From positions 1 through 64,000 of IMG/VR virus record IMGVR_UViG_3300027917_000038: a stretch of DNA of 64,000 bases. The stretch is one strand, 5' to 3'. Shown piece after piece: positions 1-64,000 of the stretch (positions within the stretch are counted from its first letter, which is position 1; each line of letters starts with the position of its first letter). Under the pieces are notes generated by a model. It saw nothing but the letters and a program-made list of their open reading frames with translations. It ran no database searches and was not told the DNA's origin. The translations under genes were made by a program, and so were the position numbers. Source of the stretch: a virus.

Positions 1-627
1 AGATCTTATCTTGAGCCATTAAAGGAAAATCTTCCTAATATGCCAACATTTCAAGAGAGTATAGGAAGAGTAGTAAGAATAAATGATGGGAATGATTCTA
101 ATATTGAACAAACTTTAGTTAGAGAATCAACACAAAAATATCCTATGAAATTTTACAATACAAGTATTCCAAGAGATTTAGATTGTTTTGATGCTCCAAT
201 TGTTCTTACTATAAACCCTGGTAGTATGACCGATAAAGATTGGCACAAAGTTAGAAAACCCATACCAAAAACTTTAATGTTTGTAAGAATAAGAACAAAC
301 ATGTGGAATTTAGAAAGTGTAGTTAGACCAGCAATTGAATATTATAGCCACAATGGGGTTCCAGTTGTTTTAACATTTATGGCTTATTACGATACACCAG
401 TTCCAGAGGAATACCAAAAATATTATATTTTCCGAACAAGAACTCTTAATGAATATTGGGTAATAAAAACTGAAGAATGGAAAAAAATCATGGATAAATA
501 CTGGAGAAATGATATGGTATATTCATGCTCTAAAATTGAAGGAGAAAATGCAAGCAGAGCATGCGCAAGATGTGGTAATTGTATTAGAGAATATTTTGTA
601 ACAATGGAGAGAATGAGAAATGACTAA
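1..627 (+). CDS. C-terminal part of a Cys-rich, possibly radical-SAM-like protein
   Basis: The reading frame is open from base 1, so the gene is cut by the window edge; an in-frame ATG lies at 40. The visible part alternates hydrophobic strands and helices like a TIM barrel (for example VVLTFMAYYD) and ends in a cluster of four cysteines (C-x12-C-x2-C-x2-C, within CSKIEG and CARCGNC). This resembles the tail of GP88-type phage radical-SAM-like proteins, whose N-terminal cysteines would lie upstream of the window. The family call is tentative; the presence of a real gene is secure from length and its overlap with the next start. Confidence 0.6.
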   Translation, partial: RSYLEPLKENLPNMPTFQESIGRVVRINDGNDSNIEQTLVRESTQKYPMKFYNTSIPRDLDCFDAPIVLTINPGSMTDKDWHKVRKPIPKTLMFVRIRTNMWNLESVVRPAIEYYSHNGVPVVLTFMAYYDTPVPEEYQKYYIFRTRTLNEYWVIKTEEWKKIMDKYWRNDMVYSCSKIEGENASRACARCGNCIREYFVTMERMRND

Positions 628-844
628 GATTGTATTCGACTTTGATGAAATAAAAGATTTCATAGATGGTGTAGAAGAAGAGCACGTTGGAAGGTGTAAT
701 GAGAGGTATTATACAAGATATAGATTAACAGATGACGGAGAAATAGAGTATGAGAATTATGCTTATAGAATGATTATAGATGAAGGATGGAAAAAGGAAG
801 GAATAAAAGGTGAAATTATAAATGAGTTACACACAAAAGATTGA
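620..844 (+). CDS. Small acidic protein, unknown function
   Basis: 74 aa, strongly acidic, no cysteine cluster or membrane segment. The start overlaps the previous stop by 8 nt and its end overlaps the next gene, so it is part of a translationally coupled operon. I recognise no family. Confidence 0.6.
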   Translation: MTKIVFDFDEIKDFIDGVEEEHVGRCNERYYTRYRLTDDGEIEYENYAYRMIIDEGWKKEGIKGEIINELHTKD

Positions 845-1304
845 AAAAGAAATTATGCCACCAGATAAGAAAATAAAATATAAACCAAAGATTTATTTTG
901 CTCATCCGTTTGATAAATGGCAAACACCAAGAGAAGATCAAATTGAAAAGATACTTGAAAGTCGGGGGTACATAGTTGTAAATCCATTTAAGGAAGAGGA
1001 CAAACTAAACGAAAAATATGGAGTTAATAACTATTACGAGAATCCAACATATAACTTTGCAAAAGATATTGTTGACAAAGATTACCAAATGGTAAGTGAT
1101 TGTGATGAATATTTTGGATGGTTTCCAAAAGATGTCACAATGATCGGTACTCCAATTGAATTAGTTTGGGCACATGATCTTGGTAAAAAAATAACAGTAC
1201 TCTGTTATAAACCACAGCCTTTCTTATGGATGATGGCAGATGTATTTTATATAAGATATAGAAATTTTAGGGATGACATTAAATTCTACGAAAAAGAAGT
1301 TTAA
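822..1304 (+). CDS. Nucleoside 2-deoxyribosyltransferase-like protein
   Basis: 160 aa with the Rossmann-like layout of the nucleoside 2-deoxyribosyltransferase superfamily: first strand KIYFAHPF at residues 23-30, second strand IVVNPF at 51-56, Asp-rich turn near 92-96, and GTPIELVWAHDLGK at 109-122, where E113 would be the catalytic Glu. Family members exchange or hydrolyse the base of (deoxy)nucleosides, so a role in nucleotide salvage or modified-base metabolism is plausible. The start at 822 is preceded by GGTGA eight bases upstream; ATG 855 is the alternative. The fold assignment is fairly sure, the substrate unknown. Confidence 0.75.
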   Translation: MSYTQKIEKEIMPPDKKIKYKPKIYFAHPFDKWQTPREDQIEKILESRGYIVVNPFKEEDKLNEKYGVNNYYENPTYNFAKDIVDKDYQMVSDCDEYFGWFPKDVTMIGTPIELVWAHDLGKKITVLCYKPQPFLWMMADVFYIRYRNFRDDIKFYEKEV

Positions 1305-1734
1305 GGAATTGTTTGGAGAAACAGTAGAGCCATACAATAATTCAATTGTAGAGGCGGTGTCAGCAAATAGTGTAATAGCATTGGTAAACGAGGGATTTTT
1401 AAATCGTTTCCAATCTGGGAAATTTACAAAATATGTAATAAACAAAATACCAAAAAAGGAAAAACAATTTCAGGTCGTTAAATTTAATAACCTTTATTTT
1501 GATTTTGATATAATAAGAAAAATAATTGATAATTTTCTTGGAAGTATTATAGAAGTTGCCGTTTGCTCAACAAAAGGTGTTAATTCATTGGCTTTTAAAG
1601 TGGGTGAATATGCAATAGTTATGGGTGAAAAAAGAGAAGATAGACCTGAAACATTAACAAAGTATGAAATTAATTATAATTGGAATGATATATTTAATGA
1701 ACAAAAAACATTCGCAAGTGATATGATATTATGA
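1273..1734 (+). CDS. Conserved-looking protein of unknown function
   Basis: 153 aa; overlaps the preceding gene by 32 nt and the following one by 4 nt (ATGA), indicating coupled translation. The sequence reads as a mixed alpha/beta globular protein without recognisable catalytic motifs. Function unknown. Confidence 0.6.
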   Translation: MTLNSTKKKFKELFGETVEPYNNSIVEAVSANSVIALVNEGFLNRFQSGKFTKYVINKIPKKEKQFQVVKFNNLYFDFDIIRKIIDNFLGSIIEVAVCSTKGVNSLAFKVGEYAIVMGEKREDRPETLTKYEINYNWNDIFNEQKTFASDMIL

Positions 1735-1925
1735 AATGTCCGCATTGTGGAGAAACAATAAAGCTCTGTTATGATTGTAAATATTATGGTAGTTATGACA
1801 TGGGAGCTTCTGAATATTGTAGTAATAAAGAGAGAAGAAAAAAACATCCAAAAGGACTGTATGATTTTTTTAGTCCAAGATATGATGGAGAGGATTGTGA
1901 GTATTTTGAAGAAGACAGTTATTAG
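1731..1925 (+). CDS. Small zinc-binding protein
   Basis: 64 aa beginning MKCPHCG followed by CYDCKYYG and further cysteines (YCSN, DCEYF): two CxxC pairs that would hold a zinc ion. Starts at the ATGA overlap with the upstream gene. One of many mini zinc proteins in this genome; partner unknown. Confidence 0.65.
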   Translation: MKCPHCGETIKLCYDCKYYGSYDMGASEYCSNKERRKKHPKGLYDFFSPRYDGEDCEYFEEDSY

Positions 1926-2043
1926 AGCAAGAGAATTTGATGAAGATTTTAGCGAAGAAACTGTTTATCATGGAAGATTGAGAAGATGTATTTATCTTGG
2001 AAGGGGAAGATGGCTTTATTGGACTGGATGTTACTATTGGTGA
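1885..2043 (+). CDS. 52-aa basic protein, unknown
   Basis: Starts inside the previous gene (ATG 1882 or 1885) and continues beyond it to 2043. The part after 1925 is rich in Arg, Tyr and Trp (WLYWTGCYYW at the end). The longer in-frame extension back to 1771 is only the shadow of the zinc protein. Moderate support from packing; function unknown. Confidence 0.45.
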   Translation: MERIVSILKKTVIRAREFDEDFSEETVYHGRLRRCIYLGRGRWLYWTGCYYW

Positions 2044-2048
2044 TTTAA

Positions 2049-2144
2049 ATGAAAATAATAATAATTTTTGATGATGAAAAAGAAGAGAAAGAAGAAATTT
2101 TAGAATGGGCTAAAGATCCAGATGTAAATGATGGGGTGTATTAA
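2049..2144 (+). CDS. 31-aa acidic micro-protein
   Basis: ATG at 2049 follows the previous stop by five bases, and its TAA abuts the ATG of the next gene exactly. The peptide is MKIIIIFDD followed by a Glu/Lys helix. The perfect packing between neighbours argues for translation, but it is too short to classify. Confidence 0.4.
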   Translation: MKIIIIFDDEKEEKEEILEWAKDPDVNDGVY

Positions 2145-2888
2145 ATGAATGTGATAATAACAAGTGAAATGAGGGTTGGAAGTAGATGGATTCACTATCT
2201 ATTAAAGGACTTATTAAATATGATGGTGAGTCCGGAATTAGATGTATCGCAATTACAAAATTGTAATTCATTAGTTAGAGAAAGATTTAAAGAGAAAAGA
2301 ATAGTAAAATTTCATCACGCAACTCAAAATCAGATTTTTAAAAATATAAAACCATTGGATTATATAGTTATTGGAATAGTAAGAGAACCAAGGGACAGAG
2401 TTACATCTTGGACATTCCATCAAAGATATAAACCACCAGGTCAAGGATTAAAAGAGATAAAAAAAGCAAAAAGTGATAAAGAAGCAGTAAGAGTAGCTTT
2501 TAATAATGAATCAGCAAAAGAGGCAAATGAAAGACAATTCATATTAATGGAAGAAGGATTCAGTACTAAAAAAATACACACACAAGATAATCCCTTTTAT
2601 GTATGGACTTGTTATGAATGGTTAATAGAAAACGCTAATCAAGAAATCTACACAATAGCTAAATTAATAAAACCTAATGTAAAAAAATCTGATATTGCTC
2701 GTGCTATTTTACTAAATTCATTTAAGAAAAAATCCGGAAGAAGCAGAGGAATGGAAAATAGAAGAGATGAATGGAGAAGAAAAGGAATAATTGGAGATTA
2801 TGTTAATTGGTTTGATGATGACATGATTGAGGAAAGTGAAGATATTGTAAAGAGATATAATGAAATAATAAAAAAAGAGGAAGGTTAA
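2145..2888 (+). CDS. Sulfotransferase family protein
   Basis: 247 aa. The N-terminal strand-loop SEMRVGSRWIHYLL (residues 7-20) matches the 5'-phosphosulfate-binding loop of PAPS sulfotransferases, and VREPRDRVTSW (79-89) matches the 3'-phosphate-binding strand with its R..R..S pattern. Such enzymes move sulfate from PAPS to hydroxyls of glycans or small molecules. A second, unrelated-looking sulfotransferase lies at 16580-17134, so sulfation appears to be a recurrent theme, probably of virion or host surface glycans. It sits in the replication operon, overlapping the next start by one base. Confidence 0.75.
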   Translation: MNVIITSEMRVGSRWIHYLLKDLLNMMVSPELDVSQLQNCNSLVRERFKEKRIVKFHHATQNQIFKNIKPLDYIVIGIVREPRDRVTSWTFHQRYKPPGQGLKEIKKAKSDKEAVRVAFNNESAKEANERQFILMEEGFSTKKIHTQDNPFYVWTCYEWLIENANQEIYTIAKLIKPNVKKSDIARAILLNSFKKKSGRSRGMENRRDEWRRKGIIGDYVNWFDDDMIEESEDIVKRYNEIIKKEEG

Positions 2889-4051
2889 TGCCAGAAGTAG
2901 TTGGAGACAGATTTTATAAAAAATTACCATATATCTCAAAGAGTTCAATTAAAACTCATTCTTATTTTTGTCCTTATTTGTTTTATAATAATATGATTTT
3001 AAAAGAAAAAAAAGGAGAAATGGGAAAAAGAGCAGATGTTGGTACCGACACACATTTAATATTTTCTGAATTTTGGAAGAAAGTTGATTGTGATTATATA
3101 TATAATGAACTTGAAATTGATACAAATATTGAACTAGAGAACAATCCAATTACATATTATTTTTATGGGATTTGTATGAAATTAACACCAGATTACGATA
3201 GAGATGTTGACGTTCTCCAAAGAATATTCTGGAAGTTTGCGCAATTACATGCGGCAAGGTTTCTTTATTTCTACAAATTGTTTAATGGAAACAGATTTAA
3301 AGTGTGGAAATATTTTTATCCTATTAAAATTGAAGATTTTTTTATAACAGATGATTATGAAATTTATGGTACAATAGACACATCTTTCAAAGATTGTGAT
3401 AAAAATTTAAATGAATCAGTCTATGTGCCAGATTATAAAACTGGAAAAGTTCCAGTTTCTGTTTTAAGAGGCCCTAAAAATATAGCAGACGAAACATCTG
3501 TTCAATTACCACCTAAGTTTATGTTCGAAGTTCATTTTTATGGTTTGTTATATTTATTAGAAAAACACTGGGATTTTAATGACGAAAGAGTTAATAGATT
3601 TGTTTTATATGATGAATACAGAGATAAAGATGGTAATTGGAAAACATTTGGTTTAGGAATAACAAAAGAAGAACAAGAAATTATTAATAAGAAAAAGTAT
3701 AAATATCTTACAAAATTAAAATTGAAATTAAAAAGATGGAATCCGGTAACAAAAAGACACGATGAACTTAAAAAAGGAGACATAATATTAGGAATAATTT
3801 TTCTTACTGGAGATCCAAAGATTCAACATCCAGTTGTAGCAAAAAAGAAATTTAATTATACATCTTTAAAAACTGTGTTGGTAAGAATAAATACTTTAAG
3901 ACAAATATACTTCCATCGAAACGATGACGAGTTTTATTTAATAAAGGAAATGAAAACGAGACCAGAATATAATGAATATCGCTGTAAAGTATGTAGCCGA
4001 AATGAAAAATGTTTAAAAGAAATTGAAGAAGATTTTAAGAGGGGATTGTAA
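2888..4051 (+). CDS. Cas4/RecB-like PD-(D/E)XK exonuclease with Fe-S cysteines
   Basis: 387 aa. Nuclease core motifs in order: H56 in GTDTHLIF, D164 in YGTIDTSF, D182-x-K184 in PDYKTGK, and a Q/E-like helix FEVHFYGLL near 213-221. Four cysteines, C28 near the N-terminus and C366, C369 and C375 at the C-terminus, reproduce the split Fe-S cluster arrangement of Cas4 and AddB nucleases. The likely role is end resection or recombination during genome replication. The neighbours are primase, ERCC4 nuclease and helicase, so this is a replication/recombination module rather than a CRISPR locus. At 387 aa it is about twice the length of a stand-alone Cas4. Confidence 0.85.
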   Translation: MPEVVGDRFYKKLPYISKSSIKTHSYFCPYLFYNNMILKEKKGEMGKRADVGTDTHLIFSEFWKKVDCDYIYNELEIDTNIELENNPITYYFYGICMKLTPDYDRDVDVLQRIFWKFAQLHAARFLYFYKLFNGNRFKVWKYFYPIKIEDFFITDDYEIYGTIDTSFKDCDKNLNESVYVPDYKTGKVPVSVLRGPKNIADETSVQLPPKFMFEVHFYGLLYLLEKHWDFNDERVNRFVLYDEYRDKDGNWKTFGLGITKEEQEIINKKKYKYLTKLKLKLKRWNPVTKRHDELKKGDIILGIIFLTGDPKIQHPVVAKKKFNYTSLKTVLVRINTLRQIYFHRNDDEFYLIKEMKTRPEYNEYRCKVCSRNEKCLKEIEEDFKRGL

Positions 4052-4203
4052 TGGGGCCATTGATGCCTGGGTTTTATAGACCTCAACCCAAGACCGTGAT
4101 GTGTCCTTTTTGTTATGAAAGGAATTATTACAGAGGAGATAAGAATTACATGTTTTGTACTTATTGTGGTTCTAAATTAATAAAAGGAGAAGATTTTAAA
4201 TGA
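4051..4203 (+). CDS. 50-aa zinc-ribbon protein
   Basis: Short gene starting at the TAATG junction with the nuclease. It contains MCPFCYE and, 13 residues later, FCTYCGSK: a complete CxxC...CxxC zinc ribbon. Its stop overlaps the next ATG (ATGA). The junctions and intact ribbon support translation. Confidence 0.6.
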   Translation: MGPLMPGFYRPQPKTVMCPFCYERNYYRGDKNYMFCTYCGSKLIKGEDFK

Positions 4204-4403
4204 AAAAACAAGAAATTATAGATCCTATTCGCACGGAAACTGATGAACTAAAAGACGCATTGGAATTTGTTATAAATGATTATAGATTTTTAGTTTTAAC
4301 ATTAAATAAAGTAAAACCATTGCCAAAAATGATTATGGATATATTAGAAGACCATAAAGCAATGGCTAAAAGATGGGGATTAAAAATAAAAACAAGTGAA
4401 TAA
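4200..4403 (+). CDS. Small helical protein, unknown
   Basis: 67 aa, predicted mostly helical, no cysteines. ATGA-coupled to the zinc ribbon upstream and three bases from the primase start. Conserved position beside the primase suggests a replication accessory role, but nothing in the sequence proves it. Confidence 0.55.
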   Translation: MKKQEIIDPIRTETDELKDALEFVINDYRFLVLTLNKVKPLPKMIMDILEDHKAMAKRWGLKIKTSE

Positions 4404-4406
4404 AGT

Positions 4407-5447
4407 GTGTTTATTGAAACTGGAGCAAGTAATCGAATTCCCTATAGGAAAATGTTTACTTCACAAGAAGAAGCAATACAAGATTTCAATAAATATAAGG
4501 CATTTACGAATGTCTATCACTCTATCTATTGGTTCACAGAGAAAGAGGAAAAATTTGATAGAACAGGAAAATTCAAAAGATGGGGGCCAGATTACAACAC
4601 TGCGGTCATTAATAGAATTAGTCTCGACCTTGACTCTTACAAAACAACACGTTTTGATGAGAAAGTTGAAGAAATTTATACGGACGAAGGAATTGAATCA
4701 ATAAGAAAATTCGCAGATTGGTGTGAAAAAAACAATTATATGAGACAATATATTTTTAGTGGTGGCGGGTTTTATGGAATTATTAAGGCAGAAGGTCATC
4801 CTCTTAAATTGAGAGACGGTATGTTAAATCTTGGAATTAAAGCTGATTTAGATATAGATCCTGCAACTGTAGGTGATACTAGTAGAATGATGAGAGTATT
4901 AAATTCTTTTAATTTTGGAGAACATAGGAAATGTTATTGTATTCCATTGAGAGAAGAAGAATTAAGTTTATCTTATTATAAGATACATGATTTAGCAGAA
5001 CATCCAAGATTTAGGTTAAAATTTATTTATGGAGAAGAAAGTTTCAAATTAAACAATTTTAAAATTGATAAAAATAAAATAAATAAGAAAAAGTTATTTG
5101 TTCAATTAAAAGAAAATCAAGATGCTAATATAATTTTAGAAAAATATGGTTGGAAATTAGAAGAATTATGTGAACCAATAAAACATATTTTGAGTAAAGA
5201 TTATGTTGGTCATTATTTAAGATATGAATTAATAAAATACTTCAAAAGTGTTATTAAAATGGAATTAAACGACCTAGTTAATCTAATCTTTTGTTTATTA
5301 AAAGAAGAAGGAATACATTCTCTTACTGAAGGGCAAGCAAGACACACTTTTGAAAATAATAGAATATTTAATCCAAAAAAATTAAAAGCAATGGGGTTGT
5401 GTCCTCCAAATTGCCACAAGTGTCAGAGGATAGCGAATCTCCTTTAA
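4407..5447 (+). CDS. Archaeo-eukaryotic primase (AEP/PrimPol-like)
   Basis: 346 aa from a GTG start. Catalytic motif I is RISLDLDSY with D74 and D76; motif II is FSGGGFYG at 117-124 (the S-G-G-h-H-type nucleotide-binding turn, here with Tyr in place of His); a third conserved block is DTSRMMRVLNSFNF at 157-170. The C-terminal helical domain ends with LCPPNCHKC (C332, C336, C339), suggesting a metal or Fe-S site as in primase C-terminal domains. It would make primers for viral DNA replication. The ATG of an overlapping frame at 4396 is rejected because only this frame carries the motifs. Confidence 0.85.
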   Translation: MFIETGASNRIPYRKMFTSQEEAIQDFNKYKAFTNVYHSIYWFTEKEEKFDRTGKFKRWGPDYNTAVINRISLDLDSYKTTRFDEKVEEIYTDEGIESIRKFADWCEKNNYMRQYIFSGGGFYGIIKAEGHPLKLRDGMLNLGIKADLDIDPATVGDTSRMMRVLNSFNFGEHRKCYCIPLREEELSLSYYKIHDLAEHPRFRLKFIYGEESFKLNNFKIDKNKINKKKLFVQLKENQDANIILEKYGWKLEELCEPIKHILSKDYVGHYLRYELIKYFKSVIKMELNDLVNLIFCLLKEEGIHSLTEGQARHTFENNRIFNPKKLKAMGLCPPNCHKCQRIANLL

Positions 5448-5599
5448 ATTGGGAGGAGCTAACCAAAAGAGCAAAACAGTTAAGAGCATTAGGTTATTCA
5501 GTAGAGATAGAACAATGGGAAAACGAAACAAAAGAACAAGTAATTATTATTATAACACGAGATAAAACAAGAAGAAGAGGAAAAGATTTATATGGATAA
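5399..5599 (+). CDS. Small charged protein, unknown
   Basis: 66 aa from a GTG inside the primase 3' end (49-nt overlap); GTG 5420 is an alternative start. The middle reads as helix-strand (WEELTKRAKQLRALGY, then VIIIITRD), a compact alpha/beta unit. No family recognised. Confidence 0.45.
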   Translation: MSSKLPQVSEDSESPLNWEELTKRAKQLRALGYSVEIEQWENETKEQVIIIITRDKTRRRGKDLYG

Positions 5600-5798
5600 A
5601 AAGATATATGTTATAAAAATTGAGTGCCTAGATCATGACTTAATGTTTCACATGTCATTTACGGACAAAGAGGCACATAAAGCAAAAGTATCAATAGGAA
5701 CAATAGAAATGACAACAAAAGAAAAAGATTTGACCCATTATATTGATTCAAGATACTTAACTATTAAAGATTTACATAAATTGGCGTATTTAGAATGA
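5592..5798 (+). CDS. Small protein, unknown
   Basis: 68 aa, mixed strand and helix, begins MDKKIYVIKIECLDHD. Overlaps its neighbours by 8 and 4 nt. Function unknown. Confidence 0.5.
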   Translation: MDKKIYVIKIECLDHDLMFHMSFTDKEAHKAKVSIGTIEMTTKEKDLTHYIDSRYLTIKDLHKLAYLE

Positions 5799-6016
5799 AT
5801 TATAAAGATTTATATAGGTTTGGGGAAAACGAAGCATTTATGACAATAGAAAGACTTCCAGCAAATCGAAAGGAATGTGTTAATTGTTATTATCTAAAAA
5901 GAGAAATTTTTATCGGAGAAAGTATTTTGTATAATTGTTCACATGTTGGACAAAATCCAGGGTCAGATGAATGCCCAACTAAAAAGAAAGGTGTTAATAG
6001 TGATCGTAATAGATAG
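5795..6016 (+). CDS. Cys-rich small protein
   Basis: 73 aa with four spaced cysteines (ECVNCYY, then YNCSH and DECP), a pattern suited to one zinc ion or an Fe-S cluster. ATGA-coupled to the gene before; its 3' end overlaps the ERCC4 nuclease start. Confidence 0.5.
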   Translation: MNYKDLYRFGENEAFMTIERLPANRKECVNCYYLKREIFIGESILYNCSHVGQNPGSDECPTKKKGVNSDRNR

Positions 6017-6785
6017 TGGAGAACCAGAACATGTTTTTGAAGCATTCGACGAAAAAGGAATACCATATATAAAAGCAGAAATTAGATTTTATTTTTGTGA
6101 AAATTGTGGAAAAGTATATACAGCAAATCCAGAAATATGTGATGAATGTGGAGAAACAAGAATCACATCTGAAAGAGTAGGAGATTTTACAAATACAAAC
6201 AGAACTTTCTTAGTAGAAAGAAAAACTCCAGCAGATTTTGTTTCATCTATGTTAGATAAATCTCTTCATTCACAAGCGGCAAGAATGGCTAAATATTTTG
6301 CTGGTTGGAAATTTGTATTTTTAGAAGGATTTATTTCAGTAATGGTTGACGATCCACATAATACAAATATATCAAATTGGATTCGTTCAATGAGAGTCAC
6401 ATTAAGACAATATGATGTTTGTATGTGGCAGATGGATGATATTTATATGTTGATATATGAATTAAGAAGACTTGATGAAAAGTGTGGAGAAACTCCTCAA
6501 ATCCATGAAAAGATAGATGATAAGTATTCTGGATGGTCTAATGCTAAAAAAATAGTGTGTAAATTAATAGACGTATCAGATAAGAAAGCAGATATATTAT
6601 TAGAAAAATTTAAAACTCCTTGGAATATTTTTCAAGCTATAGGGAAATCCGATATTTTGTATACAAAAAGCGGTAAACCTAAGTTAGATGTAGATAGCCC
6701 TTTTTATAATTTAAAAGGATTTGGGGTTAAATTTGTATTAAAAAATAGAGAATTGTTGTTGTTGCCGGATGGGAAAACCATATAA
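5991..6785 (+). CDS. ERCC4 (XPF/Mus81-type) nuclease with inserted zinc ribbon
   Basis: 264 aa from GTG 5991; a longer frame exists upstream but overlaps another gene and adds nothing conserved. The ERCC4 core reads VIDSGEP (D8, E11), GDF (64-66) and ERKTPAD (E76-R77-K78, D82), the canonical ERKxxxD active site. A zinc ribbon, CENCG and CDECG (C36, C39, C50, C53), is inserted between the first and second catalytic strands. The C-terminal third carries helix-hairpin-helix-like segments (LEKFKTPWNIFQAIG; LKGFGVKFV). The family cuts branched or flap DNA, here probably replication intermediates. Confidence 0.85.
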   Translation: MLIVIVIDSGEPEHVFEAFDEKGIPYIKAEIRFYFCENCGKVYTANPEICDECGETRITSERVGDFTNTNRTFLVERKTPADFVSSMLDKSLHSQAARMAKYFAGWKFVFLEGFISVMVDDPHNTNISNWIRSMRVTLRQYDVCMWQMDDIYMLIYELRRLDEKCGETPQIHEKIDDKYSGWSNAKKIVCKLIDVSDKKADILLEKFKTPWNIFQAIGKSDILYTKSGKPKLDVDSPFYNLKGFGVKFVLKNRELLLLPDGKTI

Positions 6786-6927
6786 ATGTCCAGTTTGTGA
6801 AGGAAGGGGAACAGTTCCAGCAGGTTTTTATAACCAAAGTCGTTATATGTATACCTATGAACCTGATGTAACTTGTAAAAGTTGTTTTGGTAGAGGAATA
6901 GTTTATGGTACCGATAATTGGTATTGA
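6769..6927 (+). CDS. 52-aa DnaJ-type zinc-finger protein
   Basis: Overlaps the ends of both neighbours by 17 and 23 nt. Two CxxCxGRG motifs (CPVCEGRG and CKSCFGRG) form the zinc-binding repeat known from DnaJ. The exact motif pair in a short frame argues strongly for a real product; the role is unknown, perhaps a chaperone or adaptor. Confidence 0.6.
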   Translation: MGKPYKCPVCEGRGTVPAGFYNQSRYMYTYEPDVTCKSCFGRGIVYGTDNWY

Positions 6928-8719
6928 AGATGTAAGAACTTACATTGCTGAACAATGTCTTGATTTTATAAGACATTCAAAAGGAAACCTTATCTATAAC
7001 ACCTTTACTGGAAGTGGAAAAACAACTACCATATTAAAAACTATATATGAATCAGAAGATGGATTTACATGGATGTATTTTGCTCCTTATCACAAAGTAA
7101 TTGAGGAAAACATAGAATTGTCAAAAGTAATTGACTTTCATAATTTTGTTCATTTAGAATCCAGAGAAAAATTATGTTTATCAAAGGAGTATAGACAATT
7201 GGCAAAGGAAAAAATAAATATAACTCCTTTTTGTGAAAACTTTTGTACATTAAAAGATACAAGATGTCCTTATTATGAAAACTTAAGAATAATAAGAGAA
7301 ATGCCAACTTGTTTAGCCGCAGTTCATGCCCATATACCAACATTAATGCAAACACTTTTTTATGAAAAATGGAAAGGAAGATGTTTATTTAACTATTATG
7401 ACATAATTGTAATAGATGAATTTCCTTCTAATACAATTTATAACCAAATAGGAATAAATAAAAAGAATATTGATTATGCAAGAGATATATTAGAATTAAC
7501 AGATATAAACACAAAAGAATCACATCTCCTTATGTTAATAATGGATGAATTGAGTTTAGCAACTGGTAGTATTAGCATAAACTATTCTAAAATATTTTCA
7601 ATGATATCAACTTACAAAGGATTAAACTTCGATTCGTTTAGGGAACAATATGACGCAAAAATCTTAGAATTAATTACTAAGAAAAGAATTAGGTCTCCAC
7701 CAGAAGATATAATTCATTTCTTAATTGAAATTTATAAAAGAAGACCAGACCCAAATGAACTAGTTTGGATGATTTGTAAAACAGAAAGCTCACAATGGCT
7801 AAAAGGAAGTATTTATTTAACTATTTCAAATTTACCATACTTTCAAAAATTACCTATAAAAGTTATTGCGCTTGATGGAACTGCTGACATTGACGCTTGG
7901 AAATCAATTTTAGGAAACAATTGTGAGTCAATAACATACGATATTAGATATAAAAATACATATCAACTATTAGGAGCAAGAAACCCAACAAGTACTCTGG
8001 TTAGGAAAAATGATTTCACTCCATCTGGTATTAAAATGTTGGAAATGTTAAAAACTATTTGTAATTATAAAAAAGGAAATGTTTTAATTTGCGCATCTAA
8101 AAGAATCCAAACCATCCTTTCAAAATATTTAAAGAAAAATAAAGTTAAAAATTATACTTTTGCAACATTCTACAATTTAAGAAGCCGAAACTCTTACTTC
8201 GAAGATTGTGATACTTGTGTTATATTCCATGAACCAAACATTCCACCATTTCAAGTGGAAATAATTAAAAATGTTTTAGGATGGGAAGAAGATTTAATAA
8301 GAAAAATAAACAGGGAAGATGAAATTAAACAAGGAATTGGAAGAATTAGACAGAATATTCCAACCACACCTATAGGAAGAAAAAGAGAAAAAAGAGAAAT
8401 ATTCATATTTTCATCCACTGGTTACAAAAGATTAGTTCCAGAGGCAAGATATATGCTATATGATGATATGTTAGGTTTTGCTAGGGGAGGCAAAAAAAGA
8501 CTTTTTTTAGATAAATTAAAAAAAACAATTAAAGATAATTCTCCAGTCTCAAAAACACGAATAAAAGAATCACTTGGATTATCAAGACAAACTGTTGATC
8601 ACATCATTAATATTTTAGAAGAAGATGGAGTAATAGAAGTCAAATGGGGAAATATAAAATGGATTGGAGAAATAGAAGATGAAGAAGAATTTTTAATAAA
8701 AATGGGTAGAAGAAAATGA
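6905..8719 (+). CDS. SF2 helicase, XPD/DinG-like with Fe-S cysteines and C-terminal winged helix
   Basis: 604 aa. Walker A TFTGSGKTT (33-41), Walker B VIDEFP (D171, E172), a conserved DGTAD turn near 322-326 and motif VI QGIGRIRQN near 475-483. Four cysteines between motifs I and II (C91, C110, C114, C121) match the Fe-S domain of XPD and DinG helicases. Residues about 542-590 form a winged helix (VSKTRIKESLGLSRQTVDHI) that could read DNA or a partner. The likely role is unwinding at the viral replication fork or origin. It follows primase and nuclease in the same operon. Confidence 0.85.
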   Translation: MVPIIGIEDVRTYIAEQCLDFIRHSKGNLIYNTFTGSGKTTTILKTIYESEDGFTWMYFAPYHKVIEENIELSKVIDFHNFVHLESREKLCLSKEYRQLAKEKINITPFCENFCTLKDTRCPYYENLRIIREMPTCLAAVHAHIPTLMQTLFYEKWKGRCLFNYYDIIVIDEFPSNTIYNQIGINKKNIDYARDILELTDINTKESHLLMLIMDELSLATGSISINYSKIFSMISTYKGLNFDSFREQYDAKILELITKKRIRSPPEDIIHFLIEIYKRRPDPNELVWMICKTESSQWLKGSIYLTISNLPYFQKLPIKVIALDGTADIDAWKSILGNNCESITYDIRYKNTYQLLGARNPTSTLVRKNDFTPSGIKMLEMLKTICNYKKGNVLICASKRIQTILSKYLKKNKVKNYTFATFYNLRSRNSYFEDCDTCVIFHEPNIPPFQVEIIKNVLGWEEDLIRKINREDEIKQGIGRIRQNIPTTPIGRKREKREIFIFSSTGYKRLVPEARYMLYDDMLGFARGGKKRLFLDKLKKTIKDNSPVSKTRIKESLGLSRQTVDHIINILEEDGVIEVKWGNIKWIGEIEDEEEFLIKMGRRK

Positions 8720-9015
8720 TTTGTAAAGATATTTGTACAAAAACAAACTTTTTAATAGCAAGAGGATATGAAAGAATTGTTAGCGGAGCAAGAGGAGATT
8801 ACATTGAAATGACAAAAGATCAGATAATTCTTAGTAGATTAGTAGTTCCATTAGACAAAGAGTGGAGAATCACAGATCCTGATGTATATTACATAGAATT
8901 TAGAACTAAAGACGAGAGTTATACAAAAGTGTATTTTCAAAAGAATACAGTAAAGTATGCAGATTATAAAATTGGATATTATTATATTTCAGTTGAAGAT
9001 GTAATTATGGAGTGA
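8716..9015 (+). CDS. Protein of unknown function
   Basis: 99 aa, predicted beta-rich in the C-terminal half. ATGA overlap with the helicase stop indicates coupled translation, so a helicase-linked role is possible but unproven. Confidence 0.55.
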   Translation: MICKDICTKTNFLIARGYERIVSGARGDYIEMTKDQIILSRLVVPLDKEWRITDPDVYYIEFRTKDESYTKVYFQKNTVKYADYKIGYYYISVEDVIME

Positions 9016-9020
9016 TAAAA

Positions 9021-9215
9021 ATGGTTCTTGAAACTTACCAAGATTTACCGGACGCAACAGACAAAGAAGTAATGGATTTTTTAAGAGAAGAGATTTACTT
9101 TATTATGGAAAAGGCAAATATGAAAAAAAGAATATTTGTTGCGGCTATGAATACAATTTTAAATGAAGTAGAGAAAAGATTAAGAAGAAATGGCGGAGGA
9201 ATATTCACTAGTTAA
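9021..9215 (+). CDS. Small helical protein, unknown
   Basis: 64 aa from ATG 9021, chosen because GGAGTGA ends five bases upstream; GTG 9012 is the alternative. Mostly amphipathic helix. Function unknown. Confidence 0.5.
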   Translation: MVLETYQDLPDATDKEVMDFLREEIYFIMEKANMKKRIFVAAMNTILNEVEKRLRRNGGGIFTS

Positions 9216-9600
9216 TATGCCAGAAATAAGCGAAAATGAATGGAAAGAATACATGGCATTGAAAAGAAAAGAAGAAATAAGACAAAAGGAAATAGATGAA
9301 TTAATTAAAAAAGGATTACCAAAAATTAAGAAGTGGAGAAAAGATTTAAACACAACAAGAGGAATGGCTTCTACATTTGCTAATATATTATTAAGAGAAT
9401 ATGAAAGGAGAGGTAAGCCAGAAACATTTGTTTTAGATAGGTGGAAAACAGTTCAAGAATATCTTCCGCCTAAACTTGTTGTTAGAAATAAACATAGATT
9501 TGATTTACAAAATCATTTTAGAATGTTATTAAGAAAATATGGATGGAGTGTAAGAATAAACCATAAACTAGGTTTATTTGAAGTTACTAAAATTTTTTAA
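9190..9600 (+). CDS. Basic helical protein, unknown
   Basis: 136 aa, rich in Lys and Arg with long helices, ending in a short strand (GLFEVTKIF). Last gene of the first plus-strand block; a promoter for the next block follows directly. DNA binding is possible from charge only. Confidence 0.5.
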   Translation: MAEEYSLVNMPEISENEWKEYMALKRKEEIRQKEIDELIKKGLPKIKKWRKDLNTTRGMASTFANILLREYERRGKPETFVLDRWKTVQEYLPPKLVVRNKHRFDLQNHFRMLLRKYGWSVRINHKLGLFEVTKIF

Positions 9601-9605
9601 ATATG

Positions 9606-9617
9606 ATATTTAAATAC
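9606..9617 (+). promoter_or_regulatory. Probable archaeal TATA box for the glycosyltransferase block
   Basis: GATATTTAAATA lies about 30 nt upstream of the ATG at 9645, the right place for a TATA box giving a leader of only a few bases. A second AT-rich stretch (TATATAAATA) lies too close to the ATG to be the box. Called from spacing and composition. Confidence 0.45.
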
Positions 9618-9644
9618 TTTAAAAACACTATATAAATAAGAAAA

Positions 9645-10925
9645 ATGTCAATAAATAGAAATAAAGAACAAATTGTTGTAGTTTCGCAAGATCCAAAAAC
9701 TGTTTTTTCCTATGGACTACAAGTAAGTGAATTGATAAAAGGAATGCCACAATATCATTTCAATGTTATAAGCAATCAATATTTATACGGAAGACCATTT
9801 ATAAGTTCCATTGCAGATGAAAATGGAAAAATTGTTAGTCAATATACAACATGGGCTCATGAAGGAGAAGAGGCAAGGTGCACAACAACTCTTAAAAAAG
9901 TTATAAACCACACAGATCCAGTTTGTGTATTTTCTATGGGAGATATTCATCACAATTCTAATATCCCACTTGGAAAGTCACTACAAACTCCTTGGGTTTC
10001 TTGGTTTCCGTGGGATAACCATGATGTTCCAGCAATGTTAAGAGCAAGACATTTTATAGAGTCTCCAGATGTTAAAGTAACAATGTGCGACTTTTCCTAT
10101 AATTTGTTAAAAAATCATGGTTTGGAAGTTGATGAAATGATATACAATATTATTAACACAAATGTATTCAAGCCATTAAAATCGGAACAAAGCAGAACAG
10201 TGTTAGAAAAACTTAATCCAAAGATAAAAGATAAAAAAATTCTTTTATTTGTTGGAAGACCATCATGGAGAAAAAATATAGAATTTCTATTAGGAGCACT
10301 TAAAGATATTCTCAATGTAAGAAAAGATGTAATGTTATATTTACATGTTGATTTTAATGATTGGGGTGTATTAGAAAGACCTAATATTAAAAAACTAATT
10401 CATGCGTTAAAATTAAAAGATAATATATTATATACAGAAGAGAATAGATGGACAACTGGAATAGATTCAAAGTTTCTTAATAGGCTTTATAATTTAATAG
10501 ATTTGTATGTCACTCCTCATGGAGGAGAAGGATTTGGATTACCAATATGTGAAGCTATGGCATGTGGGAAGCCATTTGTTGCAACTAATTGTACATCAAT
10601 GCCGGAATTTGCTGATGGTGATAAAAGAGGTTTATTAGCAAAAGTTGCGACAAATAAGAGAGAAAGAGGAGTTTATCGCCCTTGGGTTGATATGGATGAT
10701 TTCGTTGAAAAGGTTTTGTATTTATTAGAAAATGATGATGTAAGAAAGAAAATGGGAAAAAGGGGAACATATTGGGTTAGAAGAAATTGTTCTCATAAAA
10801 AAGTCATTCCAAAATGGGAAGATGTTTTCAAGAAATTGTCTGTTCCATTATGTAGAATAGATGAACGTGTTTCAATATTAGAATGGAGTGACAGATATAT
10901 ACCAAGAACAGTTGATGAAAAATGA
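9645..10925 (+). CDS. GT4-family glycosyltransferase (GT-B fold)
   Basis: 426 aa. The second Rossmann domain starts near residue 195 (KILLFVGRPSWRKN) and carries the GT4 signature HGGEGFGLPICEAMACGKP near 291-309, with the paired glutamates that hold the donor nucleotide sugar. It would move a sugar from a nucleotide sugar to a glycan or protein. It is directly followed by a second GT4 enzyme with a 4-nt overlap, so the two probably act in sequence on one glycan. No signal peptide: cytoplasmic. Confidence 0.85.
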   Translation: MSINRNKEQIVVVSQDPKTVFSYGLQVSELIKGMPQYHFNVISNQYLYGRPFISSIADENGKIVSQYTTWAHEGEEARCTTTLKKVINHTDPVCVFSMGDIHHNSNIPLGKSLQTPWVSWFPWDNHDVPAMLRARHFIESPDVKVTMCDFSYNLLKNHGLEVDEMIYNIINTNVFKPLKSEQSRTVLEKLNPKIKDKKILLFVGRPSWRKNIEFLLGALKDILNVRKDVMLYLHVDFNDWGVLERPNIKKLIHALKLKDNILYTEENRWTTGIDSKFLNRLYNLIDLYVTPHGGEGFGLPICEAMACGKPFVATNCTSMPEFADGDKRGLLAKVATNKRERGVYRPWVDMDDFVEKVLYLLENDDVRKKMGKRGTYWVRRNCSHKKVIPKWEDVFKKLSVPLCRIDERVSILEWSDRYIPRTVDEK

Positions 10926-11989
10926 TTGATATAGAATGGTTAAACAATTTTGGCCCTAATGGATATGGAATTTGTGGAAGAATGTATGTAGAAATATTAC
11001 ATAATATGGGATACAAAGTAAAGATTATACCATATCCTTTTATGGATGAAAATGATGTATTATTTCCACTAACAAAAACGGAAACAAAAGATCCATTAAA
11101 AGTAACACATGCGGTACCAACTATTCCAGCGGAATGTTTTTACACTGTGACAGAAGTTAAAAAACCACCTGATTTTATGTCATACCATTTACAAAACGCA
11201 AAAATGATAATGACTCAATCAAGGTTTTGCAAAAAATCATTTAGTAGAGTAACTAGTAAGGAAAAAATACATGTTATAAACTTTCCGTTCCTTAGAGGAT
11301 TATACACACCAGATGGCCCAAAACTTAAATTAAATATAGATGATGAATATACATTCAAATTTTTCACTGTTGCTAGGGTAGACGTAAGAAAAAACCTAGT
11401 GCCAATGATGAACGCGTTCAAAGAAGAATTTCACGGAGATCATGATGTTTGTCTAATAATGAAAATGGGAAGTGATAGATATTGTATTCCTAAAATGTTC
11501 TATGATAATAATTTACCAAAGAATATATTTTGGTTGAGAGATTTTGTTCCCGATGTGTCAATGCTTTATAGAACTATGAATGCCTATGTAACAACGGATT
11601 GTGGGGAAGGATGGGGAGCACCTACAACTGAAGCAATGCTTTGTGGATTACCTACAATAGCTCCTCGTCACAGCGGTCATTTGGATTATATGAATGAAGA
11701 TAACTCTTATTTAATAGATGTTGGAGATTGGGAATTCATAGGGGATAGACGAGATAACTTATATCCAGATATTCTTCCACCACAATTACAATGGAAAGCC
11801 CCAGTTTATGAAGACATAAAAAAGAAAATGAGAGAATGTTACGAACATTTTAAGGATATGACAAGAAAAGAAGTGTTAGAAGATCAAATGATTAAAAATT
11901 CTTTAGCAGTTCAAGAAATTGTTAGTGAAGATTTTGTTGGCAAACAATTGAAAAACGCACTAGATTGGTATGAAAATGAGTACGGATAA
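10922..11989 (+). CDS. Second GT4-family glycosyltransferase
   Basis: 355 aa, ATGA-coupled to the preceding transferase. It carries FFTVARVDVRKN (start of the donor domain) and DCGEGWGAPTTEAMLCGLP near 226-244, the GT4 donor-binding motif with two glutamates. It differs clearly from its neighbour, so it is probably an old duplication or separate acquisition with another acceptor. Expected role: glycan assembly for virion or host surface. Confidence 0.85.
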   Translation: MIDIEWLNNFGPNGYGICGRMYVEILHNMGYKVKIIPYPFMDENDVLFPLTKTETKDPLKVTHAVPTIPAECFYTVTEVKKPPDFMSYHLQNAKMIMTQSRFCKKSFSRVTSKEKIHVINFPFLRGLYTPDGPKLKLNIDDEYTFKFFTVARVDVRKNLVPMMNAFKEEFHGDHDVCLIMKMGSDRYCIPKMFYDNNLPKNIFWLRDFVPDVSMLYRTMNAYVTTDCGEGWGAPTTEAMLCGLPTIAPRHSGHLDYMNEDNSYLIDVGDWEFIGDRRDNLYPDILPPQLQWKAPVYEDIKKKMRECYEHFKDMTRKEVLEDQMIKNSLAVQEIVSEDFVGKQLKNALDWYENEYG

Positions 11990-12236
11990 AAATTGGTATG
12001 AAACAAATGGAAATGTATTTGAAGATTTAAAAGCATTAAAAGAAAACTATATGGACGATGTGAATAATGGTAAATTTCCCATCAGTCCAGAATTATATAA
12101 TTATTTAATGGGTGAAGATTATGACAAGGCAAAAAATTACTTTATCAAAATTGCAAATAAAAGACGCCATGGAAAATGGAGGAAAAACCTTCAAAGAGCA
12201 AGCAGATTATTTAGGCGTTTGCGAAGACGTATATAG
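11976..12236 (+). CDS. Small ORF overlapping the phosphoesterase start
   Basis: About 86 aa, starting inside the glycosyltransferase end (ATG 11970 or 11976). The first 45 residues look like a normal acidic protein; the last 40 run 125 nt into the next gene in another frame and become Arg-rich (RLFRRLRRRI), as expected for a non-selected overlap. It may be a short independent gene, or the true N-terminus of the phosphoesterase joined by a +1 frameshift. Confidence 0.4.
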   Translation: MSTDKNWYETNGNVFEDLKALKENYMDDVNNGKFPISPELYNYLMGEDYDKAKNYFIKIANKRRHGKWRKNLQRASRLFRRLRRRI

Positions 12237-13128
12237 AAGAGAAAGAAATTTGTTAGAATTAAATGAAAAACATACAGAAGAAATGAAGTGTCTTACAGAA
12301 AGAGACCCAAAATTAGAAATTAATAAAAGACTTGATATAGAAAGTTTAAAGAAAAATTGTAAAAAAGTTTACGACAGATCGAGGAAAACTATAGGATATA
12401 ATGAAATAACAGTGGATCTTGGAGATGATGATGTTGGTGTTAAATTGGATTGCGACTGGCATATAGGAAACGAAATGACTGATTTAGTACAATGGTCAGA
12501 AGACATAGAATTTACAATTAAAACCCCTAGATTATTTACAGTTTTAAATGGAGATTATACTGATAACTTAGATGCTATAAGCAAAGGATATGAATCCATT
12601 ATTACAGTTCCAGAAGCTAAGCAAAAAGTTGCGAATGCAGTAACAATGATGGGAGATAAAATATTGGGTGTTATTCAAGGATGTCATGATGAATGGTTTT
12701 TTCAACAGGATTCATGGGATATTTCTCAATATTTAGCAGATCATTCTAAAGGATATTGGTTAGGATTTAGAGGAATTATAAACATTATATTAGGCGAACA
12801 AACATATAGGATATACGTTAGACATAAGTATAGAAGACATTCAACAGATAATTTATGTTGGGGAATGTTGTATAAATTCAGAAAACTTAAAGACCCAGTT
12901 GACATAATGATGAGTGGTCATCATCACGTACTTGATGTTAGAACTTCTTATGAACGAGGACAAAAGGTTTATATGTTAAGAGGAGCGTCTTATAAACCAT
13001 TTGATAGATTTACGGAACATAAAGATATAGAACCAACTCCTGCATTAATGCCAGCAGTTTTACTCAGATCTGATAAACATTTAATAGTTCCTTTTGCTGA
13101 CTTTAGGGATATAGAGGGTTATTTATAA
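12112..13128 (+). CDS. Calcineurin-like metallophosphoesterase with N-terminal helix-turn-helix
   Basis: 338 aa from GTG 12112. The N-terminus reads as a helix-turn-helix (GKTFKEQADYLGVCEDVYRR). The phosphoesterase motifs follow: DCDWHIGN (113-120), NGDYTDN near 146, GCHDEW near 190 and SGHHH near 268, the metal-binding set of the calcineurin-like fold. Such phage enzymes hydrolyse phosphodiesters or remove phosphate from nucleic acids or sugars. Downstream of two glycosyltransferases, it might act on a glycan phosphate, or it might regulate via its HTH. Confidence 0.8.
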   Translation: MKIMTRQKITLSKLQIKDAMENGGKTFKEQADYLGVCEDVYRRERNLLELNEKHTEEMKCLTERDPKLEINKRLDIESLKKNCKKVYDRSRKTIGYNEITVDLGDDDVGVKLDCDWHIGNEMTDLVQWSEDIEFTIKTPRLFTVLNGDYTDNLDAISKGYESIITVPEAKQKVANAVTMMGDKILGVIQGCHDEWFFQQDSWDISQYLADHSKGYWLGFRGIINIILGEQTYRIYVRHKYRRHSTDNLCWGMLYKFRKLKDPVDIMMSGHHHVLDVRTSYERGQKVYMLRGASYKPFDRFTEHKDIEPTPALMPAVLLRSDKHLIVPFADFRDIEGYL

Positions 13129-13130
13129 CT

Positions 13131-13150
13131 ACTTTTTTTATTTTTTTTTA
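13131..13150 (+). terminator. T-tract terminator
   Basis: A run of about 17 T interrupted by one A lies directly after the phosphoesterase stop. Archaeal RNA polymerase terminates at such T-tracts without needing a hairpin. A new promoter follows within 15 bases. Confidence 0.55.
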
Positions 13151-13164
13151 ATTTTGAAAATCTA

Positions 13165-13173
13165 CTTTATAAA
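13165..13173 (+). promoter_or_regulatory. TATA box with leaderless spacing
   Basis: CTTTATAAA centred on 13169 lies 26 nt upstream of the ATG at 13195, with a purine-rich GAAAA just before it that fits a BRE. The spacing predicts transcription starting at or next to the ATG, a leaderless mRNA. This is one of the clearest archaeal signatures in the window. Confidence 0.75.
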
Positions 13174-13194
13174 AGAAAAAAACATTATAACAGT

Positions 13195-13464
13195 ATGATT
13201 TATGAAATTGGAAAAATGCGGAGAGAAGAAGTTCTTGAATTTAAACAATTAATCACGAGATATAAGAACTTCGATAAGTTGGATATATTGATTGATTTGA
13301 CTCTCCAGAAACTTGGAGTTTCTCGTGGCGATTTTGAATGCAGAGAAGTAAAACAAGAAAAGAAGAATGAAGAATTAGTAGTACAAACTGAAGCAGATCA
13401 ATATAATAAGTTTTGTGACGGAGACAAGTGTGAGCTTCCTATTTTTCAAAATTCAAGATGTTGA
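13195..13464 (+). CDS. Small leaderless-expressed protein, unknown
   Basis: 89 aa; N-terminal two thirds helical (EVLEFKQLITRYKNFDKLD), C-terminal part with cysteines (FCDGDKCELP) that could bind metal. It stands alone between its own promoter and a convergent terminator. No family recognised; a regulator is possible. Confidence 0.6.
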   Translation: MIYEIGKMRREEVLEFKQLITRYKNFDKLDILIDLTLQKLGVSRGDFECREVKQEKKNEELVVQTEADQYNKFCDGDKCELPIFQNSRC

Positions 13465-13484
13465 TCCCGTTCATTTTGAATTTT
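13448..13484. terminator. Inverted repeat between convergent genes
   Basis: AAAATTCAAGATG (13448-13460) pairs with CATTTTGAATTTT (13472-13484): 12 of 13 pairs with an 11-nt loop. It spans the stop of the upstream gene and lies where two convergent transcription units meet, so it likely serves as a bidirectional terminator. Confidence 0.5.
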
Positions 13485-13488
13485 CTAT

Positions 13489-13506
13489 ATGAGAAGAGAT
13501 TCTCAT
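13489..13506. terminator. Small hairpin in the convergent gap
   Basis: ATGAGAAGAGATTCTCAT: 7-bp perfect stem with a GAGA loop. Part of the same convergent intergenic region; possibly an RNA stabiliser or second terminator element. Confidence 0.4.
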
Positions 13507-13559
13507 CTCATCACAAAATATAGTTTGGGAATGAAAAATTTAGAATTTTTATTTAATCT

Positions 13560-13579
13560 ATCTTTTTTATTAAAAAGAT
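13560..13579. terminator. AT-rich hairpin, probable terminator of the minus-strand late block
   Basis: ATCTTTTT and AAAAAGAT form an 8-bp stem with a 4-nt loop, about 50 bases past the last minus-strand stop (13632). Position and composition fit a terminator for the long late transcript. Confidence 0.4.
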
Positions 13580-13631
13580 CATATTCGGTGTCGTAAAAAA
13601 TATATATTTATTCTCTTATTCTGTGATAGTT

Positions 13632-14171
13632 TCAGAGATATTCATACCACCAAAATTTACCTATATTTTTTACTAGGCAATTGTGTCGTTTTGCAAATTT
13701 GTCAACTTCTTCTATTACGGCACTATGCCCAACGTGTGTGTAATCATCACCACAAATATATTTCCCAACAAAATACCAAGCATTTAAATCTTTTCTAACA
13801 CTTTCCTTTTTATGGTTTGCGTCTATATAAACCAAATCAACTTTTATACCTAATTTTTTAAATGCTTCTCCAACTTCCCAAGAAACTCCTTTTATGGGAA
13901 TAATCTTATGTTTTTTATTTTTTAAGTGAGAAGAGATGTTTAGGAAAAATTGTTTTTCTGGATTTGCACATCTATTTAGTGAAAAATTCCATGTGTCAAT
14001 AGTAAACACATAATCCACATTTGGATGCGACGCTATTAAACATGCAGTATAACCAACAAAAGTACCAACTTCTACAACACTCTTAACTAATCCAGTATTT
14101 AATATTTTTTTCCAAATTTTGTCGTGATGTGAAAAAGATTTTCCCTTACACCAATTAATCATGTTCGGCAT
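13632..14171 (-). CDS. Class I SAM-dependent methyltransferase
   Basis: 179 aa. Motif I EVGTFVGYTACLIA (34-47) binds SAM; an acidic residue ends the second strand (FTIDTW, D59); VDLVYIDANHKKESVRKDL near 111-129 matches the Methyltransf_24 type, often found in sugar or surface-glycan loci. It is the last gene of the late block, in a cassette of glycan enzymes, so O-methylation of a glycan is the likeliest role. Overlaps the upstream radical SAM gene by 17 nt. Confidence 0.8.
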   Translation of the reverse strand: MPNMINWCKGKSFSHHDKIWKKILNTGLVKSVVEVGTFVGYTACLIASHPNVDYVFTIDTWNFSLNRCANPEKQFFLNISSHLKNKKHKIIPIKGVSWEVGEAFKKLGIKVDLVYIDANHKKESVRKDLNAWYFVGKYICGDDYTHVGHSAVIEEVDKFAKRHNCLVKNIGKFWWYEYL

Positions 14172-14853
14172 TTTTATTATCTGATTTGCTCCATTTTCCT
14201 AATATAACATTTGCTTTAAAACAATGTTGACATGCCTTCCAAACTGGTAGTTTTTTCCACCATTGCTCCCAATTTGCTGACATTTGAACATGTACTGAAC
14301 TTAAATTATATTCACGCTCAATTCCTTCAGAAAGACAACATCTATACAATTTAGTTCCAATTATTCTTACTTGGTGAAAACATCTCTTCTCAACAGTTTT
14401 GGCGACATCTGGTGTTAGATTTGGGTCGTTATTTATATCCCACCAACCTCCCCATCCAGATATAGAAACGTGTGGTTTTCCTCTATATTTTTTTATTATT
14501 TTATCATTAAATTTAGGATATTCTGATATTCTCCAAACAAATTTATTAAAAATATTTTCTGGTACTTTATCAAGATAACTACCATTTGTTGAAACAACAC
14601 ATTTAGCTTTTGGAAACTTATTTTTTATTTTCAATAAAACTTTAGTATAATAAGGATGTAGAAGAGGTTCTCCTCCAATTATCAAAACCTTCTTTACATT
14701 TTTAATATATTCTTTACTAAAACAAGATAATACATAATCAAGTGATTCTGGTTCTATATAAGTAAAAGAACTAGTTTTTATTCTGTGACTACACATGTCA
14801 CATTGTTTATTACATAAATGAGTTATTTCAAATTCTGGGCTATTAAATGGCAT
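14155..14853 (-). CDS. Radical SAM protein (SPASM-like tail)
   Basis: 232 aa. C14-x3-C18-x2-C21 is the radical SAM cluster motif and IGGEP (59-63) the SAM-binding motif. C-terminal cysteines (RCCLSEG and ACQHC) could hold an auxiliary cluster, as in SPASM proteins. The neighbours modify glycans or proteins; the substrate might be a sugar or a virion peptide. Starts one base inside the preceding stop (TAATG). Confidence 0.85.
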   Translation of the reverse strand: MPFNSPEFEITHLCNKQCDMCSHRIKTSSFTYIEPESLDYVLSCFSKEYIKNVKKVLIIGGEPLLHPYYTKVLLKIKNKFPKAKCVVSTNGSYLDKVPENIFNKFVWRISEYPKFNDKIIKKYRGKPHVSISGWGGWWDINNDPNLTPDVAKTVEKRCFHQVRIIGTKLYRCCLSEGIEREYNLSSVHVQMSANWEQWWKKLPVWKACQHCFKANVILGKWSKSDNKNAEHD

Positions 14854-15588
14854 TTAAACATCCATAATTGTTTTTTTAAATTCTTTAGTTACATTGGCTT
14901 TAGCTTGTCTACTTTTCTTACTTCTGAACATATCAACACCAAAATGTTCTAATTTCTTTCTTCTAGTCTTTATAGGAACTACATATCTTTTTACATTGTT
15001 TTTCGCTAACATATAATTAAACCAAAATTCATCATCATAAGGAACTCCCCATCTTCTATATTGTTCCCATTGAAAAATTTCATCAGTAAAATATTTTGGT
15101 TTAATTAAACAACCATATCCAGTAGAGATTATGTCACATCTTGTTGGTTTTGTGATTGTATCTCCATGAAACCATTTCTTATCCCAATTATATGGATCTG
15201 AATTTCTATAAAGATTACCTGCTCCTGAAATAACACCATCTATATTTTTTTCCCATTTTAATATATCTTTTATGAAATCTCTATAATATACATGGTCATC
15301 GTCAGTAAGAAGAATCTTCTGATTCTTTTTATTCCAATACATTTTTAGAGCTGGTAGAAATTTCCTTAATGCTCCAGTATTTTCTACAAAAAATACATTG
15401 CTTCTTTTACATTTTATATCAGGTTTATAATTAAATCCATCATCAAGATAAAAATTTTTTTTGCTTATAAAAATTAAAATTTTTTTTGGTAATACTGATT
15501 GTTTAGTCCAAGAACGAATTATTTTTCCAATATTAGGTTCTCTTGCTTTTATTAATGCTAATGAAACTATAACTCCTCTTTCACCCAT
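14854..15588 (-). CDS. GT-A-type glycosyltransferase
   Basis: 244 aa. The DDD triad in LLTDDDHVYY (D96-D98) is the metal and nucleotide-sugar binding DxD of GT-A enzymes; the N-terminal strand VIVSLALIKAREPNI begins the fold. A later acidic pair in PYDDEFWF may be the catalytic base. Predicted to add a sugar during viral glycan synthesis, between an epimerase and a radical SAM enzyme. Confidence 0.75.
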   Translation of the reverse strand: MGERGVIVSLALIKAREPNIGKIIRSWTKQSVLPKKILIFISKKNFYLDDGFNYKPDIKCKRSNVFFVENTGALRKFLPALKMYWNKKNQKILLTDDDHVYYRDFIKDILKWEKNIDGVISGAGNLYRNSDPYNWDKKWFHGDTITKPTRCDIISTGYGCLIKPKYFTDEIFQWEQYRRWGVPYDDEFWFNYMLAKNNVKRYVVPIKTRRKKLEHFGVDMFRSKKSRQAKANVTKEFKKTIMDV

Positions 15589-16583
15589 TTGATTAATTTT
15601 CTAACACCTTCATTTGGTTCTATTTTAGGTTCCCAACATAACACATTTTTTGGAAAATCAATATCTGAAATATATTTTTGTTGATCTGCTGGTCTTGGTT
15701 TATGAAAACTTAGAAGAATTGGTTTATCAAGTTCCTCTGAAAGAAAATTAATCAATTCGAGCAAAGACATTGTGAAATTTTCTCCACCTCCCATATTAAA
15801 AACAAGTGGAGTTAATGAATCATCCATCATTATATAATTATAATACGCTTCTACTAAATCAGTTACATACAATAAATCTCTCACTTGGTTACCATCACCA
15901 AAAATATTTATTGTTTTATCTTTTAATGCTGAATTTACAAAATGAGAAACCCATCCCTGATCTTCAATTCCGTGTTGATGTGTACCATAAATACATGACA
16001 TTCTAAATATAGCAACTTTCAAACCATAAGAATACGCATATTCTTGACAATACAAGTCGGCACATAATTTTGAAACCCCGTAAGGACTGTGATGAGTATG
16101 ATCAATTCTAGTGTTTTCTCCTACAATATAAAGATCAGGATGAAGATCCCAATTTCCACATTTGTTTGAATATTTTCTTAGAAAATCTCCGTATACTTTA
16201 TTTGTAGAGGCAAAAATTATTTTTGGGTCATATTTTGTTATAGTTCTTACAGCTTCTAAAATATTAAAAGTTCCTATAACATTTGTTTCAAAATCATGTT
16301 CTGGATATCTCATTGATGTAGTTACGGCTGTTTGTGCCGCAAGATGAATTATTGCTTCTGGTTTATAATGATTTATTATTGTATCCATTTGCATTGACTT
16401 ATAAACATCAGTTTTATGAAATTCTATTTTTTCTCCATACTTTTCCTGTAAAATTTTTAAGTTGTTTTCTGCTCCCTGTCTTGATAAATCATCAACTATT
16501 ATTACTTCCCATCCTTCTTTTATGAATTTTTTAGTGGTATGATAACCAATAAAACCTGCTCCACCAGTTATTAAAACTTTCAT
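15567..16583 (-). CDS. NAD-dependent sugar-nucleotide epimerase/dehydratase (extended SDR)
   Basis: 338 aa, full length for the family. GGAGFIG (7-13) binds NAD; S126/T127 with YGVSK (Y168, K172) is the catalytic triad; IVDDL at 29-33 fits the cofactor ribose site. It resembles UDP-glucose 4-epimerase and CDP-paratose epimerase-type enzymes and would make the sugar donor for the nearby glycosyltransferases. The precise substrate cannot be read from sequence. Confidence 0.88.
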   Translation of the reverse strand: MKVLITGGAGFIGYHTTKKFIKEGWEVIIVDDLSRQGAENNLKILQEKYGEKIEFHKTDVYKSMQMDTIINHYKPEAIIHLAAQTAVTTSMRYPEHDFETNVIGTFNILEAVRTITKYDPKIIFASTNKVYGDFLRKYSNKCGNWDLHPDLYIVGENTRIDHTHHSPYGVSKLCADLYCQEYAYSYGLKVAIFRMSCIYGTHQHGIEDQGWVSHFVNSALKDKTINIFGDGNQVRDLLYVTDLVEAYYNYIMMDDSLTPLVFNMGGGENFTMSLLELINFLSEELDKPILLSFHKPRPADQQKYISDIDFPKNVLCWEPKIEPNEGVRKLIKWVKEEL

Positions 16584-17134
16584 TTCTTTTTTCTCCTATT
16601 ATGTGAATGAGGAAATTTTTCTCTCAATGTTTCTTTTCCTAAAAATGGACATAATTTATTATATCCATCTCTCTTAAAAACATTCATAATTAAAATATCT
16701 TCAGGTCTATCTTTAAAATATTTTAAAACTTTATCGTGATAATCTAAAAATCCTTTCTTATAACTTCTTCTATCAAAATATTCATTTCCATATAAAGTTT
16801 CTCTTATAAAAATTTGTTGATTTGATAATTTTGGTTGTTTAGTTCTTGAAAAAAACCATTTTGCAGAACTCAACCATTCTGTTAAATCTCTTGTTGTTAA
16901 AATAAATTTTGAATTTGGATACATTTCATCTAATGCAACGTAATTAATACAAACAGGTGTATCCGTTATGGCATCATAAATTTCTACTAAATAATAAAAA
17001 TGTTTAAGATTTGGGTAGTGTATTGTTTTATATCCTAATCTTTTTAAAGCGTTAGTAAGAGAAAGTGTGCCAGTTCTTGATAAACCAATACCAAAAATTT
17101 TATTAATATCCTTCAAAATGATATTCGCCTCCAT
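16580..17134 (-). CDS. Sulfotransferase family protein
   Basis: 184 aa. FGIGLSRTGTLSLTNAL (14-30) is the PAPS 5'-phosphosulfate loop of the Sulfotransfer_4 type and ILTTRDLTEWLSSAKWFF the 3'-phosphate site. It would sulfate a glycan or lipid head group. It differs from the sulfotransferase at 2145, so the virus carries two. The start overlaps the glycosyltransferase upstream by 32 nt. Confidence 0.85.
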   Translation of the reverse strand: MEANIILKDINKIFGIGLSRTGTLSLTNALKRLGYKTIHYPNLKHFYYLVEIYDAITDTPVCINYVALDEMYPNSKFILTTRDLTEWLSSAKWFFSRTKQPKLSNQQIFIRETLYGNEYFDRRSYKKGFLDYHDKVLKYFKDRPEDILIMNVFKRDGYNKLCPFLGKETLREKFPHSHNRRKKK

Positions 17135-18173
17135 TTAATATTATTTCGGTTGCTTCGTTCAATCTTTTAGAAAATAATTTTGGGTTTGCTACTTTTGCGG
17201 CTCTTTCTTGGTATTTTTTTACAAGATTAATATCCCATTTTTCTATTTTATCTAAGCAAAATTCAAAAGCATCTTTCATTTTATAATTAGATGTGTCTAT
17301 TATCATATCAGGAAACAATTGATACATTGCTCCATAACAATGAGGGCCAATACAAACACATCCATTGAAAAGAGCCTCGTAAATAACTCTTCCATAAGTC
17401 CAACGAAAACACAAATCAACCATAATTTTTGATTTCTTAGCAAGATTGTGAAATTTTTTCTGTCCTTCTGGATTCTTATTATTCAATGTAGTTTTATAAG
17501 GAAGTTTATCGTGATACATTTGTGCTATTGGGCTTTTTAAAAGAATTGCGTGAACATTATATCCTTGTTTATGTAATTTTCTTCCAATTTCTAATGTTTT
17601 AGTATAATTATAATAAAGCCTATTATCCATCATTAAGAGAAAATCAATAGATTTATTCTCATTAATAGGCTCTTCATATTTCTTATCATAAAGAGTAAGA
17701 GGAACTTTATTTGTGTGTCCCCAAAACATATTATAATCCATTGGTAATTCCCAAAGGAAATTTTTACAATTATCGTACATCATTCTATAATGAGCAAATA
17801 AAGGTCTTGCTGGATTATGATCATAATGTGTCATATCAGTTGCGCCAGTTCCACATGCAAATTTTAACCAGCAAATTCTGGCATTTGCCAATACTTTTCT
17901 ATAATAGTGCTTATATTCATTAACAGAACGATCTGCCATGTGAAAAATTACATTTTTTTCCTTCCAGAAATCCATGTTCTTTCTTCTTGCTTGGTCGAAA
18001 GTAATTCTATCAGAGGGAACAGATTCTGGAAATATATTCGAAGGAAAAAATGTATCAGGAACAGCACCTTTTATAAAAGTAACTGTTATCCAATCTTTGT
18101 TATATTCTTGTTTTTTTCTTTTTTGTTTATTAGAAGGTCGCTGTTGACGCTTCTTTTTGGGCGGCACAACCAA
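17103..18173 (-). CDS. Glycosyltransferase-like protein with basic N-terminus
   Basis: 356 aa from TTG 18173, preceded by GGAG six bases upstream. Residues 5-22 are nearly all Lys, Arg and Gln. The rest looks GT-B-like: a second domain with MVDLCFRWTYGRVIYEALF then GCVCIGPHCYGAMYQLFP, comparable to the E-x-loop of GT4 enzymes. Likely part of the surface-glycan cassette. The basic tail might anchor it to nucleic acid or membrane phosphates. Confidence 0.6.
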   Translation of the reverse strand: MVVPPKKKRQQRPSNKQKRKKQEYNKDWITVTFIKGAVPDTFFPSNIFPESVPSDRITFDQARRKNMDFWKEKNVIFHMADRSVNEYKHYYRKVLANARICWLKFACGTGATDMTHYDHNPARPLFAHYRMMYDNCKNFLWELPMDYNMFWGHTNKVPLTLYDKKYEEPINENKSIDFLLMMDNRLYYNYTKTLEIGRKLHKQGYNVHAILLKSPIAQMYHDKLPYKTTLNNKNPEGQKKFHNLAKKSKIMVDLCFRWTYGRVIYEALFNGCVCIGPHCYGAMYQLFPDMIIDTSNYKMKDAFEFCLDKIEKWDINLVKKYQERAAKVANPKLFSKRLNEATEIILNGGEYHFEGY

Positions 18174-18174
18174 A

Positions 18175-18552
18175 TCAATCTCCGTTTAAGATATGACTGT
18201 CATTATTTATCTTTTTATTTATTGCTGCTTTTACAGAATCCCTTAATTCTTGATTTTCTCTAATGACATCAACAATTAATTTAGTTTCCGGCATGTTGTA
18301 TCCGTTTCCATTTGTTGCCTTTCCAAAAATACTAAATACAATAACGTTTGTCACAACTTGAATGGCAAATAAAATCATTACTATTGTCATTCCAAGTGAG
18401 TTTCCCATTGAGTAAGCCGCTTCCATACAAAATCCTAAAACTGCACCAATAATCATGTTAATTCCTGTTCCACACGCTATTGATATTTTCTTATAGTTTG
18501 TTTTTATATTATCTGCCCAAAATTTCATAAACAATTCTCTTATTTTACCCAT
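18175..18552 (-). CDS. Small membrane protein, holin-like
   Basis: 125 aa with two hydrophobic segments, about residues 26-46 and 53-75, a charged N-terminus and a polar C-terminal tail. Its place just after the tail-spike gene, at the end of the structural genes, is typical for holins, but no endolysin is visible nearby and archaeal lysis systems vary. Confidence 0.55.
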   Translation of the reverse strand: MGKIRELFMKFWADNIKTNYKKISIACGTGINMIIGAVLGFCMEAAYSMGNSLGMTIVMILFAIQVVTNVIVFSIFGKATNGNGYNMPETKLIVDVIRENQELRDSVKAAINKKINNDSHILNGD

Positions 18553-18564
18553 TTTTTAAATCAC

Positions 18565-19761
18565 CTATGCTATATTATTAAGACCTGTGTCGAATGTATT
18601 AGTTCCACTATCATTATAATTATACAAATTACCCAAACAAGTATTTATACCAACAGTATTATTATTACAATTACTATTCTCTATGCTAATTCCGTATGAA
18701 TAATTATAATTAAAACAGCCGTTTCCACAAATTGTGTTGTAACTACAATTATCCCATAAGACTATTCCGAATCCTGTACAAAGATAACAATTATTATTAT
18801 TAATAATATTATAATCAGAATCCTCTAAATATATTCCGTAAGAAGCAATAGAGCAAATGTTTCCAGATACAACACAATAAGAACAATTATATAAACGAAT
18901 ATTATCATAAGAAACTTTACCCAATACAATATTCTCACTGATAATAAATTTAGTATTTCCATATAGAAAAATACAATTGTTCGATTCATATATAGTATTG
19001 CCTTTAATAATAACATTATCAACACCATTATCAGAAATTATACTGTATGTATCGTTAGATAATATATAATTGTTCATAATAATATGATTGTCGTCTTTTA
19101 TATGTATTCCGGAATTACAACCTTCTATATGGCAATTAATTAATTCACAGTTTTTACTATTTAATTCTATTCCAACTCCATGACTTCCGTCTCCAACAAT
19201 AGTAACGTTATCAATTTTAACTTTATTGTCAGAAGTCTCATTAACATTAATTATTTCTTCAAGTGTATTAGTTAGTGATGTAGCATCTATTTTAAAATTT
19301 CTTAACACACAACCTGTAGTGTTTGCTATGGAAAAAGTTGACCTATTTCCATTACAATCAAAAATAGTTCCATTTCCTGATCCTTCTATTATATAACTTC
19401 CACCTTGATCAACACTAATAGTGTTTGTCAAAGTAAATGTGCCAGATTTTAGAATAATAATTCCTGCGCCTGCACCTATAGTATCAATAGCTGTTTGTAA
19501 TTCTGCTGGAGTAGAAACTAACCAAACATCCTCATCAATAGATTTTAAATTGTTTATACTATTAGAATTTAAATCTAAATCCAAGTCCATAGAACCATAA
19601 TGTAAATGATCTTTAACCCAATTTCTAATAGCTTTTTGAAGACCTGGACTTCCGTCTCCAACATTATCAACATTTTGAAGTAATCTTGGGTCGAATCTAC
19701 CAGGAAATCTTGTACCAACAAAACTTTCAAAATCTCTTTCATACTGATCTGTCGTCATCAA
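18565..19761 (-). CDS. Tail spike with right-handed beta-helix
   Basis: 398 aa. The N-terminal 60 residues look like a virion attachment domain; residues about 75-390 are short repeats rich in Asn, Ile and Cys (patterns like NNTV, NCYLC, GNTIYESNN) typical of pectate-lyase/NosD-type parallel beta-helices. Such spikes bind or cut host surface glycans. Adjacent to a glycan-enzyme cassette and downstream of the baseplate genes. Confidence 0.8.
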   Translation of the reverse strand: MMTTDQYERDFESFVGTRFPGRFDPRLLQNVDNVGDGSPGLQKAIRNWVKDHLHYGSMDLDLDLNSNSINNLKSIDEDVWLVSTPAELQTAIDTIGAGAGIIILKSGTFTLTNTISVDQGGSYIIEGSGNGTIFDCNGNRSTFSIANTTGCVLRNFKIDATSLTNTLEEIINVNETSDNKVKIDNVTIVGDGSHGVGIELNSKNCELINCHIEGCNSGIHIKDDNHIIMNNYILSNDTYSIISDNGVDNVIIKGNTIYESNNCIFLYGNTKFIISENIVLGKVSYDNIRLYNCSYCVVSGNICSIASYGIYLEDSDYNIINNNNCYLCTGFGIVLWDNCSYNTICGNGCFNYNYSYGISIENSNCNNNTVGINTCLGNLYNYNDSGTNTFDTGLNNIA

Positions 19762-19984
19762 TATCTCCTTTTATTTTATCTTTTATCAATTTCTCCATTT
19801 CTTCTAAATATTTCCTTATTTCATTATTTTTACTTTTTTCGTTTTCGATTTCTTTTCTTAAATCTTTCATGTGTTTATGTGCCAAATATCCTTTATATGC
19901 TCTTTCCGCTTTTGCTTTTGAATCATAGATACATTTTCCGCTTCCAATTCTATACTTACCATTAGGACATTTATGAACAGGCAT
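19739..19984 (-). CDS. Small virion-associated protein with GKYRIG/GKC motif
   Basis: 81 aa. The N-terminus, MPVHKCPNGKYRIGSGKC then SKAKAERAYKGYLAHK, is a motif often seen in short phage proteins or as a tail on head-morphogenesis proteins; the C-terminal half is a charged coiled coil. Function unknown; start at the TAATG junction with the gene before. Confidence 0.6.
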   Translation of the reverse strand: MPVHKCPNGKYRIGSGKCIYDSKAKAERAYKGYLAHKHMKDLRKEIENEKSKNNEIRKYLEEMEKLIKDKIKGDIDDDRSV

Positions 19985-20094
19985 TATCTTCTTCTCCGTC
20001 TATTTCTATTTCTTGGAGGATTACACCCTCCCCTACCTCTATTAAGTCGTCTTCCACGACCGCTTCCATCTCTTTTAGGTCTACTTCTTACCAT
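19984..20094 (-). CDS. 36-aa Arg/Gly-rich protein
   Basis: Lies exactly between two genes: ATG just after the preceding stop and TAA overlapping the next ATG by one base. The peptide is more than a third Arg, with a RDGSGRGRR...GRGGC pattern similar to short phage proteins of the RDGTGP..GRG..C kind. A nucleic acid- or virion-binding role is plausible. Confidence 0.55.
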   Translation of the reverse strand: MVRSRPKRDGSGRGRRLNRGRGGCNPPRNRNRRRRR

Positions 20095-20095
20095 T

Positions 20096-20734
20096 TTATA
20101 TCTCACCAAATTTCCATCTAATTTCTATATCATCATTAGCAATAAGAGGATCATCTGTATAGACACCAGTCACACCACAAACTCCACTTCCCCATAATGA
20201 CGATCTACATAACATAGCACTGGGTTTTTCTGTTTCTATAAGTGATGGATCTGCTGTTGGGCCAGTTGATTTTAAAAACAACCCAAATTCTCTTATTTCT
20301 GTTCCACTTGGAATATCAGCAGGAACATTAAATCTTCCGATAAATTCAACAGTTTGATCAACACGTCTTGCTGTTAACACAACTCTACTTCCAACTTCAT
20401 TTGATAAATTAGAATCTTCTGGACTAACTAAAATAGTAGAACCAATTGGATAATTACAAATTTGACCAGAGGGAATTCCTTGAGTTCCTACTGCTCTTTC
20501 GCTTGATGAGTTATTAAACATACAAGTTCCAGCTCCTCCATATCGCTTAAATGTTAATAAACCAACCGCTCCACTCCCAGCTGCACCTAAATTATGCCAA
20601 GATTTTATTCCAGCAAAACCATCTAATATATATTCCTTTCCATCATCTACTAAGAGATTTGGATGTTTTCTGTGTTCATATCTTTCTCCATTTTTTTTTA
20701 TCTTATTACTAGTTACCAATCCTTTAAATTTCAT
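20096..20734 (-). CDS. Tail fibre or baseplate-distal protein
   Basis: 212 aa from ATG 20734, with GGAG about nine bases upstream. Gly- and Ser-rich, beta-rich, ending in IEIRWKFGEI. Position after the gpI-like baseplate protein suggests a fibre or collar component. No catalytic motif. Confidence 0.6.
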   Translation of the reverse strand: MKFKGLVTSNKIKKNGERYEHRKHPNLLVDDGKEYILDGFAGIKSWHNLGAAGSGAVGLLTFKRYGGAGTCMFNNSSSERAVGTQGIPSGQICNYPIGSTILVSPEDSNLSNEVGSRVVLTARRVDQTVEFIGRFNVPADIPSGTEIREFGLFLKSTGPTADPSLIETEKPSAMLCRSSLWGSGVCGVTGVYTDDPLIANDDIEIRWKFGEI

Positions 20735-20735
20735 T

Positions 20736-22583
20736 TTAACATACTCCACTTACATTAATATTAAAAAATTTGTCATTTCTAAAATAACTTTCATATAAAT
20801 CCGCTACACCACTCAAACAATCTAAATGGTTTGGCCCCCATCCCCAAGGATATAATCTTTGCCAATTTCCATTTGGAGAATAACCACCAACCCAATCAGC
20901 ACCAAAATTATCAACAAAACTAAAACCAACACCACTTGATTTTATTCTTACAGGTCTGTTTGAAGGTAAACTATTAAGAAACTGTATTCCAGTTTCAACT
21001 GATTCTAAATTTATTCTTATATCATCTACATATCCCAATTGTCCACCTAAATATTGATCAGCTACAAATGACATTTGTAAATGATAATCATTATTGAACA
21101 TAGCAGGTCTTATTAAATTGTTATTATGATCATAAAAACCACTTCCTCTAAAGTCTACATAAAATGACCATAAATCTACACCTGTTAAATATGCTCCTAT
21201 TCTTAAATTTGTTTGTGATGGATGAATCCATATATCTATTGTTCCTGTTGGCTGACTTATTGCATATCCAGTTTTTGTTTCTATGTGAGAACTATCGGTA
21301 AGTTTACACCAATGTCTTCCAATATCATTAACATTTTGAAGACTTACTGAACCACTTGTGTTCCATTTAGATAAATCATCTTCAAAATCATCAACACATT
21401 CACACCATCCATTCCAATATCTATATCTACTAAACCAATTATCATAATAACCACTTGTAGAACTTTCTAATATTTTCCTTTCCATTAAATGACCTTTTTG
21501 ATGATAAACACATCCACATGAAAGATCATCTAAGTTTCCAAAAAATTCAAATGAATAAAATCCAATAAAAACATTTACTCCTGCTGGAGTTACAGAACGT
21601 GCTATGAATTTTGCCAAATCAATATCCCCAGAATCAAAAGGAGAACCTAAACTTCCCTCGATGGGAATACTTATATCCCAATGAGGCATTGAAAAATGGT
21701 ATCTTTCTGTTATTATTATTTCTCCTTCCGACACATTATAAAAATGTGCAAACAATCTCTTAATTTCTGATACTGTTGGCGTTACCCACCATTTTTGAGT
21801 CCATGCTTGGTTTATAAATTTCCAAACTTTATTCCATTGCGCATCTGATAATGGATATGAACTAAATTTTTCTCTTGAAATCCCTACATCATATCCTTTT
21901 GCAATTGCTATTCCTCTTGAAGCATTTTCTCCAGAATATTTATAACCTTTGCATTGTGGACATTGAATTCCATTTAATAATCCGGTTCCCTTGCATGTAT
22001 TACATTCAGTTGGAGAAATCCATATAGAATTTACTATTTGTTTAATCATATTATGTATTCTATACATCCCCAAATAATATAAAACTTTACTTCCTTCACT
22101 TGCTAATGCATAAAATGAAACCTTTCCACCGGCAGTTGTTAATGGTAAGTTTGATGTTATATTTGTTATTTCAAATATTTTATTCCCTAATGATGCCACT
22201 AAGAAAGTTGCATTTGGTCTTGTAAATCTTGGTATTTCTAATGTTCCATTTGATGTTGTTGTGCTAGTTTTATATTGTTTTTTAATAATTGTTTTTCCCA
22301 ATTGATTAAATTCTATATCTTGATCATATTCAGCAACATTTCCAATAATTGTCAATGTTAAATTCTTTTCTCTTATTTTTTCATCAACAATTGCTATGAC
22401 TGGACATGGTACTGCTATATCAATAGTATCTTTAACATAAGAAACAGATTCTTTTTTAACAAATCCATTAACTCTATCCCATTCGGCTAATTTAACTAAA
22501 CTGTGACCACTATACGGCGTTTGTTCAATACTTTGTTTAAATGCCGTATTTAAATAAACATCAATCTGGTCTCTTATATCCAT
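20736..22583 (-). CDS. Baseplate/fibre protein with DnaJ-type zinc finger and lectin-like domain
   Basis: 615 aa. Directly after the J-like gene with a one-base overlap, the place of the gpI-type baseplate protein. In the middle (about 193-216) sits CNTCKGTG...CPQCKGY, a DnaJ-like zinc site. Around residues 400-500 the sequence (DFEDDLSKWNTSG, then IDIWIHPSQTN) resembles concanavalin/LamG-type sandwich domains, suggesting receptor binding. A large composite protein joining baseplate and fibre functions. Confidence 0.7.
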   Translation of the reverse strand: MDIRDQIDVYLNTAFKQSIEQTPYSGHSLVKLAEWDRVNGFVKKESVSYVKDTIDIAVPCPVIAIVDEKIREKNLTLTIIGNVAEYDQDIEFNQLGKTIIKKQYKTSTTTSNGTLEIPRFTRPNATFLVASLGNKIFEITNITSNLPLTTAGGKVSFYALASEGSKVLYYLGMYRIHNMIKQIVNSIWISPTECNTCKGTGLLNGIQCPQCKGYKYSGENASRGIAIAKGYDVGISREKFSSYPLSDAQWNKVWKFINQAWTQKWWVTPTVSEIKRLFAHFYNVSEGEIIITERYHFSMPHWDISIPIEGSLGSPFDSGDIDLAKFIARSVTPAGVNVFIGFYSFEFFGNLDDLSCGCVYHQKGHLMERKILESSTSGYYDNWFSRYRYWNGWCECVDDFEDDLSKWNTSGSVSLQNVNDIGRHWCKLTDSSHIETKTGYAISQPTGTIDIWIHPSQTNLRIGAYLTGVDLWSFYVDFRGSGFYDHNNNLIRPAMFNNDYHLQMSFVADQYLGGQLGYVDDIRINLESVETGIQFLNSLPSNRPVRIKSSGVGFSFVDNFGADWVGGYSPNGNWQRLYPWGWGPNHLDCLSGVADLYESYFRNDKFFNINVSGVC

Positions 22584-24418
22584 TAACCTACTCCTCTTTG
22601 TAGATTTCTTGTTCCTAAATCTGCTATCTCATTATCAGCAAGAACTATATCTTCCTTAGCCCAATCAGCCACGTCAAATCTTTTTATATACAATTCTTTT
22701 TGATTAATAACTTGAGGATGTTTCATAATTTGATGTTCTATTTCAGCATAAATAACATCGTCTCCAGTTTTAAGAGATTCTAAGTAAGTTTCAATATTTG
22801 TAATAACATCTTCTCTTACTGTAGCAAAATCTGCCAATTCATTTATATAAATTATTCCTCTTATATCTATATTAATTTCTGTTGCCTCTAATATTTGATA
22901 TTGAATTCCTATTGGGCTATAACCTTGTCCATCAACATAATCTAATAATCCATCTAATTCAGTTTTAAGGTTTTCAAATCCAAATCCATCGTCTGGTGCC
23001 AATATAGTCGTATAACCAGCTCCATTATACCAAGTTTTAAACATTAAATCTACACCAGTCCCTTGACTTGTTTCAACACCAGAAACCCATTTATATAAAT
23101 CATATCTAGGACTTGTTCCATATCCTTCTACACCTGTTTGAATTTCCCAATAATTTGCAGAAAAATCAATTCCAGTAATCCCATCATCAGAAGGATGAAG
23201 CCAAAAATCTAATCTATAAGTTTTTGTTTTATCCAAACTATTATATTTAAGATCAATATTAATATCTTGAAATCCTGTTAACCCAGGTCTTAAATCCTCT
23301 TCTCTAAATGTCCCAGTGTCTAAATAAACACCTGTTTCTGCTGTTGATAATCTTATTCCCATTTTAATTGGAGGAGGACTATTTATAGCTCTTCCTTTTA
23401 ATGTAACCCTACCTAATGATAAAACTAAATTACCAGGAACAAATGATTGTGAATATTCAATTGGATACTGATCGAATCTTATTGGAGTTCCAATTGTTGG
23501 ACTATCCCAATTAGCAATTGATGTTTGGTCAACTCCTTTATCTTGATAAACCTTTACTGCTCTAACACCATTAATTCCATTCGCAATATCTCTAACTCTT
23601 CCTAATGTAAAATTTCTTCTTTGTGCTAATAATAATCTTTCTCTATATTTATCATGTGATTCTTTATCTTGACCACCAGAAACCCCATTAGAATTTGTAA
23701 CAGTTAAAAAAGGATAAGTAACAGAAGTTGTAATTTCACCAACTTTTGCGTTACTAATTACACCAGATTCAACAGATGTTACTTCTATTCTTCTAGTTAC
23801 TGTTCCATTAACTTCAGTATAATAATTTTCATTTTCCACTATATAACCAGAACTAGCAGCTAACCAATGAAGATTGTTCTTATAAGTTTGATCAAATTCA
23901 TATACAGAAGAAGGTATTGGATTTAAATTTTCATCTAATACTTGAACAACTGAATCAGCATATAAATAATCACTTGGAAAATAATCATAAGATTCTCCAG
24001 TTTTTAATTTAGTCATACTTATCCTATATTCTATAGGCGTATTGGCATCACTTAAATAACTATTAAGAGAGCTCTTGAATTCTGCACCAGCATTTATTAT
24101 TATATCTGCTCCGTTTACTGTTGCCGAAGCATCTACATATCCTTGCGCACGAGTTGCTCCTCTTCGTGGAAGTCCTGCCTCTATACCATGTTTATCTAAC
24201 CATTCTCCAACAGCATTATAAATAGACATTTGTTCAGAACAAGTCTCTAATAAAGTTTCATAGTAATATTCATCAAGCGCATGAATTTTCATCATTTGCC
24301 ATATAAATGAACTTGGACTAAAATTCACTACATCAAGTAAATTTTTTGCTTTTTCTTCAAAATCTTCTATTATTTCTATCGCACTTCTTGGTGTGAATCC
24401 GTCATCATCAAAGGGCAT
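22583..24418 (-). CDS. Baseplate J-like protein
   Basis: 611 aa. N-terminal helical region (EDFEEKAKNLLDVVN), the typical EWLDKHGIEAGLPRR segment, a central beta domain, then GGQDKESHDKYRERLLLAQR and a strand-rich C-terminus: the layout of phage gpJ/gp47 wedge proteins. It forms the baseplate wedge with the gp25-like protein next to it, overlapping by 11 nt. Diagnostic of a contractile-tailed virus. Confidence 0.88.
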   Translation of the reverse strand: MPFDDDGFTPRSAIEIIEDFEEKAKNLLDVVNFSPSSFIWQMMKIHALDEYYYETLLETCSEQMSIYNAVGEWLDKHGIEAGLPRRGATRAQGYVDASATVNGADIIINAGAEFKSSLNSYLSDANTPIEYRISMTKLKTGESYDYFPSDYLYADSVVQVLDENLNPIPSSVYEFDQTYKNNLHWLAASSGYIVENENYYTEVNGTVTRRIEVTSVESGVISNAKVGEITTSVTYPFLTVTNSNGVSGGQDKESHDKYRERLLLAQRRNFTLGRVRDIANGINGVRAVKVYQDKGVDQTSIANWDSPTIGTPIRFDQYPIEYSQSFVPGNLVLSLGRVTLKGRAINSPPPIKMGIRLSTAETGVYLDTGTFREEDLRPGLTGFQDINIDLKYNSLDKTKTYRLDFWLHPSDDGITGIDFSANYWEIQTGVEGYGTSPRYDLYKWVSGVETSQGTGVDLMFKTWYNGAGYTTILAPDDGFGFENLKTELDGLLDYVDGQGYSPIGIQYQILEATEINIDIRGIIYINELADFATVREDVITNIETYLESLKTGDDVIYAEIEHQIMKHPQVINQKELYIKRFDVADWAKEDIVLADNEIADLGTRNLQRGVG

Positions 24419-24797
24419 TTAATGTCTCACCTATTGTTATTTCTGATGCTACTATTGTTCCTAATCTACTTTTTACAGAAAATTTTGCTCTCATTTGTTG
24501 ACCATCTCTCGTAGCCTTTACATAGTCAATTGAAAATAATAATCTTTCCTTTGCTGGATCTAACGCATCAGCTAGTAATGATTCTATTACTTCTGGAGGA
24601 GAACCAGTAGAATTCATTCTAATTGCCTCTTCTAAATCAAAACCATAATATAAATTCCAGATTTCAGAGCCAACTTGACATTGTAAGAGATTTGTAATCA
24701 ATTGATAAAATGCGTAATCATCCGCAACTTGTACAAAATCTCCATCTTCCCCAATTATTGGGTCTCCTGTTCGCAAATCCAGTAAAATTCCAGGCAT
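24408..24797 (-). CDS. gp25/GpW-like baseplate wedge protein
   Basis: 129 aa, normal length for the family. The core (DYAFYQLITNLLQCQVGSEI, then YYGFDLEEAI) matches gp25/GPW lysozyme-like baseplate proteins that start sheath assembly. It is encoded immediately before the J-like gene, as in most contractile phages. It has its own upstream AT-rich promoter-like region. Confidence 0.85.
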   Translation of the reverse strand: MPGILLDLRTGDPIIGEDGDFVQVADDYAFYQLITNLLQCQVGSEIWNLYYGFDLEEAIRMNSTGSPPEVIESLLADALDPAKERLLFSIDYVKATRDGQQMRAKFSVKSRLGTIVASEITIGETLNAL

Positions 24798-24831
24798 TTT
24801 TAAACACTCTTATATTTTTAATATTTTAATA

Positions 24832-24846
24832 ATTTTTAAATATGAT
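24832..24846 (-). promoter_or_regulatory. Promoter-like element before the baseplate genes
   Basis: On the minus strand the sequence reads ATCATATTTAAAAAT in the 62-bp gap before the gp25-like start (24797). The TATA-like core lies about 40 nt upstream. Nearly the same sequence precedes the terminase and protease genes, suggesting shared late promoters. Confidence 0.45.
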
Positions 24847-24859
24847 ACAATTAATTTTT

Positions 24860-25177
24860 TTATGAACTTTTTAATTTTGTTTGGGTTGGTGTAATAACGA
24901 CCGTGTTACCGTATGTACCAGTTGCGTTATCACCAGCCCTTAATACATTTGTACTATTATCTTTTAATTTTGTTGTTCCAGGTGTAACTGTAACCACATC
25001 TGTTGTTCCAGAAGGCGGTGTTGGGCCAGCTGATGTAAAAGTAACAACAACTTTAGTTATAACCTTTGTTCCATTAACAGAAACTTTAATCCCTGGAGTA
25101 TATACAGTACTAGTAACACTAAAAGGCGGTACTGGTGTGGACACTGCGTCTCCTACTAATCCTACGGCCAAACTCAC
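24860..25177 (-). CDS. PAAR-like spike-tip protein
   Basis: 105 aa, all beta, with GLVGDAV at the N-terminus, KVSVNGTKVI in the middle and NVLRAGDNATG near the end, the repeated Gly-Asp turns of PAAR-type tip proteins. It directly follows the hub/spike gene (4-nt overlap), the normal place for the cone that sharpens the central spike. The metal-binding His/Cys are not evident, so call it PAAR-like. Confidence 0.55.
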   Translation of the reverse strand: MSLAVGLVGDAVSTPVPPFSVTSTVYTPGIKVSVNGTKVITKVVVTFTSAGPTPPSGTTDVVTVTPGTTKLKDNSTNVLRAGDNATGTYGNTVVITPTQTKLKSS

Positions 25178-26913
25178 GTTACATCCAACCCCGCAGTTGT
25201 TAATGTTGCTTTAGATGCTCCAGCAACCATTTCTACTTTACTACTATCAATTGTAAATGTATTTGAACCAACTGTTACTACAACATTTGTTGTTTTTAAC
25301 ACTAATGTATTTTCACCTGTTTTTAGTGTTATTCTGTCATCAGCAGTTAACAAAATCCTATTCGAAGAACCGTATATCGCAATATTATTATCTCCATATT
25401 TCAATCTAATTTTCTCATCATCCGCTTCTACATAAATACCAAAATCTCCAGATTTTAACTCTATATTATTATTAGCATTTATTTTTATTGTGCCATCTGG
25501 TTTCAAATGTAAAAATGGTTTTGTTGTATCTTCACTTGGAATAGACTGTGAATCTGTATCTTCAATCTGTAAATAAGTTTCTCCATCATCCTTAATATAT
25601 AAACACCATCCATTTGGTAATTGAAATCTAAAATCATCTGGGTTTTTAGATGGAATTAAAAATGCTGGACTTCCATTACCCATTACAAAAGGGCCTAACA
25701 CTGATTGTTCTATTCTATCATTAACAGCAAATAAAAGTTGATTAGGATTAGTATGAATATTATTTGTTCTTGGAAAAAATAAACCAGCTCTATCATCAAG
25801 ATATGGAGTTGTTCTTCCAACACGTGGCAATGTGTATACAGGTGTTGTAACATTCATTGGAACATTTCTTGGTGTTTTCTTAGAATATTGAAATGTGCTT
25901 TTTTCTATTGAAACTTCATCAACATATTCATTATCTCCCTCATCTTTAGTTACTCTTCCAATACGAATCTGATTAAATTTAACATCTTTAAAAATATACT
26001 CAACAGCTAATATTCTTTCTTGATTTTCTTCTAAACTATGATAATATGTTTCCTTATCTATTTTTACTGCTGTTGGAACAAAGCATCCTTTAGTTAAATC
26101 TCCATCTACACCTACTATATGTTTTGCCCATACACATCTCATATCTATCTCTTGATCTTCAACTTGTAACAAATAAGACCATAAAACATTAAGAGGACTA
26201 GCAGCAAATGCTATTTTAGCTCCATCTCTATATTTAGAAAAATTATCAACTTGTCTATTAATAAGTTCTTTTGTGGCATTAAAATCTCCATAAGTTGGTA
26301 GGATAGGGCCTATGAAAAGCATTCCATATTTAATAGTCCATTCAAAATTATTTTCATTAGCAACATATTGAATGAAATCTCTTACTGTCCAAGAAGGATC
26401 TAAAGTAAAATTAGGATATTCAAACTTAAAACTTTGTTTTAAAAAATCGCTGTGTTCACAAAAAATAACTGGTATTATACCAGTAACTTCTAAAACATCT
26501 CTTAATAATTGTTCAACATCTCTTGTTTCTTTATAATCTAATGTTCCAATATTAGCATCTATTAATAATGAATCTAATAAAGCATAACCTTCTTGTATAG
26601 CATACACAACTTTCATATCTTTTTCTAAATCATCATAAACACTAATAACCCTATATTTTTCTTTCCAATAACAATCTTTTATATCTCCTCTGAGATATAA
26701 TTTTAATTCTAAGGAATAATTAGAAAAATTATAACTTACTAAATCTTTATGCATATACCAAAGCATAAAATCTGGCATGCCATATAATCCAGAAAATACT
26801 TTTATTTTATCTAAATACCTGCTTCCTGCAGTCTCAAAACTTCCAACAAACGACACTGAATTTTCTTCGTCAAATGGTAAATACATTCTTATTGCCCAAG
26901 CTGAATTGCTCAA
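25174..26913 (-). CDS. Tail hub-spike protein (VgrG / gp27-gp5-like)
   Basis: 579 aa. The N-terminal 300 residues resemble the gp27-like hub (DPSWTVRDFIQYVANENNFEWT is typical); the middle could be an OB-fold; residues about 440-579 are repeating strands (IKINANNNIELKSGD, ITLKTGENTLVLKT) of a triple-stranded beta-helix needle. It would pierce the host envelope during contraction. Followed by the PAAR-like tip gene. Confidence 0.8.
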   Translation of the reverse strand: MSNSAWAIRMYLPFDEENSVSFVGSFETAGSRYLDKIKVFSGLYGMPDFMLWYMHKDLVSYNFSNYSLELKLYLRGDIKDCYWKEKYRVISVYDDLEKDMKVVYAIQEGYALLDSLLIDANIGTLDYKETRDVEQLLRDVLEVTGIIPVIFCEHSDFLKQSFKFEYPNFTLDPSWTVRDFIQYVANENNFEWTIKYGMLFIGPILPTYGDFNATKELINRQVDNFSKYRDGAKIAFAASPLNVLWSYLLQVEDQEIDMRCVWAKHIVGVDGDLTKGCFVPTAVKIDKETYYHSLEENQERILAVEYIFKDVKFNQIRIGRVTKDEGDNEYVDEVSIEKSTFQYSKKTPRNVPMNVTTPVYTLPRVGRTTPYLDDRAGLFFPRTNNIHTNPNQLLFAVNDRIEQSVLGPFVMGNGSPAFLIPSKNPDDFRFQLPNGWCLYIKDDGETYLQIEDTDSQSIPSEDTTKPFLHLKPDGTIKINANNNIELKSGDFGIYVEADDEKIRLKYGDNNIAIYGSSNRILLTADDRITLKTGENTLVLKTTNVVVTVGSNTFTIDSSKVEMVAGASKATLTTAGLDVT

Positions 26914-27929
26914 AAAAATCCCCTCGTTTCTAATATTCCTGGTATTCTTCCTTCTTCTTCTCTATCTACGCCAAAATAATTACGTATAAATTGCGATCCA
27001 AATTGTGATACATTATCCCAATTAAACATTTCATTATAAAGGAGAAGTGTAGTTGTTACTTCTAATGCTCCTTTCATTGCCGCTGTTAAAAGCGGATGTT
27101 CATCTTGAGTAAATTTCTTATAAACTTTAACTTCTGTATCTTGAAATCCTGGTTTATCATCTGGAATATTTATTTTTCCAAATGTATATTGTGGGACTGG
27201 TTCATATTTTCTAAAGAAAATTGTATATTCAACCATCTTTCTGTTTTCTCTATCAAGTCTTTGTCTCCATGAATAAGTTTCAATATACATTGATAAATAA
27301 ACCCTTTGTCTAGTAATTATTGGAAATGTCATGTGGTATTCTTCATACCCTTCATTTTTATTTTTAATACCTGCTTCAAAGCTTTCCCATGGATCTAATC
27401 CAGGTTCTTCAATAGAAGGATTAACTAATGGTGGTTGTTGAGAATTAACCCATTGAGTAGGTGTTGTATTCCAAGCTCCTGCTTCTAATGATTGTGCAAA
27501 AACATCAATAATATTAGCACTTCCCCATAAAAATAATAAATCTAACATATTAAGAAATATGAATCTATTTTCTCCCCAAGCTCTCCCAACTATTCTTAAT
27601 GATTCATCTCCTCCAGTTTGATGAGCTAAAAACACACCACCATTTGCCCTGTATCTGACTTCTCTATCTGAAATACCGTGACTTAATTCAAGAACAGTTC
27701 CTAATGGAATTCCCGCTATTACGCAAGCTGGTTTAATATCATTCAAATTTCCCCAATAATGTTTTGCCATCATATATCCTAAACTTGTGGCATTAACAAA
27801 AGCATTTGATTTTTTAAAACCTAATGCCTGTGTTAAAACTGGGTATAATGCCGCGCCATACGCAAGACCACCGACCCATCCCGGGATATTATATTCCGCT
27901 TTTGGTATTAAATTACTCAAATATTGCAC
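26910..27929 (-). CDS. Baseplate/hub protein, paralogue of the next upstream gene
   Basis: 339 aa. The central part (RANGGVFLAHQTGGDESLRIVG, about 93-114) and the later MTFPIITRQRVYLSMYIETY align with the 447-aa protein encoded just upstream. These blocks resemble hub-adaptor proteins between tail tube and spike in contractile phages. A hydrophobic segment (FIFLNMLDLLFLWGSANII) is embedded in it. The name is by position. Confidence 0.6.
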   Translation of the reverse strand: MQYLSNLIPKAEYNIPGWVGGLAYGAALYPVLTQALGFKKSNAFVNATSLGYMMAKHYWGNLNDIKPACVIAGIPLGTVLELSHGISDREVRYRANGGVFLAHQTGGDESLRIVGRAWGENRFIFLNMLDLLFLWGSANIIDVFAQSLEAGAWNTTPTQWVNSQQPPLVNPSIEEPGLDPWESFEAGIKNKNEGYEEYHMTFPIITRQRVYLSMYIETYSWRQRLDRENRKMVEYTIFFRKYEPVPQYTFGKINIPDDKPGFQDTEVKVYKKFTQDEHPLLTAAMKGALEVTTTLLLYNEMFNWDNVSQFGSQFIRNYFGVDREEEGRIPGILETRGFF

Positions 27930-29256
27930 CTGCTAATGCTAATCCAAATACAAAACCCATATCTACCGCATCCACATCATAATAATTGTCTACTTTCCAA
28001 CTATTTGTATCTATACCTATTGATTCTTTTTTATATTTAAGAAGCCTATAAGTAAAGTTTGCCGAGTAATATAAAACTGCTTGTGTTTTTGTTCTCGTGT
28101 TCGCATAATAAAATGTTGTATGTGAAGCATCTGCAACAAATTCATTAGGTTCTGTATAAGTTCTTAATAATAAATCATAATTAATTACATCTTTTCCTCC
28201 TTCTACTGTTTCTTCAAAGGAGAATGTTTCTATATATGCATTTGGAATTATTTCGTGATTTAAAATAACAGGAAATGTTATATGTTTTTCATAAGAAGGT
28301 TTTTGTGTAATAATTCCTTCTGTGGCTTCTAATTTTCCACCTGAAAATGCCTTATCTCTCATCATTGCTAAAGCTGATTGTGGATTATTAATGTAATTTG
28401 TAATCATTTCAGAATCCCAATCAAGAACTTCCATATATCCTTTGCTCATCAAAGTAAGCATCCATAATATAGAAAGCCACAATAATCTTAATTCACCAGT
28501 TAATTTACCAACTATTCTTACACTATGTTGTCCTCCTCTTTGAAATGCTAAGAAAATACTTCCAACTGCTCTAAATTTTACTATTTTATTTGAATGCGCA
28601 ACTTCTATTTCTTGAACAGAAGTAGGAGAATCTATTCCCATACCTCCTAAAGGAAGAACTGCAAGTAAAACTTCATTATCAGTAAAAAGTCCTAATCCTG
28701 CTCCAACAAAACCCATTGCGCTCCACATTAATGTCATTGCGTTATATAAAACACGCATTGGTGTAGCAAAAACTGTAACTATTTTTTGTTTAATTTCTAA
28801 TAAAGTTGCTTGTGCTTTTCTAAGCACTTTATTAACATTTGCTTTTAATTTTAATGCTAATCCAGCTTCTGAAATGTCTTCTGGACTGTATTTGCTTTCA
28901 AATTTTAATCTTTTATATTTAAGATCAAATTCTGTTTTTTGTTCTATGAAACCATTTACGGCTTCAATTCCACCACTTGTTCTAAACTTTTTAATTAATC
29001 TTAAATAACTTCCTTTAGTAACACCAAAGGTCGTATTTCTCATAAATTCTAAGAAATCTCTTAATGTATTATATCGACTTGTTCTAAAAGGGCCATAATC
29101 AAAATATTGTACCCAACTGCCCCCACCACTTGTTGCGGCTACCCTTTCAACAATTTTATTTGAGATTTCATTTGCTTTTGATAATTTAAAACCTTTAATC
29201 CATAACTTTTCTGCTATTCTTTTCCTAAAATCATCATAACTTAATAAGTTTGGCAT
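27913..29256 (-). CDS. Baseplate/hub protein, larger paralogue
   Basis: 447 aa. Shares with the following gene the block FRAVGSIFLAFQRGGQHSVRIVG (about 228-250) and HITFPVILNHEIIP...YIETFSF. The N-terminus adds some 200 residues with helices and a hydrophobic stretch near 165-205. It follows the tape measure gene with a one-base overlap, where tail-terminus/hub proteins are found. Likely the first ring under the tube. Confidence 0.6.
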   Translation of the reverse strand: MPNLLSYDDFRKRIAEKLWIKGFKLSKANEISNKIVERVAATSGGGSWVQYFDYGPFRTSRYNTLRDFLEFMRNTTFGVTKGSYLRLIKKFRTSGGIEAVNGFIEQKTEFDLKYKRLKFESKYSPEDISEAGLALKLKANVNKVLRKAQATLLEIKQKIVTVFATPMRVLYNAMTLMWSAMGFVGAGLGLFTDNEVLLAVLPLGGMGIDSPTSVQEIEVAHSNKIVKFRAVGSIFLAFQRGGQHSVRIVGKLTGELRLLWLSILWMLTLMSKGYMEVLDWDSEMITNYINNPQSALAMMRDKAFSGGKLEATEGIITQKPSYEKHITFPVILNHEIIPNAYIETFSFEETVEGGKDVINYDLLLRTYTEPNEFVADASHTTFYYANTRTKTQAVLYYSANFTYRLLKYKKESIGIDTNSWKVDNYYDVDAVDMGFVFGLALAGAIFE

Positions 29257-30917
29257 TATTCGGTACCTTTTTTATTTATATCTTTCTTTAAATTTTGTTC
29301 CTCTTGTGTTGGTTCATCTAAAGAAGATTGTATTGAATCTAATTTTCCATCCATTTTATTAAATGTTTTTGTGCTTTGGTTTTGCCAATCCTCGTTTTTA
29401 AATCCCGCTTCTCTAAGATTAATCATTTCTTTAAGTATTTGTTGAAACATAATATCTATTTTTTCACTAGATTCATTAATAACTCTTTGAACAACTTCTC
29501 TTGGTTTCTCCTCTTCTTTAATAACTTTTCCAATAATATCTCTCGCGTCCCATCCTTCCATAGCTCTTAATACTTTTTCGAATATTTGTCTTTCTCCTTC
29601 ACTTTTCTTTAATTCAATTCCTAAAAATTTACCTATATCCATAACTTGAAAAGGAGTCATATCTTGTATTAATCTTCTGAATGTACTTTGTAAGAACATT
29701 TCCACTTTTTCTAATAATAAGGAAGGTGGAGCAACTGCCATTTTTGCGGCAAGTTCTCTGAAAAACCCAGAAATATTTTCAATTGATTGTGTTTCTCCTA
29801 ATGGCAAAACACCTGGTGCTCTCCAAAATCCTTCTACTGTTTCCTCTAAATCATCTACTAAAGATGCAGTAAGAGAAACAAGAAAATTATCCAATTGAGG
29901 TTGTATTAATTCTCTTATATTTTGATCAAGTTTATTTTTGAATCCAACAAGTAATTTTTCTATATATTGTTTTATTGATTCCCTAGTTTCTGTTCTATCT
30001 TGCGGTATTTTATCTAATTTAGTTGCAAATCTCTTCCAAGTATCAGTTGTATCAAAATAATCTTGTAAAAATTTATCAAATTGTTTCATTACATCGTTTC
30101 GCATAACCTCAAAAAGACCCCTCGTTATAATATGTTCACCAGCTAGGTGCTTAGCTTCTCCATCAACAGCCCCATAAACTTTGGCTACATCACTACTTAA
30201 GGTATCAAGTCTTTTTGTAAAAAAAGTATCAAGAAGTTGTGTTATCTCTGTAACTGCCTCATCAATATCAGGCATATCACTTAAAATATCTTTTGTGTTA
30301 TCCAATAATTGTTCAATTTCCTCATTCATTTGTAATTGTTTTTCACGTATTCCATCAAGAACCATACTTGATTGTTCAATAAAATTATTAAGTATTATAA
30401 AATCTTGAGAAATAGTTGACATAACATCCCATACATCTTTAATTTTATCCAAAACTTCTTTTAAAATTTCAGCATTATCCGCATCTTTTAATTCTCTTAT
30501 TTGTTCTACTAAAGCACCGATTATATCATTTTTTGCTTTCGTTATAGATCCAACAACACTTAAACTTAAATAATTTCTTATAGCCGCTGTATCCCCTACA
30601 ATAGTATCAAGAATTTGAAAAATTTGATTTAAAGGATCTGTAAAATCAAGAAGCGCTTCTTGTATAATTTCTTTTACATTTTCTAATAAATTTGGAAATT
30701 TATCAATAAGAGGTTTTAAAGTATTAATTAATTGACCAACCCTTCTGTTAACATCTGTTATTTTATTACTTATTTCTGTTAGTTGTTCTTTTGGAATTTC
30801 AGCTTCTATTTTTCCACCTGCTTGTCTAATCTCTTCCAATCTTTTCCATAATTGTTCAAGATTAGATCCTTCATCTATTTCTAATGAAACCATTAATTTA
30901 TCAATTGGTTGGCTCAT
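29256..30917 (-). CDS. Tape measure protein
   Basis: 553 aa, almost entirely helical with long coiled coils and repeated DIL/NIL heptads. Encoded between the tail chaperone-like gene (4-nt overlap) and the hub genes, the fixed place of tape measure proteins. It sets tail length; by the general rule of about 0.15 nm per residue the tail would be roughly 80 nm, which is inference. Confidence 0.75.
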   Translation of the reverse strand: MSQPIDKLMVSLEIDEGSNLEQLWKRLEEIRQAGGKIEAEIPKEQLTEISNKITDVNRRVGQLINTLKPLIDKFPNLLENVKEIIQEALLDFTDPLNQIFQILDTIVGDTAAIRNYLSLSVVGSITKAKNDIIGALVEQIRELKDADNAEILKEVLDKIKDVWDVMSTISQDFIILNNFIEQSSMVLDGIREKQLQMNEEIEQLLDNTKDILSDMPDIDEAVTEITQLLDTFFTKRLDTLSSDVAKVYGAVDGEAKHLAGEHIITRGLFEVMRNDVMKQFDKFLQDYFDTTDTWKRFATKLDKIPQDRTETRESIKQYIEKLLVGFKNKLDQNIRELIQPQLDNFLVSLTASLVDDLEETVEGFWRAPGVLPLGETQSIENISGFFRELAAKMAVAPPSLLLEKVEMFLQSTFRRLIQDMTPFQVMDIGKFLGIELKKSEGERQIFEKVLRAMEGWDARDIIGKVIKEEEKPREVVQRVINESSEKIDIMFQQILKEMINLREAGFKNEDWQNQSTKTFNKMDGKLDSIQSSLDEPTQEEQNLKKDINKKGTE

Positions 30918-31552
30918 ATTAATCCTCCTAACATTTTTCTTAAATCAACAATATCTCCAGTTTTTGATAATTTCTTTTTAGGAGTTAGCATATTCTTTCT
31001 TGAATAAAGTAAGAAGTCTCTTTGTAATTTTGTCATCTTACTAATTTCAGTAAGAGGAACATTTAACGTGAATATAACATTAGCTAAAATTTCTCCTTCA
31101 TCAGATTTGATAATTTCTTTTATAACTTCTTCTGGCTGATAGGAAAAACCCAAAACTATCTTAGCTATTTCATGTACTTTTCTCATTTTTTTTACAAGAT
31201 GAAATCCTTTTGGTATTCCAGAAACAGTAGTAGAAAATTCTTCATCTTGAAAATCTTTCATTGCGAAAAAAACTATCCAATAATCTACTTCATTGTAATA
31301 CTTTTGTAAAACCGCCAATTTCTGATTGTCTAATTCTATTTCTTCTTTCGGTTTGACCAAACTCAGTTTGAGCTTGACAACTAAGTTTGAAACCTCAGCA
31401 CCAAGAAACTTTAATGTGTTATAAAAACATTCATCTAATTCTACACTAGAAATTGGTCGGAGAGGTAATGATTCTCCAAAATAATCATATTGATATACTT
31501 CAGTAGTTCCTAAAGATATGTGTTTAATCATACCTTTCACTTCTCTGGCCAA
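30914..31552 (-). CDS. Tail assembly chaperone-like protein
   Basis: 212 aa, acidic and helical, located between tube and tape measure genes where tail assembly chaperones lie. ATG 31531 (MIKHISLG) is a second start choice. No separate frameshifted partner ORF is visible before the tape measure gene, unlike many phages. Confidence 0.6.
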   Translation of the reverse strand: MAREVKGMIKHISLGTTEVYQYDYFGESLPLRPISSVELDECFYNTLKFLGAEVSNLVVKLKLSLVKPKEEIELDNQKLAVLQKYYNEVDYWIVFFAMKDFQDEEFSTTVSGIPKGFHLVKKMRKVHEIAKIVLGFSYQPEEVIKEIIKSDEGEILANVIFTLNVPLTEISKMTKLQRDFLLYSRKNMLTPKKKLSKTGDIVDLRKMLGGLI

Positions 31553-32094
31553 TCAGTTTCGTACGTTCCATCGCCTTCAATCATGGCATCAAAATCTTCT
31601 GTTTCTTTTATGTAGTGTCTTAAAGCCATGCACTCAAATTCACGAAGGGGCATTTCTGCTTGAGCATAGTTTGTTCTTTCGGTTGTTACTCTACAACCTA
31701 AAAATTCCTCATAACCATCAATCCAAATACCTTCATGTGGATTATCTTCTAATGTAATATCACTAACATCGCTTGCAAGATTTAATTGAATATCGAAAGG
31801 AATTTTAGAAGCGGCAAGGCGTCTCATTTTCTCAAAATTGTCTCCAGATTCTTTTGTAAATACTGAAAGACGAATATCTGGAATACCATCTTGATATCCT
31901 TGATTATATTGTTCTAATGAACTAATTCTGGCTAATGGTCTTGTTATTGTTATAGAACTTCTATCAACACCAAATAACTCAAAACTATCAGATTCAACAG
32001 TTCCAGGGGAAAACAATCGAGATGGATACGTAACTAACCATATTAATTTAACATCCCATGTTTTATAATTTCTGCTTAAACTAGGTTCTGACAT
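31537..32094 (-). CDS. Tail tube protein
   Basis: 185 aa, beta-rich, directly after the sheath gene as in most contractile-tailed viruses (gp19/FII-like). Contains KTWDVKLIWLVTYPSRL and the long strand-loop FKDxxx-like middle. It would stack as hexamers inside the sheath. Assigned from order, size and fold-like composition. Confidence 0.7.
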   Translation of the reverse strand: MSEPSLSRNYKTWDVKLIWLVTYPSRLFSPGTVESDSFELFGVDRSSITITRPLARISSLEQYNQGYQDGIPDIRLSVFTKESGDNFEKMRRLAASKIPFDIQLNLASDVSDITLEDNPHEGIWIDGYEEFLGCRVTTERTNYAQAEMPLREFECMALRHYIKETEDFDAMIEGDGTYETDWPEK

Positions 32095-32096
32095 TT

Positions 32097-33536
32097 TTAC
32101 GCCTCGTTTCTAATTCCTGTAATTATAATTTTTTCTAACGAACTATACCAATAAAATCCAATCTCAATTGAAGGAATTGTTCTTGTTGCCCTTGCTGATT
32201 GTCCAGCCGTTGTGTTATTTTTCAAATCATCTTCCACTGGAATTTTGATATATGCTAATCCATCATGAATTCCTTGGTCTTGTAATGTTTTGAAAATACC
32301 TGCAATTTTATTTCTAACTAATTGCATACCTTTGTAGGACATATCAACTTCTCTTGAAGCTAAAAGCTCCCACAATCCATTCACAAGATTTTGACTTATG
32401 ATATATTTACATCTTACATAATTAATTCTTGAAGAGTATCCAGTTCCAAGAGTAAAACCATGTGTTATAAGATAAGGTTCACCACTTAATTCCCTTCTTT
32501 TCATGACGGTTATTACTTGACCATCATTAAAGTAGCTCCTATCTACTAAAGGCATTTCCTCTTGAATACCCATGTGTGGTACTGCGAATGACATTGTTTT
32601 ATGTGGATGTGTTCCAGCTGTCATGCCCATTAATCCTGCCGCCATATCATGGTTTGAAGAACTTGGTTTAATATCCATAACAGAAACATCTTCTCTTTGT
32701 CCTATAAAATTCTTTATATTTTCCCAATTTACAGACATTCCACTTGCGGTTTCGCCTCTATCAGCATCACCTGGAGTAGCCCAGAAAAATAATACGTTTT
32801 TACCTGCGATTGTATTAGTAAAACGCATTAAATCCTCAGCTTGGCTTCCAAAATGACTATCACCAGCAGAATAATTATCCTTGCTTGGAGTATTGTCATA
32901 AGCTGCCGCCATCATGTTGATATTGTAATCATCAATAACTTCACTCAGTTTTGACATTACATTACCAATCTTAAATGACACTGTGATTTTAGAACCACTT
33001 CTTGGAGGATTATCTATTTCATTTCCAGAAAGTCCATTAAGAAAATTCAATCTGCCAGTCCAATTTGATAATCCATCAGTTTCTACTGTAAATGCAACTC
33101 CAGTTGCTCCACCAGCTGTATTAATAAAGTATCCAGTTGCTTCTGCACTTGGATAATATCTAACTTCTTCTTGACCAGCTGGATAAAATCCTAATGGAGG
33201 TTTTATAGGAGTTTCATAAATATAATCTGTAACTTTTAACATTGGAGTATTTTGATAAATATCAACAGAACCGCTAACCAATGCCAAAACATACAAAGTT
33301 CCGCCAGGTGTTGGACTAGCTGAGAAAAATCGGGAAGTTGATTTATAGGCTCGTGTAGAACTGGTAAAACCAGCTGCTCCTAAAACAGAACTCCAATTAT
33401 CGGCTGTTACTGCGTAAACAGTTGATTGAGATAAACTAGCGTCGCTCCCTTTCACTACTAACAAACAATTGTCCCATGGGACTGCCGCGGCCGCTGGGGT
33501 CTCAGCATCCCAAATTATGGTTAAGTATTCACCCAC
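32097..33536 (-). CDS. Contractile tail sheath protein
   Basis: 479 aa. N-terminal Ala-rich insertion-domain style start, a variable middle, then the conserved C-terminal sheath part: GFTLGTGYSSRINYVRCKYI, and ELLASREVDMSYKGMQLVRN with the terminal strand SLEKIIITGIRN. These match gpFI/gp18-type sheaths. Establishes myovirus morphology. Confidence 0.85.
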   Translation of the reverse strand: MGEYLTIIWDAETPAAAAVPWDNCLLVVKGSDASLSQSTVYAVTADNWSSVLGAAGFTSSTRAYKSTSRFFSASPTPGGTLYVLALVSGSVDIYQNTPMLKVTDYIYETPIKPPLGFYPAGQEEVRYYPSAEATGYFINTAGGATGVAFTVETDGLSNWTGRLNFLNGLSGNEIDNPPRSGSKITVSFKIGNVMSKLSEVIDDYNINMMAAAYDNTPSKDNYSAGDSHFGSQAEDLMRFTNTIAGKNVLFFWATPGDADRGETASGMSVNWENIKNFIGQREDVSVMDIKPSSSNHDMAAGLMGMTAGTHPHKTMSFAVPHMGIQEEMPLVDRSYFNDGQVITVMKRRELSGEPYLITHGFTLGTGYSSRINYVRCKYIISQNLVNGLWELLASREVDMSYKGMQLVRNKIAGIFKTLQDQGIHDGLAYIKIPVEDDLKNNTTAGQSARATRTIPSIEIGFYWYSSLEKIIITGIRNEA

Positions 33537-33545
33537 TATAAATCA

Positions 33546-34142
33546 CTAACTTGTGTTTATTCTAATATTATTTTTATCATTCATAATTATATAAGCTTGT
33601 TCAGCTCTTACTTCACCTTCTTCTCCTGATGGCAATTCTCTATACCATCGTACATCAGTTCTTAAATAAAAATCAAGTTCAAATTCATGAACTCGTGTTG
33701 CTACATCCTCGTAATAAATTGTTAAATCTTTGATAGGTATCTCAATTCTCCTATCAATAGAAGCATCATATTTGTATAAAATATCATTCCACCATGCTAA
33801 CACATCATTTCTTATTTCATTGATAGCAAAAAAGGCAAAATCTCTGCCTCTAATGGCGTCATTATTATGGTATTTATTAGCATAAACTGAAATATTAACA
33901 AATTCTAATTCACAAAATGCATATTCATATCTCCTATCATCTATTCTTCCAACTATATCTGACATAGATCCAAACAATTTTTGTGATGTTTGTATAAAAT
34001 CTACTGAAATATAAGGAAGATTTCTTTCATGTGCCTCTCCAGCTCTCCATACCTCAATCTGAGGATCCCAACCATTATACGTAAAGTCTAATGATTGTAT
34101 TCTTTCAATTAATTCATTCTTTCCAGCTTCAGGAAGTGTCAA
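33546..34142 (-). CDS. Tail completion / neck protein
   Basis: 198 aa, mixed alpha/beta, between the head-closure gene and the sheath: the place of tail terminator or tail completion proteins. No motif beyond position and size. Confidence 0.6.
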   Translation of the reverse strand: MTLPEAGKNELIERIQSLDFTYNGWDPQIEVWRAGEAHERNLPYISVDFIQTSQKLFGSMSDIVGRIDDRRYEYAFCELEFVNISVYANKYHNNDAIRGRDFAFFAINEIRNDVLAWWNDILYKYDASIDRRIEIPIKDLTIYYEDVATRVHEFELDFYLRTDVRWYRELPSGEEGEVRAEQAYIIMNDKNNIRINTS

Positions 34143-34488
34143 GTAATCTTCTCATCTCTATTTCTGCATTTTTGAATTTTTTCTTGCTTCTAACATCTAT
34201 AATTCCCACAACACGATATTCGAGACCATTCCAAATCACTCTGGTTTTACCCGGAATCATATCAACCTTTTCCATCTCATCGCTTCTTACTTGTGCGAAA
34301 AGTCTTTCATAAGAATATTGCCCTTCTTTTCTTGGTTCTCTGTGAATTGTTTCATCTGGAAGAATAAGCATTTTTAATGTGGTATCAGTTGTTTTTCCAA
34401 TAACTGCTATTCCTCCGCTTGCTCTTGAAGGTGTTTGTTCGTTTCTGACTGTTACATTTTCTTCAAATTGTTTTTGGGTTTTCCACAT
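34129..34488 (-). CDS. Head-closure (stopper) protein
   Basis: 119 aa, beta-barrel-like: TTLKMLILPDETIHR, then DMIPGKTRVIWNGLEYRVVG, as in SPP1 gp16-type stoppers that carry the phrase around a W-x-G-x-x-Y-x-V-x-x-I. Follows the connector gene by a one-base overlap. Confidence 0.7.
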   Translation of the reverse strand: MWKTQKQFEENVTVRNEQTPSRASGGIAVIGKTTDTTLKMLILPDETIHREPRKEGQYSYERLFAQVRSDEMEKVDMIPGKTRVIWNGLEYRVVGIIDVRSKKKFKNAEIEMRRLLDTS

Positions 34489-35099
34489 TACAATGGCCCC
34501 TCATCATAATAATAATCATATTCGTACCAATCTTCGTAACCAGTAACACCTGCCGAATGTGAACTCATTTCATCAGCAATTTTCTTATAATCATGTTTTA
34601 AATTCCATCCCCAACCTCGTGATGTGTCGTCTCGTGTGACTCTGGGAATTGGATATGGACTGCCGTACTCATTAAAAAAATCATCACGGCAATAAGCCTC
34701 TACATAAGCGTAAGCCATCATTCTATATGTTTCATGAGGAAGTAAACCTTTAAACGGATCACTAGCTCCCGTGGCAAAGAAAAACATAGGTTGCCATCTC
34801 TGATATGCGTATGTTGTTCTATTTAATTTTTCTAAAGCAACATCGCCAGTAGACCAAGATAAATCTCCAGAATAACAAAGCAATTCTAAAGACATACAAA
34901 CAGCGGCAGACCAAAGCAAATTGAATCTATCCGTTATGTTTGTTGGTCTCATTCCATGCTCTATTATCCAAGCATCTATTTTGGCATTGACAATCTTCAG
35001 TAATCTATCATCCACTTTGTCCTCATCAAAATCCTCATTAAACATTTGAATAAAGTAAATTATGTCATCCTTTGAGGCATACTTTTCGACCGTTGACAT
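34488..35099 (-). CDS. Head-tail connector/adaptor protein
   Basis: 203 aa, mostly helical (DDIIYFIQMFNEDFDED; ITDRFNLLWSAAVCMSLELL), immediately after the major capsid protein: the adaptor (SPP1 gp15 / HK97 gp6-like) position. Tyr- and Asp-rich C-terminus. Confidence 0.65.
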   Translation of the reverse strand: MSTVEKYASKDDIIYFIQMFNEDFDEDKVDDRLLKIVNAKIDAWIIEHGMRPTNITDRFNLLWSAAVCMSLELLCYSGDLSWSTGDVALEKLNRTTYAYQRWQPMFFFATGASDPFKGLLPHETYRMMAYAYVEAYCRDDFFNEYGSPYPIPRVTRDDTSRGWGWNLKHDYKKIADEMSSHSAGVTGYEDWYEYDYYYDEGPL

Positions 35100-35108
35100 T
35101 TATACCAT

Positions 35109-36230
35109 CTATTGCATCGCTAATTGATCTAATCTCAATACACGAGCAAAGTCCGTCACTACTGGGCATATCGAAATAGCCGCGCTATTTTTGACTTCTA
35201 AAGGATCATGCTCAACCCATTGTCTCATATACATTTCAGTTGGGCTTGCTCTTTGCTGTTGGTGAAGCTTGTGAACCCAAGAACAGGCAGTAAAACCTAT
35301 TTCCCTATTTGTGATTAAACCCCATTCCCATCTACCAGAGTTGTACAATGTGGTCATCATATCAATTTTGTTTAATCGATCCCAAGTTTGTCTTAGATAA
35401 TCACCACGACCTGGATATCCTTCTCTATCAGTATTGATACCTGGCACTTCTTTATAAGTTTGCCCGACTATGCGTGTAATAGTTAATCCTTGAATTGCGG
35501 CACCAAGAACTCCTTGTGTGGTGTCCCTGATTTGAATTAATCTATTTAACAAACCAGTGTTATCTTCCATTGAGCGAGTCGTAACACGACCAACAATTAA
35601 ATTCTGAGCTTGTTCCCCAGACATAAGATTAAATCTATCTTTCAGATAGTTCAAATCTTTAAAAATATTGGCACTAGCGTTATCCCAAGCTAACCCACCT
35701 AAGTGTGAATCAGCCGCTCCTCGGAAGGTTCCTTTTCTGACGTTTGCATAGCCTAATCTCTCAATAGTTTGAGTAGAGAAAGATGCCATAACCGTAGGAT
35801 CTCCATAAACATATCTTGTTAATGTGTATTCGATTAACCTGTTGATAAATCTAACCAATTGTCGATCCAACATTAAGCGTTTGGCTTGAATAACTCCATT
35901 TTCAAAATCTTCCTCGAATTCCTCCAAATCTTCAGGGTATCCGTTTTTAATGGTTCTCGTATTAAAGGTAATTCCTTCAATATGAGGAGCACCCATCATT
36001 TGAATTCTTTCACGAGGATCATGGAATCTTGCCATGCCTTGTGGATCGGCTAGCCAAGGTAGACTAAAGTGTTTCTTAGAACCTGGGCCTGGTGCGGGTC
36101 TTTTAGTCATTAACCCCATCAACATAGGTTCCCATTCTTCATCAAAAAATTGAATTGATTCAATGTATCTCCTGTATAACCAAGTTGGAATTAAGTGAGG
36201 TTCCGTTAAATTTGACCAATCAAATGACAT
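35109..36230 (-). CDS. Major capsid protein (HK97 fold)
   Basis: 373 aa, after a protease/scaffold and a decoration-like gene. A long E-loop-like N-terminal region (KHFSLPWLADPQGMARF), spine helix (EDFENGVIQAKRLMLDRQLV) and a strand-rich P-domain agree with HK97-type capsid proteins. This gene is noticeably richer in G and C than its neighbours, as is usual for highly expressed capsid genes. Confidence 0.75.
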   Translation of the reverse strand: MSFDWSNLTEPHLIPTWLYRRYIESIQFFDEEWEPMLMGLMTKRPAPGPGSKKHFSLPWLADPQGMARFHDPRERIQMMGAPHIEGITFNTRTIKNGYPEDLEEFEEDFENGVIQAKRLMLDRQLVRFINRLIEYTLTRYVYGDPTVMASFSTQTIERLGYANVRKGTFRGAADSHLGGLAWDNASANIFKDLNYLKDRFNLMSGEQAQNLIVGRVTTRSMEDNTGLLNRLIQIRDTTQGVLGAAIQGLTITRIVGQTYKEVPGINTDREGYPGRGDYLRQTWDRLNKIDMMTTLYNSGRWEWGLITNREIGFTACSWVHKLHQQQRASPTEMYMRQWVEHDPLEVKNSAAISICPVVTDFARVLRLDQLAMQ

Positions 36231-36231
36231 T

Positions 36232-36759
36232 TTATGGAAGCACCTCTGCTTTTGGATCTACAAATACTAAACCAGCTTCGCCTGGAACGGTTTCCTCTAA
36301 CCATTTGCCTAGTGAATAACCACTTCCACTTTGTGTGCCAGGGCCTCCTTGTGGATAGCCTCCGCCATTTGCTGGTAAGCATTTTTCATCAATTTGTGCA
36401 GTATAACCAGTTGCCTTATTGAGCATTTTACAAATACCCATTTTCATCAATGTAATCTCTCTTGGGTAGTAATAATCAGGTCTTAAAATTATGTTGTCAT
36501 TACTGACTCCAGAACTTATTTCCCTAATATCAAGAGAAATTCCAATTGCGTGTTCGGCGCCTGGAGTTGCATTATCATAAGATTTAATTCGTCTTTTCTT
36601 GATTGGGGTTCCGATATAACCAGTTAAGGTTGGGTGCAATACACAAGGCTCGCCTAAATCAACATCTGATGCTTCATCCAACCAAAAGCGTCCTTTGCTT
36701 AATGATTGAACATGCTCTTTAAAAAAGCTGTGATATGCTGTTCTATAATAATTTGACAT
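36232..36759 (-). CDS. Capsid decoration protein (DUF2190-like)
   Basis: 175 aa between protease and capsid genes. Short beta strands, GYIGTPIKKRR, HAIGISLDIRE and a C-terminal Gly-rich linker ending in VPGEAGLVFVDPK are like trimeric decoration proteins. One base separates it from the capsid gene. Confidence 0.6.
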   Translation of the reverse strand: MSNYYRTAYHSFFKEHVQSLSKGRFWLDEASDVDLGEPCVLHPTLTGYIGTPIKKRRIKSYDNATPGAEHAIGISLDIREISSGVSNDNIILRPDYYYPREITLMKMGICKMLNKATGYTAQIDEKCLPANGGGYPQGGPGTQSGSGYSLGKWLEETVPGEAGLVFVDPKAEVLP

Positions 36760-36761
36760 TT

Positions 36762-37814
36762 TTATTTAGCACCTCTTTTTTCAAAGAATTCTTTTGGCAT
36801 GTTTGCAAAAGCTTTAACATCTCTTTGAGCTTTTTGCTTTTCATCCTCAAGTTCCTCATCTTTAAATTGAGATTTTTGAGCTGTTGAACTCAAATCTTCA
36901 ACTTGTGCATGAGGAGCACTTTCTAATTCTTTTGCTCTTTTACTAAGAAAATTCTTTACTTCCTCAAATTTCTTATCATCAGCAATAGAATCACGGACTT
37001 TCATGCGATATAATTCTTCCATATCTTTACCATCTAATTCAATCAAGTTATTGATAACTGGTTCGACTTCTTTCATCTTAATTTTTTCATGCAACTTGTC
37101 GATTATGATTGACTGCTCTTTTACCTTGTCATTTAATTCCAAGATTTGTTCAGAAATTTCGTCTTTTTCAGTTCGTTCTGATTCAATTTCTTTTTCACTG
37201 TCTTCTATTGTTTTCTCCAAAGTTACAATTTTAGATTCTAATTCCTCTAAAATTTTATCCTTTTTAGTAAGCTTTTCCTCTAGTTCCCGTATGGACTTCA
37301 TTAATTCTTGTTCATACTCATCTTTTTCTTCTTCAGGCATATTATCACTCTCGTTTAATATATCAATAACCTTGCATTCTTTACACGCTGGTGTAGGTGT
37401 TAAAGAATGCTCTATTACATCAAAATGTATTGGACTCTCGTCTGGCCCGTACTGTCTAAATCTGAGAGAAATCTTTATTGGTTTATTTAGTTCATCTCTT
37501 TTTTTTATGATATTTCTCACATCAAGATGTGCTTGAGTGTGACCATAAACTTGGTATTTACTAAATATATCTCCTTTTTCAACATGAGATTCCAATACGC
37601 GTCCAAAAATGTGAGTGGATTTAGTAAATTCTGGAATAATAGGATGTTCATGTCTCCAAATAAGTGGTTTTCCCGGAGAATCATTTGAAATCCTTTCCAA
37701 TCCTTTTTCACAAACAAAATCCTTTGTTATAGATCTTGCAGTAAATATGAATTTGTCTTCGGTTTCTTCAACATCTTCCAATGCAAAATCTACAATTAGA
37801 TCTTTTCCACTCAT
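36762..37814 (-). CDS. Prohead protease fused to scaffold
   Basis: 350 aa. Residues 1-160 are a U35/HK97-type serine protease: H55 and H57 in IWRHEHP and S116 in KISLRF, the expected His and Ser. Residues about 165-270 form a long coiled coil and the tail contains KEFFEKR, like scaffolds. The fusion lets one gene provide scaffold and maturation protease. A clear Shine-Dalgarno AAGGTGAT precedes the ATG. Confidence 0.82.
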   Translation of the reverse strand: MSGKDLIVDFALEDVEETEDKFIFTARSITKDFVCEKGLERISNDSPGKPLIWRHEHPIIPEFTKSTHIFGRVLESHVEKGDIFSKYQVYGHTQAHLDVRNIIKKRDELNKPIKISLRFRQYGPDESPIHFDVIEHSLTPTPACKECKVIDILNESDNMPEEEKDEYEQELMKSIRELEEKLTKKDKILEELESKIVTLEKTIEDSEKEIESERTEKDEISEQILELNDKVKEQSIIIDKLHEKIKMKEVEPVINNLIELDGKDMEELYRMKVRDSIADDKKFEEVKNFLSKRAKELESAPHAQVEDLSSTAQKSQFKDEELEDEKQKAQRDVKAFANMPKEFFEKRGAK

Positions 37815-37829
37815 TTTATCACCTTACTT

Positions 37830-37858
37830 TATATATATTTTTATAGTTTATAAATATG
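37830..37858 (-). promoter_or_regulatory. Probable promoter of the protease-capsid genes
   Basis: The gap holds AT-rich boxes; on the minus strand CATATTTATAAAC is followed by ATATATATAAA, then the Shine-Dalgarno and ATG 37814. The first matches the element before the terminase gene. Which one is the TATA box cannot be told from sequence. Confidence 0.5.
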
Positions 37859-37862
37859 TTCA

Positions 37863-38207
37863 TTAAAAACGTAATATTGAGTTAAACAAATACCTATTAG
37901 TTAATTCTCTAATATCAAACTGGTGTTGCTTTATTTTGCCTGCCATTCCACTGTCTATATTTCCTGGACAAAGTGGTGTATCACAAGTCATAATTATTTC
38001 TCCTTGTGAATAATGGAATGCATGCATTTTCTTTGCACAAAACTTACATGGAAATAATCCATCTAATTCTTTTAACCAAGTTTTATCTGTTGCCCATGAA
38101 TCGTCCCATGCTAATGATAAAGAATTTTTAACCTTATCTTGTCTATATTTAAGATATTTGTTAGCGTCTTTAAAACTTGAAATTTTCTTATGTCCCAGTT
38201 TCAACAC
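37863..38207 (-). CDS. Cys-containing protein, unknown
   Basis: 114 aa with CKFCAKK and CDTPLCPG (two cysteine pairs for zinc) in a basic, Trp- and Lys-rich context. Sits in the head operon between a gp10-like gene and the protease. Not recognised. Confidence 0.55.
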   Translation of the reverse strand: MLKLGHKKISSFKDANKYLKYRQDKVKNSLSLAWDDSWATDKTWLKELDGLFPCKFCAKKMHAFHYSQGEIIMTCDTPLCPGNIDSGMAGKIKQHQFDIRELTNRYLFNSILRF

Positions 38208-38209
38208 CT

Positions 38210-38719
38210 CTATACACTTTTTGCATAATCTTCATACACCTTTCTTATTGATTTTATTATTTTTTCCCACGCAAATACAAATGTGGATTTTAATATGGAT
38301 TTTCTTCTTTCATGAATAGGCCCAAAATTAAATATATGAGTTTTTCCTGCTCTTGTTGTTTTAGCTCTTGTTGTTGAAGATTTTGGTATTTCAAATTTTA
38401 ACACGTTTTTATCTATCTTTATTGTTGTGTTTGCTTTCATAAGTCCAGATAACTCATGAACATTTGTATGACCAGTTCTTATCTTATATCTTAAGTAATT
38501 AGCTTCGTAAGGATCTCCTCTTGGTGGAATACCAGTTGTTTTCATTAATCTCCTCATTTCTGCGGCATCTTTAACTGAATATAAATCTGTTAAATTATTA
38601 ACATATATTTTAGCCCATAAAACATTTAAAAGATGTCCTTTAGCCGCATCCAAAGCATCCAATTTTGGTTTACCTGATTTAATCACTTCAATAAATTTTT
38701 TTGCTTGTTGTAAATCCAT
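38210..38719 (-). CDS. Head-operon protein, unknown
   Basis: 169 aa from ATG 38719, which avoids overlap with the gene before; a start at 38764 is possible. Ends with NFGPIHERRKSILKSTFVFA, reminiscent of the conserved C-terminal helix of small phage head or tail-completion proteins. Function unknown. Confidence 0.5.
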   Translation of the reverse strand: MDLQQAKKFIEVIKSGKPKLDALDAAKGHLLNVLWAKIYVNNLTDLYSVKDAAEMRRLMKTTGIPPRGDPYEANYLRYKIRTGHTNVHELSGLMKANTTIKIDKNVLKFEIPKSSTTRAKTTRAGKTHIFNFGPIHERRKSILKSTFVFAWEKIIKSIRKVYEDYAKSV

Positions 38720-38726
38720 TCTTACT

Positions 38727-39011
38727 TTAACTATAATAATCAGCTCCTTTTTTTGGCTCTTCATCTAAAATATCTAAATTAAGTCTATCTTTTAGTTTTG
38801 CTGTTGCCTCTATTTGATCAGCTATCCATGTTGCTATTGCAGATACGCTTTCATTCAAAACTTTAAAACAAGTATTAAAATGTTCGCATCCTTGACATTC
38901 AAATTTGTCCTTTTCCCTCATACATCCAAGTAAATTTTCAGCAATATCTTCAAAAACTTTTATATTAATTATTTCTGCTGGTTTTTTATGACCCATTTCC
39001 CTTATATTCAC
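38727..39011 (-). CDS. Cys-rich small protein, unknown
   Basis: 94 aa starting with GTG (ATG 38996 is an alternative). Middle part CMREKDKFECQGCEHFNTC holds four cysteines that could bind zinc or an Fe-S cluster; the rest is helical and acidic. Part of the head gene block. Confidence 0.5.
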   Translation of the reverse strand: MNIREMGHKKPAEIINIKVFEDIAENLLGCMREKDKFECQGCEHFNTCFKVLNESVSAIATWIADQIEATAKLKDRLNLDILDEEPKKGADYYS

Positions 39012-39348
39012 TTATGTTTATTAATATCCAATTAATTCTTTTACACAATAAATTAACTGAATTTTTAATAGATTTTATTATATCTCCTTTAAAATTATTA
39101 GCCATTGCGTCATAGAAATAAGAAAGAACATAATCGTATTCTCTTTCCAATTCTTTCGATATTCGTATTACAAATCCTATATCAACTGTTTTACATCCAA
39201 GCAGTTCATTCATTACTGCTTTGTTAAAATCAATCTGTTTTAGTTTTTCTTGATTGATTATATTCCACAAGTCGCTCTTTAGCGCTTCTTTGAGTTTCTC
39301 TTTCAGATGGTTGTTTTTGGGCAAGTGCCTCAACCTTTTTGTTTTCAT
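38986..39348 (-). CDS. Helical protein overlapping the portal 3' end
   Basis: Up to 120 aa, with a 119-nt overlap with the portal gene if the 39348 start is used; a start at 39213 (MNELLGCK) would shorten the overlap to 18 nt. The unambiguous part (after 39230) is helical. Real gene likely, start uncertain. Confidence 0.45.
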   Translation of the reverse strand: MKTKRLRHLPKNNHLKEKLKEALKSDLWNIINQEKLKQIDFNKAVMNELLGCKTVDIGFVIRISKELEREYDYVLSYFYDAMANNFKGDIIKSIKNSVNLLCKRINWILINISEYKGNGS

Positions 39349-40690
39349 TTTGAGGTAGTTCGTCTAAAAATCCAAATGCGGATTGTGCGGCTTTCCTCAT
39401 TTCATTTACATCGTTCCAAACTCCTACCATTGCTCCAAGTTGTATTGATTGCATTAACTCTAAAGTTGTTTCTAATCTAAGAGGACTCCAATCAATTTCA
39501 ATTTCATGTGGAGACACATCGTTTATTCCATGATAAGGCAATAAACAAAAAGCGTAGAAATTTGTTAATATTAATTCATATTTTCTTCTTATACCTTTTA
39601 TGAATCTTAACCAACTTTCTTGTAAGATTCTTGAAGTTGCTAATTCAGATCCTCGTGCTTCTCTCATGCCCATGGAACCGAATATAGTATACATTATTTG
39701 TTTATCTAGTTCTTGAATGTAGATGACATAAATTTCTGAACTTCTTGCAGTCTGTGTTTCTAATGTTTTCATTTCCATTTCCCCTGGAATGGAAACTCCA
39801 CCAAAATTTGTGATTTGTCTTATAAATTGTTTTCCATTGTCTAAAGCCGCTTGCATTTTATGGATATCAGTTGGATAAACATTTGATCTTGGGTCTCCGA
39901 CTGATAATATTACGAATGGTGCCCAATGTTTTTGAGAATATTTTCTCATAAACCAGAGAATCCATCTTTTATAAACGATATAATGCAGAGCATTAGCAAT
40001 TGGAGGTTTTTTGAAAAATCTTCCAAATAAAATCACATTTGGTTCATCTGCTAAATGTATTTGTTGTTCCTCATATTCACTTTGTAACGTGTCGCTGTAG
40101 GTGATTTTCCCAGGTTCTCTTCCCCAATCTGATTTGTATCTAAGATAATTGTCTTTTCCTGCAGATCTGTAAAAATTCTTTTTTGTTCTATGGTAGTTGT
40201 ATTTTGGAACGTGTTGTATGAATTTTCTGTAACCCATTACAGGATCTTCACGAACTTCAATCGTTTTAGGATCTAATCTTTGTATATCAACGTTTTCATA
40301 TTCAATGCTTCTATCAGTTCTCCATGCGAACATGCTATAAACTATTGAATCGTACCATGTTTCTATTATCCAGTCTTCTACTGTTTGTCTTTTTACATTT
40401 ATTCCTCTGTTCCATCTTTTAATGATATCAATGGCTTCTTGTCTTTTATCACATCTAACCCTAGGCCCATCTCCTACAATAACAGAACCAGTTATTTCAG
40501 TAAATGAGACAGCAACTGAATCATTCCAAAAACCTTCTTCAAGATTTTTGTATGTTGGTTTTATCATGACTTTTCTCAATTCTTTCAAGTCTTGATCTAA
40601 GTCAAACGAATCACTCCCGATTGTTGCCAATATGGCTCTTTTGCTTGGCCAGAATTCTTGTTCTGGATCTACTGTTTTTCTAATAGGCAT
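39230..40690 (-). CDS. Portal protein
   Basis: 486 aa, directly downstream of the large terminase. The wing and stem pattern is typical: a strand pair near ITGSVIVGDGPRVRCD, clip RLDPKTIEVREDPVMGYRKF, and a helical crown/stem with YEQ-like ELILTNFYAFCLLPY. It forms the dodecameric DNA channel at the capsid vertex. Confidence 0.85.
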   Translation of the reverse strand: MPIRKTVDPEQEFWPSKRAILATIGSDSFDLDQDLKELRKVMIKPTYKNLEEGFWNDSVAVSFTEITGSVIVGDGPRVRCDKRQEAIDIIKRWNRGINVKRQTVEDWIIETWYDSIVYSMFAWRTDRSIEYENVDIQRLDPKTIEVREDPVMGYRKFIQHVPKYNYHRTKKNFYRSAGKDNYLRYKSDWGREPGKITYSDTLQSEYEEQQIHLADEPNVILFGRFFKKPPIANALHYIVYKRWILWFMRKYSQKHWAPFVILSVGDPRSNVYPTDIHKMQAALDNGKQFIRQITNFGGVSIPGEMEMKTLETQTARSSEIYVIYIQELDKQIMYTIFGSMGMREARGSELATSRILQESWLRFIKGIRRKYELILTNFYAFCLLPYHGINDVSPHEIEIDWSPLRLETTLELMQSIQLGAMVGVWNDVNEMRKAAQSAFGFLDELPQNENKKVEALAQKQPSERETQRSAKERLVEYNQSRKTKTD

Positions 40691-40886
40691 TTCCTTTAAA
40701 AAATTTCATTAATTCTTTTAATATTTTTTCCCAATATATATTTTTTCCATTTTGTAAAGATGTAAAATCTATTGGTTCAATCATTACGAAGTCAAATGTA
40801 AATTCTTCAACGATTGGTTCGTCAAGTTTTATACAGGGAATTCCATCAACTTCTATAATTTCAACATCTTTTTTTTTAGAATCCAT
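40680..40886 (-). CDS. Small protein between terminase and portal, unknown
   Basis: 68 aa, acidic, hydrophobic core (IDGIPCIKL-like stretch). Overlaps both neighbours by 11 nt. Its place suggests a packaging or portal-assembly helper, but nothing in it proves that. Confidence 0.5.
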   Translation of the reverse strand: MDSKKKDVEIIEVDGIPCIKLDEPIVEEFTFDFVMIEPIDFTSLQNGKNIYWEKILKELMKFFKGNAY

Positions 40887-42501
40887 AGCTGAGTTTTACT
40901 CCTCTAATTTTTAATTTATCTAAATATGTAGGTCTTCTTCTATGTCCCCAACATGATAAAGCAAGCGCAATAACTCTATCATCATGAAACGATTGTGTCC
41001 CATATTTTATATAATCTGTACCTGGAAGTTCATCACATTCAAATCTTAACAATTCTTCTCTTAAGTTTCCTATTTCTGGTTCGCTTGCTGGCGGTATTTC
41101 AATTCTGTTTTGTGCAAATGTTTTTATTAAATTTCCTATCAATTCAGGTTTTGTAATTCTTGAGATTATAAATCCTTTTTGATTTTGTCGATTGTCAAAA
41201 ATTTGAGTTCTTACTGGTATTCCATTCGATCTACGAAGATTTTCAAGATCTTCTTGCAATTGTTCTACTAAAGGATCTCCTAATCCAGTAGCATCTGGTA
41301 CTATCCATGTTGGATTAAAAACTTGAATAACTTTTAATAATTTATCTCTAATATATCTATATGTTTTGTGTTCATCATATTCACCAGCAACTGACATTCC
41401 AAAATCAAGAATTATTCTTCCAGATTTTTTGTCTAAATGTGTGATATAAAAGCAAGAAGCGTCATGTTTTCTTCCATAATCAACACCGAGGACATAATCA
41501 ATGTCTCTTCTTGCTCTAAAGATATTTTTTAATTTTTTATTTGTACATGCTTTAAGCCATTCTCCTAAGAAAACCATTGATGCGTCAGAAATGATTTCTC
41601 CTAGGTATTCTTGTCTTGCCGTTGGACTCCAACCTGCTTCATCAAGCAATTGCTTTACGTACCATTTAGGTCGAAGACCATCATTCCAAGCGTCTACGTA
41701 TGGAGTTGCGAATAGTCCAACACCGTATTTATAATCAAATGCTCCACACATTGGACATTTGTGCATATCTTCAATAGGCATTTTTCCATTTGGAAATCTG
41801 TCTACATTAAATGCGGCTTGTGGGAATCTTTCTCCACATGCTTTACAAATTATATCACGAGTTTCTAATCCTTTGTAATAATATTCTATGAACTTTCCTT
41901 TTGGGCCTTTTGGAGTGGAAAGCATTATCCATCTTTCACCGTGAGTAACTGTTGGCATTGCAGATTGAAAAATGATTTTTTCATCCATCAAATGAGCTTC
42001 ATCAACGAATAAAAGGTCGTAAGTACTACCTTCAATTCCATCTGTACAGGGCCAACATTCAACATAACTACCATTTGTAAGTTCTAAGTAGTCGACTCTT
42101 ACGCTTTTAGGAATCACATAATCCCAGAAAATAGAGTGTTTTAAGATTTTCTTGATTTTATTAAACAATTTTTTAGATTGTTTCTCAGTAGCCGCAATAA
42201 TTCCAATTGCGCAACCAGGTTTTATAACTAAGAGAGAACTTGCTGCGTATGCGCAACCAAGAGTTTTTCCTGTTTGGCGAGGCCAAATCATTACAACTCC
42301 TCTTGGAATTTTCTCGACTTCGTCAAAATCATATTGACTTAAAGGAAATCCAAATTGAATAGAGTCAATTGCGTCTTTTTGAGGCTGTGTTAATTTGATA
42401 GGACGAGAACGATTCTTTTCTTCGTGAAAAAATCTCTCAATAAAACTAACTGCCCTGAACATTACATCGTCTATTCCTTGTAACTCTTCGAGGACTTCCA
42501 C
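40876..42501 (-). CDS. terL: Terminase large subunit
   Basis: 541 aa. ATPase: Walker A WPRQTGKT (73-80) and Walker B LLFVDEAH (163-170). A zinc-ribbon insertion CKACGERF ... CPMCGAF divides ATPase and nuclease. The RNase H-type nuclease begins with VLGVDYGRKHDAS near 340. It packages viral DNA into the prohead. First large gene of the late operon, overlapping the small-terminase-like gene by 31 nt. Confidence 0.93.
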   Translation of the reverse strand: MEVLEELQGIDDVMFRAVSFIERFFHEEKNRSRPIKLTQPQKDAIDSIQFGFPLSQYDFDEVEKIPRGVVMIWPRQTGKTLGCAYAASSLLVIKPGCAIGIIAATEKQSKKLFNKIKKILKHSIFWDYVIPKSVRVDYLELTNGSYVECWPCTDGIEGSTYDLLFVDEAHLMDEKIIFQSAMPTVTHGERWIMLSTPKGPKGKFIEYYYKGLETRDIICKACGERFPQAAFNVDRFPNGKMPIEDMHKCPMCGAFDYKYGVGLFATPYVDAWNDGLRPKWYVKQLLDEAGWSPTARQEYLGEIISDASMVFLGEWLKACTNKKLKNIFRARRDIDYVLGVDYGRKHDASCFYITHLDKKSGRIILDFGMSVAGEYDEHKTYRYIRDKLLKVIQVFNPTWIVPDATGLGDPLVEQLQEDLENLRRSNGIPVRTQIFDNRQNQKGFIISRITKPELIGNLIKTFAQNRIEIPPASEPEIGNLREELLRFECDELPGTDYIKYGTQSFHDDRVIALALSCWGHRRRPTYLDKLKIRGVKLSYGF

Positions 42502-42887
42502 TTATTTAACATCTCTTCTCTTTTATCAGGATCGACTCCTAAAACTTTAACGATTAGTTTGGCTTGAAGTTTAAGTTTTTCTTTTTCAGCCTCTTGTTGA
42601 ATTTCTCCTCCTCCCATTTTCCACATATCGTCTAAGAAGTGTCTCATTTCTGTAATCCATTTTAAGAGTTGTGGGTGCATGTATGTCTTTTGACCTATGA
42701 TGTTTCCTTCTTCGTCTATGAGTTGGTCTATTCTTTCATCTTTAAGAAGTTTATTTATGACATCCTGTACCATCTCATATCCTTTTGTCATCTCCAGAGC
42801 GATGTTTTTTAGGAGGGTGTCTTTATCACTATGCTTATCTAGTGGATAATTCTTTTCCTTTTCAACTATTTCGTTTTTAGTTTCCAT
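42471..42887 (-). CDS. Probable terminase small subunit
   Basis: 138 aa, nearly all helical with a long basic/acidic C-terminal coil; first gene of the late operon and immediately before terL, the normal terS place. No evident HTH, so the role as DNA recogniser is by position only. Confidence 0.55.
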   Translation of the reverse strand: METKNEIVEKEKNYPLDKHSDKDTLLKNIALEMTKGYEMVQDVINKLLKDERIDQLIDEEGNIIGQKTYMHPQLLKWITEMRHFLDDMWKMGGGEIQQEAEKEKLKLQAKLIVKVLGVDPDKREEMLNKWKSSKSYKE

Positions 42888-42914
42888 AATCCTAAGTGTA
42901 TAATGTTGTATTCA

Positions 42915-42924
42915 TTTATAAATA
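42915..42924 (-). promoter_or_regulatory. TATA box of the late (minus-strand) operon
   Basis: TTTATAAATA centred 32 nt upstream of the start codon at 42887; on the minus strand the context is ATCATATTTATAAAT, repeated before the protease and baseplate genes. Predicts a leader of about six bases. Confidence 0.6.
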
Positions 42925-42968
42925 TGATAGGACATGTTTAAATATTTAAAAATTATAACATAAGTAGA

Positions 42969-42984
42969 GTATAAAAATTTATAC
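42969..42984 (+). promoter_or_regulatory. Palindrome overlapping the TATA box of the RHH gene
   Basis: GTATAAA-AA-TTTATAC is a 7-bp inverted repeat. Its centre lies 20 nt upstream of ATG 42997 and 26 nt upstream of ATG 43003, so it coincides with the TATA box of the downstream gene. A ribbon-helix-helix dimer would bind such a palindrome and block TBP, giving negative autoregulation. Function inferred. Confidence 0.55.
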
Positions 42985-42996
42985 GAGTTGATTTTA

Positions 42997-43146
42997 ATGA
43001 AAATGGTAGGAATAAAAATGAGTGATGAGCTACACAAAGAATTTAAGAGTTTTTGTCTTATGAGGGATACGAATATGTCAGAAGAATTAAGAAGTTATAT
43101 AGTTTTTTGTGTGGGTGAGATGAAAAGACGTAAAAAAGAGGTATAA
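42997..43146 (+). CDS. Ribbon-helix-helix (CopG/Arc-type) DNA-binding regulator
   Basis: 49 aa (47 from ATG 43003). MVGIKMSDELHKEFKSFC forms the N-terminal strand and first helix, NMSEELRSYIVFCVG the second helix, and a KRRKK tail follows: the full ribbon-helix-helix domain. First gene to the right of the divergent region, with a near-leaderless promoter. It could repress itself and the divergent late operon 100 bp away. Confidence 0.7.
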   Translation: MKMVGIKMSDELHKEFKSFCLMRDTNMSEELRSYIVFCVGEMKRRKKEV

Positions 43147-43218
43147 TTTTTAAAAATTCGAACCAAAAGTGCAAAAAAGTCGTAAAAATGTGGCATTTTG
43201 TTTCAAAAAAGTAAAATA

Positions 43219-43250
43219 AGTTTTAAATTTGTAAAACCCCATAGTCGGGG
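43219..43250 (+). repeat. Hairpin repeat, copy 1
   Basis: AGTTTTAAATTTGTAAAA (18 bases) contains the stem TTTTA/TAAAA and is followed by CCCC-ATAGTC-GGGG, a second stem. The same 18 bases recur at 43317 with a similar second stem. Confidence 0.65.
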
Positions 43251-43316
43251 GCAAAAATCTCATTTAAATATGAATTTGCTGGTAAAGAGATGGGGATGAG
43301 AAGTATGAAAAGACAG

Positions 43317-43350
43317 AGTTTTAAATTTGTAAAATCCCTATAATACTGGG
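43317..43350 (+). repeat. Hairpin repeat, copy 2
   Basis: Exact copy of the 18-base unit, 98 bp after copy 1, followed by TCCC, nine or ten bases and a run of seven G. The second stem is kept although its bases differ, which suggests that structure matters. Confidence 0.6.
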
Positions 43351-43537
43351 GGGGTGCGACAAATTTGAAATGAATTCTAAATAGATAAAATTAATTTTAG
43401 GATCGGTTTATTAATTTCATATTCTTGAAAATCAAATTACAAAAAATTTTATGGTGTGGGGGTTTAAGGCGACTCGCCCAGGTCTCTCAAACAAAAGCAT
43501 GCTTACGTATAAAATTTCAACGTTTTCAAGATTACGT

Positions 43538-44214
43538 GATCATTTTCGATCATGTATTATAAAAAAAGAAAAAAAAATATTTGAATCCGATCAAATAAAT
43601 GATCGGAAACTAGCATTTGATTATCATAATTGATCATCTATTTTTCAGATTTCTCAATCATTTCGATCAAATATTTCATTAATTTATCATTTTGACTAGC
43701 TAATCTGATCAATTTCGATATCTTGAAAACTAGTTTTTTATCATTAGTTTTCTTAATTTGATCTTTCGAAATATTAGATTCTTTCATAGTTTTTTCGAAT
43801 TTCGAAAAATTCTTGTAGATATATGATCGAATCTTTGATTCAGATTGATCTTTCAATTTGACGTTTTCGATCATTTGAATATCATTTAAGATCAAAATTC
43901 CGATCAATTCTGATCTTTTAGCGATTTTTTTCGACGTCTTTTGATTAAGATCGTCATATAAATCATTGATCTTAGTCATAGGAATATCAATTTTGATCAT
44001 GAATTTGATCAAATCCGTTTGACGTTTTTTCGAAAATGATATCCATTTTGCATCAAATTGACTAGTCTTTATGATATTTTCGATCTTTTTATTCATGTTA
44101 TCGATCATCTCATAGAGATTTTTGATCACACGTTTATCATTCTTGATCATTATTATTCATTATTCTGATCATTTTGACGATCAAGATCGATCGTTTTAAT
44201 GATCATTTTTGATC
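43538..44214. other. GATC-saturated block, candidate replication origin or methylation-sensitive region
   Basis: A hand count finds about 28 GATC sites in 677 bp, one per 24 bp, against roughly two expected at this base composition. TCGA is also frequent (about 13). The density stops sharply at both ends and covers the coding part and both flanks of the enclosed gene. Sites arise by consistent choice of ATC after codons ending in G, so selection seems to act on DNA. Clusters of GATC mark origins in some bacteria (oriC); a similar use here is inference. Confidence 0.6.
43638..44150 (-). CDS. Lys/Ile/Asp-rich helical protein inside the GATC block
   Basis: 170 aa, strongly helical and basic, no catalytic motif. 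Codon use differs from the rest of the virus: Ile is often ATC, Leu-Ile is repeatedly TTG ATC and Met-Ile ATG ATC, and Ser is often TCG before Lys, producing the GATC and TCGA sites. It is the only minus-strand gene between the late promoter and the orphan at 47.4 kb. It might bind the block that encodes it. Function unknown. Confidence 0.5.
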   Translation of the reverse strand: MIKNDKRVIKNLYEMIDNMNKKIENIIKTSQFDAKWISFSKKRQTDLIKFMIKIDIPMTKINDLYDDLNQKTSKKIAKRSELIGILILNDIQMIENVKLKDQSESKIRSYIYKNFSKFEKTMKESNISKDQIKKTNDKKLVFKISKLIRLASQNDKLMKYLIEMIEKSEK

Positions 44215-44503
44215 ATTGCGAGAATTTAGAAACGTGAATCAAGATACTAGAATGAATTATCGTTTATAAAGATTTCGATTTGAGAAGCATGAGCCGGGGT
44301 CACAAAAGTGTAAAAACATCACTCGAATTTTAGTGATTTTTAGGACATTAAAAAAAAATTCGCACTCGAAAAAATCACATAGAGAAAAGACGTACGCTTA
44401 CGCCATCGCACTCCCTCGTCCATTCTACAAATGTCAATCTCTTCCTGACAATATTTATTTGACAACTTGCTACTTACTATAATATCTCTCACATCAAAAA
44501 ATA
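44215..44503. other. Non-coding region upstream of the early operon
   Basis: No gene seen. Contains the hairpin ATCACT-8 nt-AGTGAT (44318-44337) and a relatively GC-rich stretch around 44388-44425 (GACGTACGCTTACGCC). GATC is absent here, in contrast to the block just before. Confidence 0.5.
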
Positions 44504-44517
44504 GAAAAATTTATAAA
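44504..44517 (+). promoter_or_regulatory. Early-operon promoter (BRE and TATA box)
   Basis: GAAAAATTTATAAA combines a purine-rich BRE with a TATA box. Start of transcription is predicted near 44540, leaving a leader of about 38 nt before ATG 44579. It drives the small-gene operon to about 47.3 kb. Confidence 0.65.
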
Positions 44518-44539
44518 TGATTATTCCTACTATTAATAT

Positions 44540-44568
44540 AATAAGAGTTCAAATAAAATTCTCTTATT
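44540..44568 (+). promoter_or_regulatory. 5' leader hairpin of the early operon
   Basis: AATAAGAG (44540-44547) pairs with CTCTTATT (44561-44568), an 8-bp perfect stem with a 13-nt loop, placed at the predicted 5' end of the transcript and ten bases from the ATG. It could stabilise the mRNA or control initiation. Confidence 0.5.
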
Positions 44569-44578
44569 TTAAAAAATT

Positions 44579-44968
44579 ATGAGCATGAATAAAAAAATGT
44601 CATCATATAATTGGCCAGATATTAAAAACATAAATTCTCAGCATACAAATTCGAATATCGAGGCAATCCTAAGAAGACTTGATGATATCTACAAACTAGC
44701 TCCGGAATCCATCAATGCTCTCACAAATATCATTCTCGCTGACATCAAGAAATTCCAAAAGCGAATAGAACTAGCTGATAAATCTGATGTTGATATATGG
44801 CAAATCTCTAATATGCCAAGATTTATCTATCGACAAGTAAAAAATAACAATCCTAGAATCACATTAGAATATATCAACGCGTTAATAGGAGGACAAATCT
44901 TAAATCCAAATAGCGTATACATCGAAAGAGCAACACGAATATTAAAGCAAAAGGAGGAAACAAAATGA
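44579..44968 (+). CDS. First early gene, unknown function
   Basis: 129 aa, mostly helical (IEAILRRLDDIYKL; INALTNIILADIKKF). First gene behind the early promoter, ATGA-coupled to the next. No family recognised. Confidence 0.6.
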   Translation: MSMNKKMSSYNWPDIKNINSQHTNSNIEAILRRLDDIYKLAPESINALTNIILADIKKFQKRIELADKSDVDIWQISNMPRFIYRQVKNNNPRITLEYINALIGGQILNPNSVYIERATRILKQKEETK

Positions 44969-45183
44969 CTAACCATGAGATTTTATACAAGGAAAAAACA
45001 GCAAAATTTTCATTACCTAAGCCGCTAGTCTTGTCTCTACTTTTCATGGCGAATGAATGCATGTCAAAGATTTACGAAGAGAAATATATGGAATCAGGAA
45101 AAGCATTTTATCTCAATGTTGCTGAAAGATATGCTAATAAATTAGACAATCTAAATAAATGCGTACAAATGATAAGATTGTAG
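44965..45183 (+). CDS. Early small helical protein, unknown
   Basis: 72 aa with a strong ribosome site AAAGGAGG before its ATG, which overlaps the preceding stop. Helical; no motif. Confidence 0.55.
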   Translation: MTNHEILYKEKTAKFSLPKPLVLSLLFMANECMSKIYEEKYMESGKAFYLNVAERYANKLDNLNKCVQMIRL

Positions 45184-45192
45184 GTGAAATAC

Positions 45193-45501
45193 ATGAGTGA
45201 AGAAGACAAGAAATTTATGGCACAAAAATTAGAGATACTAAGATATATCACGCCTCTAATCGACGTTCCGTTGAAATACAAGAAATCGGTTCTTACATTA
45301 TTAGAATTAACAACGAATCTAAAAGATAACGTTCAATTATCCACGCGTTTAGAAGAGCTGTATGGAATCTACAAAGCTTTTTATAAACACGTGCAGGGAT
45401 TACGTCAAATGGAGCATTGTCTTGAATGCATGTCTCAAATCAAATACATAGCGAATCATTTCCAAATCGAATTTAACACAGAATTTATTATAAACATGTG
45501 A
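45193..45501 (+). CDS. Early helical protein, unknown
   Basis: 102 aa from ATG 45193, chosen because GGTGA ends five bases upstream; the GTG at 45184 is itself part of that site. Helical with two cysteines (HCLECM). Followed by a terminator hairpin. Confidence 0.6.
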   Translation: MSEEDKKFMAQKLEILRYITPLIDVPLKYKKSVLTLLELTTNLKDNVQLSTRLEELYGIYKAFYKHVQGLRQMEHCLECMSQIKYIANHFQIEFNTEFIINM

Positions 45502-45538
45502 GGCGATTATGTTGAGAATAAACCAAATCTTAAATCAC

Positions 45539-45575
45539 GAGAGATCTTCTTGCGCGTTGATCTCTCACATTTTTT
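45539..45575 (+). terminator. Hairpin terminator with T-run
   Basis: GAGAGATC (45539-45546) pairs with GATCTCTC (45559-45566), 12-nt loop, followed by ATTTTTTAT. Looks like an intrinsic terminator; the next gene has its own TATA-like box (TTTATATAAAA, about 45574-45584). Confidence 0.6.
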
Positions 45576-45609
45576 ATATAAAACAAAATTATAAATTGGA
45601 GGAAAAATT

Positions 45610-45885
45610 ATGGATTTTATAAGAGTTTGTAATTTAATGACCATAACTTCTAAGCGAGCTACTGGAACAAATATAGAACAACAACTAGCTATGCATGCTT
45701 TAAATGGTATTATGCCTGAAGTTTTCACAGATCTTTACGAGATAACAAGAAGGAATCTCCATCTTGATAAAAAACAAATACTAAAAGAGATACAAGAATT
45801 AATCGACGATTTCGATAACGACAAGCCTACACAATGCGAAGAATGTCCACTAGCCGCTCTATGCCGAGGTGAAAATTGTGATTAA
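45610..45885 (+). CDS. Early protein with four-Cys C-terminus
   Basis: 91 aa, Shine-Dalgarno GGAGG at 45598. Helical body and a C-terminal CEECPLAALCRGENC motif (four Cys) for a zinc or Fe-S site. Unknown role. Confidence 0.6.
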   Translation: MDFIRVCNLMTITSKRATGTNIEQQLAMHALNGIMPEVFTDLYEITRRNLHLDKKQILKEIQELIDDFDNDKPTQCEECPLAALCRGENCD

Positions 45886-46168
45886 ATTAGACAATCTAAA
45901 TGAATTGGAAGGAATGGAATTTGTCAGAATTGAATCCTACAAGAATTATATATACGCTGTAGGAAAATTCTATGACAACGGAAAAGATACATACAAATAC
46001 TACACAATTCAATGCTACAGGAATTCAACGATCACAATTCAGCCTCTCTCTTTTTTTGTTGATGAAAATCACATAAAGAGATTAACGCTACTGCAATTTG
46101 TAGATGAACAAACACGCGTTCATATAAATCCAATAAAAAATGAATGGAGGTGGCGAAATGCCGAATGA
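45878..46168 (+). CDS. Early beta-rich protein, unknown
   Basis: 96 aa from GTG 45878, which has GAGGTGA five bases upstream; an earlier GTG (45869) overlaps that site. Mixed strands (YIYAVGKFYDNGKDTYKYY). Function unknown. Confidence 0.55.
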   Translation: MIKLDNLNELEGMEFVRIESYKNYIYAVGKFYDNGKDTYKYYTIQCYRNSTITIQPLSFFVDENHIKRLTLLQFVDEQTRVHINPIKNEWRWRNAE

Positions 46169-46373
46169 AATTGTTTGTCCAAAATGTTTGAATCGTCCAA
46201 CTAAAGAGAGAGAATCACGTGAGGTTATACACATGCACGAGAAAACATTTTGTATGCGCATTCGAGAGAGATACTGGACTTGCTACGAATGCGGAATAAA
46301 ATACAAGCAAAGAACTTTGTTTAGTGAAATTGGATTAGTTAAAGAAGACAAATTATTTGAATTGGAGGAATAA
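46158..46373 (+). CDS. Zinc-ribbon protein
   Basis: 71 aa from ATG 46158 with GGAGGTGG just upstream. CPKCLNRP and CYECGIKY form the CxxC pairs, about 29 residues apart, with a basic loop between. Possibly a transcription- or replication-linked zinc ribbon. Confidence 0.6.
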   Translation: MPNEIVCPKCLNRPTKERESREVIHMHEKTFCMRIRERYWTCYECGIKYKQRTLFSEIGLVKEDKLFELEE

Positions 46374-46375
46374 AA

Positions 46376-46693
46376 ATGTCAGATGGAAGAATTGCTTTTA
46401 TAACACATTTAAAAGAATACATAGATTTCGAAAAAATATGGAAGCATTCTCAAGAACTTGTAGATAAGGTTGGTGAGATTCTCGACCAAGTAATATCCGT
46501 ACAAAACCATTTATATGGATTAAAAGGAAACAAATTCATAGAGGGATTTGGATTAGAATCACAATATAAGTGGGCAGCCAAATATTTAAATGACGCATCT
46601 GATCAATTGGAAAAGCTTCAAAACAGCTTAATAGATGAGTTTAATAGAATACATGCATTAGAATTGGAGGAAAAAAATGACAAAGAAAAATGA
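46376..46693 (+). CDS. Helical protein, unknown
   Basis: 105 aa, long amphipathic helices (KVGEILDQVISVQNHL). Strong Shine-Dalgarno GGAGGA, next gene overlapping by 17 nt. Confidence 0.55.
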   Translation: MSDGRIAFITHLKEYIDFEKIWKHSQELVDKVGEILDQVISVQNHLYGLKGNKFIEGFGLESQYKWAAKYLNDASDQLEKLQNSLIDEFNRIHALELEEKNDKEK

Positions 46694-46904
46694 ACCAAAA
46701 GGGCCCGCAATAGTCCGTTTCTTGTCAAAGAATATCAACAGACGAAGTCCTACAATGGAAGATATTAAGGGCGTGATTCTAGGAGAAAACAAAGAATGGA
46801 AGCAATGTCCTAAATGTCATGGATACGGAGATTACTTTGATAAAAATACCAAAACTTATAGAAATTGTACTTGCGAAAACGGATTGGTGAGACGTGAAGA
46901 ATAA
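46677..46904 (+). CDS. Protein with DnaJ-type zinc motif
   Basis: 75 aa. Basic N-terminus, then CPKCHGYG and CTCENG, a compact CxxCxGxG-like metal site. Similar in design to the 52-aa protein at 6769. Confidence 0.55.
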   Translation: MTKKNEPKGPAIVRFLSKNINRRSPTMEDIKGVILGENKEWKQCPKCHGYGDYFDKNTKTYRNCTCENGLVRREE

Positions 46905-46905
46905 A

Positions 46906-47145
46906 ATGTATATTAAGAACAGTCATCCAGCCTTTTATGGATTCGAGAAATTGGAATTTCATAAATGCGATGCTGAGATACAAAACAACACTATTCTGGT
47001 GCTACATTATCTACAAACGGAAAGGAGCAGGACTAAGAAACTACAGGCGTTCTTTCTGGATGATTTAGTATCAACAGATTCAGTCGAGATTGTAGGAACA
47101 TTAGCACAATTAGATATACCAATTACATATACCAAGGGTGATTAA
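46906..47145 (+). CDS. Small protein, unknown
   Basis: 79 aa from ATG 46906 (GTG 46894 with GGTGA upstream is also possible). Beta-rich, no motif. Confidence 0.5.
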   Translation: MYIKNSHPAFYGFEKLEFHKCDAEIQNNTILVLHYLQTERSRTKKLQAFFLDDLVSTDSVEIVGTLAQLDIPITYTKGD

Positions 47146-47334
47146 ATGTACTATTTCGAACACAAAGATGAAGAAGAACAACAACAGAGATTCAAACGTG
47201 ATTATTTCAAATGTATAATCGAATTGGATAATTGGTACATGGAAGAATTAGACTTACAGCCTAAAAAGATACGTAAGAAAATTATAGCAACGAACGCTAT
47301 TTACAAAATGACTTTAGCACGAAGAAAAAACTAA
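47146..47334 (+). CDS. Small Gln/Lys-rich helical protein
   Basis: 62 aa, Shine-Dalgarno AGGGTGAT upstream. Helical and charged; last gene of the early operon before a strong terminator. Confidence 0.55.
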   Translation: MYYFEHKDEEEQQQRFKRDYFKCIIELDNWYMEELDLQPKKIRKKIIATNAIYKMTLARRKN

Positions 47335-47342
47335 AAAAATAG

Positions 47343-47383
47343 GGACATGCGTGCGTAAGCATGTCCTAAAATTCTTTTTTTTT
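47343..47383. terminator. Terminator between convergent genes
   Basis: GGACATGC (47343-47350) pairs with GCATGTCC (47359-47366), 8-nt loop, followed by a run of nine T. It separates the early operon from the convergent 830-aa gene. Confidence 0.7.
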
Positions 47384-49874
47384 ATTTTGATGTTAATAAT
47401 TTAGCCTCTTTAACTTCACATTCTGCTTCATACAATAAATTGAATATGTCGTCAAATATATCTTGCTCATTCATTTCAATGGACATTTTCAATGCCACAT
47501 TAATCACTTGACTTATTTTTATATTTTGTTGCGGATAAATCGACACTCGTTTTTTGTTCAATGGATTCTTGTAGATTAAATCTTGATTGCCTATAACGGT
47601 TCCATGAGTAAAAGCAGTCCAGCCATCCCATTCATCTTGTAAATCAATACAGTTTTCTTTGAATTGGTGATAGAATTTATGCATAAATTCATCGCCACGT
47701 TTATAGATCTTCACTATTCCGCCTATGTTGAGATTATTAGACATAACCTTGCAATAACTAACTACATCTCTTTGTATTATTATTCTACGATAATAATTCA
47801 CATCTACATAATTATGTGCCATCTCTTTGATAATCTCTCGCAAGAAATCTTTTGAACGTTTTATCTTTCTTGCTCTGACTTCACTTAAAAGCACTCTGTA
47901 TTTTTTCAATGTCTTATCAATCTCTTCCAGCACTCCCAAATTGCCTAATTTCTTTTGTAGTTTTTGTATTTGTTTGCCAATGCTTTTGGCTTTCTTGCTA
48001 TTGCCGTGATAGTTCTTCTTGTTCTTTTTCAAAACTTTTATATCTCTAACAATTTCTAATATCTGTCGTTTCAAATCTATGTACTTCCTTTTCTGTTTCA
48101 TCAAGTAAGCGATTAATCTATGTAAAGCATGACTATTTGGAATAAATTTTAAGACATCTTGAAAGAACTTCCTGAAATATTTGTTTCTAACATCATCGTC
48201 TTTTATTTTGCTACATTTATCAAGATATAAATGTCTCGCATCAATATCAGCAATAAAGAAATCCATGTCATTCTCACCAGTTTCATATACACATTGATTT
48301 ATTATATTGCCACCTCGAATCCATCCAGTCTCTCCAAAATATTGTTGATGATGAAAACTTGCATAAACTTTGTAATAATTGTTTTTACTTGTCTCTTTAG
48401 AAACAATTTTTTTCTTATTGATATATCTAGGTTGTGGATAATATAATTGGTAAGAAGTAATGGCAGTATTAGTCATTTCGTAATTTCCTATTGGATCATG
48501 AATTTGTCTATCTGATAACCCCTTAATTCCTAGTTTGTGGCAAAATATCCTAAAGTTTCTTATATAATTTTGTTGAATATCCGGATTGCTATGATAAGGA
48601 AAAACAAAATCTACATCACAACACTCATCTTCTATTTGTAATTTTTCTTTATACAAATTATCTTCAACATCATCAAGAAACCCTGTATGAAACCATTTCT
48701 TTGGAGCTAAATAATCGTACTGAATCCATACTTTGTTCCTTATTTGTCCTTGTTTGACAATGCGTACATGCTTATTGTTCTCCAATTTCTTAATGAAACG
48801 TTGATATCTCTTTGGTCTAACTGAAATACAGGCAAATAAGAAGTCATTAAGATCTATTGTAGGGGTTTCATCACAATAATCAAATGCCATCGGAACATGT
48901 CGCATTATCTTTCCACTGTCAGCCCATATCTTATTGTCATTCAATTGTTCTCCATATCGTTCTTTTAACACAAAATCTTCATATTCCTTGCGTTTCTTTT
49001 TCATCCAGAGTTTAATCTTGCTGTTCTTTACGGAATAGTTATTATTCTTAATGTGTTGAATAATATGTTTATCTATGGAACAATCATCTAAGAAATTGTT
49101 AGTTGTCTTGATTTGTTCTTCTAAATCAATTTCATAATCACCACTTATTCGCCATTGTTTCTTTAAGAAACGAGCATATTCTTCCATGCTCATTACGCCT
49201 GTAGGTCTATTCATTTGTTGTTTGTTTTCGTTTATTTTCTCTTTTATGTATCTGATATATTCCAAATGATCGACCAGTTCAAAAACATCTTTTGCTATCT
49301 TTTTCTGCTTGTCTAATTCTTCTACTAATTCTCTGTTCCAAAGTGTTTCAGAATCCACTTGAATTTCTATTGTTTTTGTTTTAGCTGTTATCTTCTTTCC
49401 ATCCCAACTTCCTGGGACAATCCTCGTAGCCACTTTCACTTTCTCTGTTATTGTATAATTGCTCTGAATCCATTGTGGAATCTCTTCACAAATAGTCTTA
49501 TTATCTTTTGTGATTATCTCGCATTTCTGAAGGCAAGTAATCGCATTCTCCACAATCTTCTGAAAAGCTGGAGTTCTTTTTTTGTCATGATATTCTTGTT
49601 TAAGAATTTTGTTTAATTCTTTTTTGACCATGAGCTGAATGTGATCAATACTACATTTCCTAAGAAATCTGTTGCTTGAACGCATGTTAAATAGACCAAA
49701 GAAATCATTGGACTTTCTAACAGTATTAGTTCTAATGTACTTATAAATAATAGCATTAATAGTCTTTTTGTTTCCCTTCATCACTTGGTCGCATAATCTG
49801 TCAAGAAGCGTTGCGTCCAATTTGAGCATTTTTAATTTAAAAACAGTATTCAATTTTAAGCTTGTTAAATCCAT
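47382..49874 (-). CDS. 830-aa orphan protein, unknown function
   Basis: One of the largest proteins of the window and the lone long minus-strand gene in the early region. Lys-rich, mixed alpha/beta; residues about 585-700 form a basic coiled coil. It contains FIADIDARHLYL near 570, a D-x-D-like strand recalling polymerase, primase or nuclease sites, but no second motif of any of these families can be found. It has its own GAGGTGG ribosome site. DNA or RNA binding is likely from charge; function open. Confidence 0.7.
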   Translation of the reverse strand: MDLTSLKLNTVFKLKMLKLDATLLDRLCDQVMKGNKKTINAIIYKYIRTNTVRKSNDFFGLFNMRSSNRFLRKCSIDHIQLMVKKELNKILKQEYHDKKRTPAFQKIVENAITCLQKCEIITKDNKTICEEIPQWIQSNYTITEKVKVATRIVPGSWDGKKITAKTKTIEIQVDSETLWNRELVEELDKQKKIAKDVFELVDHLEYIRYIKEKINENKQQMNRPTGVMSMEEYARFLKKQWRISGDYEIDLEEQIKTTNNFLDDCSIDKHIIQHIKNNNYSVKNSKIKLWMKKKRKEYEDFVLKERYGEQLNDNKIWADSGKIMRHVPMAFDYCDETPTIDLNDFLFACISVRPKRYQRFIKKLENNKHVRIVKQGQIRNKVWIQYDYLAPKKWFHTGFLDDVEDNLYKEKLQIEDECCDVDFVFPYHSNPDIQQNYIRNFRIFCHKLGIKGLSDRQIHDPIGNYEMTNTAITSYQLYYPQPRYINKKKIVSKETSKNNYYKVYASFHHQQYFGETGWIRGGNIINQCVYETGENDMDFFIADIDARHLYLDKCSKIKDDDVRNKYFRKFFQDVLKFIPNSHALHRLIAYLMKQKRKYIDLKRQILEIVRDIKVLKKNKKNYHGNSKKAKSIGKQIQKLQKKLGNLGVLEEIDKTLKKYRVLLSEVRARKIKRSKDFLREIIKEMAHNYVDVNYYRRIIIQRDVVSYCKVMSNNLNIGGIVKIYKRGDEFMHKFYHQFKENCIDLQDEWDGWTAFTHGTVIGNQDLIYKNPLNKKRVSIYPQQNIKISQVINVALKMSIEMNEQDIFDDIFNLLYEAECEVKEAKLLTSK

Positions 49875-49944
49875 TAGTGTGTTACCACCTCTGTAATCAA
49901 CCCCACCACTTCCCCATCCTTTGTTTTATAATTTATATACATAA

Positions 49945-50151
49945 TTATTTCAACACAAAATCTTTTTTGTTATATCTATCCAACTTTTCTTCATCTGTTA
50001 GTTTCTTATATCTTGTCAATAAATCTCTAACAAAATAAATAAAGAGTGTATCCATCGTTGTTTCGACAACATCTGCTACTGTATCTAAAACAGATTGAAA
50101 AACACTTGGATAATATCTGTTCAATTTATTTAATGCTTCAATTAATCTCAT
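49945..50151 (-). CDS. Small helical protein, unknown
   Basis: 68 aa from ATG 50151 with GGAGGAT upstream. Helical; no motif. Downstream of a similarly small gene in a two-gene unit. Confidence 0.5.
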   Translation of the reverse strand: MRLIEALNKLNRYYPSVFQSVLDTVADVVETTMDTLFIYFVRDLLTRYKKLTDEEKLDRYNKKDFVLK

Positions 50152-50153
50152 TT

Positions 50154-50363
50154 TTAATCCTCCATCCAGTCGCACACAACATTTCCGTCTTTGTCAATTC
50201 TCCAGCTTGGGCACGCTATATACTTTTCTAATGTGCCAATAATATCTATCGCTGTTGCTCCTATCTCATTGTTATCAGTTTTATCCATTATGAACTTAGC
50301 CATGTCACGAATATCATCAAGATCTGCTTTGTCGACTGGAATTACAATTTTATTATCATTCAT
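50154..50363 (-). CDS. Small acidic protein, unknown
   Basis: 69 aa, acidic, ending in SWRIDKDGNVVCDWMED. Starts downstream of a TATA box reading TTTATAAAG on the minus strand (about 50413-50421). Unknown. Confidence 0.5.
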   Translation of the reverse strand: MNDNKIVIPVDKADLDDIRDMAKFIMDKTDNNEIGATAIDIIGTLEKYIACPSWRIDKDGNVVCDWMED

Positions 50364-50638
50364 GTTTCATCATATAAATTTGTTTTCTATATACTAGTAA
50401 TGAAGCATTCTTTATAAATTTTTCGATCACCAGTTTAATGAGATCTTTCAAGGATTTAACCGAAATTCAAAAATCTTAAAATCCTAAGATATATTTTTTA
50501 AATTCGGAAAATAGATTTGATGGAATGATTCCCAAGTCTCACAGATTTGCTCGTTTTTTTCTCGAATATATAGATTAAGAAAAGTAATTTAATAAAAACA
50601 ATTTTAATTAACATAAATAAAAATTTGGAGGATTTAGT
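50364..50638. promoter_or_regulatory. Divergent intergenic region
   Basis: Holds a minus-strand TATA box (about 50413-50421), a hairpin ATCTTA-6 nt-TAAGAT (50473-50490) followed by a T-run, and, before the plus-strand gene, GAAAAGTAATTTAATAAA (50579-50596) as likely promoter plus Shine-Dalgarno GGAGGA (50627-50632). Confidence 0.5.
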
Positions 50639-51079
50639 ATGCCAGAAAAAAAATTGACCAATCAACAGATTTTGGATAGGACGAAGGCAAAGAGCTATAT
50701 TATGTTGCCACAAGATCACATCGTTAAAGTCGTCTCACAATTGAATGCGGAGCAACAAAAGAAATGCTTTGGAAACGAAAAAACATTAAAACCACTCAAC
50801 CCAGTACAAGCGGCAGGTATCCTAACTGTCGTAGAGGGATTGGATAAAATCGATCCACGACCAATTAGCAAGATTCCTATTGACGACCAAAGAAAAATAA
50901 TCAAAGAGCAATCCGCAAAAAACGACGCTGTCAAGAAATTCTTGGAAGAAAACGGCTATTGGGAGCAATCTCAAATACTTAAGGAAACTACAGTTGCTGG
51001 TGATTTCAGTCCATCCGGACTTTGGTCTGTTATTGACGATATGATTGCTGACATGGATTTCAGCAGACCAAAAGAATAA
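50639..51079 (+). CDS. Protein of unknown function
   Basis: 146 aa, helical, with a strong Shine-Dalgarno six bases before its ATG and a T-run (about 51095) after its stop. Pro-rich middle (DPRPISKIPIDD). Not recognised. Confidence 0.6.
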   Translation: MPEKKLTNQQILDRTKAKSYIMLPQDHIVKVVSQLNAEQQKKCFGNEKTLKPLNPVQAAGILTVVEGLDKIDPRPISKIPIDDQRKIIKEQSAKNDAVKKFLEENGYWEQSQILKETTVAGDFSPSGLWSVIDDMIADMDFSRPKE

Positions 51080-51158
51080 ACACAATAATTTAATTTTTTT
51101 TTTCGTTGATGTATCCTCTACAAAGTAAAAGTAACATAAAAAACAAGAGGGAAATATT

Positions 51159-51623
51159 ATGAGCACACCAGAATTTAAAGACCTTTTTAATAAAGATGTC
51201 TTAAAGGATTTTGTTAAGAAACGAACAAAAGAAGCATTCACAGAAGTAGATAAAGAACTAAAAAAGTTTGTAGATTTTTTCGAAAGTGAGGGAAAATGTC
51301 ACAGAGGAGAAAAAGTATTTGGATGTTATCGTAGAGATGTAATAGCATTCACGGAACTTCTTATTGGAAAGAAACTTCCAATGCCACAAGACTATAATGG
51401 GGCTTGTATCAAAAACGGGGAAACTGGAAAGAAATTATATCTTGTTACTAAATCAAAACATTATATAGATCATCCAACTGATATTCTCACAGTATTAGAT
51501 GCCAGTGGAAATGAGAGGGAATTAAAGAAAACTCCTACTCCAGCCACAGATGAAGAAATAGACAAATTTTTTGAGGATTTTAAAATTACAAAGGAAGTAG
51601 TACGTTCAATATTCAACTTCTAA
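51159..51623 (+). CDS. Protein of unknown function
   Basis: 154 aa, mixed alpha/beta, ribosome site GAGGGA before ATG. Two Cys-containing turns (KCHRGEKVFGCYRRD). A T-run follows its stop, then a tRNA-like element. Confidence 0.6.
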   Translation: MSTPEFKDLFNKDVLKDFVKKRTKEAFTEVDKELKKFVDFFESEGKCHRGEKVFGCYRRDVIAFTELLIGKKLPMPQDYNGACIKNGETGKKLYLVTKSKHYIDHPTDILTVLDASGNERELKKTPTPATDEEIDKFFEDFKITKEVVRSIFNF

Positions 51624-51636
51624 TATTTTTTTTCAC

Positions 51637-51773
51637 GAGATTGGTTGTAGTTCGACAGCGACTGTTAAATAAGAGAGGATCGACAATATGAAATATGACA
51701 AATTGCCAACAATAAAAAGGAACAGTTGCCGAACAATGGAACAAAACGGGAGGTTCGACCCCTCCCAATCTCA
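51637..51773 (+). ncRNA. tRNA-like element 1 with long insertion
   Basis: Acceptor GAGATTG (51637-51643) pairs fully with CAATCTC (51766-51772), followed by A and TCC. T-arm GGAGG-TTCGACC-CCTCC (51749-51765) is canonical. CGACTGTT (51659-51666) pairs with AACAGTTG (51721-51728), one G-U, like an anticodon stem interrupted by about 54 nt; the loop reads GTTAAA, so anticodon TAA (Leu) with an intron after position 37 is possible. The D-arm is short and lacks GG, and position 8 is G. Either a degenerate intron-bearing tRNA or another tRNA-like RNA. Confidence 0.6.
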
Positions 51774-51796
51774 TCCTAAAGCAAAAGTGTATAACT

Positions 51797-51916
51797 ATGA
51801 AGTTTTACAGAATATTTTTTGACAAAATAATAGAACATTTCTCAAAATTCGAAACATTAACAGATTTTGAATTAAAAGAACTATTAAAACAAGCATTTGA
51901 TGAAATGCAATCATGA
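51797..51916 (+). CDS. 39-aa small protein
   Basis: Complete frame starting MKFYRIFFDKII and ending at an ATGA overlap with the membrane-protein gene. Coupling supports it; no known family. Confidence 0.45.
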   Translation: MKFYRIFFDKIIEHFSKFETLTDFELKELLKQAFDEMQS

Positions 51917-52170
51917 TTGAAATATTGTCTTGGATTAGCACTTTGTTTTTCTTTATAGGTGCGTATATTTATTCTGGTAAGAAACAAAAATATCCAAGAA
52001 CTAGAATGACAGGATTTATAATATATTGCGTTGGTGGAACAATTTATATTTACATAAATTTATTCATGCAGTTTAATTTAGCGTTTGCTTCTTGTCAAGT
52101 TGTATTTAATATACTTGACATACGAGCAATATATCATTGTTGGAAAGAAATTAAAGAACAAAAACAATAA
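51913..52170 (+). CDS. Small three-helix membrane protein (PnuC-like repeat)
   Basis: 85 aa with three hydrophobic helices; the last one, VVFNILDIRAIYHCW, recalls the repeat of PnuC/SemiSWEET-like small transporters. Followed by another membrane protein; might be a transport or superinfection factor. Family link is weak. Confidence 0.5.
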   Translation: MIEILSWISTLFFFIGAYIYSGKKQKYPRTRMTGFIIYCVGGTIYIYINLFMQFNLAFASCQVVFNILDIRAIYHCWKEIKEQKQ

Positions 52171-52171
52171 A

Positions 52172-52393
52172 ATGTTAGTAATAGAAGTTATTTTATGGAT
52201 TGTTATTTTAATAGGATACGGAGCATGTTTATTTGGATTTTATGTAGCAATCTGGTCTTATAAACAAGGAAATGATGATTGGGTGTTACCATTATTTCTT
52301 ACAAGTCTTTTATTATTATGTGTTATATTAACACATATAAGACTTACAATAGACTTTGACCAATTATATAAAATATTATACACGGAGTTGTAA
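52172..52393 (+). CDS. Two-helix membrane protein
   Basis: 73 aa from ATG 52172, two membrane helices (VILWIVILIGYGACLFGFYV and a Leu-rich second). A longer frame upstream is a shadow of the preceding gene. Unknown. Confidence 0.5.
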   Translation: MLVIEVILWIVILIGYGACLFGFYVAIWSYKQGNDDWVLPLFLTSLLLLCVILTHIRLTIDFDQLYKILYTEL

Positions 52394-52395
52394 AA

Positions 52396-52743
52396 ATGTT
52401 ATCATATATGAATATGTTTGATGTTGAATCAACAGAAGAATATCATAGGTATCATACTAAATGGCATAAAAACTGGCGTGATTATCAAAGAGAAACAAAA
52501 GAAATTAACACTAAAATAGAGTGGGAAAAACGAATGGAATCCACTTACGATAATCTAAAAACATTTATTAATTCCTTAAATTTACGATTATACATTCGTA
52601 TTAAACGCAAATTTTTTCATTACAAAGAATTCAAATACAAAATTTTTATTACAAGAAATAAGAAACTAATTAAATCAAAATTACATAAAATAATAACAAG
52701 GGCTCTTAGTGTTACTGGACGAGCATACTCATCAGATGTATGA
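52396..52743 (+). CDS. Basic protein whose 3' end runs into tRNA-like element 2
   Basis: 115 aa, rich in Lys, Tyr and Arg, helical. Its last 14 or so codons lie inside the tRNA-like element (52700-52773), a 44-nt overlap. The basic nature is unlike the membrane proteins before it. Function unknown; the true 3' boundary is fixed by the stop at 52743. Confidence 0.5.
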   Translation: MLSYMNMFDVESTEEYHRYHTKWHKNWRDYQRETKEINTKIEWEKRMESTYDNLKTFINSLNLRLYIRIKRKFFHYKEFKYKIFITRNKKLIKSKLHKIITRALSVTGRAYSSDV

Positions 52744-52773
52744 GAGGGGTTGGTTCGATTCCAACAGAGCCCA
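52700..52773 (+). tRNA. tRNA-like element 2 (class I size, odd anticodon loop)
   Basis: 74 nt with all arms. Acceptor GGGCTCT/AGAGCCC, T8, A9, D-stem GTGT/GCAT with GG in the loop, anticodon stem CTCAT/ATGAG, 4-nt variable region, T-arm GTTGG-TTCGATT-CCAAC, discriminator A, then TCC. The loop is CAGATGT: the anticodon position would read GAT (Ile), but position 33 is A instead of the invariant U, and 38 is T. No CCA encoded. It may be a decayed or non-translating tRNA, or another loop register. Confidence 0.6.
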
Positions 52774-52789
52774 TCCAAAGGTGTAAATT

Positions 52790-52999
52790 ATGAAAATTTT
52801 GGAACAAAATGAACAAAGCACATTAGAAGTGCTTCTTCGTTTCACAAAAGAGGAAATGAAACTATTCTTAAACACTGTAGTAGATTGTGCAAAACCTGCA
52901 AACTGTAGTTATGAAGATTACAAAGAAATAATAAAAACAAAATCTCCTTCAAGTGAATTCGAAGAAATATTACAAAAATTATACTCGTTAGTAGAATAA
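52790..52999 (+). CDS. Small acidic protein, unknown
   Basis: 69 aa, helical and acidic, two cysteines. Lies between the tRNA-like element and the next gene. Confidence 0.5.
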   Translation: MKILEQNEQSTLEVLLRFTKEEMKLFLNTVVDCAKPANCSYEDYKEIIKTKSPSSEFEEILQKLYSLVE

Positions 53000-53011
53000 A
53001 GTGAAAAAATC

Positions 53012-53680
53012 ATGTCAAAAGTAATGACATTAGGAGATGGATTCTCCAAAAGAAAAGAGCTTCAGTCCGAGTTTATGACTTGGATTAATAGATTGCGCTT
53101 AAGTGGTATGGAAACAACTACATACCGAGTCGAAGATATTAATGACAAGGAAGATAAAGCATTACCTGGCTCCCTTAAGAAGTTCACACGAATTTACTCT
53201 GTTGAAGAGTGTCTTGAAAAATTAAAACAAATTTTAAAAGAGGATCGTGAACTTGCTCTAAGAATTTCTCTTACTAATCAACAAGCCAAAGCCACAATGA
53301 TTGATCTTGAAGGCAAGGAAGTGGAATTAACAATTCCGGAATTAATTGTTCTTAAAAATGAGATCTCACCAAAATTGGAAGAGATTGAAAGAAACATCCC
53401 CACTCGTGCTAAAGGAGTAGAAATTCTGGAAGATGATGACGACCACATCAAATGGAGAGAAATACAAGTAGTCAAAGAAAAAGAAAGAGAAATTACCGAC
53501 AAAGGATTTCAACGAGACATTATAAAGATTAAGGGTTATAATATGAAAGAGTACATGGATTATGGATACACAGAAAGATCGTTATGTGATCGAACAGACG
53601 CAATAAGAGCATGGCAAACTCGTTTGAAAGAAGCAATAAATGAAGCTAATAAAACTCCACTCGTAAATCTCGGGGCATAA
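53012..53680 (+). CDS. Conserved-looking phage protein, unknown
   Basis: 222 aa, helical with charged repeats (KFTRIYSVEECLEKLKQIL; EITDKGFQRDIIKIKGYN). Well-formed gene; no family recalled with confidence. Ends in a long non-coding stretch. Confidence 0.6.
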   Translation: MSKVMTLGDGFSKRKELQSEFMTWINRLRLSGMETTTYRVEDINDKEDKALPGSLKKFTRIYSVEECLEKLKQILKEDRELALRISLTNQQAKATMIDLEGKEVELTIPELIVLKNEISPKLEEIERNIPTRAKGVEILEDDDDHIKWREIQVVKEKEREITDKGFQRDIIKIKGYNMKEYMDYGYTERSLCDRTDAIRAWQTRLKEAINEANKTPLVNLGA

Positions 53681-53908
53681 GATCAAAATGGACGGAATTA
53701 GTAGTTGTAGAAACTACATAAGAAAAAGGACAAACAGAAAAGTGTCTATCCAGTCTGGAAACTGGTTCGTACAGTTGTAGAAAAAGATAAAATATAATAT
53801 ATACATTAAAAATTAAATGTGTATAAATTAGCGACTTTGTTCGCATTAGGCTGGGCTCTACTAAGCCCACATAACCATGATTAGATTATGCCCCATTTTT
53901 TTTATTAA
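53681..53908 (+). ncRNA. Structured non-coding stretch upstream of tRNA-like element 3
   Basis: No gene, but several hairpins: GTAGTT/AACTAC (53701-53717), CCAGT/ACTGG (53750-53765), GCGA/TCGC (53831-53844) and TGGGCT/AGCCCA (53852-53869, loop CTACTA). GTATAAATTA at 53821 could be a TATA box starting an RNA near 53848 that would include the last hairpin and the tRNA-like element. A T-run precedes 53903. Confidence 0.45.
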
Positions 53909-54023
53909 AGGCAGGCTGGTAAAAATCCCACTACGAAATTTTTATTGGAGAATCAACAATGAATTCTAAGACAAAATAAAAAAATTGGAGTTCGGGAAGG
54001 AGGTTCGATTCCTCCACTGCCTA
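53909..54023 (+). ncRNA. tRNA-like element 3 with long insertion
   Basis: Acceptor AGGCAGG (53909-53915) pairs with ACTGCCT (54016-54022) except at the last position, followed by A and TCC. T-arm GGAGG-TTCGATT-CCTCC (53999-54015) is perfect. Between them are 83 nt, about twice the normal 42; GAATT/AGTTC could be a split anticodon stem. The insert shares ACAAT and GACAAA segments with element 1, so the two are probably related. No clear D-arm. Confidence 0.5.
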
Positions 54024-54070
54024 TCCATTGTATCTAATATTTTAGAACAACAACAAATTTAAAGAGAAAA

Positions 54071-54622
54071 ATGAGTAGAACAGGAGCAAAGGTATTTGCA
54101 CTAGTTCTTCTTTTTGTAACTGTTGGAGACATAGTTGGTTGTGTTGTATGGAATGTTTGGAATTATAACACAAATATTTATTCATTTCAAAAGAAAATGG
54201 CTAATCTCGACAGAGCAACAACTACAAGCGATTTAAAAGAAGCTGGAGATTACTGTATGGAAGTATATGATTATATTAAAAAATACAAAGGTAATCCAGA
54301 CTGGTGGCCCTGGAAAACAAAAAGAACGGACTGGGATGATATCAAATCAGATTTTAAATCAGTAATTGATGACGCTTACGAAGCGCATAATCGCAGTAGT
54401 CCGGGAGACGATGCATATCAAGAAGCATTAAAAGTGTTTCGTGAGAAAATAGATGGAGTAGATGAAGACGACAAAGGATTATATGACCAAATAGATGAAA
54501 ACTTTGATCTTGAATTGTATAAAGAGCAATGGCCTATTTTATGGTTCTTTTGGCTAAGTATTATTATTCTTATAATTGTAACTTTAATCGCATTAGTTAT
54601 AGCATTTGATTCTTATTACTGA
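54071..54622 (+). CDS. Two-helix membrane protein with external domain
   Basis: 183 aa. An N-terminal membrane helix (about 7-30) and a C-terminal one (about 157-180) flank an acidic, helical domain of about 120 residues, so a hairpin topology with an exposed middle. Could act at the cell surface during infection. Followed by a T-rich terminator. Confidence 0.6.
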   Translation: MSRTGAKVFALVLLFVTVGDIVGCVVWNVWNYNTNIYSFQKKMANLDRATTTSDLKEAGDYCMEVYDYIKKYKGNPDWWPWKTKRTDWDDIKSDFKSVIDDAYEAHNRSSPGDDAYQEALKVFREKIDGVDEDDKGLYDQIDENFDLELYKEQWPILWFFWLSIIILIIVTLIALVIAFDSYY

Positions 54623-54624
54623 TT

Positions 54625-54655
54625 TGTTAATTTTAACCCTTTTTTTTTCTTTTAT
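54625..54655 (+). terminator. T-rich terminator
   Basis: GTTA-ATTT-TAAC hairpin followed by a run of nine T with more T behind. Follows the membrane-protein stop. Confidence 0.5.
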
Positions 54656-54681
54656 TTGTATCACGATTATTGGTAATTATT

Positions 54682-55056
54682 ATGATAGATTCACAAACAA
54701 TTTGGCAATCCAAACAGAATCATCCGGAATTGGTAGTTGAAGACATTAAAAAATTGTTTAATCTTTCCGACAAGGAATGTGAACAAATAAGATTTATTCT
54801 TATGAATCGCGGCATTAATAAATGGTTGTATGCGAGACGATTGTTTATAAAACTAAAACATTCCGTTAAAAAAATAAGAAAGATAGCAATTTCTGATTAT
54901 GGTCATAAACATCCTCTTGTTAAAGAGATTAAGAAAATACAAGAGAAAATGCAAAACATTGCTAAATTGCCCCGTTGGATAGAATGGGGAGATCACGTTC
55001 ATAAAAACATGAAACAAAATGAGAAAGACATAATTATAAAAGGTAAACATTGTTAA
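54682..55056 (+). CDS. Basic helical protein, unknown
   Basis: 124 aa from ATG 54682 (a TTG at 54670 opens the frame earlier). Helix-rich; VEDIKKLFNLSDKECEQI could be an HTH, but the rest is Lys-rich coil. Unknown. Confidence 0.5.
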   Translation: MIDSQTIWQSKQNHPELVVEDIKKLFNLSDKECEQIRFILMNRGINKWLYARRLFIKLKHSVKKIRKIAISDYGHKHPLVKEIKKIQEKMQNIAKLPRWIEWGDHVHKNMKQNEKDIIIKGKHC

Positions 55057-55072
55057 AATTAGAGGTAAAAAA

Positions 55073-56083
55073 ATGAGTCACGCAACTGTGTTGATAATAA
55101 GCAAGAAAAATGATGAAGACACAATCCAAAAAATGATGGAACCCTATTGGGAACTGGATTTAAGTCGTGAAGATCTTAAAGAAGATCCAAGAGCTGTTTT
55201 TGTTGAAAAATTTAAAGCAAGAGATCTTCAAACTAAATTTGAAAAATGGGTTAATAAAATGCTTTTACGGATTTCTAAAACTCAACTTCAAATAAAAAAC
55301 AAAGATTTTGAAGAGTTAAAACAAAGACCGTTCATAAAAGACATGAGTGACGAAGAAATAGTTAAAAAACTAGAAGAACAAATAGAAGAGGACAAAAAAA
55401 TATTAAAATCTTATAACACATCCATAGAATGGGTAGATGAATGGCACGGATATTATTTAAACAAAGAAGGCATAGCATACGGATATTATATTAATCCTAA
55501 TGATAAGTGGGATTGGTACCAAATCGGAGGACGATGGGCTGGAATGATTAAACTCAAAAAAGGAGCAGAAGGAGAAATTGGAGAAAAATCTTTTATGTTC
55601 AAAGGAAATCCTTATGAAGATGGTGGTGTTGATTCTGCTCAAGTTAAAAACATAGATGAAGAATGTTTAAAATCACTCATTACTTATGCTGTTCTTGATG
55701 AAGAAGGATGGCATGAAAAATCCAGAATGGGATGGTGGGGATGTTCTCAATACGACAAATACTGCTGTGTTGTAGAAGAAATTAACATTCATGAAATACT
55801 ACATCATTTTAAGCATGATTATTTTGGAATAAATCACACATGGAAAGGATATAGTAATGAATATGTTGAATTGTTCATCAAAACTTTACACTCACATTAT
55901 TATCGTGATGGAAAAGTTTATAAACTTAAGAATAATCTTGGACAAGGAAGAACTGAACTAACTGATGATTTAAAACGTGTTGAATTTTTTAGAAACAAAC
56001 ACTGGCAAGATTATTTTTACAACAGATTTATAAAAAACTTAGCTCCTGACATGTATTTAACAATTGTTGATTATCACATTTAA
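55073..56083 (+). CDS. Conserved phage protein of unknown function (WDWYQIGGRWAG family)
   Basis: 336 aa. Begins SHATVLIISKK and carries PNDKWDWYQIGGRWAG near 142-157, the hallmark of a family common in phages of bacteria. The Trp-rich core may bind nucleic acid or sugars, but no role is established. Ribosome site AGAGGT before the ATG. Confidence 0.7.
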   Translation: MSHATVLIISKKNDEDTIQKMMEPYWELDLSREDLKEDPRAVFVEKFKARDLQTKFEKWVNKMLLRISKTQLQIKNKDFEELKQRPFIKDMSDEEIVKKLEEQIEEDKKILKSYNTSIEWVDEWHGYYLNKEGIAYGYYINPNDKWDWYQIGGRWAGMIKLKKGAEGEIGEKSFMFKGNPYEDGGVDSAQVKNIDEECLKSLITYAVLDEEGWHEKSRMGWWGCSQYDKYCCVVEEINIHEILHHFKHDYFGINHTWKGYSNEYVELFIKTLHSHYYRDGKVYKLKNNLGQGRTELTDDLKRVEFFRNKHWQDYFYNRFIKNLAPDMYLTIVDYHI

Positions 56084-56099
56084 ATAATAAGTGATTATT

Positions 56100-56483
56100 A
56101 TGAAAAAACATGACAGATTATGGGAACTGCGTGTTGTTGATAGTGAAGGAATGTACACTGGAGAATTTATAGGAACCGATGTTGCTGTTGCAAACAGAGC
56201 AAATGATATAATAAAAAATGGACATGAAGCACAATTTAGTGAAATTAAAATAAACGAAAGAACAAACATTTTTTATTTAAGCGATAAATACGACCAAGAA
56301 TTATATTGGGCAGAAGCAAAACTTAACAACAAAAAAACAACAAGCGACAGAAAAATATACGCATTCATAAATTTAGACCAAGTTTCCACATTTATTGAAG
56401 ACATGAAACTCAAATCGGAAACTGTTAGAAAGTTGTCGCTACAAAAAAGTGCATTTGAATTATTAAAAAGCGGTTTGTATTAA
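56100..56483 (+). CDS. Protein of unknown function
   Basis: 127 aa from ATG 56100 (GTG 56091 alternative, itself part of a GTGAT ribosome site). Mixed fold, charged. Unknown. Confidence 0.5.
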   Translation: MKKHDRLWELRVVDSEGMYTGEFIGTDVAVANRANDIIKNGHEAQFSEIKINERTNIFYLSDKYDQELYWAEAKLNNKKTTSDRKIYAFINLDQVSTFIEDMKLKSETVRKLSLQKSAFELLKSGLY

Positions 56484-56708
56484 ATGGCTAGTAGAAAAGG
56501 AAACTCAAGAAGAGCACAACCTTATAAAGAGAGACTTAAATATAGACGCACTAATTTTAAAAACGTTAAAGGATGGAGAAAAACTGCGCAACCAAAAGTA
56601 ATAAATGGTAGACATCAAGCAGATCCTAAGAACGAAATTGAACCTAGACATGACGGAAAACCTTACGATAGATCAAATCCAAAATATTTAAAAAAGCCAG
56701 TGGTATAA
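56484..56708 (+). CDS. Small, highly basic protein
   Basis: 74 aa, more than a third Lys/Arg/Asn and little hydrophobic core (SRKGNSRRAQPYKERLKYRR). Composition resembles ribosomal or nucleic-acid-binding tails, but I cannot match it to a ribosomal protein. Immediately abuts the neighbours. Confidence 0.5.
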   Translation: MASRKGNSRRAQPYKERLKYRRTNFKNVKGWRKTAQPKVINGRHQADPKNEIEPRHDGKPYDRSNPKYLKKPVV

Positions 56709-56909
56709 ATGATTGTATGGAAAATTATCTTATATTCTCTTCTTGGAACATTACAATTTCTTATGTCAGCAACTATATTTATAGTATCAACACATAAATA
56801 TGGATTAATAGCTGGTATTATGATAACAATAGCATTTTCTATTTTTTTGTTTGTACTTGGATTATTAAAACTTATAATGTTAATAGAAACAAGTGATAAA
56901 AATGGATAA
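56709..56909 (+). CDS. Two-helix membrane protein
   Basis: 66 aa with two long hydrophobic helices (about 3-25 and 33-57). Abuts the basic protein gene. Unknown. Confidence 0.55.
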   Translation: MIVWKIILYSLLGTLQFLMSATIFIVSTHKYGLIAGIMITIAFSIFLFVLGLLKLIMLIETSDKNG

Positions 56910-57093
56910 ATACAAAAAAGGATTATTTGTTTTATTAAAGGATTATGGGTGTGAAGTAATGCAACACATGAAATGCTATCGAAAAACCCATAAATATGAT
57001 AACATTCAAATGGCAACAATATGTTACGAATATTACAAAATTATTTTAGAAATAATTCATTATGTAAGGAAGGAAAATGAAAAAAAAGATTAA
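56902..57093 (+). CDS. Small Cys/His-containing protein
   Basis: 63 aa from ATG 56902. Helical, with spaced Cys and His (CEVMQHMKCYRKTH) that could bind metal. Unknown. Confidence 0.5.
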   Translation: MDKYKKGLFVLLKDYGCEVMQHMKCYRKTHKYDNIQMATICYEYYKIILEIIHYVRKENEKKD

Positions 57094-57229
57094 AATAACA
57101 AAAAGTATGATACTAGGATTAATTCACAAATATAGAGACAAGATAAGAGATGGTCGATGTGGTGGTGTAGTAAGAAAGTCCACAGTTGACGCTTGTCTTA
57201 AAGCAGAAGGTTATACTAAAGATGATTGA
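57077..57229 (+). CDS. 50-aa basic protein
   Basis: Ribosome-site-like AAGGAAGGA upstream; sequence reads KKKIKITKSMILGLIHKYR, then GRCGGVVRKSTVDACL. Overlaps neighbours by 17 and 8 nt. Looks like a small helix-turn-helix, but this is uncertain. Confidence 0.45.
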   Translation: MKKKIKITKSMILGLIHKYRDKIRDGRCGGVVRKSTVDACLKAEGYTKDD

Positions 57230-57413
57230 TGAAGAATTAAGGAAAAAATTACCAAATTGTCCACCTTGTCCTTATGATAATAAATACAATCCGGATAATT
57301 GGGATTGTTATAATTGTGGGTACATTGGTGTAGAAATGAGTTTTGATGAAGAACTCATGAAAAACATCCTTGAATTAAATAAGAACAGTATATTTGTTAA
57401 ACCAAGTGAGTAA
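57222..57413 (+). CDS. Zinc-binding small protein
   Basis: 63 aa from ATG 57222. NCPPCPYD and CYNCGYIG provide two CxxC pairs about 16 residues apart. Acidic C-terminus. Confidence 0.55.
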   Translation: MIDEELRKKLPNCPPCPYDNKYNPDNWDCYNCGYIGVEMSFDEELMKNILELNKNSIFVKPSE

Positions 57414-57414
57414 A

Positions 57415-57978
57415 ATGGGCTTAGATATGTATTTAGACGCACAAAGAGGATTTTATGATTCACAATGGAATAAAGAAGAAACAGAAGAATCCAAAGTGTG
57501 TAAAAAAATAAGGGAAATAATTCCAGAAATATTCAAAAGCGGTAATCTTAACTACATTAAAATAAAATTTGAAGTTGGATATTGGAGAAAGGCAAACGCA
57601 ATTCATGCTTGGTTTGTTGATAATGTCCAAGAAGGTGTAGATGATTGTAGAAATTATCGCGTCAGTAGAAACAAATTAAAAGAACTCTTAGCAATCTGCA
57701 AAGAGGTTTTAAAAGAATCAACACTTGTTAAAGGAACAGTGAAGGCTGGATGGAAAGGCAAAGCAGGAGGTGGATTAGAACCTATACTCGAAGACGGAGA
57801 AAAAATTGTGGACTCCAGCGTTGCTGAAGAAATCCTACCAACTGCAGATGGATTCTTTTTTGGTAGCACAGATTACGATGAATTTTATATTAGTGATGTT
57901 AAAGCAACAATTAAAATAATTGAAAAGGCTTTAACATTACCAATAGAATGGACTTTTTATTATAACTCAAGTTGGTAA
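57415..57978 (+). CDS. Conserved phage protein (MGLDMYL family)
   Basis: 187 aa from ATG 57415; upstream in-frame start rejected. It starts MGLDMYLDA and contains EVGYWRKANAIHAWFV, CRNYRVSRNKL and TADGFFFGSTDYDEFY, a recognisable and widespread phage family of unknown function. Same family in bacterial phages suggests gene exchange across virus groups. Confidence 0.75.
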   Translation: MGLDMYLDAQRGFYDSQWNKEETEESKVCKKIREIIPEIFKSGNLNYIKIKFEVGYWRKANAIHAWFVDNVQEGVDDCRNYRVSRNKLKELLAICKEVLKESTLVKGTVKAGWKGKAGGGLEPILEDGEKIVDSSVAEEILPTADGFFFGSTDYDEFYISDVKATIKIIEKALTLPIEWTFYYNSSW

Positions 57979-57983
57979 TTAAA

Positions 57984-58253
57984 ATGACTGAATATTTAGC
58001 TTGTTATGAGTGTTGTGGTAACATAATTGAAGAAACAGAGATTATGTTTCCTTGTCTTAGGTTTAAGGGAAAAGATGTTGAATTCCCAGATGATTGTCCA
58101 AAAAAGGCAAGAGGGGTAGACATAAAAGAAACCCCTAGATGGAAAAACATTTCAAAAGAAGCATTTAATATATATTGGTTTATGAATAAACAATTTGGAA
58201 CAAGAGTAAGATTTTTCGAGGAAGAAGAAAATGGCAAGAGGAAAGGGATTTAG
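57984..58253 (+). CDS. Cys-containing protein, unknown
   Basis: 89 aa from ATG 57984. CYECCGNI and later FPCLRF, DDCPKK give five cysteines. Overlaps the eS30-like gene by 23 nt. Confidence 0.5.
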   Translation: MTEYLACYECCGNIIEETEIMFPCLRFKGKDVEFPDDCPKKARGVDIKETPRWKNISKEAFNIYWFMNKQFGTRVRFFEEEENGKRKGI

Positions 58254-58488
58254 TAGTCATGGAAGTTTAACAAAAGCAGGAAGAGTAAGATTTGAAGCAA
58301 CCCCTGAAGTAAAAAGAACTGGTGTTAATTCAAGAAAAAAGAAAATACCAAGAGTAAGATACAGAGAACTTTACAACAAAAGAATTGTAAAAGAGAAATA
58401 TGGAGGACAACCAAACAGCATTGGAGCAAATAAACAAAAAAGAGGAAACAAAAATGAGAGATCCAAAAAGAATAAAAAGAATTTGTAA
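58231..58488 (+). CDS. rps30e: Viral homologue of ribosomal protein eS30
   Basis: 85 aa, very basic. Residues 8-24, SSHGSLTKAGRVRFEAT, and the later PRVRYRELYNKRIV, then GQPNSIGAN, follow the order HGSL-x-(K/R)AG-x-VR...(T)P...R-x-x-YN-(K/R)R-x-V...G...AN of archaeal and eukaryotic eS30 (human FAU). eS30 binds the small ribosomal subunit near the decoding site. GAGGA precedes the ATG. A virus-made copy could replace or modify the host protein and bias translation. Confidence 0.82.
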   Translation: MARGKGFSSHGSLTKAGRVRFEATPEVKRTGVNSRKKKIPRVRYRELYNKRIVKEKYGGQPNSIGANKQKRGNKNERSKKNKKNL

Positions 58489-58696
58489 GTTATTAGAAGA
58501 AAAGTGGTTAACAGTACCAGATCAAAGATTAGGTCAATTCTTACTTAATTATGTTTTTGGTAGAAATCCACATCATCCAAAATATGACAGTTATATATTT
58601 TTCCGTGAAGATGATATAACGGAGGAAATATTAGATGTATTGTTCGGAGAAGAATGGTATAAAGAAATTGAGAAAAGAAAGAACCCGACCATTTAA
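58454..58696 (+). CDS. Conserved phage protein (RDPKRI...DQRLGQ family)
   Basis: 80 aa from ATG 58454, 35 nt before the eS30-like gene ends. Starts MRDPKRIKRICKLLEEKW and contains PDQRLGQFLLNYVFG and DIFFxEDD-like FFREDDITEEI, a small family frequent in phages and bacteria. Function unknown. Confidence 0.65.
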   Translation: MRDPKRIKRICKLLEEKWLTVPDQRLGQFLLNYVFGRNPHHPKYDSYIFFREDDITEEILDVLFGEEWYKEIEKRKNPTI

Positions 58697-58714
58697 ACCG
58701 ACATTTAGAAAAAA

Positions 58715-58954
58715 ATGGGTGCAAAAAAAATGGAAGAAGAATTACCGATGTTAGGGAATAACGAAGGACAATGTCCTAAGTGTGGAAGTACTAATATTCA
58801 TTACACAATTGAAGATGAAAATGGGGCTGTCGCAATTTTATGGGATCAAAAAGTTGGTAGTTATTACGCTAAATTGAGATGTAAAGATTGTGGAGCACCT
58901 TTTAAATATTTTTACAATTTAATATTTACATATTCAAAATACAATTACGAATAA
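58715..58954 (+). CDS. Zinc-ribbon protein
   Basis: 79 aa (or from ATG 58730). GQCPKCGSTN and RCKDCGAPF are a full zinc ribbon of the transcription-factor type. Could act in transcription; evidence is motif only. Confidence 0.6.
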   Translation: MGAKKMEEELPMLGNNEGQCPKCGSTNIHYTIEDENGAVAILWDQKVGSYYAKLRCKDCGAPFKYFYNLIFTYSKYNYE

Positions 58955-58971
58955 TAAAAAAGGTTTTGTAA

Positions 58972-59529
58972 ATGGAAAAAAAGGAAAAAGAACCAATAAT
59001 GAAAATGAGTATGAAAAAATTGTCAGCATTACTAACAAAAATGTTAGCTGAGCAACAAATGCCTGAATTTGCCAAAGATCCGAACGTGTTTTTAAACACA
59101 CTTGGTTCAAAATTAATGTCAGCAATAGTGGAATTTTGGGAATATGGAAGCAATGAAATTTTTCTTATCTTAATTCCTAAATATATTGAACAACTTAAAA
59201 AATACAGAGACGCATTGTACGAAGAAAGAGAGGAACAAATAAAAATAATAGAAGAATTAGCAAAATTGTCAGATATATCACCAATGGTTTTCATAGAACT
59301 AATATCATTCTTCTTATTAATACAAGACAACAGAGACAGAATGGGAGTTGTAAACATTAGAGATTTCAACGATAGGAAAGAACCTGGTGAATACCTAACA
59401 GATAGATTTATTTGTATGTTTAGAATTGCTGAAGAATACATTAAAGTCTATGATGGAAACCAAGACAATATGACAACCTTTTTAGATATTGCATGGAATG
59501 AAATTAGAGAGGAATTTGATGACTTATGA
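58972..59529 (+). CDS. Helical protein, unknown
   Basis: 185 aa, helical, acidic C-terminus. Starts MEKKEKEPIMKMSMKKL. ATGA-coupled to the next gene. Confidence 0.55.
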   Translation: MEKKEKEPIMKMSMKKLSALLTKMLAEQQMPEFAKDPNVFLNTLGSKLMSAIVEFWEYGSNEIFLILIPKYIEQLKKYRDALYEEREEQIKIIEELAKLSDISPMVFIELISFFLLIQDNRDRMGVVNIRDFNDRKEPGEYLTDRFICMFRIAEEYIKVYDGNQDNMTTFLDIAWNEIREEFDDL

Positions 59530-59831
59530 GAGTAGGTTGTTTTTTAGAAATAAACAAGACAAAAAAGAAGGCATATTTCTTTGGATTTGGAGAATATCTA
59601 GGAATGGAAATTCCAGATGAAAACGCTGGTGGTTTATGTCAAATAGGTAGATTATTAGGCAAACCAAATCCAAAAATTCTGCTTGATTCCGGCAAGATAA
59701 TATGGGGTGGTGAATGCTGGTGGTCAGAAGAAGCAGAATGTATTGCGGAAATTGCAGAACTTGAAAATGCTGACTTTAATATTATTAATGTTGATATTGA
59801 CGACATAAGAAAAAAATGGAATGAAGAATAA
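59526..59831 (+). CDS. Conserved phage protein (Trp/Gly-rich)
   Basis: 101 aa. KKKAYFFGFGEYLGMEIPDE, NPKILLDSGKIIWGGECWW: a pattern seen in many phage hypothetical proteins. No established function. Confidence 0.65.
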   Translation: MRVGCFLEINKTKKKAYFFGFGEYLGMEIPDENAGGLCQIGRLLGKPNPKILLDSGKIIWGGECWWSEEAECIAEIAELENADFNIINVDIDDIRKKWNEE

Positions 59832-60101
59832 ATGTCCGAAGAATACATAAAAATAGTGAGTCGCACACATCAGATCTTTCGAAGTCGGAGCATCAAATTC
59901 ATCACAAACGGCGAAGTAGTCGACACCATTCCTGTTCCAGATGAGCAAATTGTATGTGACGCATGCAATGCAATGATTCTGGATCAGGAAATCAAGCTTT
60001 TGTGTTATATTGATGATGGAATTGAATATGTGTGGGGAGCAATTTGTGATAAATGTCACAAAAAATATCACTCAAAATTAAAAGTGGTGCATGATGAATA
60101 A
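59832..60101 (+). CDS. Zinc-binding protein
   Basis: 89 aa. IVCDACNAMI and AICDKCHKKY give two CxxC pairs 28 residues apart; beta-rich. Unlike its neighbours it uses several GC-rich codons at the start. Confidence 0.55.
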   Translation: MSEEYIKIVSRTHQIFRSRSIKFITNGEVVDTIPVPDEQIVCDACNAMILDQEIKLLCYIDDGIEYVWGAICDKCHKKYHSKLKVVHDE

Positions 60102-60543
60102 AGGGTATATTATAATACACAAAAGTCCTCTTAAAGATGACATGGAAAAAATGAAAAGTAGAGATCCAGACCTTTACAAAATGATGGCTGATACATTTAA
60201 ATGGAACTGTAATTCTTATCCTCAATCTTATGATATTCTTGTAAGAAGGTTTTCACGTAAACTTCAAAAAGAATTAGAATCAATGTTATATCAAGTTGAT
60301 TGTCCAGTAGTACCTCGGTATTTAAGAAGACATCCATTTTATAAATATGTTGGTTCCGAAGATACTGGGCATGTTGATTTTATTAATGAAAGTGTTGGAA
60401 GATTAATAGGTAAATTAGAAAAGAATGGATTTAAAACAATAGTGGTTGAAGATGACTTATTCGACAAAATCCAAGCAAGAATTAAGAAACATCGCAAAGA
60501 AGATGTACAAAGGAGAAATATTAACAACACTCCAACTCAATGA
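60091..60543 (+). CDS. Protein of unknown function
   Basis: 150 aa, basic, helix-strand mix; start ATG 60091 or 60094. Overlaps the next gene at its end. Confidence 0.5.
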   Translation: MMNKGYIIIHKSPLKDDMEKMKSRDPDLYKMMADTFKWNCNSYPQSYDILVRRFSRKLQKELESMLYQVDCPVVPRYLRRHPFYKYVGSEDTGHVDFINESVGRLIGKLEKNGFKTIVVEDDLFDKIQARIKKHRKEDVQRRNINNTPTQ

Positions 60544-60814
60544 AAGTGAAATTGATACTGTTTTTGGAATGATGAAATTATTTCACTGGGACAAAACAAG
60601 AGAAATAATGGAACACGGTCTTGGTTGTATCTATGGACACATGAAAGATGCCGCTCCAATGCATTGTAATGGGCTTCCTATGTTTTTTGCTTGGCAATTT
60701 CTTGATAAACCAGACACAAAAAAACTTATTAAAATTTATAACAAATTATTAAAAAAGATGCGTAAATATGACAAAGGAAAAAGATGTGGAGAAGTTTTTG
60801 GAGCAGCTGAGTGA
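60503..60814 (+). CDS. Protein of unknown function
   Basis: 103 aa from ATG 60503 (a start at 60446 would overlap the previous gene by 98 nt). Helical, with HGLGCIYGHMKDAAPMHCNGL in the middle, a His/Cys-rich segment. Confidence 0.5.
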   Translation: MYKGEILTTLQLNESEIDTVFGMMKLFHWDKTREIMEHGLGCIYGHMKDAAPMHCNGLPMFFAWQFLDKPDTKKLIKIYNKLLKKMRKYDKGKRCGEVFGAAE

Positions 60815-61106
60815 AGAGGAACTTGAACAGATAGACAAAGGAGAATATGTAGGTAACGTATGCGATGATTGCATAGACGAAAAGCGTAAAAAAGTAAAAC
60901 ATGATTACAAAGCTGGAGATTATGTTAAATGTGAATTTGAATCCTCTGATGATAGAAATGAATACATGTGGGTTTTAATTGAGGAAATAGATGAAACAAC
61001 CATCACTGGAAGATTAGACAATGATCCAGTCCTCGTACATCAAATAAAGTGCGGAGACACAGTAAAAATAAATAAGGATAAAATAGTACAAGTAATATAT
61101 ATGTAA
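60768..61106 (+). CDS. DUF2314-like protein
   Basis: 112 aa. The C-terminal half, NEYMWVLIEEIDETTITGR, DNDPVLVHQIKCGDTVKIN, has the order of DUF2314 (MWV...G.L.N.P...K.GD.V). N-terminal CDDCIDEK may bind metal. Function of the family is unknown. The next 230 nt carry a structured RNA. Confidence 0.65.
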   Translation: MTKEKDVEKFLEQLSEEELEQIDKGEYVGNVCDDCIDEKRKKVKHDYKAGDYVKCEFESSDDRNEYMWVLIEEIDETTITGRLDNDPVLVHQIKCGDTVKINKDKIVQVIYM

Positions 61107-61108
61107 GA

Positions 61109-61312
61109 GTTCACCATCCAGTCATTTTGGGGAACATACATCATGAGTTTCATTTTATAAGTGAAGAACAAAACACTTTTGCTAAACAAGAGATAGATGG
61201 GTTTGGGTTGCTACATACAAAGCCGTCTTCACTTATTATACATTTCCAGCAATCCAAACCATTATCTCAAACGGTATAATGTTACACGTTTCGTGTGCAA
61301 ATGTAAGCGTTT
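61109..61312 (+). ncRNA. Structured RNA with two interleaved long stems (candidate pseudoknot)
   Basis: In a 231-nt gap without genes, ATAAGTGAAGA (61157-61167) pairs with TCTTCACTTAT (61226-61236), 11 of 11, and GGTTTGGGTTGCT (61200-61212) pairs with AGCAATCCAAACC (61248-61260), 13 pairs with one G-U. The order A-B-A'-B' is that of a pseudoknot or of a switch. Flanking stems: GTTC/GAAC with CCA/TGG (61109-61135), AAACG/CGTTT (61269-61312) enclosing ACACG/CGTGT (61284-61296). It precedes the MoxR-like gene by about 25 nt, so it may be a leader control element or an independent RNA. Confidence 0.6.
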
Positions 61313-61337
61313 AAAACAACGCAAGAGGTAAACCTAA

Positions 61338-62201
61338 ATGAAAAATGTAAAAAATCAAGTAAGATATATTCAACAATATAACGAATTCAATCATTTAGTA
61401 AAATGTATTGAAAGTGCTCCAACTGGAGAAACATTTGGCATCCTATTAATAGGGCCTCCGGGCACTGGTAAAACTCTCTGTGCAATGGATTTAGCACGAC
61501 ATTATAATTCTAATTATATAGTTGTAGATGGAAGTCCACAAACAGACCGAAGAGATTTGGAAGGATGCTGGGAAATAGTTAAAGGAAATACAGTTTTTAA
61601 TAAAGGGCCTCTTTACCAAGTAATAGAACAGGCAAACAATGAAGGAATAGCTTTCTTAGTTTTTAATGAACCAAACGCGGTAAATCCATCGGAACAAATT
61701 AGTTTTAATGCACTCATGACAGAGAATCATATTAACTTGCTTAGCAACGCTGGTAAAAGAATTGAAATTGAACCACATGCTAAACTTATTGTAATAGGAA
61801 CTATCAATTTAAATGTTCTTGGAATAAATGATCTACAAGAAGCATTTGATGATAGGTTCCTTGTTAATTGGGAATTTGAATACCCAGCAAAAAAGAAAGA
61901 AGCAGAAATAATAAAAAAAATGGCTGGTTGTTCAAAATCTCTTGCTGAATTAATTTCTGAATTGGCATACCAATTGAGAGAAGCAGCAATGAAAGATTTT
62001 TCACTTAAAAAACCCTTTTCAACAAGACATGGTGTAAATTTTGCCAAAATGATTTGGGCAATGAAAAGGAAATACATAAGAGAAAACATCCGAACAATGA
62101 TAGTTAGCAAAATAGCAAAAGAGAAAAGAGAAAAGGAATTCATTTCCCAAATTTTAGATGGATTGGACTTTAAGAAACGATTGTGGGATATATTAAAATG
62201 A
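61338..62201 (+). CDS. MoxR/CobS-type AAA+ ATPase
   Basis: 287 aa. Walker A GPPGTGKT (39-46), Walker B FLVFNEPN (about 107-114, with Asn in place of Asp), sensor and arginine-finger-like region (IVIGTINLN, DDRFLVNWEF). This is the MoxR/CobS type that pairs with VWA proteins. The partner follows at once (ATGA overlap). Such pairs act as chaperones remodelling metal centres or protein complexes; in a virus the target is unknown. Preceded by the structured RNA and a ribosome site AAGAGGT. Confidence 0.82.
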   Translation: MKNVKNQVRYIQQYNEFNHLVKCIESAPTGETFGILLIGPPGTGKTLCAMDLARHYNSNYIVVDGSPQTDRRDLEGCWEIVKGNTVFNKGPLYQVIEQANNEGIAFLVFNEPNAVNPSEQISFNALMTENHINLLSNAGKRIEIEPHAKLIVIGTINLNVLGINDLQEAFDDRFLVNWEFEYPAKKKEAEIIKKMAGCSKSLAELISELAYQLREAAMKDFSLKKPFSTRHGVNFAKMIWAMKRKYIRENIRTMIVSKIAKEKREKEFISQILDGLDFKKRLWDILK

Positions 62202-63958
62202 GTGATCCAAAGTTATTAAACAAAACAACAAAAAAAGCGCTGAATGATGTAGCAAAAAGAATTTCTGGGAATAAAGAAATAACATTACGCTTTAGTGGAA
62301 CTTATGATGTTACGGATGGTCAGAAAATTACCATACGAAGAGACGCAGAAAAAAACCTTCGACTAAGCCAAGGACTTGTGGCTCATGAAGCAGGTCATAT
62401 TGGCTACGGGTCATTAGGAAACATTATTAAAGAACTAGTATTTCATTTAACAAACAAATATAAATTGGATGAAGAAACTGCTCGTTCTTTAATGAACATG
62501 GTTGAAGACGCAAGAGTAAATAAAATAAACAATAGAGTTTTCCCTGGTTTTTATCGTTCTCTTAGAGAATGGTTTTATATGAATGTGTTGCCAGAAATAA
62601 GACAACAATCTTTCCATCCATTGCTTCGTGATATAGGACTATATTTTGAGGATTTTGATTGGACATTTAATAATGCGGAACATAAATTAAATGACGAACA
62701 ATTGGATTTAATTGAAACAGCAAAACTAATTTCTGATAAGTTTATTTCACCAGCATCATCTGTTTTTATTTGTAAATTACTTGCTGAATTGTTTAAGAAA
62801 AAACAAGAAGAAGAGGGTGGGAAAAAACAACGACCTTCTCCTTCTCCATCAGCAGACGCACGCACAGATCCATCAGCATCACAAAAAATCTATGACCCAA
62901 ATTTTAAGAAATCACAGGAATATAAAGATGACTACAAATTCATGCAAGACATGAACAAAATGTTGGATGAAGAATTCAAAAAATTGATAGAACAATTGTT
63001 AAAATTAGAGGCTTGTGAAAACGAAGACAATAAAGAATGTGAAGGGTCTATACAACGCATGAGAGACTTTCTTGAAGAACAAGAAAGAAAATTAAGCAAG
63101 TACATACAAGAAGTTATGGTAACTAGAAGACCTTATAGAAAAATAGAAAGACGATATTATTGTAGGAAGGCTAGAGACTTAGAAAAATATCCACCAACAG
63201 CTCTTGAAATAATGAGTGAATATAAAAGGGAAATAGAAACATTAAAAAGATACTTAAATTTATTGGAAAAGAAGTCAGTTAAAAAACAAAAATTTGGTAG
63301 GTTAAATAACGACTGGATGAAAGCAATTGTAGGAGATTATGAAAAATGTTTCTCAAGAAAGAGGTACGAAAGATTACAAAGATTAACTCTCTTAATAGAT
63401 ATTTCTGGAAGTATGACTGGCCCAATGGATGAAGGCGATTATGAAAGATGTCACAAGGAATCAAGAAGACATCTTTCTAAATTATCAGTAGCAAAAATTT
63501 GTTCTGTTATTTTTGGTGAAATATTTAAAGACTTTTGTGATTTAAGAATTGTTCTTTTTACTGGTGTAAAAGATGTTGTTCATCATGTTATCAAGGATTT
63601 TAAAGACACGGTTCATCCACGCGATTATGATGAATTTGGATATGATCAAATGCAGGGAGAAAATTTAGATGGATTGTCTTTAATATACGAGGCAGAAAAA
63701 ATAGGGAGCGATGGAATAATTATTATTGTTTCAGATGGATACCCAGCAGGAGATTATTATAGTCTTGGAGACGCTATTACAGATGTTAATAGAGCAAGAA
63801 AACTGTGTAAATTTATTTTTGCCTTTAGTATTAAGGCACGAGGAGATTATTTAACAGATATGTATGAGAAACATTTTATTATTGTTAAAGATAAAGAGGA
63901 ATTTAGAGAAAAGCTTCTTAAATTTGGAAGAATTTTAATGGAGCAATATTTAAGATGA
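62198..63958 (+). CDS. CobT-like VWA protein with HExGH metalloprotease-like motif
   Basis: 586 aa from ATG 62198. AHEAGHIG (near 64-71) is a zinc-protease-type motif followed by MVEDARVNK, the conserved pattern in CobT/VWA partners of MoxR ATPases. A central Lys/Glu-rich region links to a C-terminal VWA domain with DISGSM (MIDAS DxSxS, about 401-406), and DGYPAGD. Together with the ATPase it forms a two-protein AAA+/VWA machine. Proteolytic activity is possible but not shown. Confidence 0.82.
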   Translation: MSDPKLLNKTTKKALNDVAKRISGNKEITLRFSGTYDVTDGQKITIRRDAEKNLRLSQGLVAHEAGHIGYGSLGNIIKELVFHLTNKYKLDEETARSLMNMVEDARVNKINNRVFPGFYRSLREWFYMNVLPEIRQQSFHPLLRDIGLYFEDFDWTFNNAEHKLNDEQLDLIETAKLISDKFISPASSVFICKLLAELFKKKQEEEGGKKQRPSPSPSADARTDPSASQKIYDPNFKKSQEYKDDYKFMQDMNKMLDEEFKKLIEQLLKLEACENEDNKECEGSIQRMRDFLEEQERKLSKYIQEVMVTRRPYRKIERRYYCRKARDLEKYPPTALEIMSEYKREIETLKRYLNLLEKKSVKKQKFGRLNNDWMKAIVGDYEKCFSRKRYERLQRLTLLIDISGSMTGPMDEGDYERCHKESRRHLSKLSVAKICSVIFGEIFKDFCDLRIVLFTGVKDVVHHVIKDFKDTVHPRDYDEFGYDQMQGENLDGLSLIYEAEKIGSDGIIIIVSDGYPAGDYYSLGDAITDVNRARKLCKFIFAFSIKARGDYLTDMYEKHFIIVKDKEEFREKLLKFGRILMEQYLR

Positions 63959-64000
63959 AATTCATTCATAAAGTATTTCTTACAGCAAGATCTAAAGAAG
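63955..64000 (+). CDS. Start of a gene cut by the window edge
   Basis: ATG at 63955 overlaps the preceding stop (ATGA) and the frame is open to the end (15 codons, MKFIHKVFLTARSKE). Continuation of the same operon; product unknown. Confidence 0.5.
   Translation, partial: MKFIHKVFLTARSKE

Follow-up and report, generated by a model that had tools for sequence, protein, structure and literature searches.

What might a 231-nt stretch without genes be doing immediately in front of an AAA+ ATPase gene in a virus, and do the two long helices that it can form mean anything? The gap lies in a window of 64 kb (the whole stretch of DNA analyzed, 64,000 nt), which belongs to a virus record of 75,891 bp and encodes a terminase, a DEAD_2-like helicase, and an ERCC4-type nuclease. 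The virus is probably tailed, and its host is likely to be archaeal, judging from the helicase, the nuclease, and an enrichment of TATA boxes in non-coding DNA. There, TWTATAWR occurs 28 times against 8 expected (~3.5-fold), a number reached in 0 of 200 shuffles, with some sites counted on both strands, as the reverse complement often matches as well. The archaeal hallmarks MCM and PCNA are absent from all six records considered, this virus and five relatives. The gap and its neighbors are as follows.

60768-61106, plus strand: DUF2314 protein, upstream of the gap (PF10077, 7.8e-10).
61107-61337, plus strand: non-coding gap of 231 nt with the structured element, between the ORFs 60768-61106 and 61338-62201.
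61338-62201, plus strand: AAA+ ATPase, AAA_5/CbbQ-CobS-like (PF07728, 2.3e-17; PF08406, 2.4e-6; phrog_249, 1.2e-30).
62183-63958, plus strand: VWA-type partner with a DxSxS motif; CoxE/CobT-like matches are weak, sub-threshold in Pfam.

The sequence-only reading had described 231 nt without genes, and the gap has exactly this length and is non-coding by codon use. Two small ORFs inside it score -0.08 and -0.34 in codon log-odds, compared with 0.07 to 0.62 for real small ORFs of this virus and a mean of -0.28 (sd, 0.26) for spurious ones; their codon use falls in the spurious range, and a protein-coding reading is rejected on this basis. The purine-loading skew typical of the surrounding genes vanishes within 61107-61337, where G+C and A+T skews are near zero, and no terminator-like site is present on the plus strand of the gap. 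The accompanying claim that genes are otherwise packed without gaps proved wrong: about 4.7 kb of the window fall outside ORFs of at least 60 aa, with several gaps of 100 to 750 nt, and non-coding DNA amounts to ~7% of the whole. One such region, 42888-43637, comprises about 750 nt nearly free of genes upstream of the terminase genes and carries many direct and inverted AT-rich repeats; it is possibly an origin or packaging region.

Two interleaved helices, A and B, define the element.

61157-61167, plus strand: helix A 5' arm, AUAAGUGAAGA, a perfect 11-bp Watson-Crick complement of 61226-61236.
61226-61236, plus strand: helix A 3' arm (A'), UCUUCACUUAU, within the loop of helix B.
61190-61196, plus strand: 5' arm of a 7-bp extension of helix B, GAGAUAG, pairing with 61262-61268.
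61200-61212, plus strand: helix B 5' arm, GGUUUGGGUUGCU, pairing over 13 bp with 61248-61260 (pairing probability, 0.6 to 1.0).
61248-61260, plus strand: helix B 3' arm (B'), AGCAAUCCAAACC, pairing with 61200-61212.
61262-61268, plus strand: 3' arm of the extension, UUAUCUC, pairing with 61190-61196.

The interleaving reported earlier is borne out, with helix A made of 11 Watson-Crick pairs and helix B of 13 pairs, one of them G-U. At the sequence level the order A-B-A'-B' is that of an H-type pseudoknot, a topology that the gap can form. Helix B and its extension make up a 20-bp interrupted hairpin whose 35-nt loop holds A'; with a duplex energy of -27.9 kcal/mol, against -12.4 kcal/mol for helix A, this hairpin should dominate the predicted fold.

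Could such an arrangement be accidental? A and B are the top-scoring interleaved helix pair of the entire window. When the 231-nt gap was shuffled with its dinucleotide composition kept, 1 of 36,937 sequences reached an equal summed helix score, and an equal pair appeared anywhere in 3 of 152 simulated 64-kb sequences (first-order Markov). A chance origin of the pair in this particular gap is thus very unlikely, as had been claimed, and the probability of finding such a pair somewhere when scanning 64 kb is about 2%. Considered as a nested fold, the gap has a z score of -2.65 in one run and of -3.32 (plus strand) and -2.59 (minus strand) in another; 40 control windows of 231 nt averaged -0.25 (sd, 1.33), the lowest being -5.17. 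Among the other gaps tested, the stretch 53681-53880 alone is comparably structured; the gap around it, 53672-53894 (z about -3.1 to -3.3), has an imperfect closing helix, GGGGCATAAGATC...GATTATGCCCC, followed by a T run, and matches no Rfam family. Nearby, 53910-54025 resembles a tRNA remnant: its ends, AGGCAG/CTGCCT, are acceptor-like, and GGAGG-TTCGATT-CCTCC makes a perfect T-arm. With introns allowed, ARAGORN found no tRNA there, and the Rfam tmRNA score of 10.5 bits is far under the cut-off.

Smaller structures and the ribosome-binding site of the AAA+ gene surround the two helices.

61109-61135, plus strand: weak 5' hairpin (pairing probability, about 0.5-0.7).
61148-61166, plus strand: 8-bp local hairpin with 2 G-U pairs (61148-61155/61159-61166), in competition with helix A.
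61174-61182, plus strand: possible anti-Shine-Dalgarno strand (core 61176-61182/61321-61327; probability, 0.5).
61283-61297, plus strand: 3' hairpin UACACG/CGUGUG (6 bp; pairing probability, about 0.6).
61307-61322, plus strand: hairpin GCGUU/AACGC, an alternative to anti-Shine-Dalgarno pairing (pairing probability, about 0.5).
61324-61329, plus strand: Shine-Dalgarno sequence AGAGGU of the AAA+ gene, 8 nt before the ATG at 61338.

The further stems proposed on both sides are therefore present, but they are weak, with pairing probabilities of about 0.5-0.7. In the predicted ensemble the pairing 61176-61182/61321-61327, which covers part of the Shine-Dalgarno sequence, is nested with helix B and crosses helix A. 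The idea of a structured RNA ahead of the AAA+/VWA genes fits in that the helices are not due to chance, the gap is non-coding, and it adjoins the Shine-Dalgarno sequence; the four functions suggested for it are hypothetical. The accessibility of that sequence is unexceptional: the mean unpaired probability of 0.31 is the 9th lowest of 30 genes, against a genome median of 0.48, and sequestration is therefore not distinctive.

Do relatives share the element? Five related virus records were found via the terminase, at 71, 68, 61, 61, and 35% identity. In two of these, G001 and G003, the AAA+ protein (49-53%) is retained and adjoins a VWA-type protein (about 33%); in both, genes directly abut the AAA+ gene, with no RNA-like gap before it. 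Relatives differ in the slot that separates the AAA+ gene from the conserved 59526-59831 gene, and the DUF2314 protein has no match in the five. No homologue of the element was returned by BLASTN against phages, by a DNA search of four records (three being relatives), or by BLAST at relaxed settings across all five relatives; G003 gave a 14-nt match, rejected because it sits inside a coding gene. A single-sequence covariance model of the nested part, run over the relatives, gave a best non-self E value of 0.27, which is not convincing, and a covariance model over helix-pattern matches likewise yielded no convincing relative. The inspected matches to patterns of helix B (genome and viral contigs) and helix A (viral contigs) were unrelated, among them an inverted repeat on a contig of bacterial origin and repeated sites at a ParB-like gene. 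The latter, on an unrelated viral contig (L059:3245-3500), are GTGAAGA/TCTTCAC sites repeated at the start of the ParB-like ORF in a centromere-like manner. Interleaved helices also occur in the relatives; the high-ranking ones that were inspected lie in coding sequence, and the strongest non-coding pair, in G005, consists of iteron-like DNA repeats. That region (L047:10246-10404), in non-coding DNA with repeats ATAAGCTTATA..GGATAAGC and long inverted repeats, is a candidate origin. The element is thus an orphan, a real structured candidate from a single genome, and since no relative carries it, we infer its function rather than demonstrate it.

The reading that we favor, tentatively and at somewhat less than an even chance, is that the gap is a structured cis-acting leader (5' untranslated or intercistronic) that is capable of folding into an H-type pseudoknot and tunes expression of the AAA+/VWA genes. 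The gap directly abuts the AAA+ Shine-Dalgarno sequence, and in about half of the nested ensemble the anti-Shine-Dalgarno strand pairs with the Shine-Dalgarno core. The nested minimum is -53.5 kcal/mol. For the pseudoknotted state, a rough hand estimate sums its parts to about -51 kcal/mol: -6.5 for the 5' hairpin, -24.9 for the B hairpin, -13.0 for the 3' part, and -16.5 for stacking of helix A, plus a pseudoknot penalty of about 9.6 kcal/mol. Because these energies lie within a few kcal/mol, both states are plausible and a two-state leader is possible.

How might such a leader work? The gap would be transcribed together with the AAA+ gene and would alter its translation or the stability of its mRNA. 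Without helix A, the 5' arm of A would lie in the local hairpin, leaving 61174-61182 free to pair with the AAA+ Shine-Dalgarno sequence. With helix A formed, this pairing, now obliged to cross A, would be disfavored, and the 61307-61322 hairpin could form instead, freeing the ribosome site. A protein, a ligand, or translation of the upstream genes may act as the trigger. The point of transcription initiation bears on this model: a start upstream of A would allow the pseudoknot, and a start past the A 5' arm would forbid it. The plus strand offers TATA-like sites at 61096 and 61154 (61154-61161), both weak, with scores under those of reference sites. More ambitiously, the element might represent a new class of pseudoknotted regulatory RNA from tailed viruses of archaea, one that switches a MoxR/CobS-CobT-like AAA+/VWA remodeling machine on or off, which we regard as improbable. 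In a literature search of incomplete coverage, no publication dealt with structured regulatory RNAs of archaeal viruses. If verified, a pseudoknot leader controlling a viral AAA+/VWA pair would open a way to study how uncultured viruses of archaea regulate their genes.

An unlikely, though serious, alternative is that the gap encodes an independent small non-coding RNA acting in trans, for example as a decoy or antisense RNA for host or defense, with its own promoter near 61096 and housed in an accessory slot. From the TATA-like site at 61096, transcription would begin near 61123-61126, ahead of both helices, and both the variability of the slot among relatives and the near-zero skews would suit such a gene. 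However, this site scores 6.2 against 6.9-14.4 for reference sites and ranks 233 among all positions, the plus strand lacks a terminator-like end, and neither an Rfam match nor repeats or a family elsewhere are found.

Equally unlikely, in our estimate, is an element that acts as DNA, its arms serving as operator sites around a promoter or as part of an origin or recombination site. The TATA-like site at 61154-61161 overlaps the A 5' arm, of which an inverted copy lies 69 bp away, and both the inverted iteron-like repeats of G005 and the repeated sites before the ParB-like gene offer parallels. Yet AAGTGAAGA and GGTTTGGGTTGCT are not clearly over-represented in the window, and the gap shows no tandem or iteron arrangement that would make it an operator or iteron array. 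It is also the case, as a weak point, that helix B with its extension has G-U pairing on the plus strand where the minus strand would have A-C.

Somewhat less probable still is a partly fortuitous structure, in which helix B and its extension are real, as a terminator-like structure, processing site, or mRNA stabilizer, and helix A either is a coincidence or cannot coexist with B. The dominance of the B hairpin, the local hairpin that replaces A in the predicted minimum, and the simulated windows that hold an equal pair point this way; the shuffles of the gap alone, and the small share of non-coding DNA in which such a pair could fall, argue against it.

Rfam, a search that the sequence-only reading had called for, has no family for the gap: there is no match at gathering scores, and relaxing E to 10 adds only meaningless miRNA, lncRNA, and plant-virus matches; ARAGORN finds no tRNA or tmRNA in the element. 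Neither a known self-cleaving ribozyme nor a known riboswitch class is accordingly supported, and a ribozyme, intron core, or known riboswitch is most improbable, sharing with the element only a pseudoknotted topology, with a spacing unlike that of the HDV-type double pseudoknot or the group I P3/P7 core.

The favored leader can be set beside several known systems. Like ToxI-type RNAs of type III toxin-antitoxin systems, it is a pseudoknot-capable RNA upstream of a protein gene, but the gap has no tandem repeats of a pseudoknot unit and the neighbor is an AAA+ ATPase (AAA_5) rather than a ToxN-like protein, and we reject this assignment. Phage intercistronic processing or stabilizing hairpins likewise place a strong hairpin between co-directional viral genes, whereas the element has an interleaved second helix and no known processing site was identified in it. 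H-type pseudoknots are found in mRNA leaders, in the preQ1-II and SAM-II riboswitches and the operator of the T4 gene 32 leader. Compared with these, the helices of the element, at 11 and 13+7 bp, are much longer, and its linkers of 32, 13, and 11 nt are long; it is without Rfam similarity or a known ligand and stands in an archaeal-virus context. What it shares with them is an S1-S2-S1'-S2' order adjoining a ribosome-binding site.
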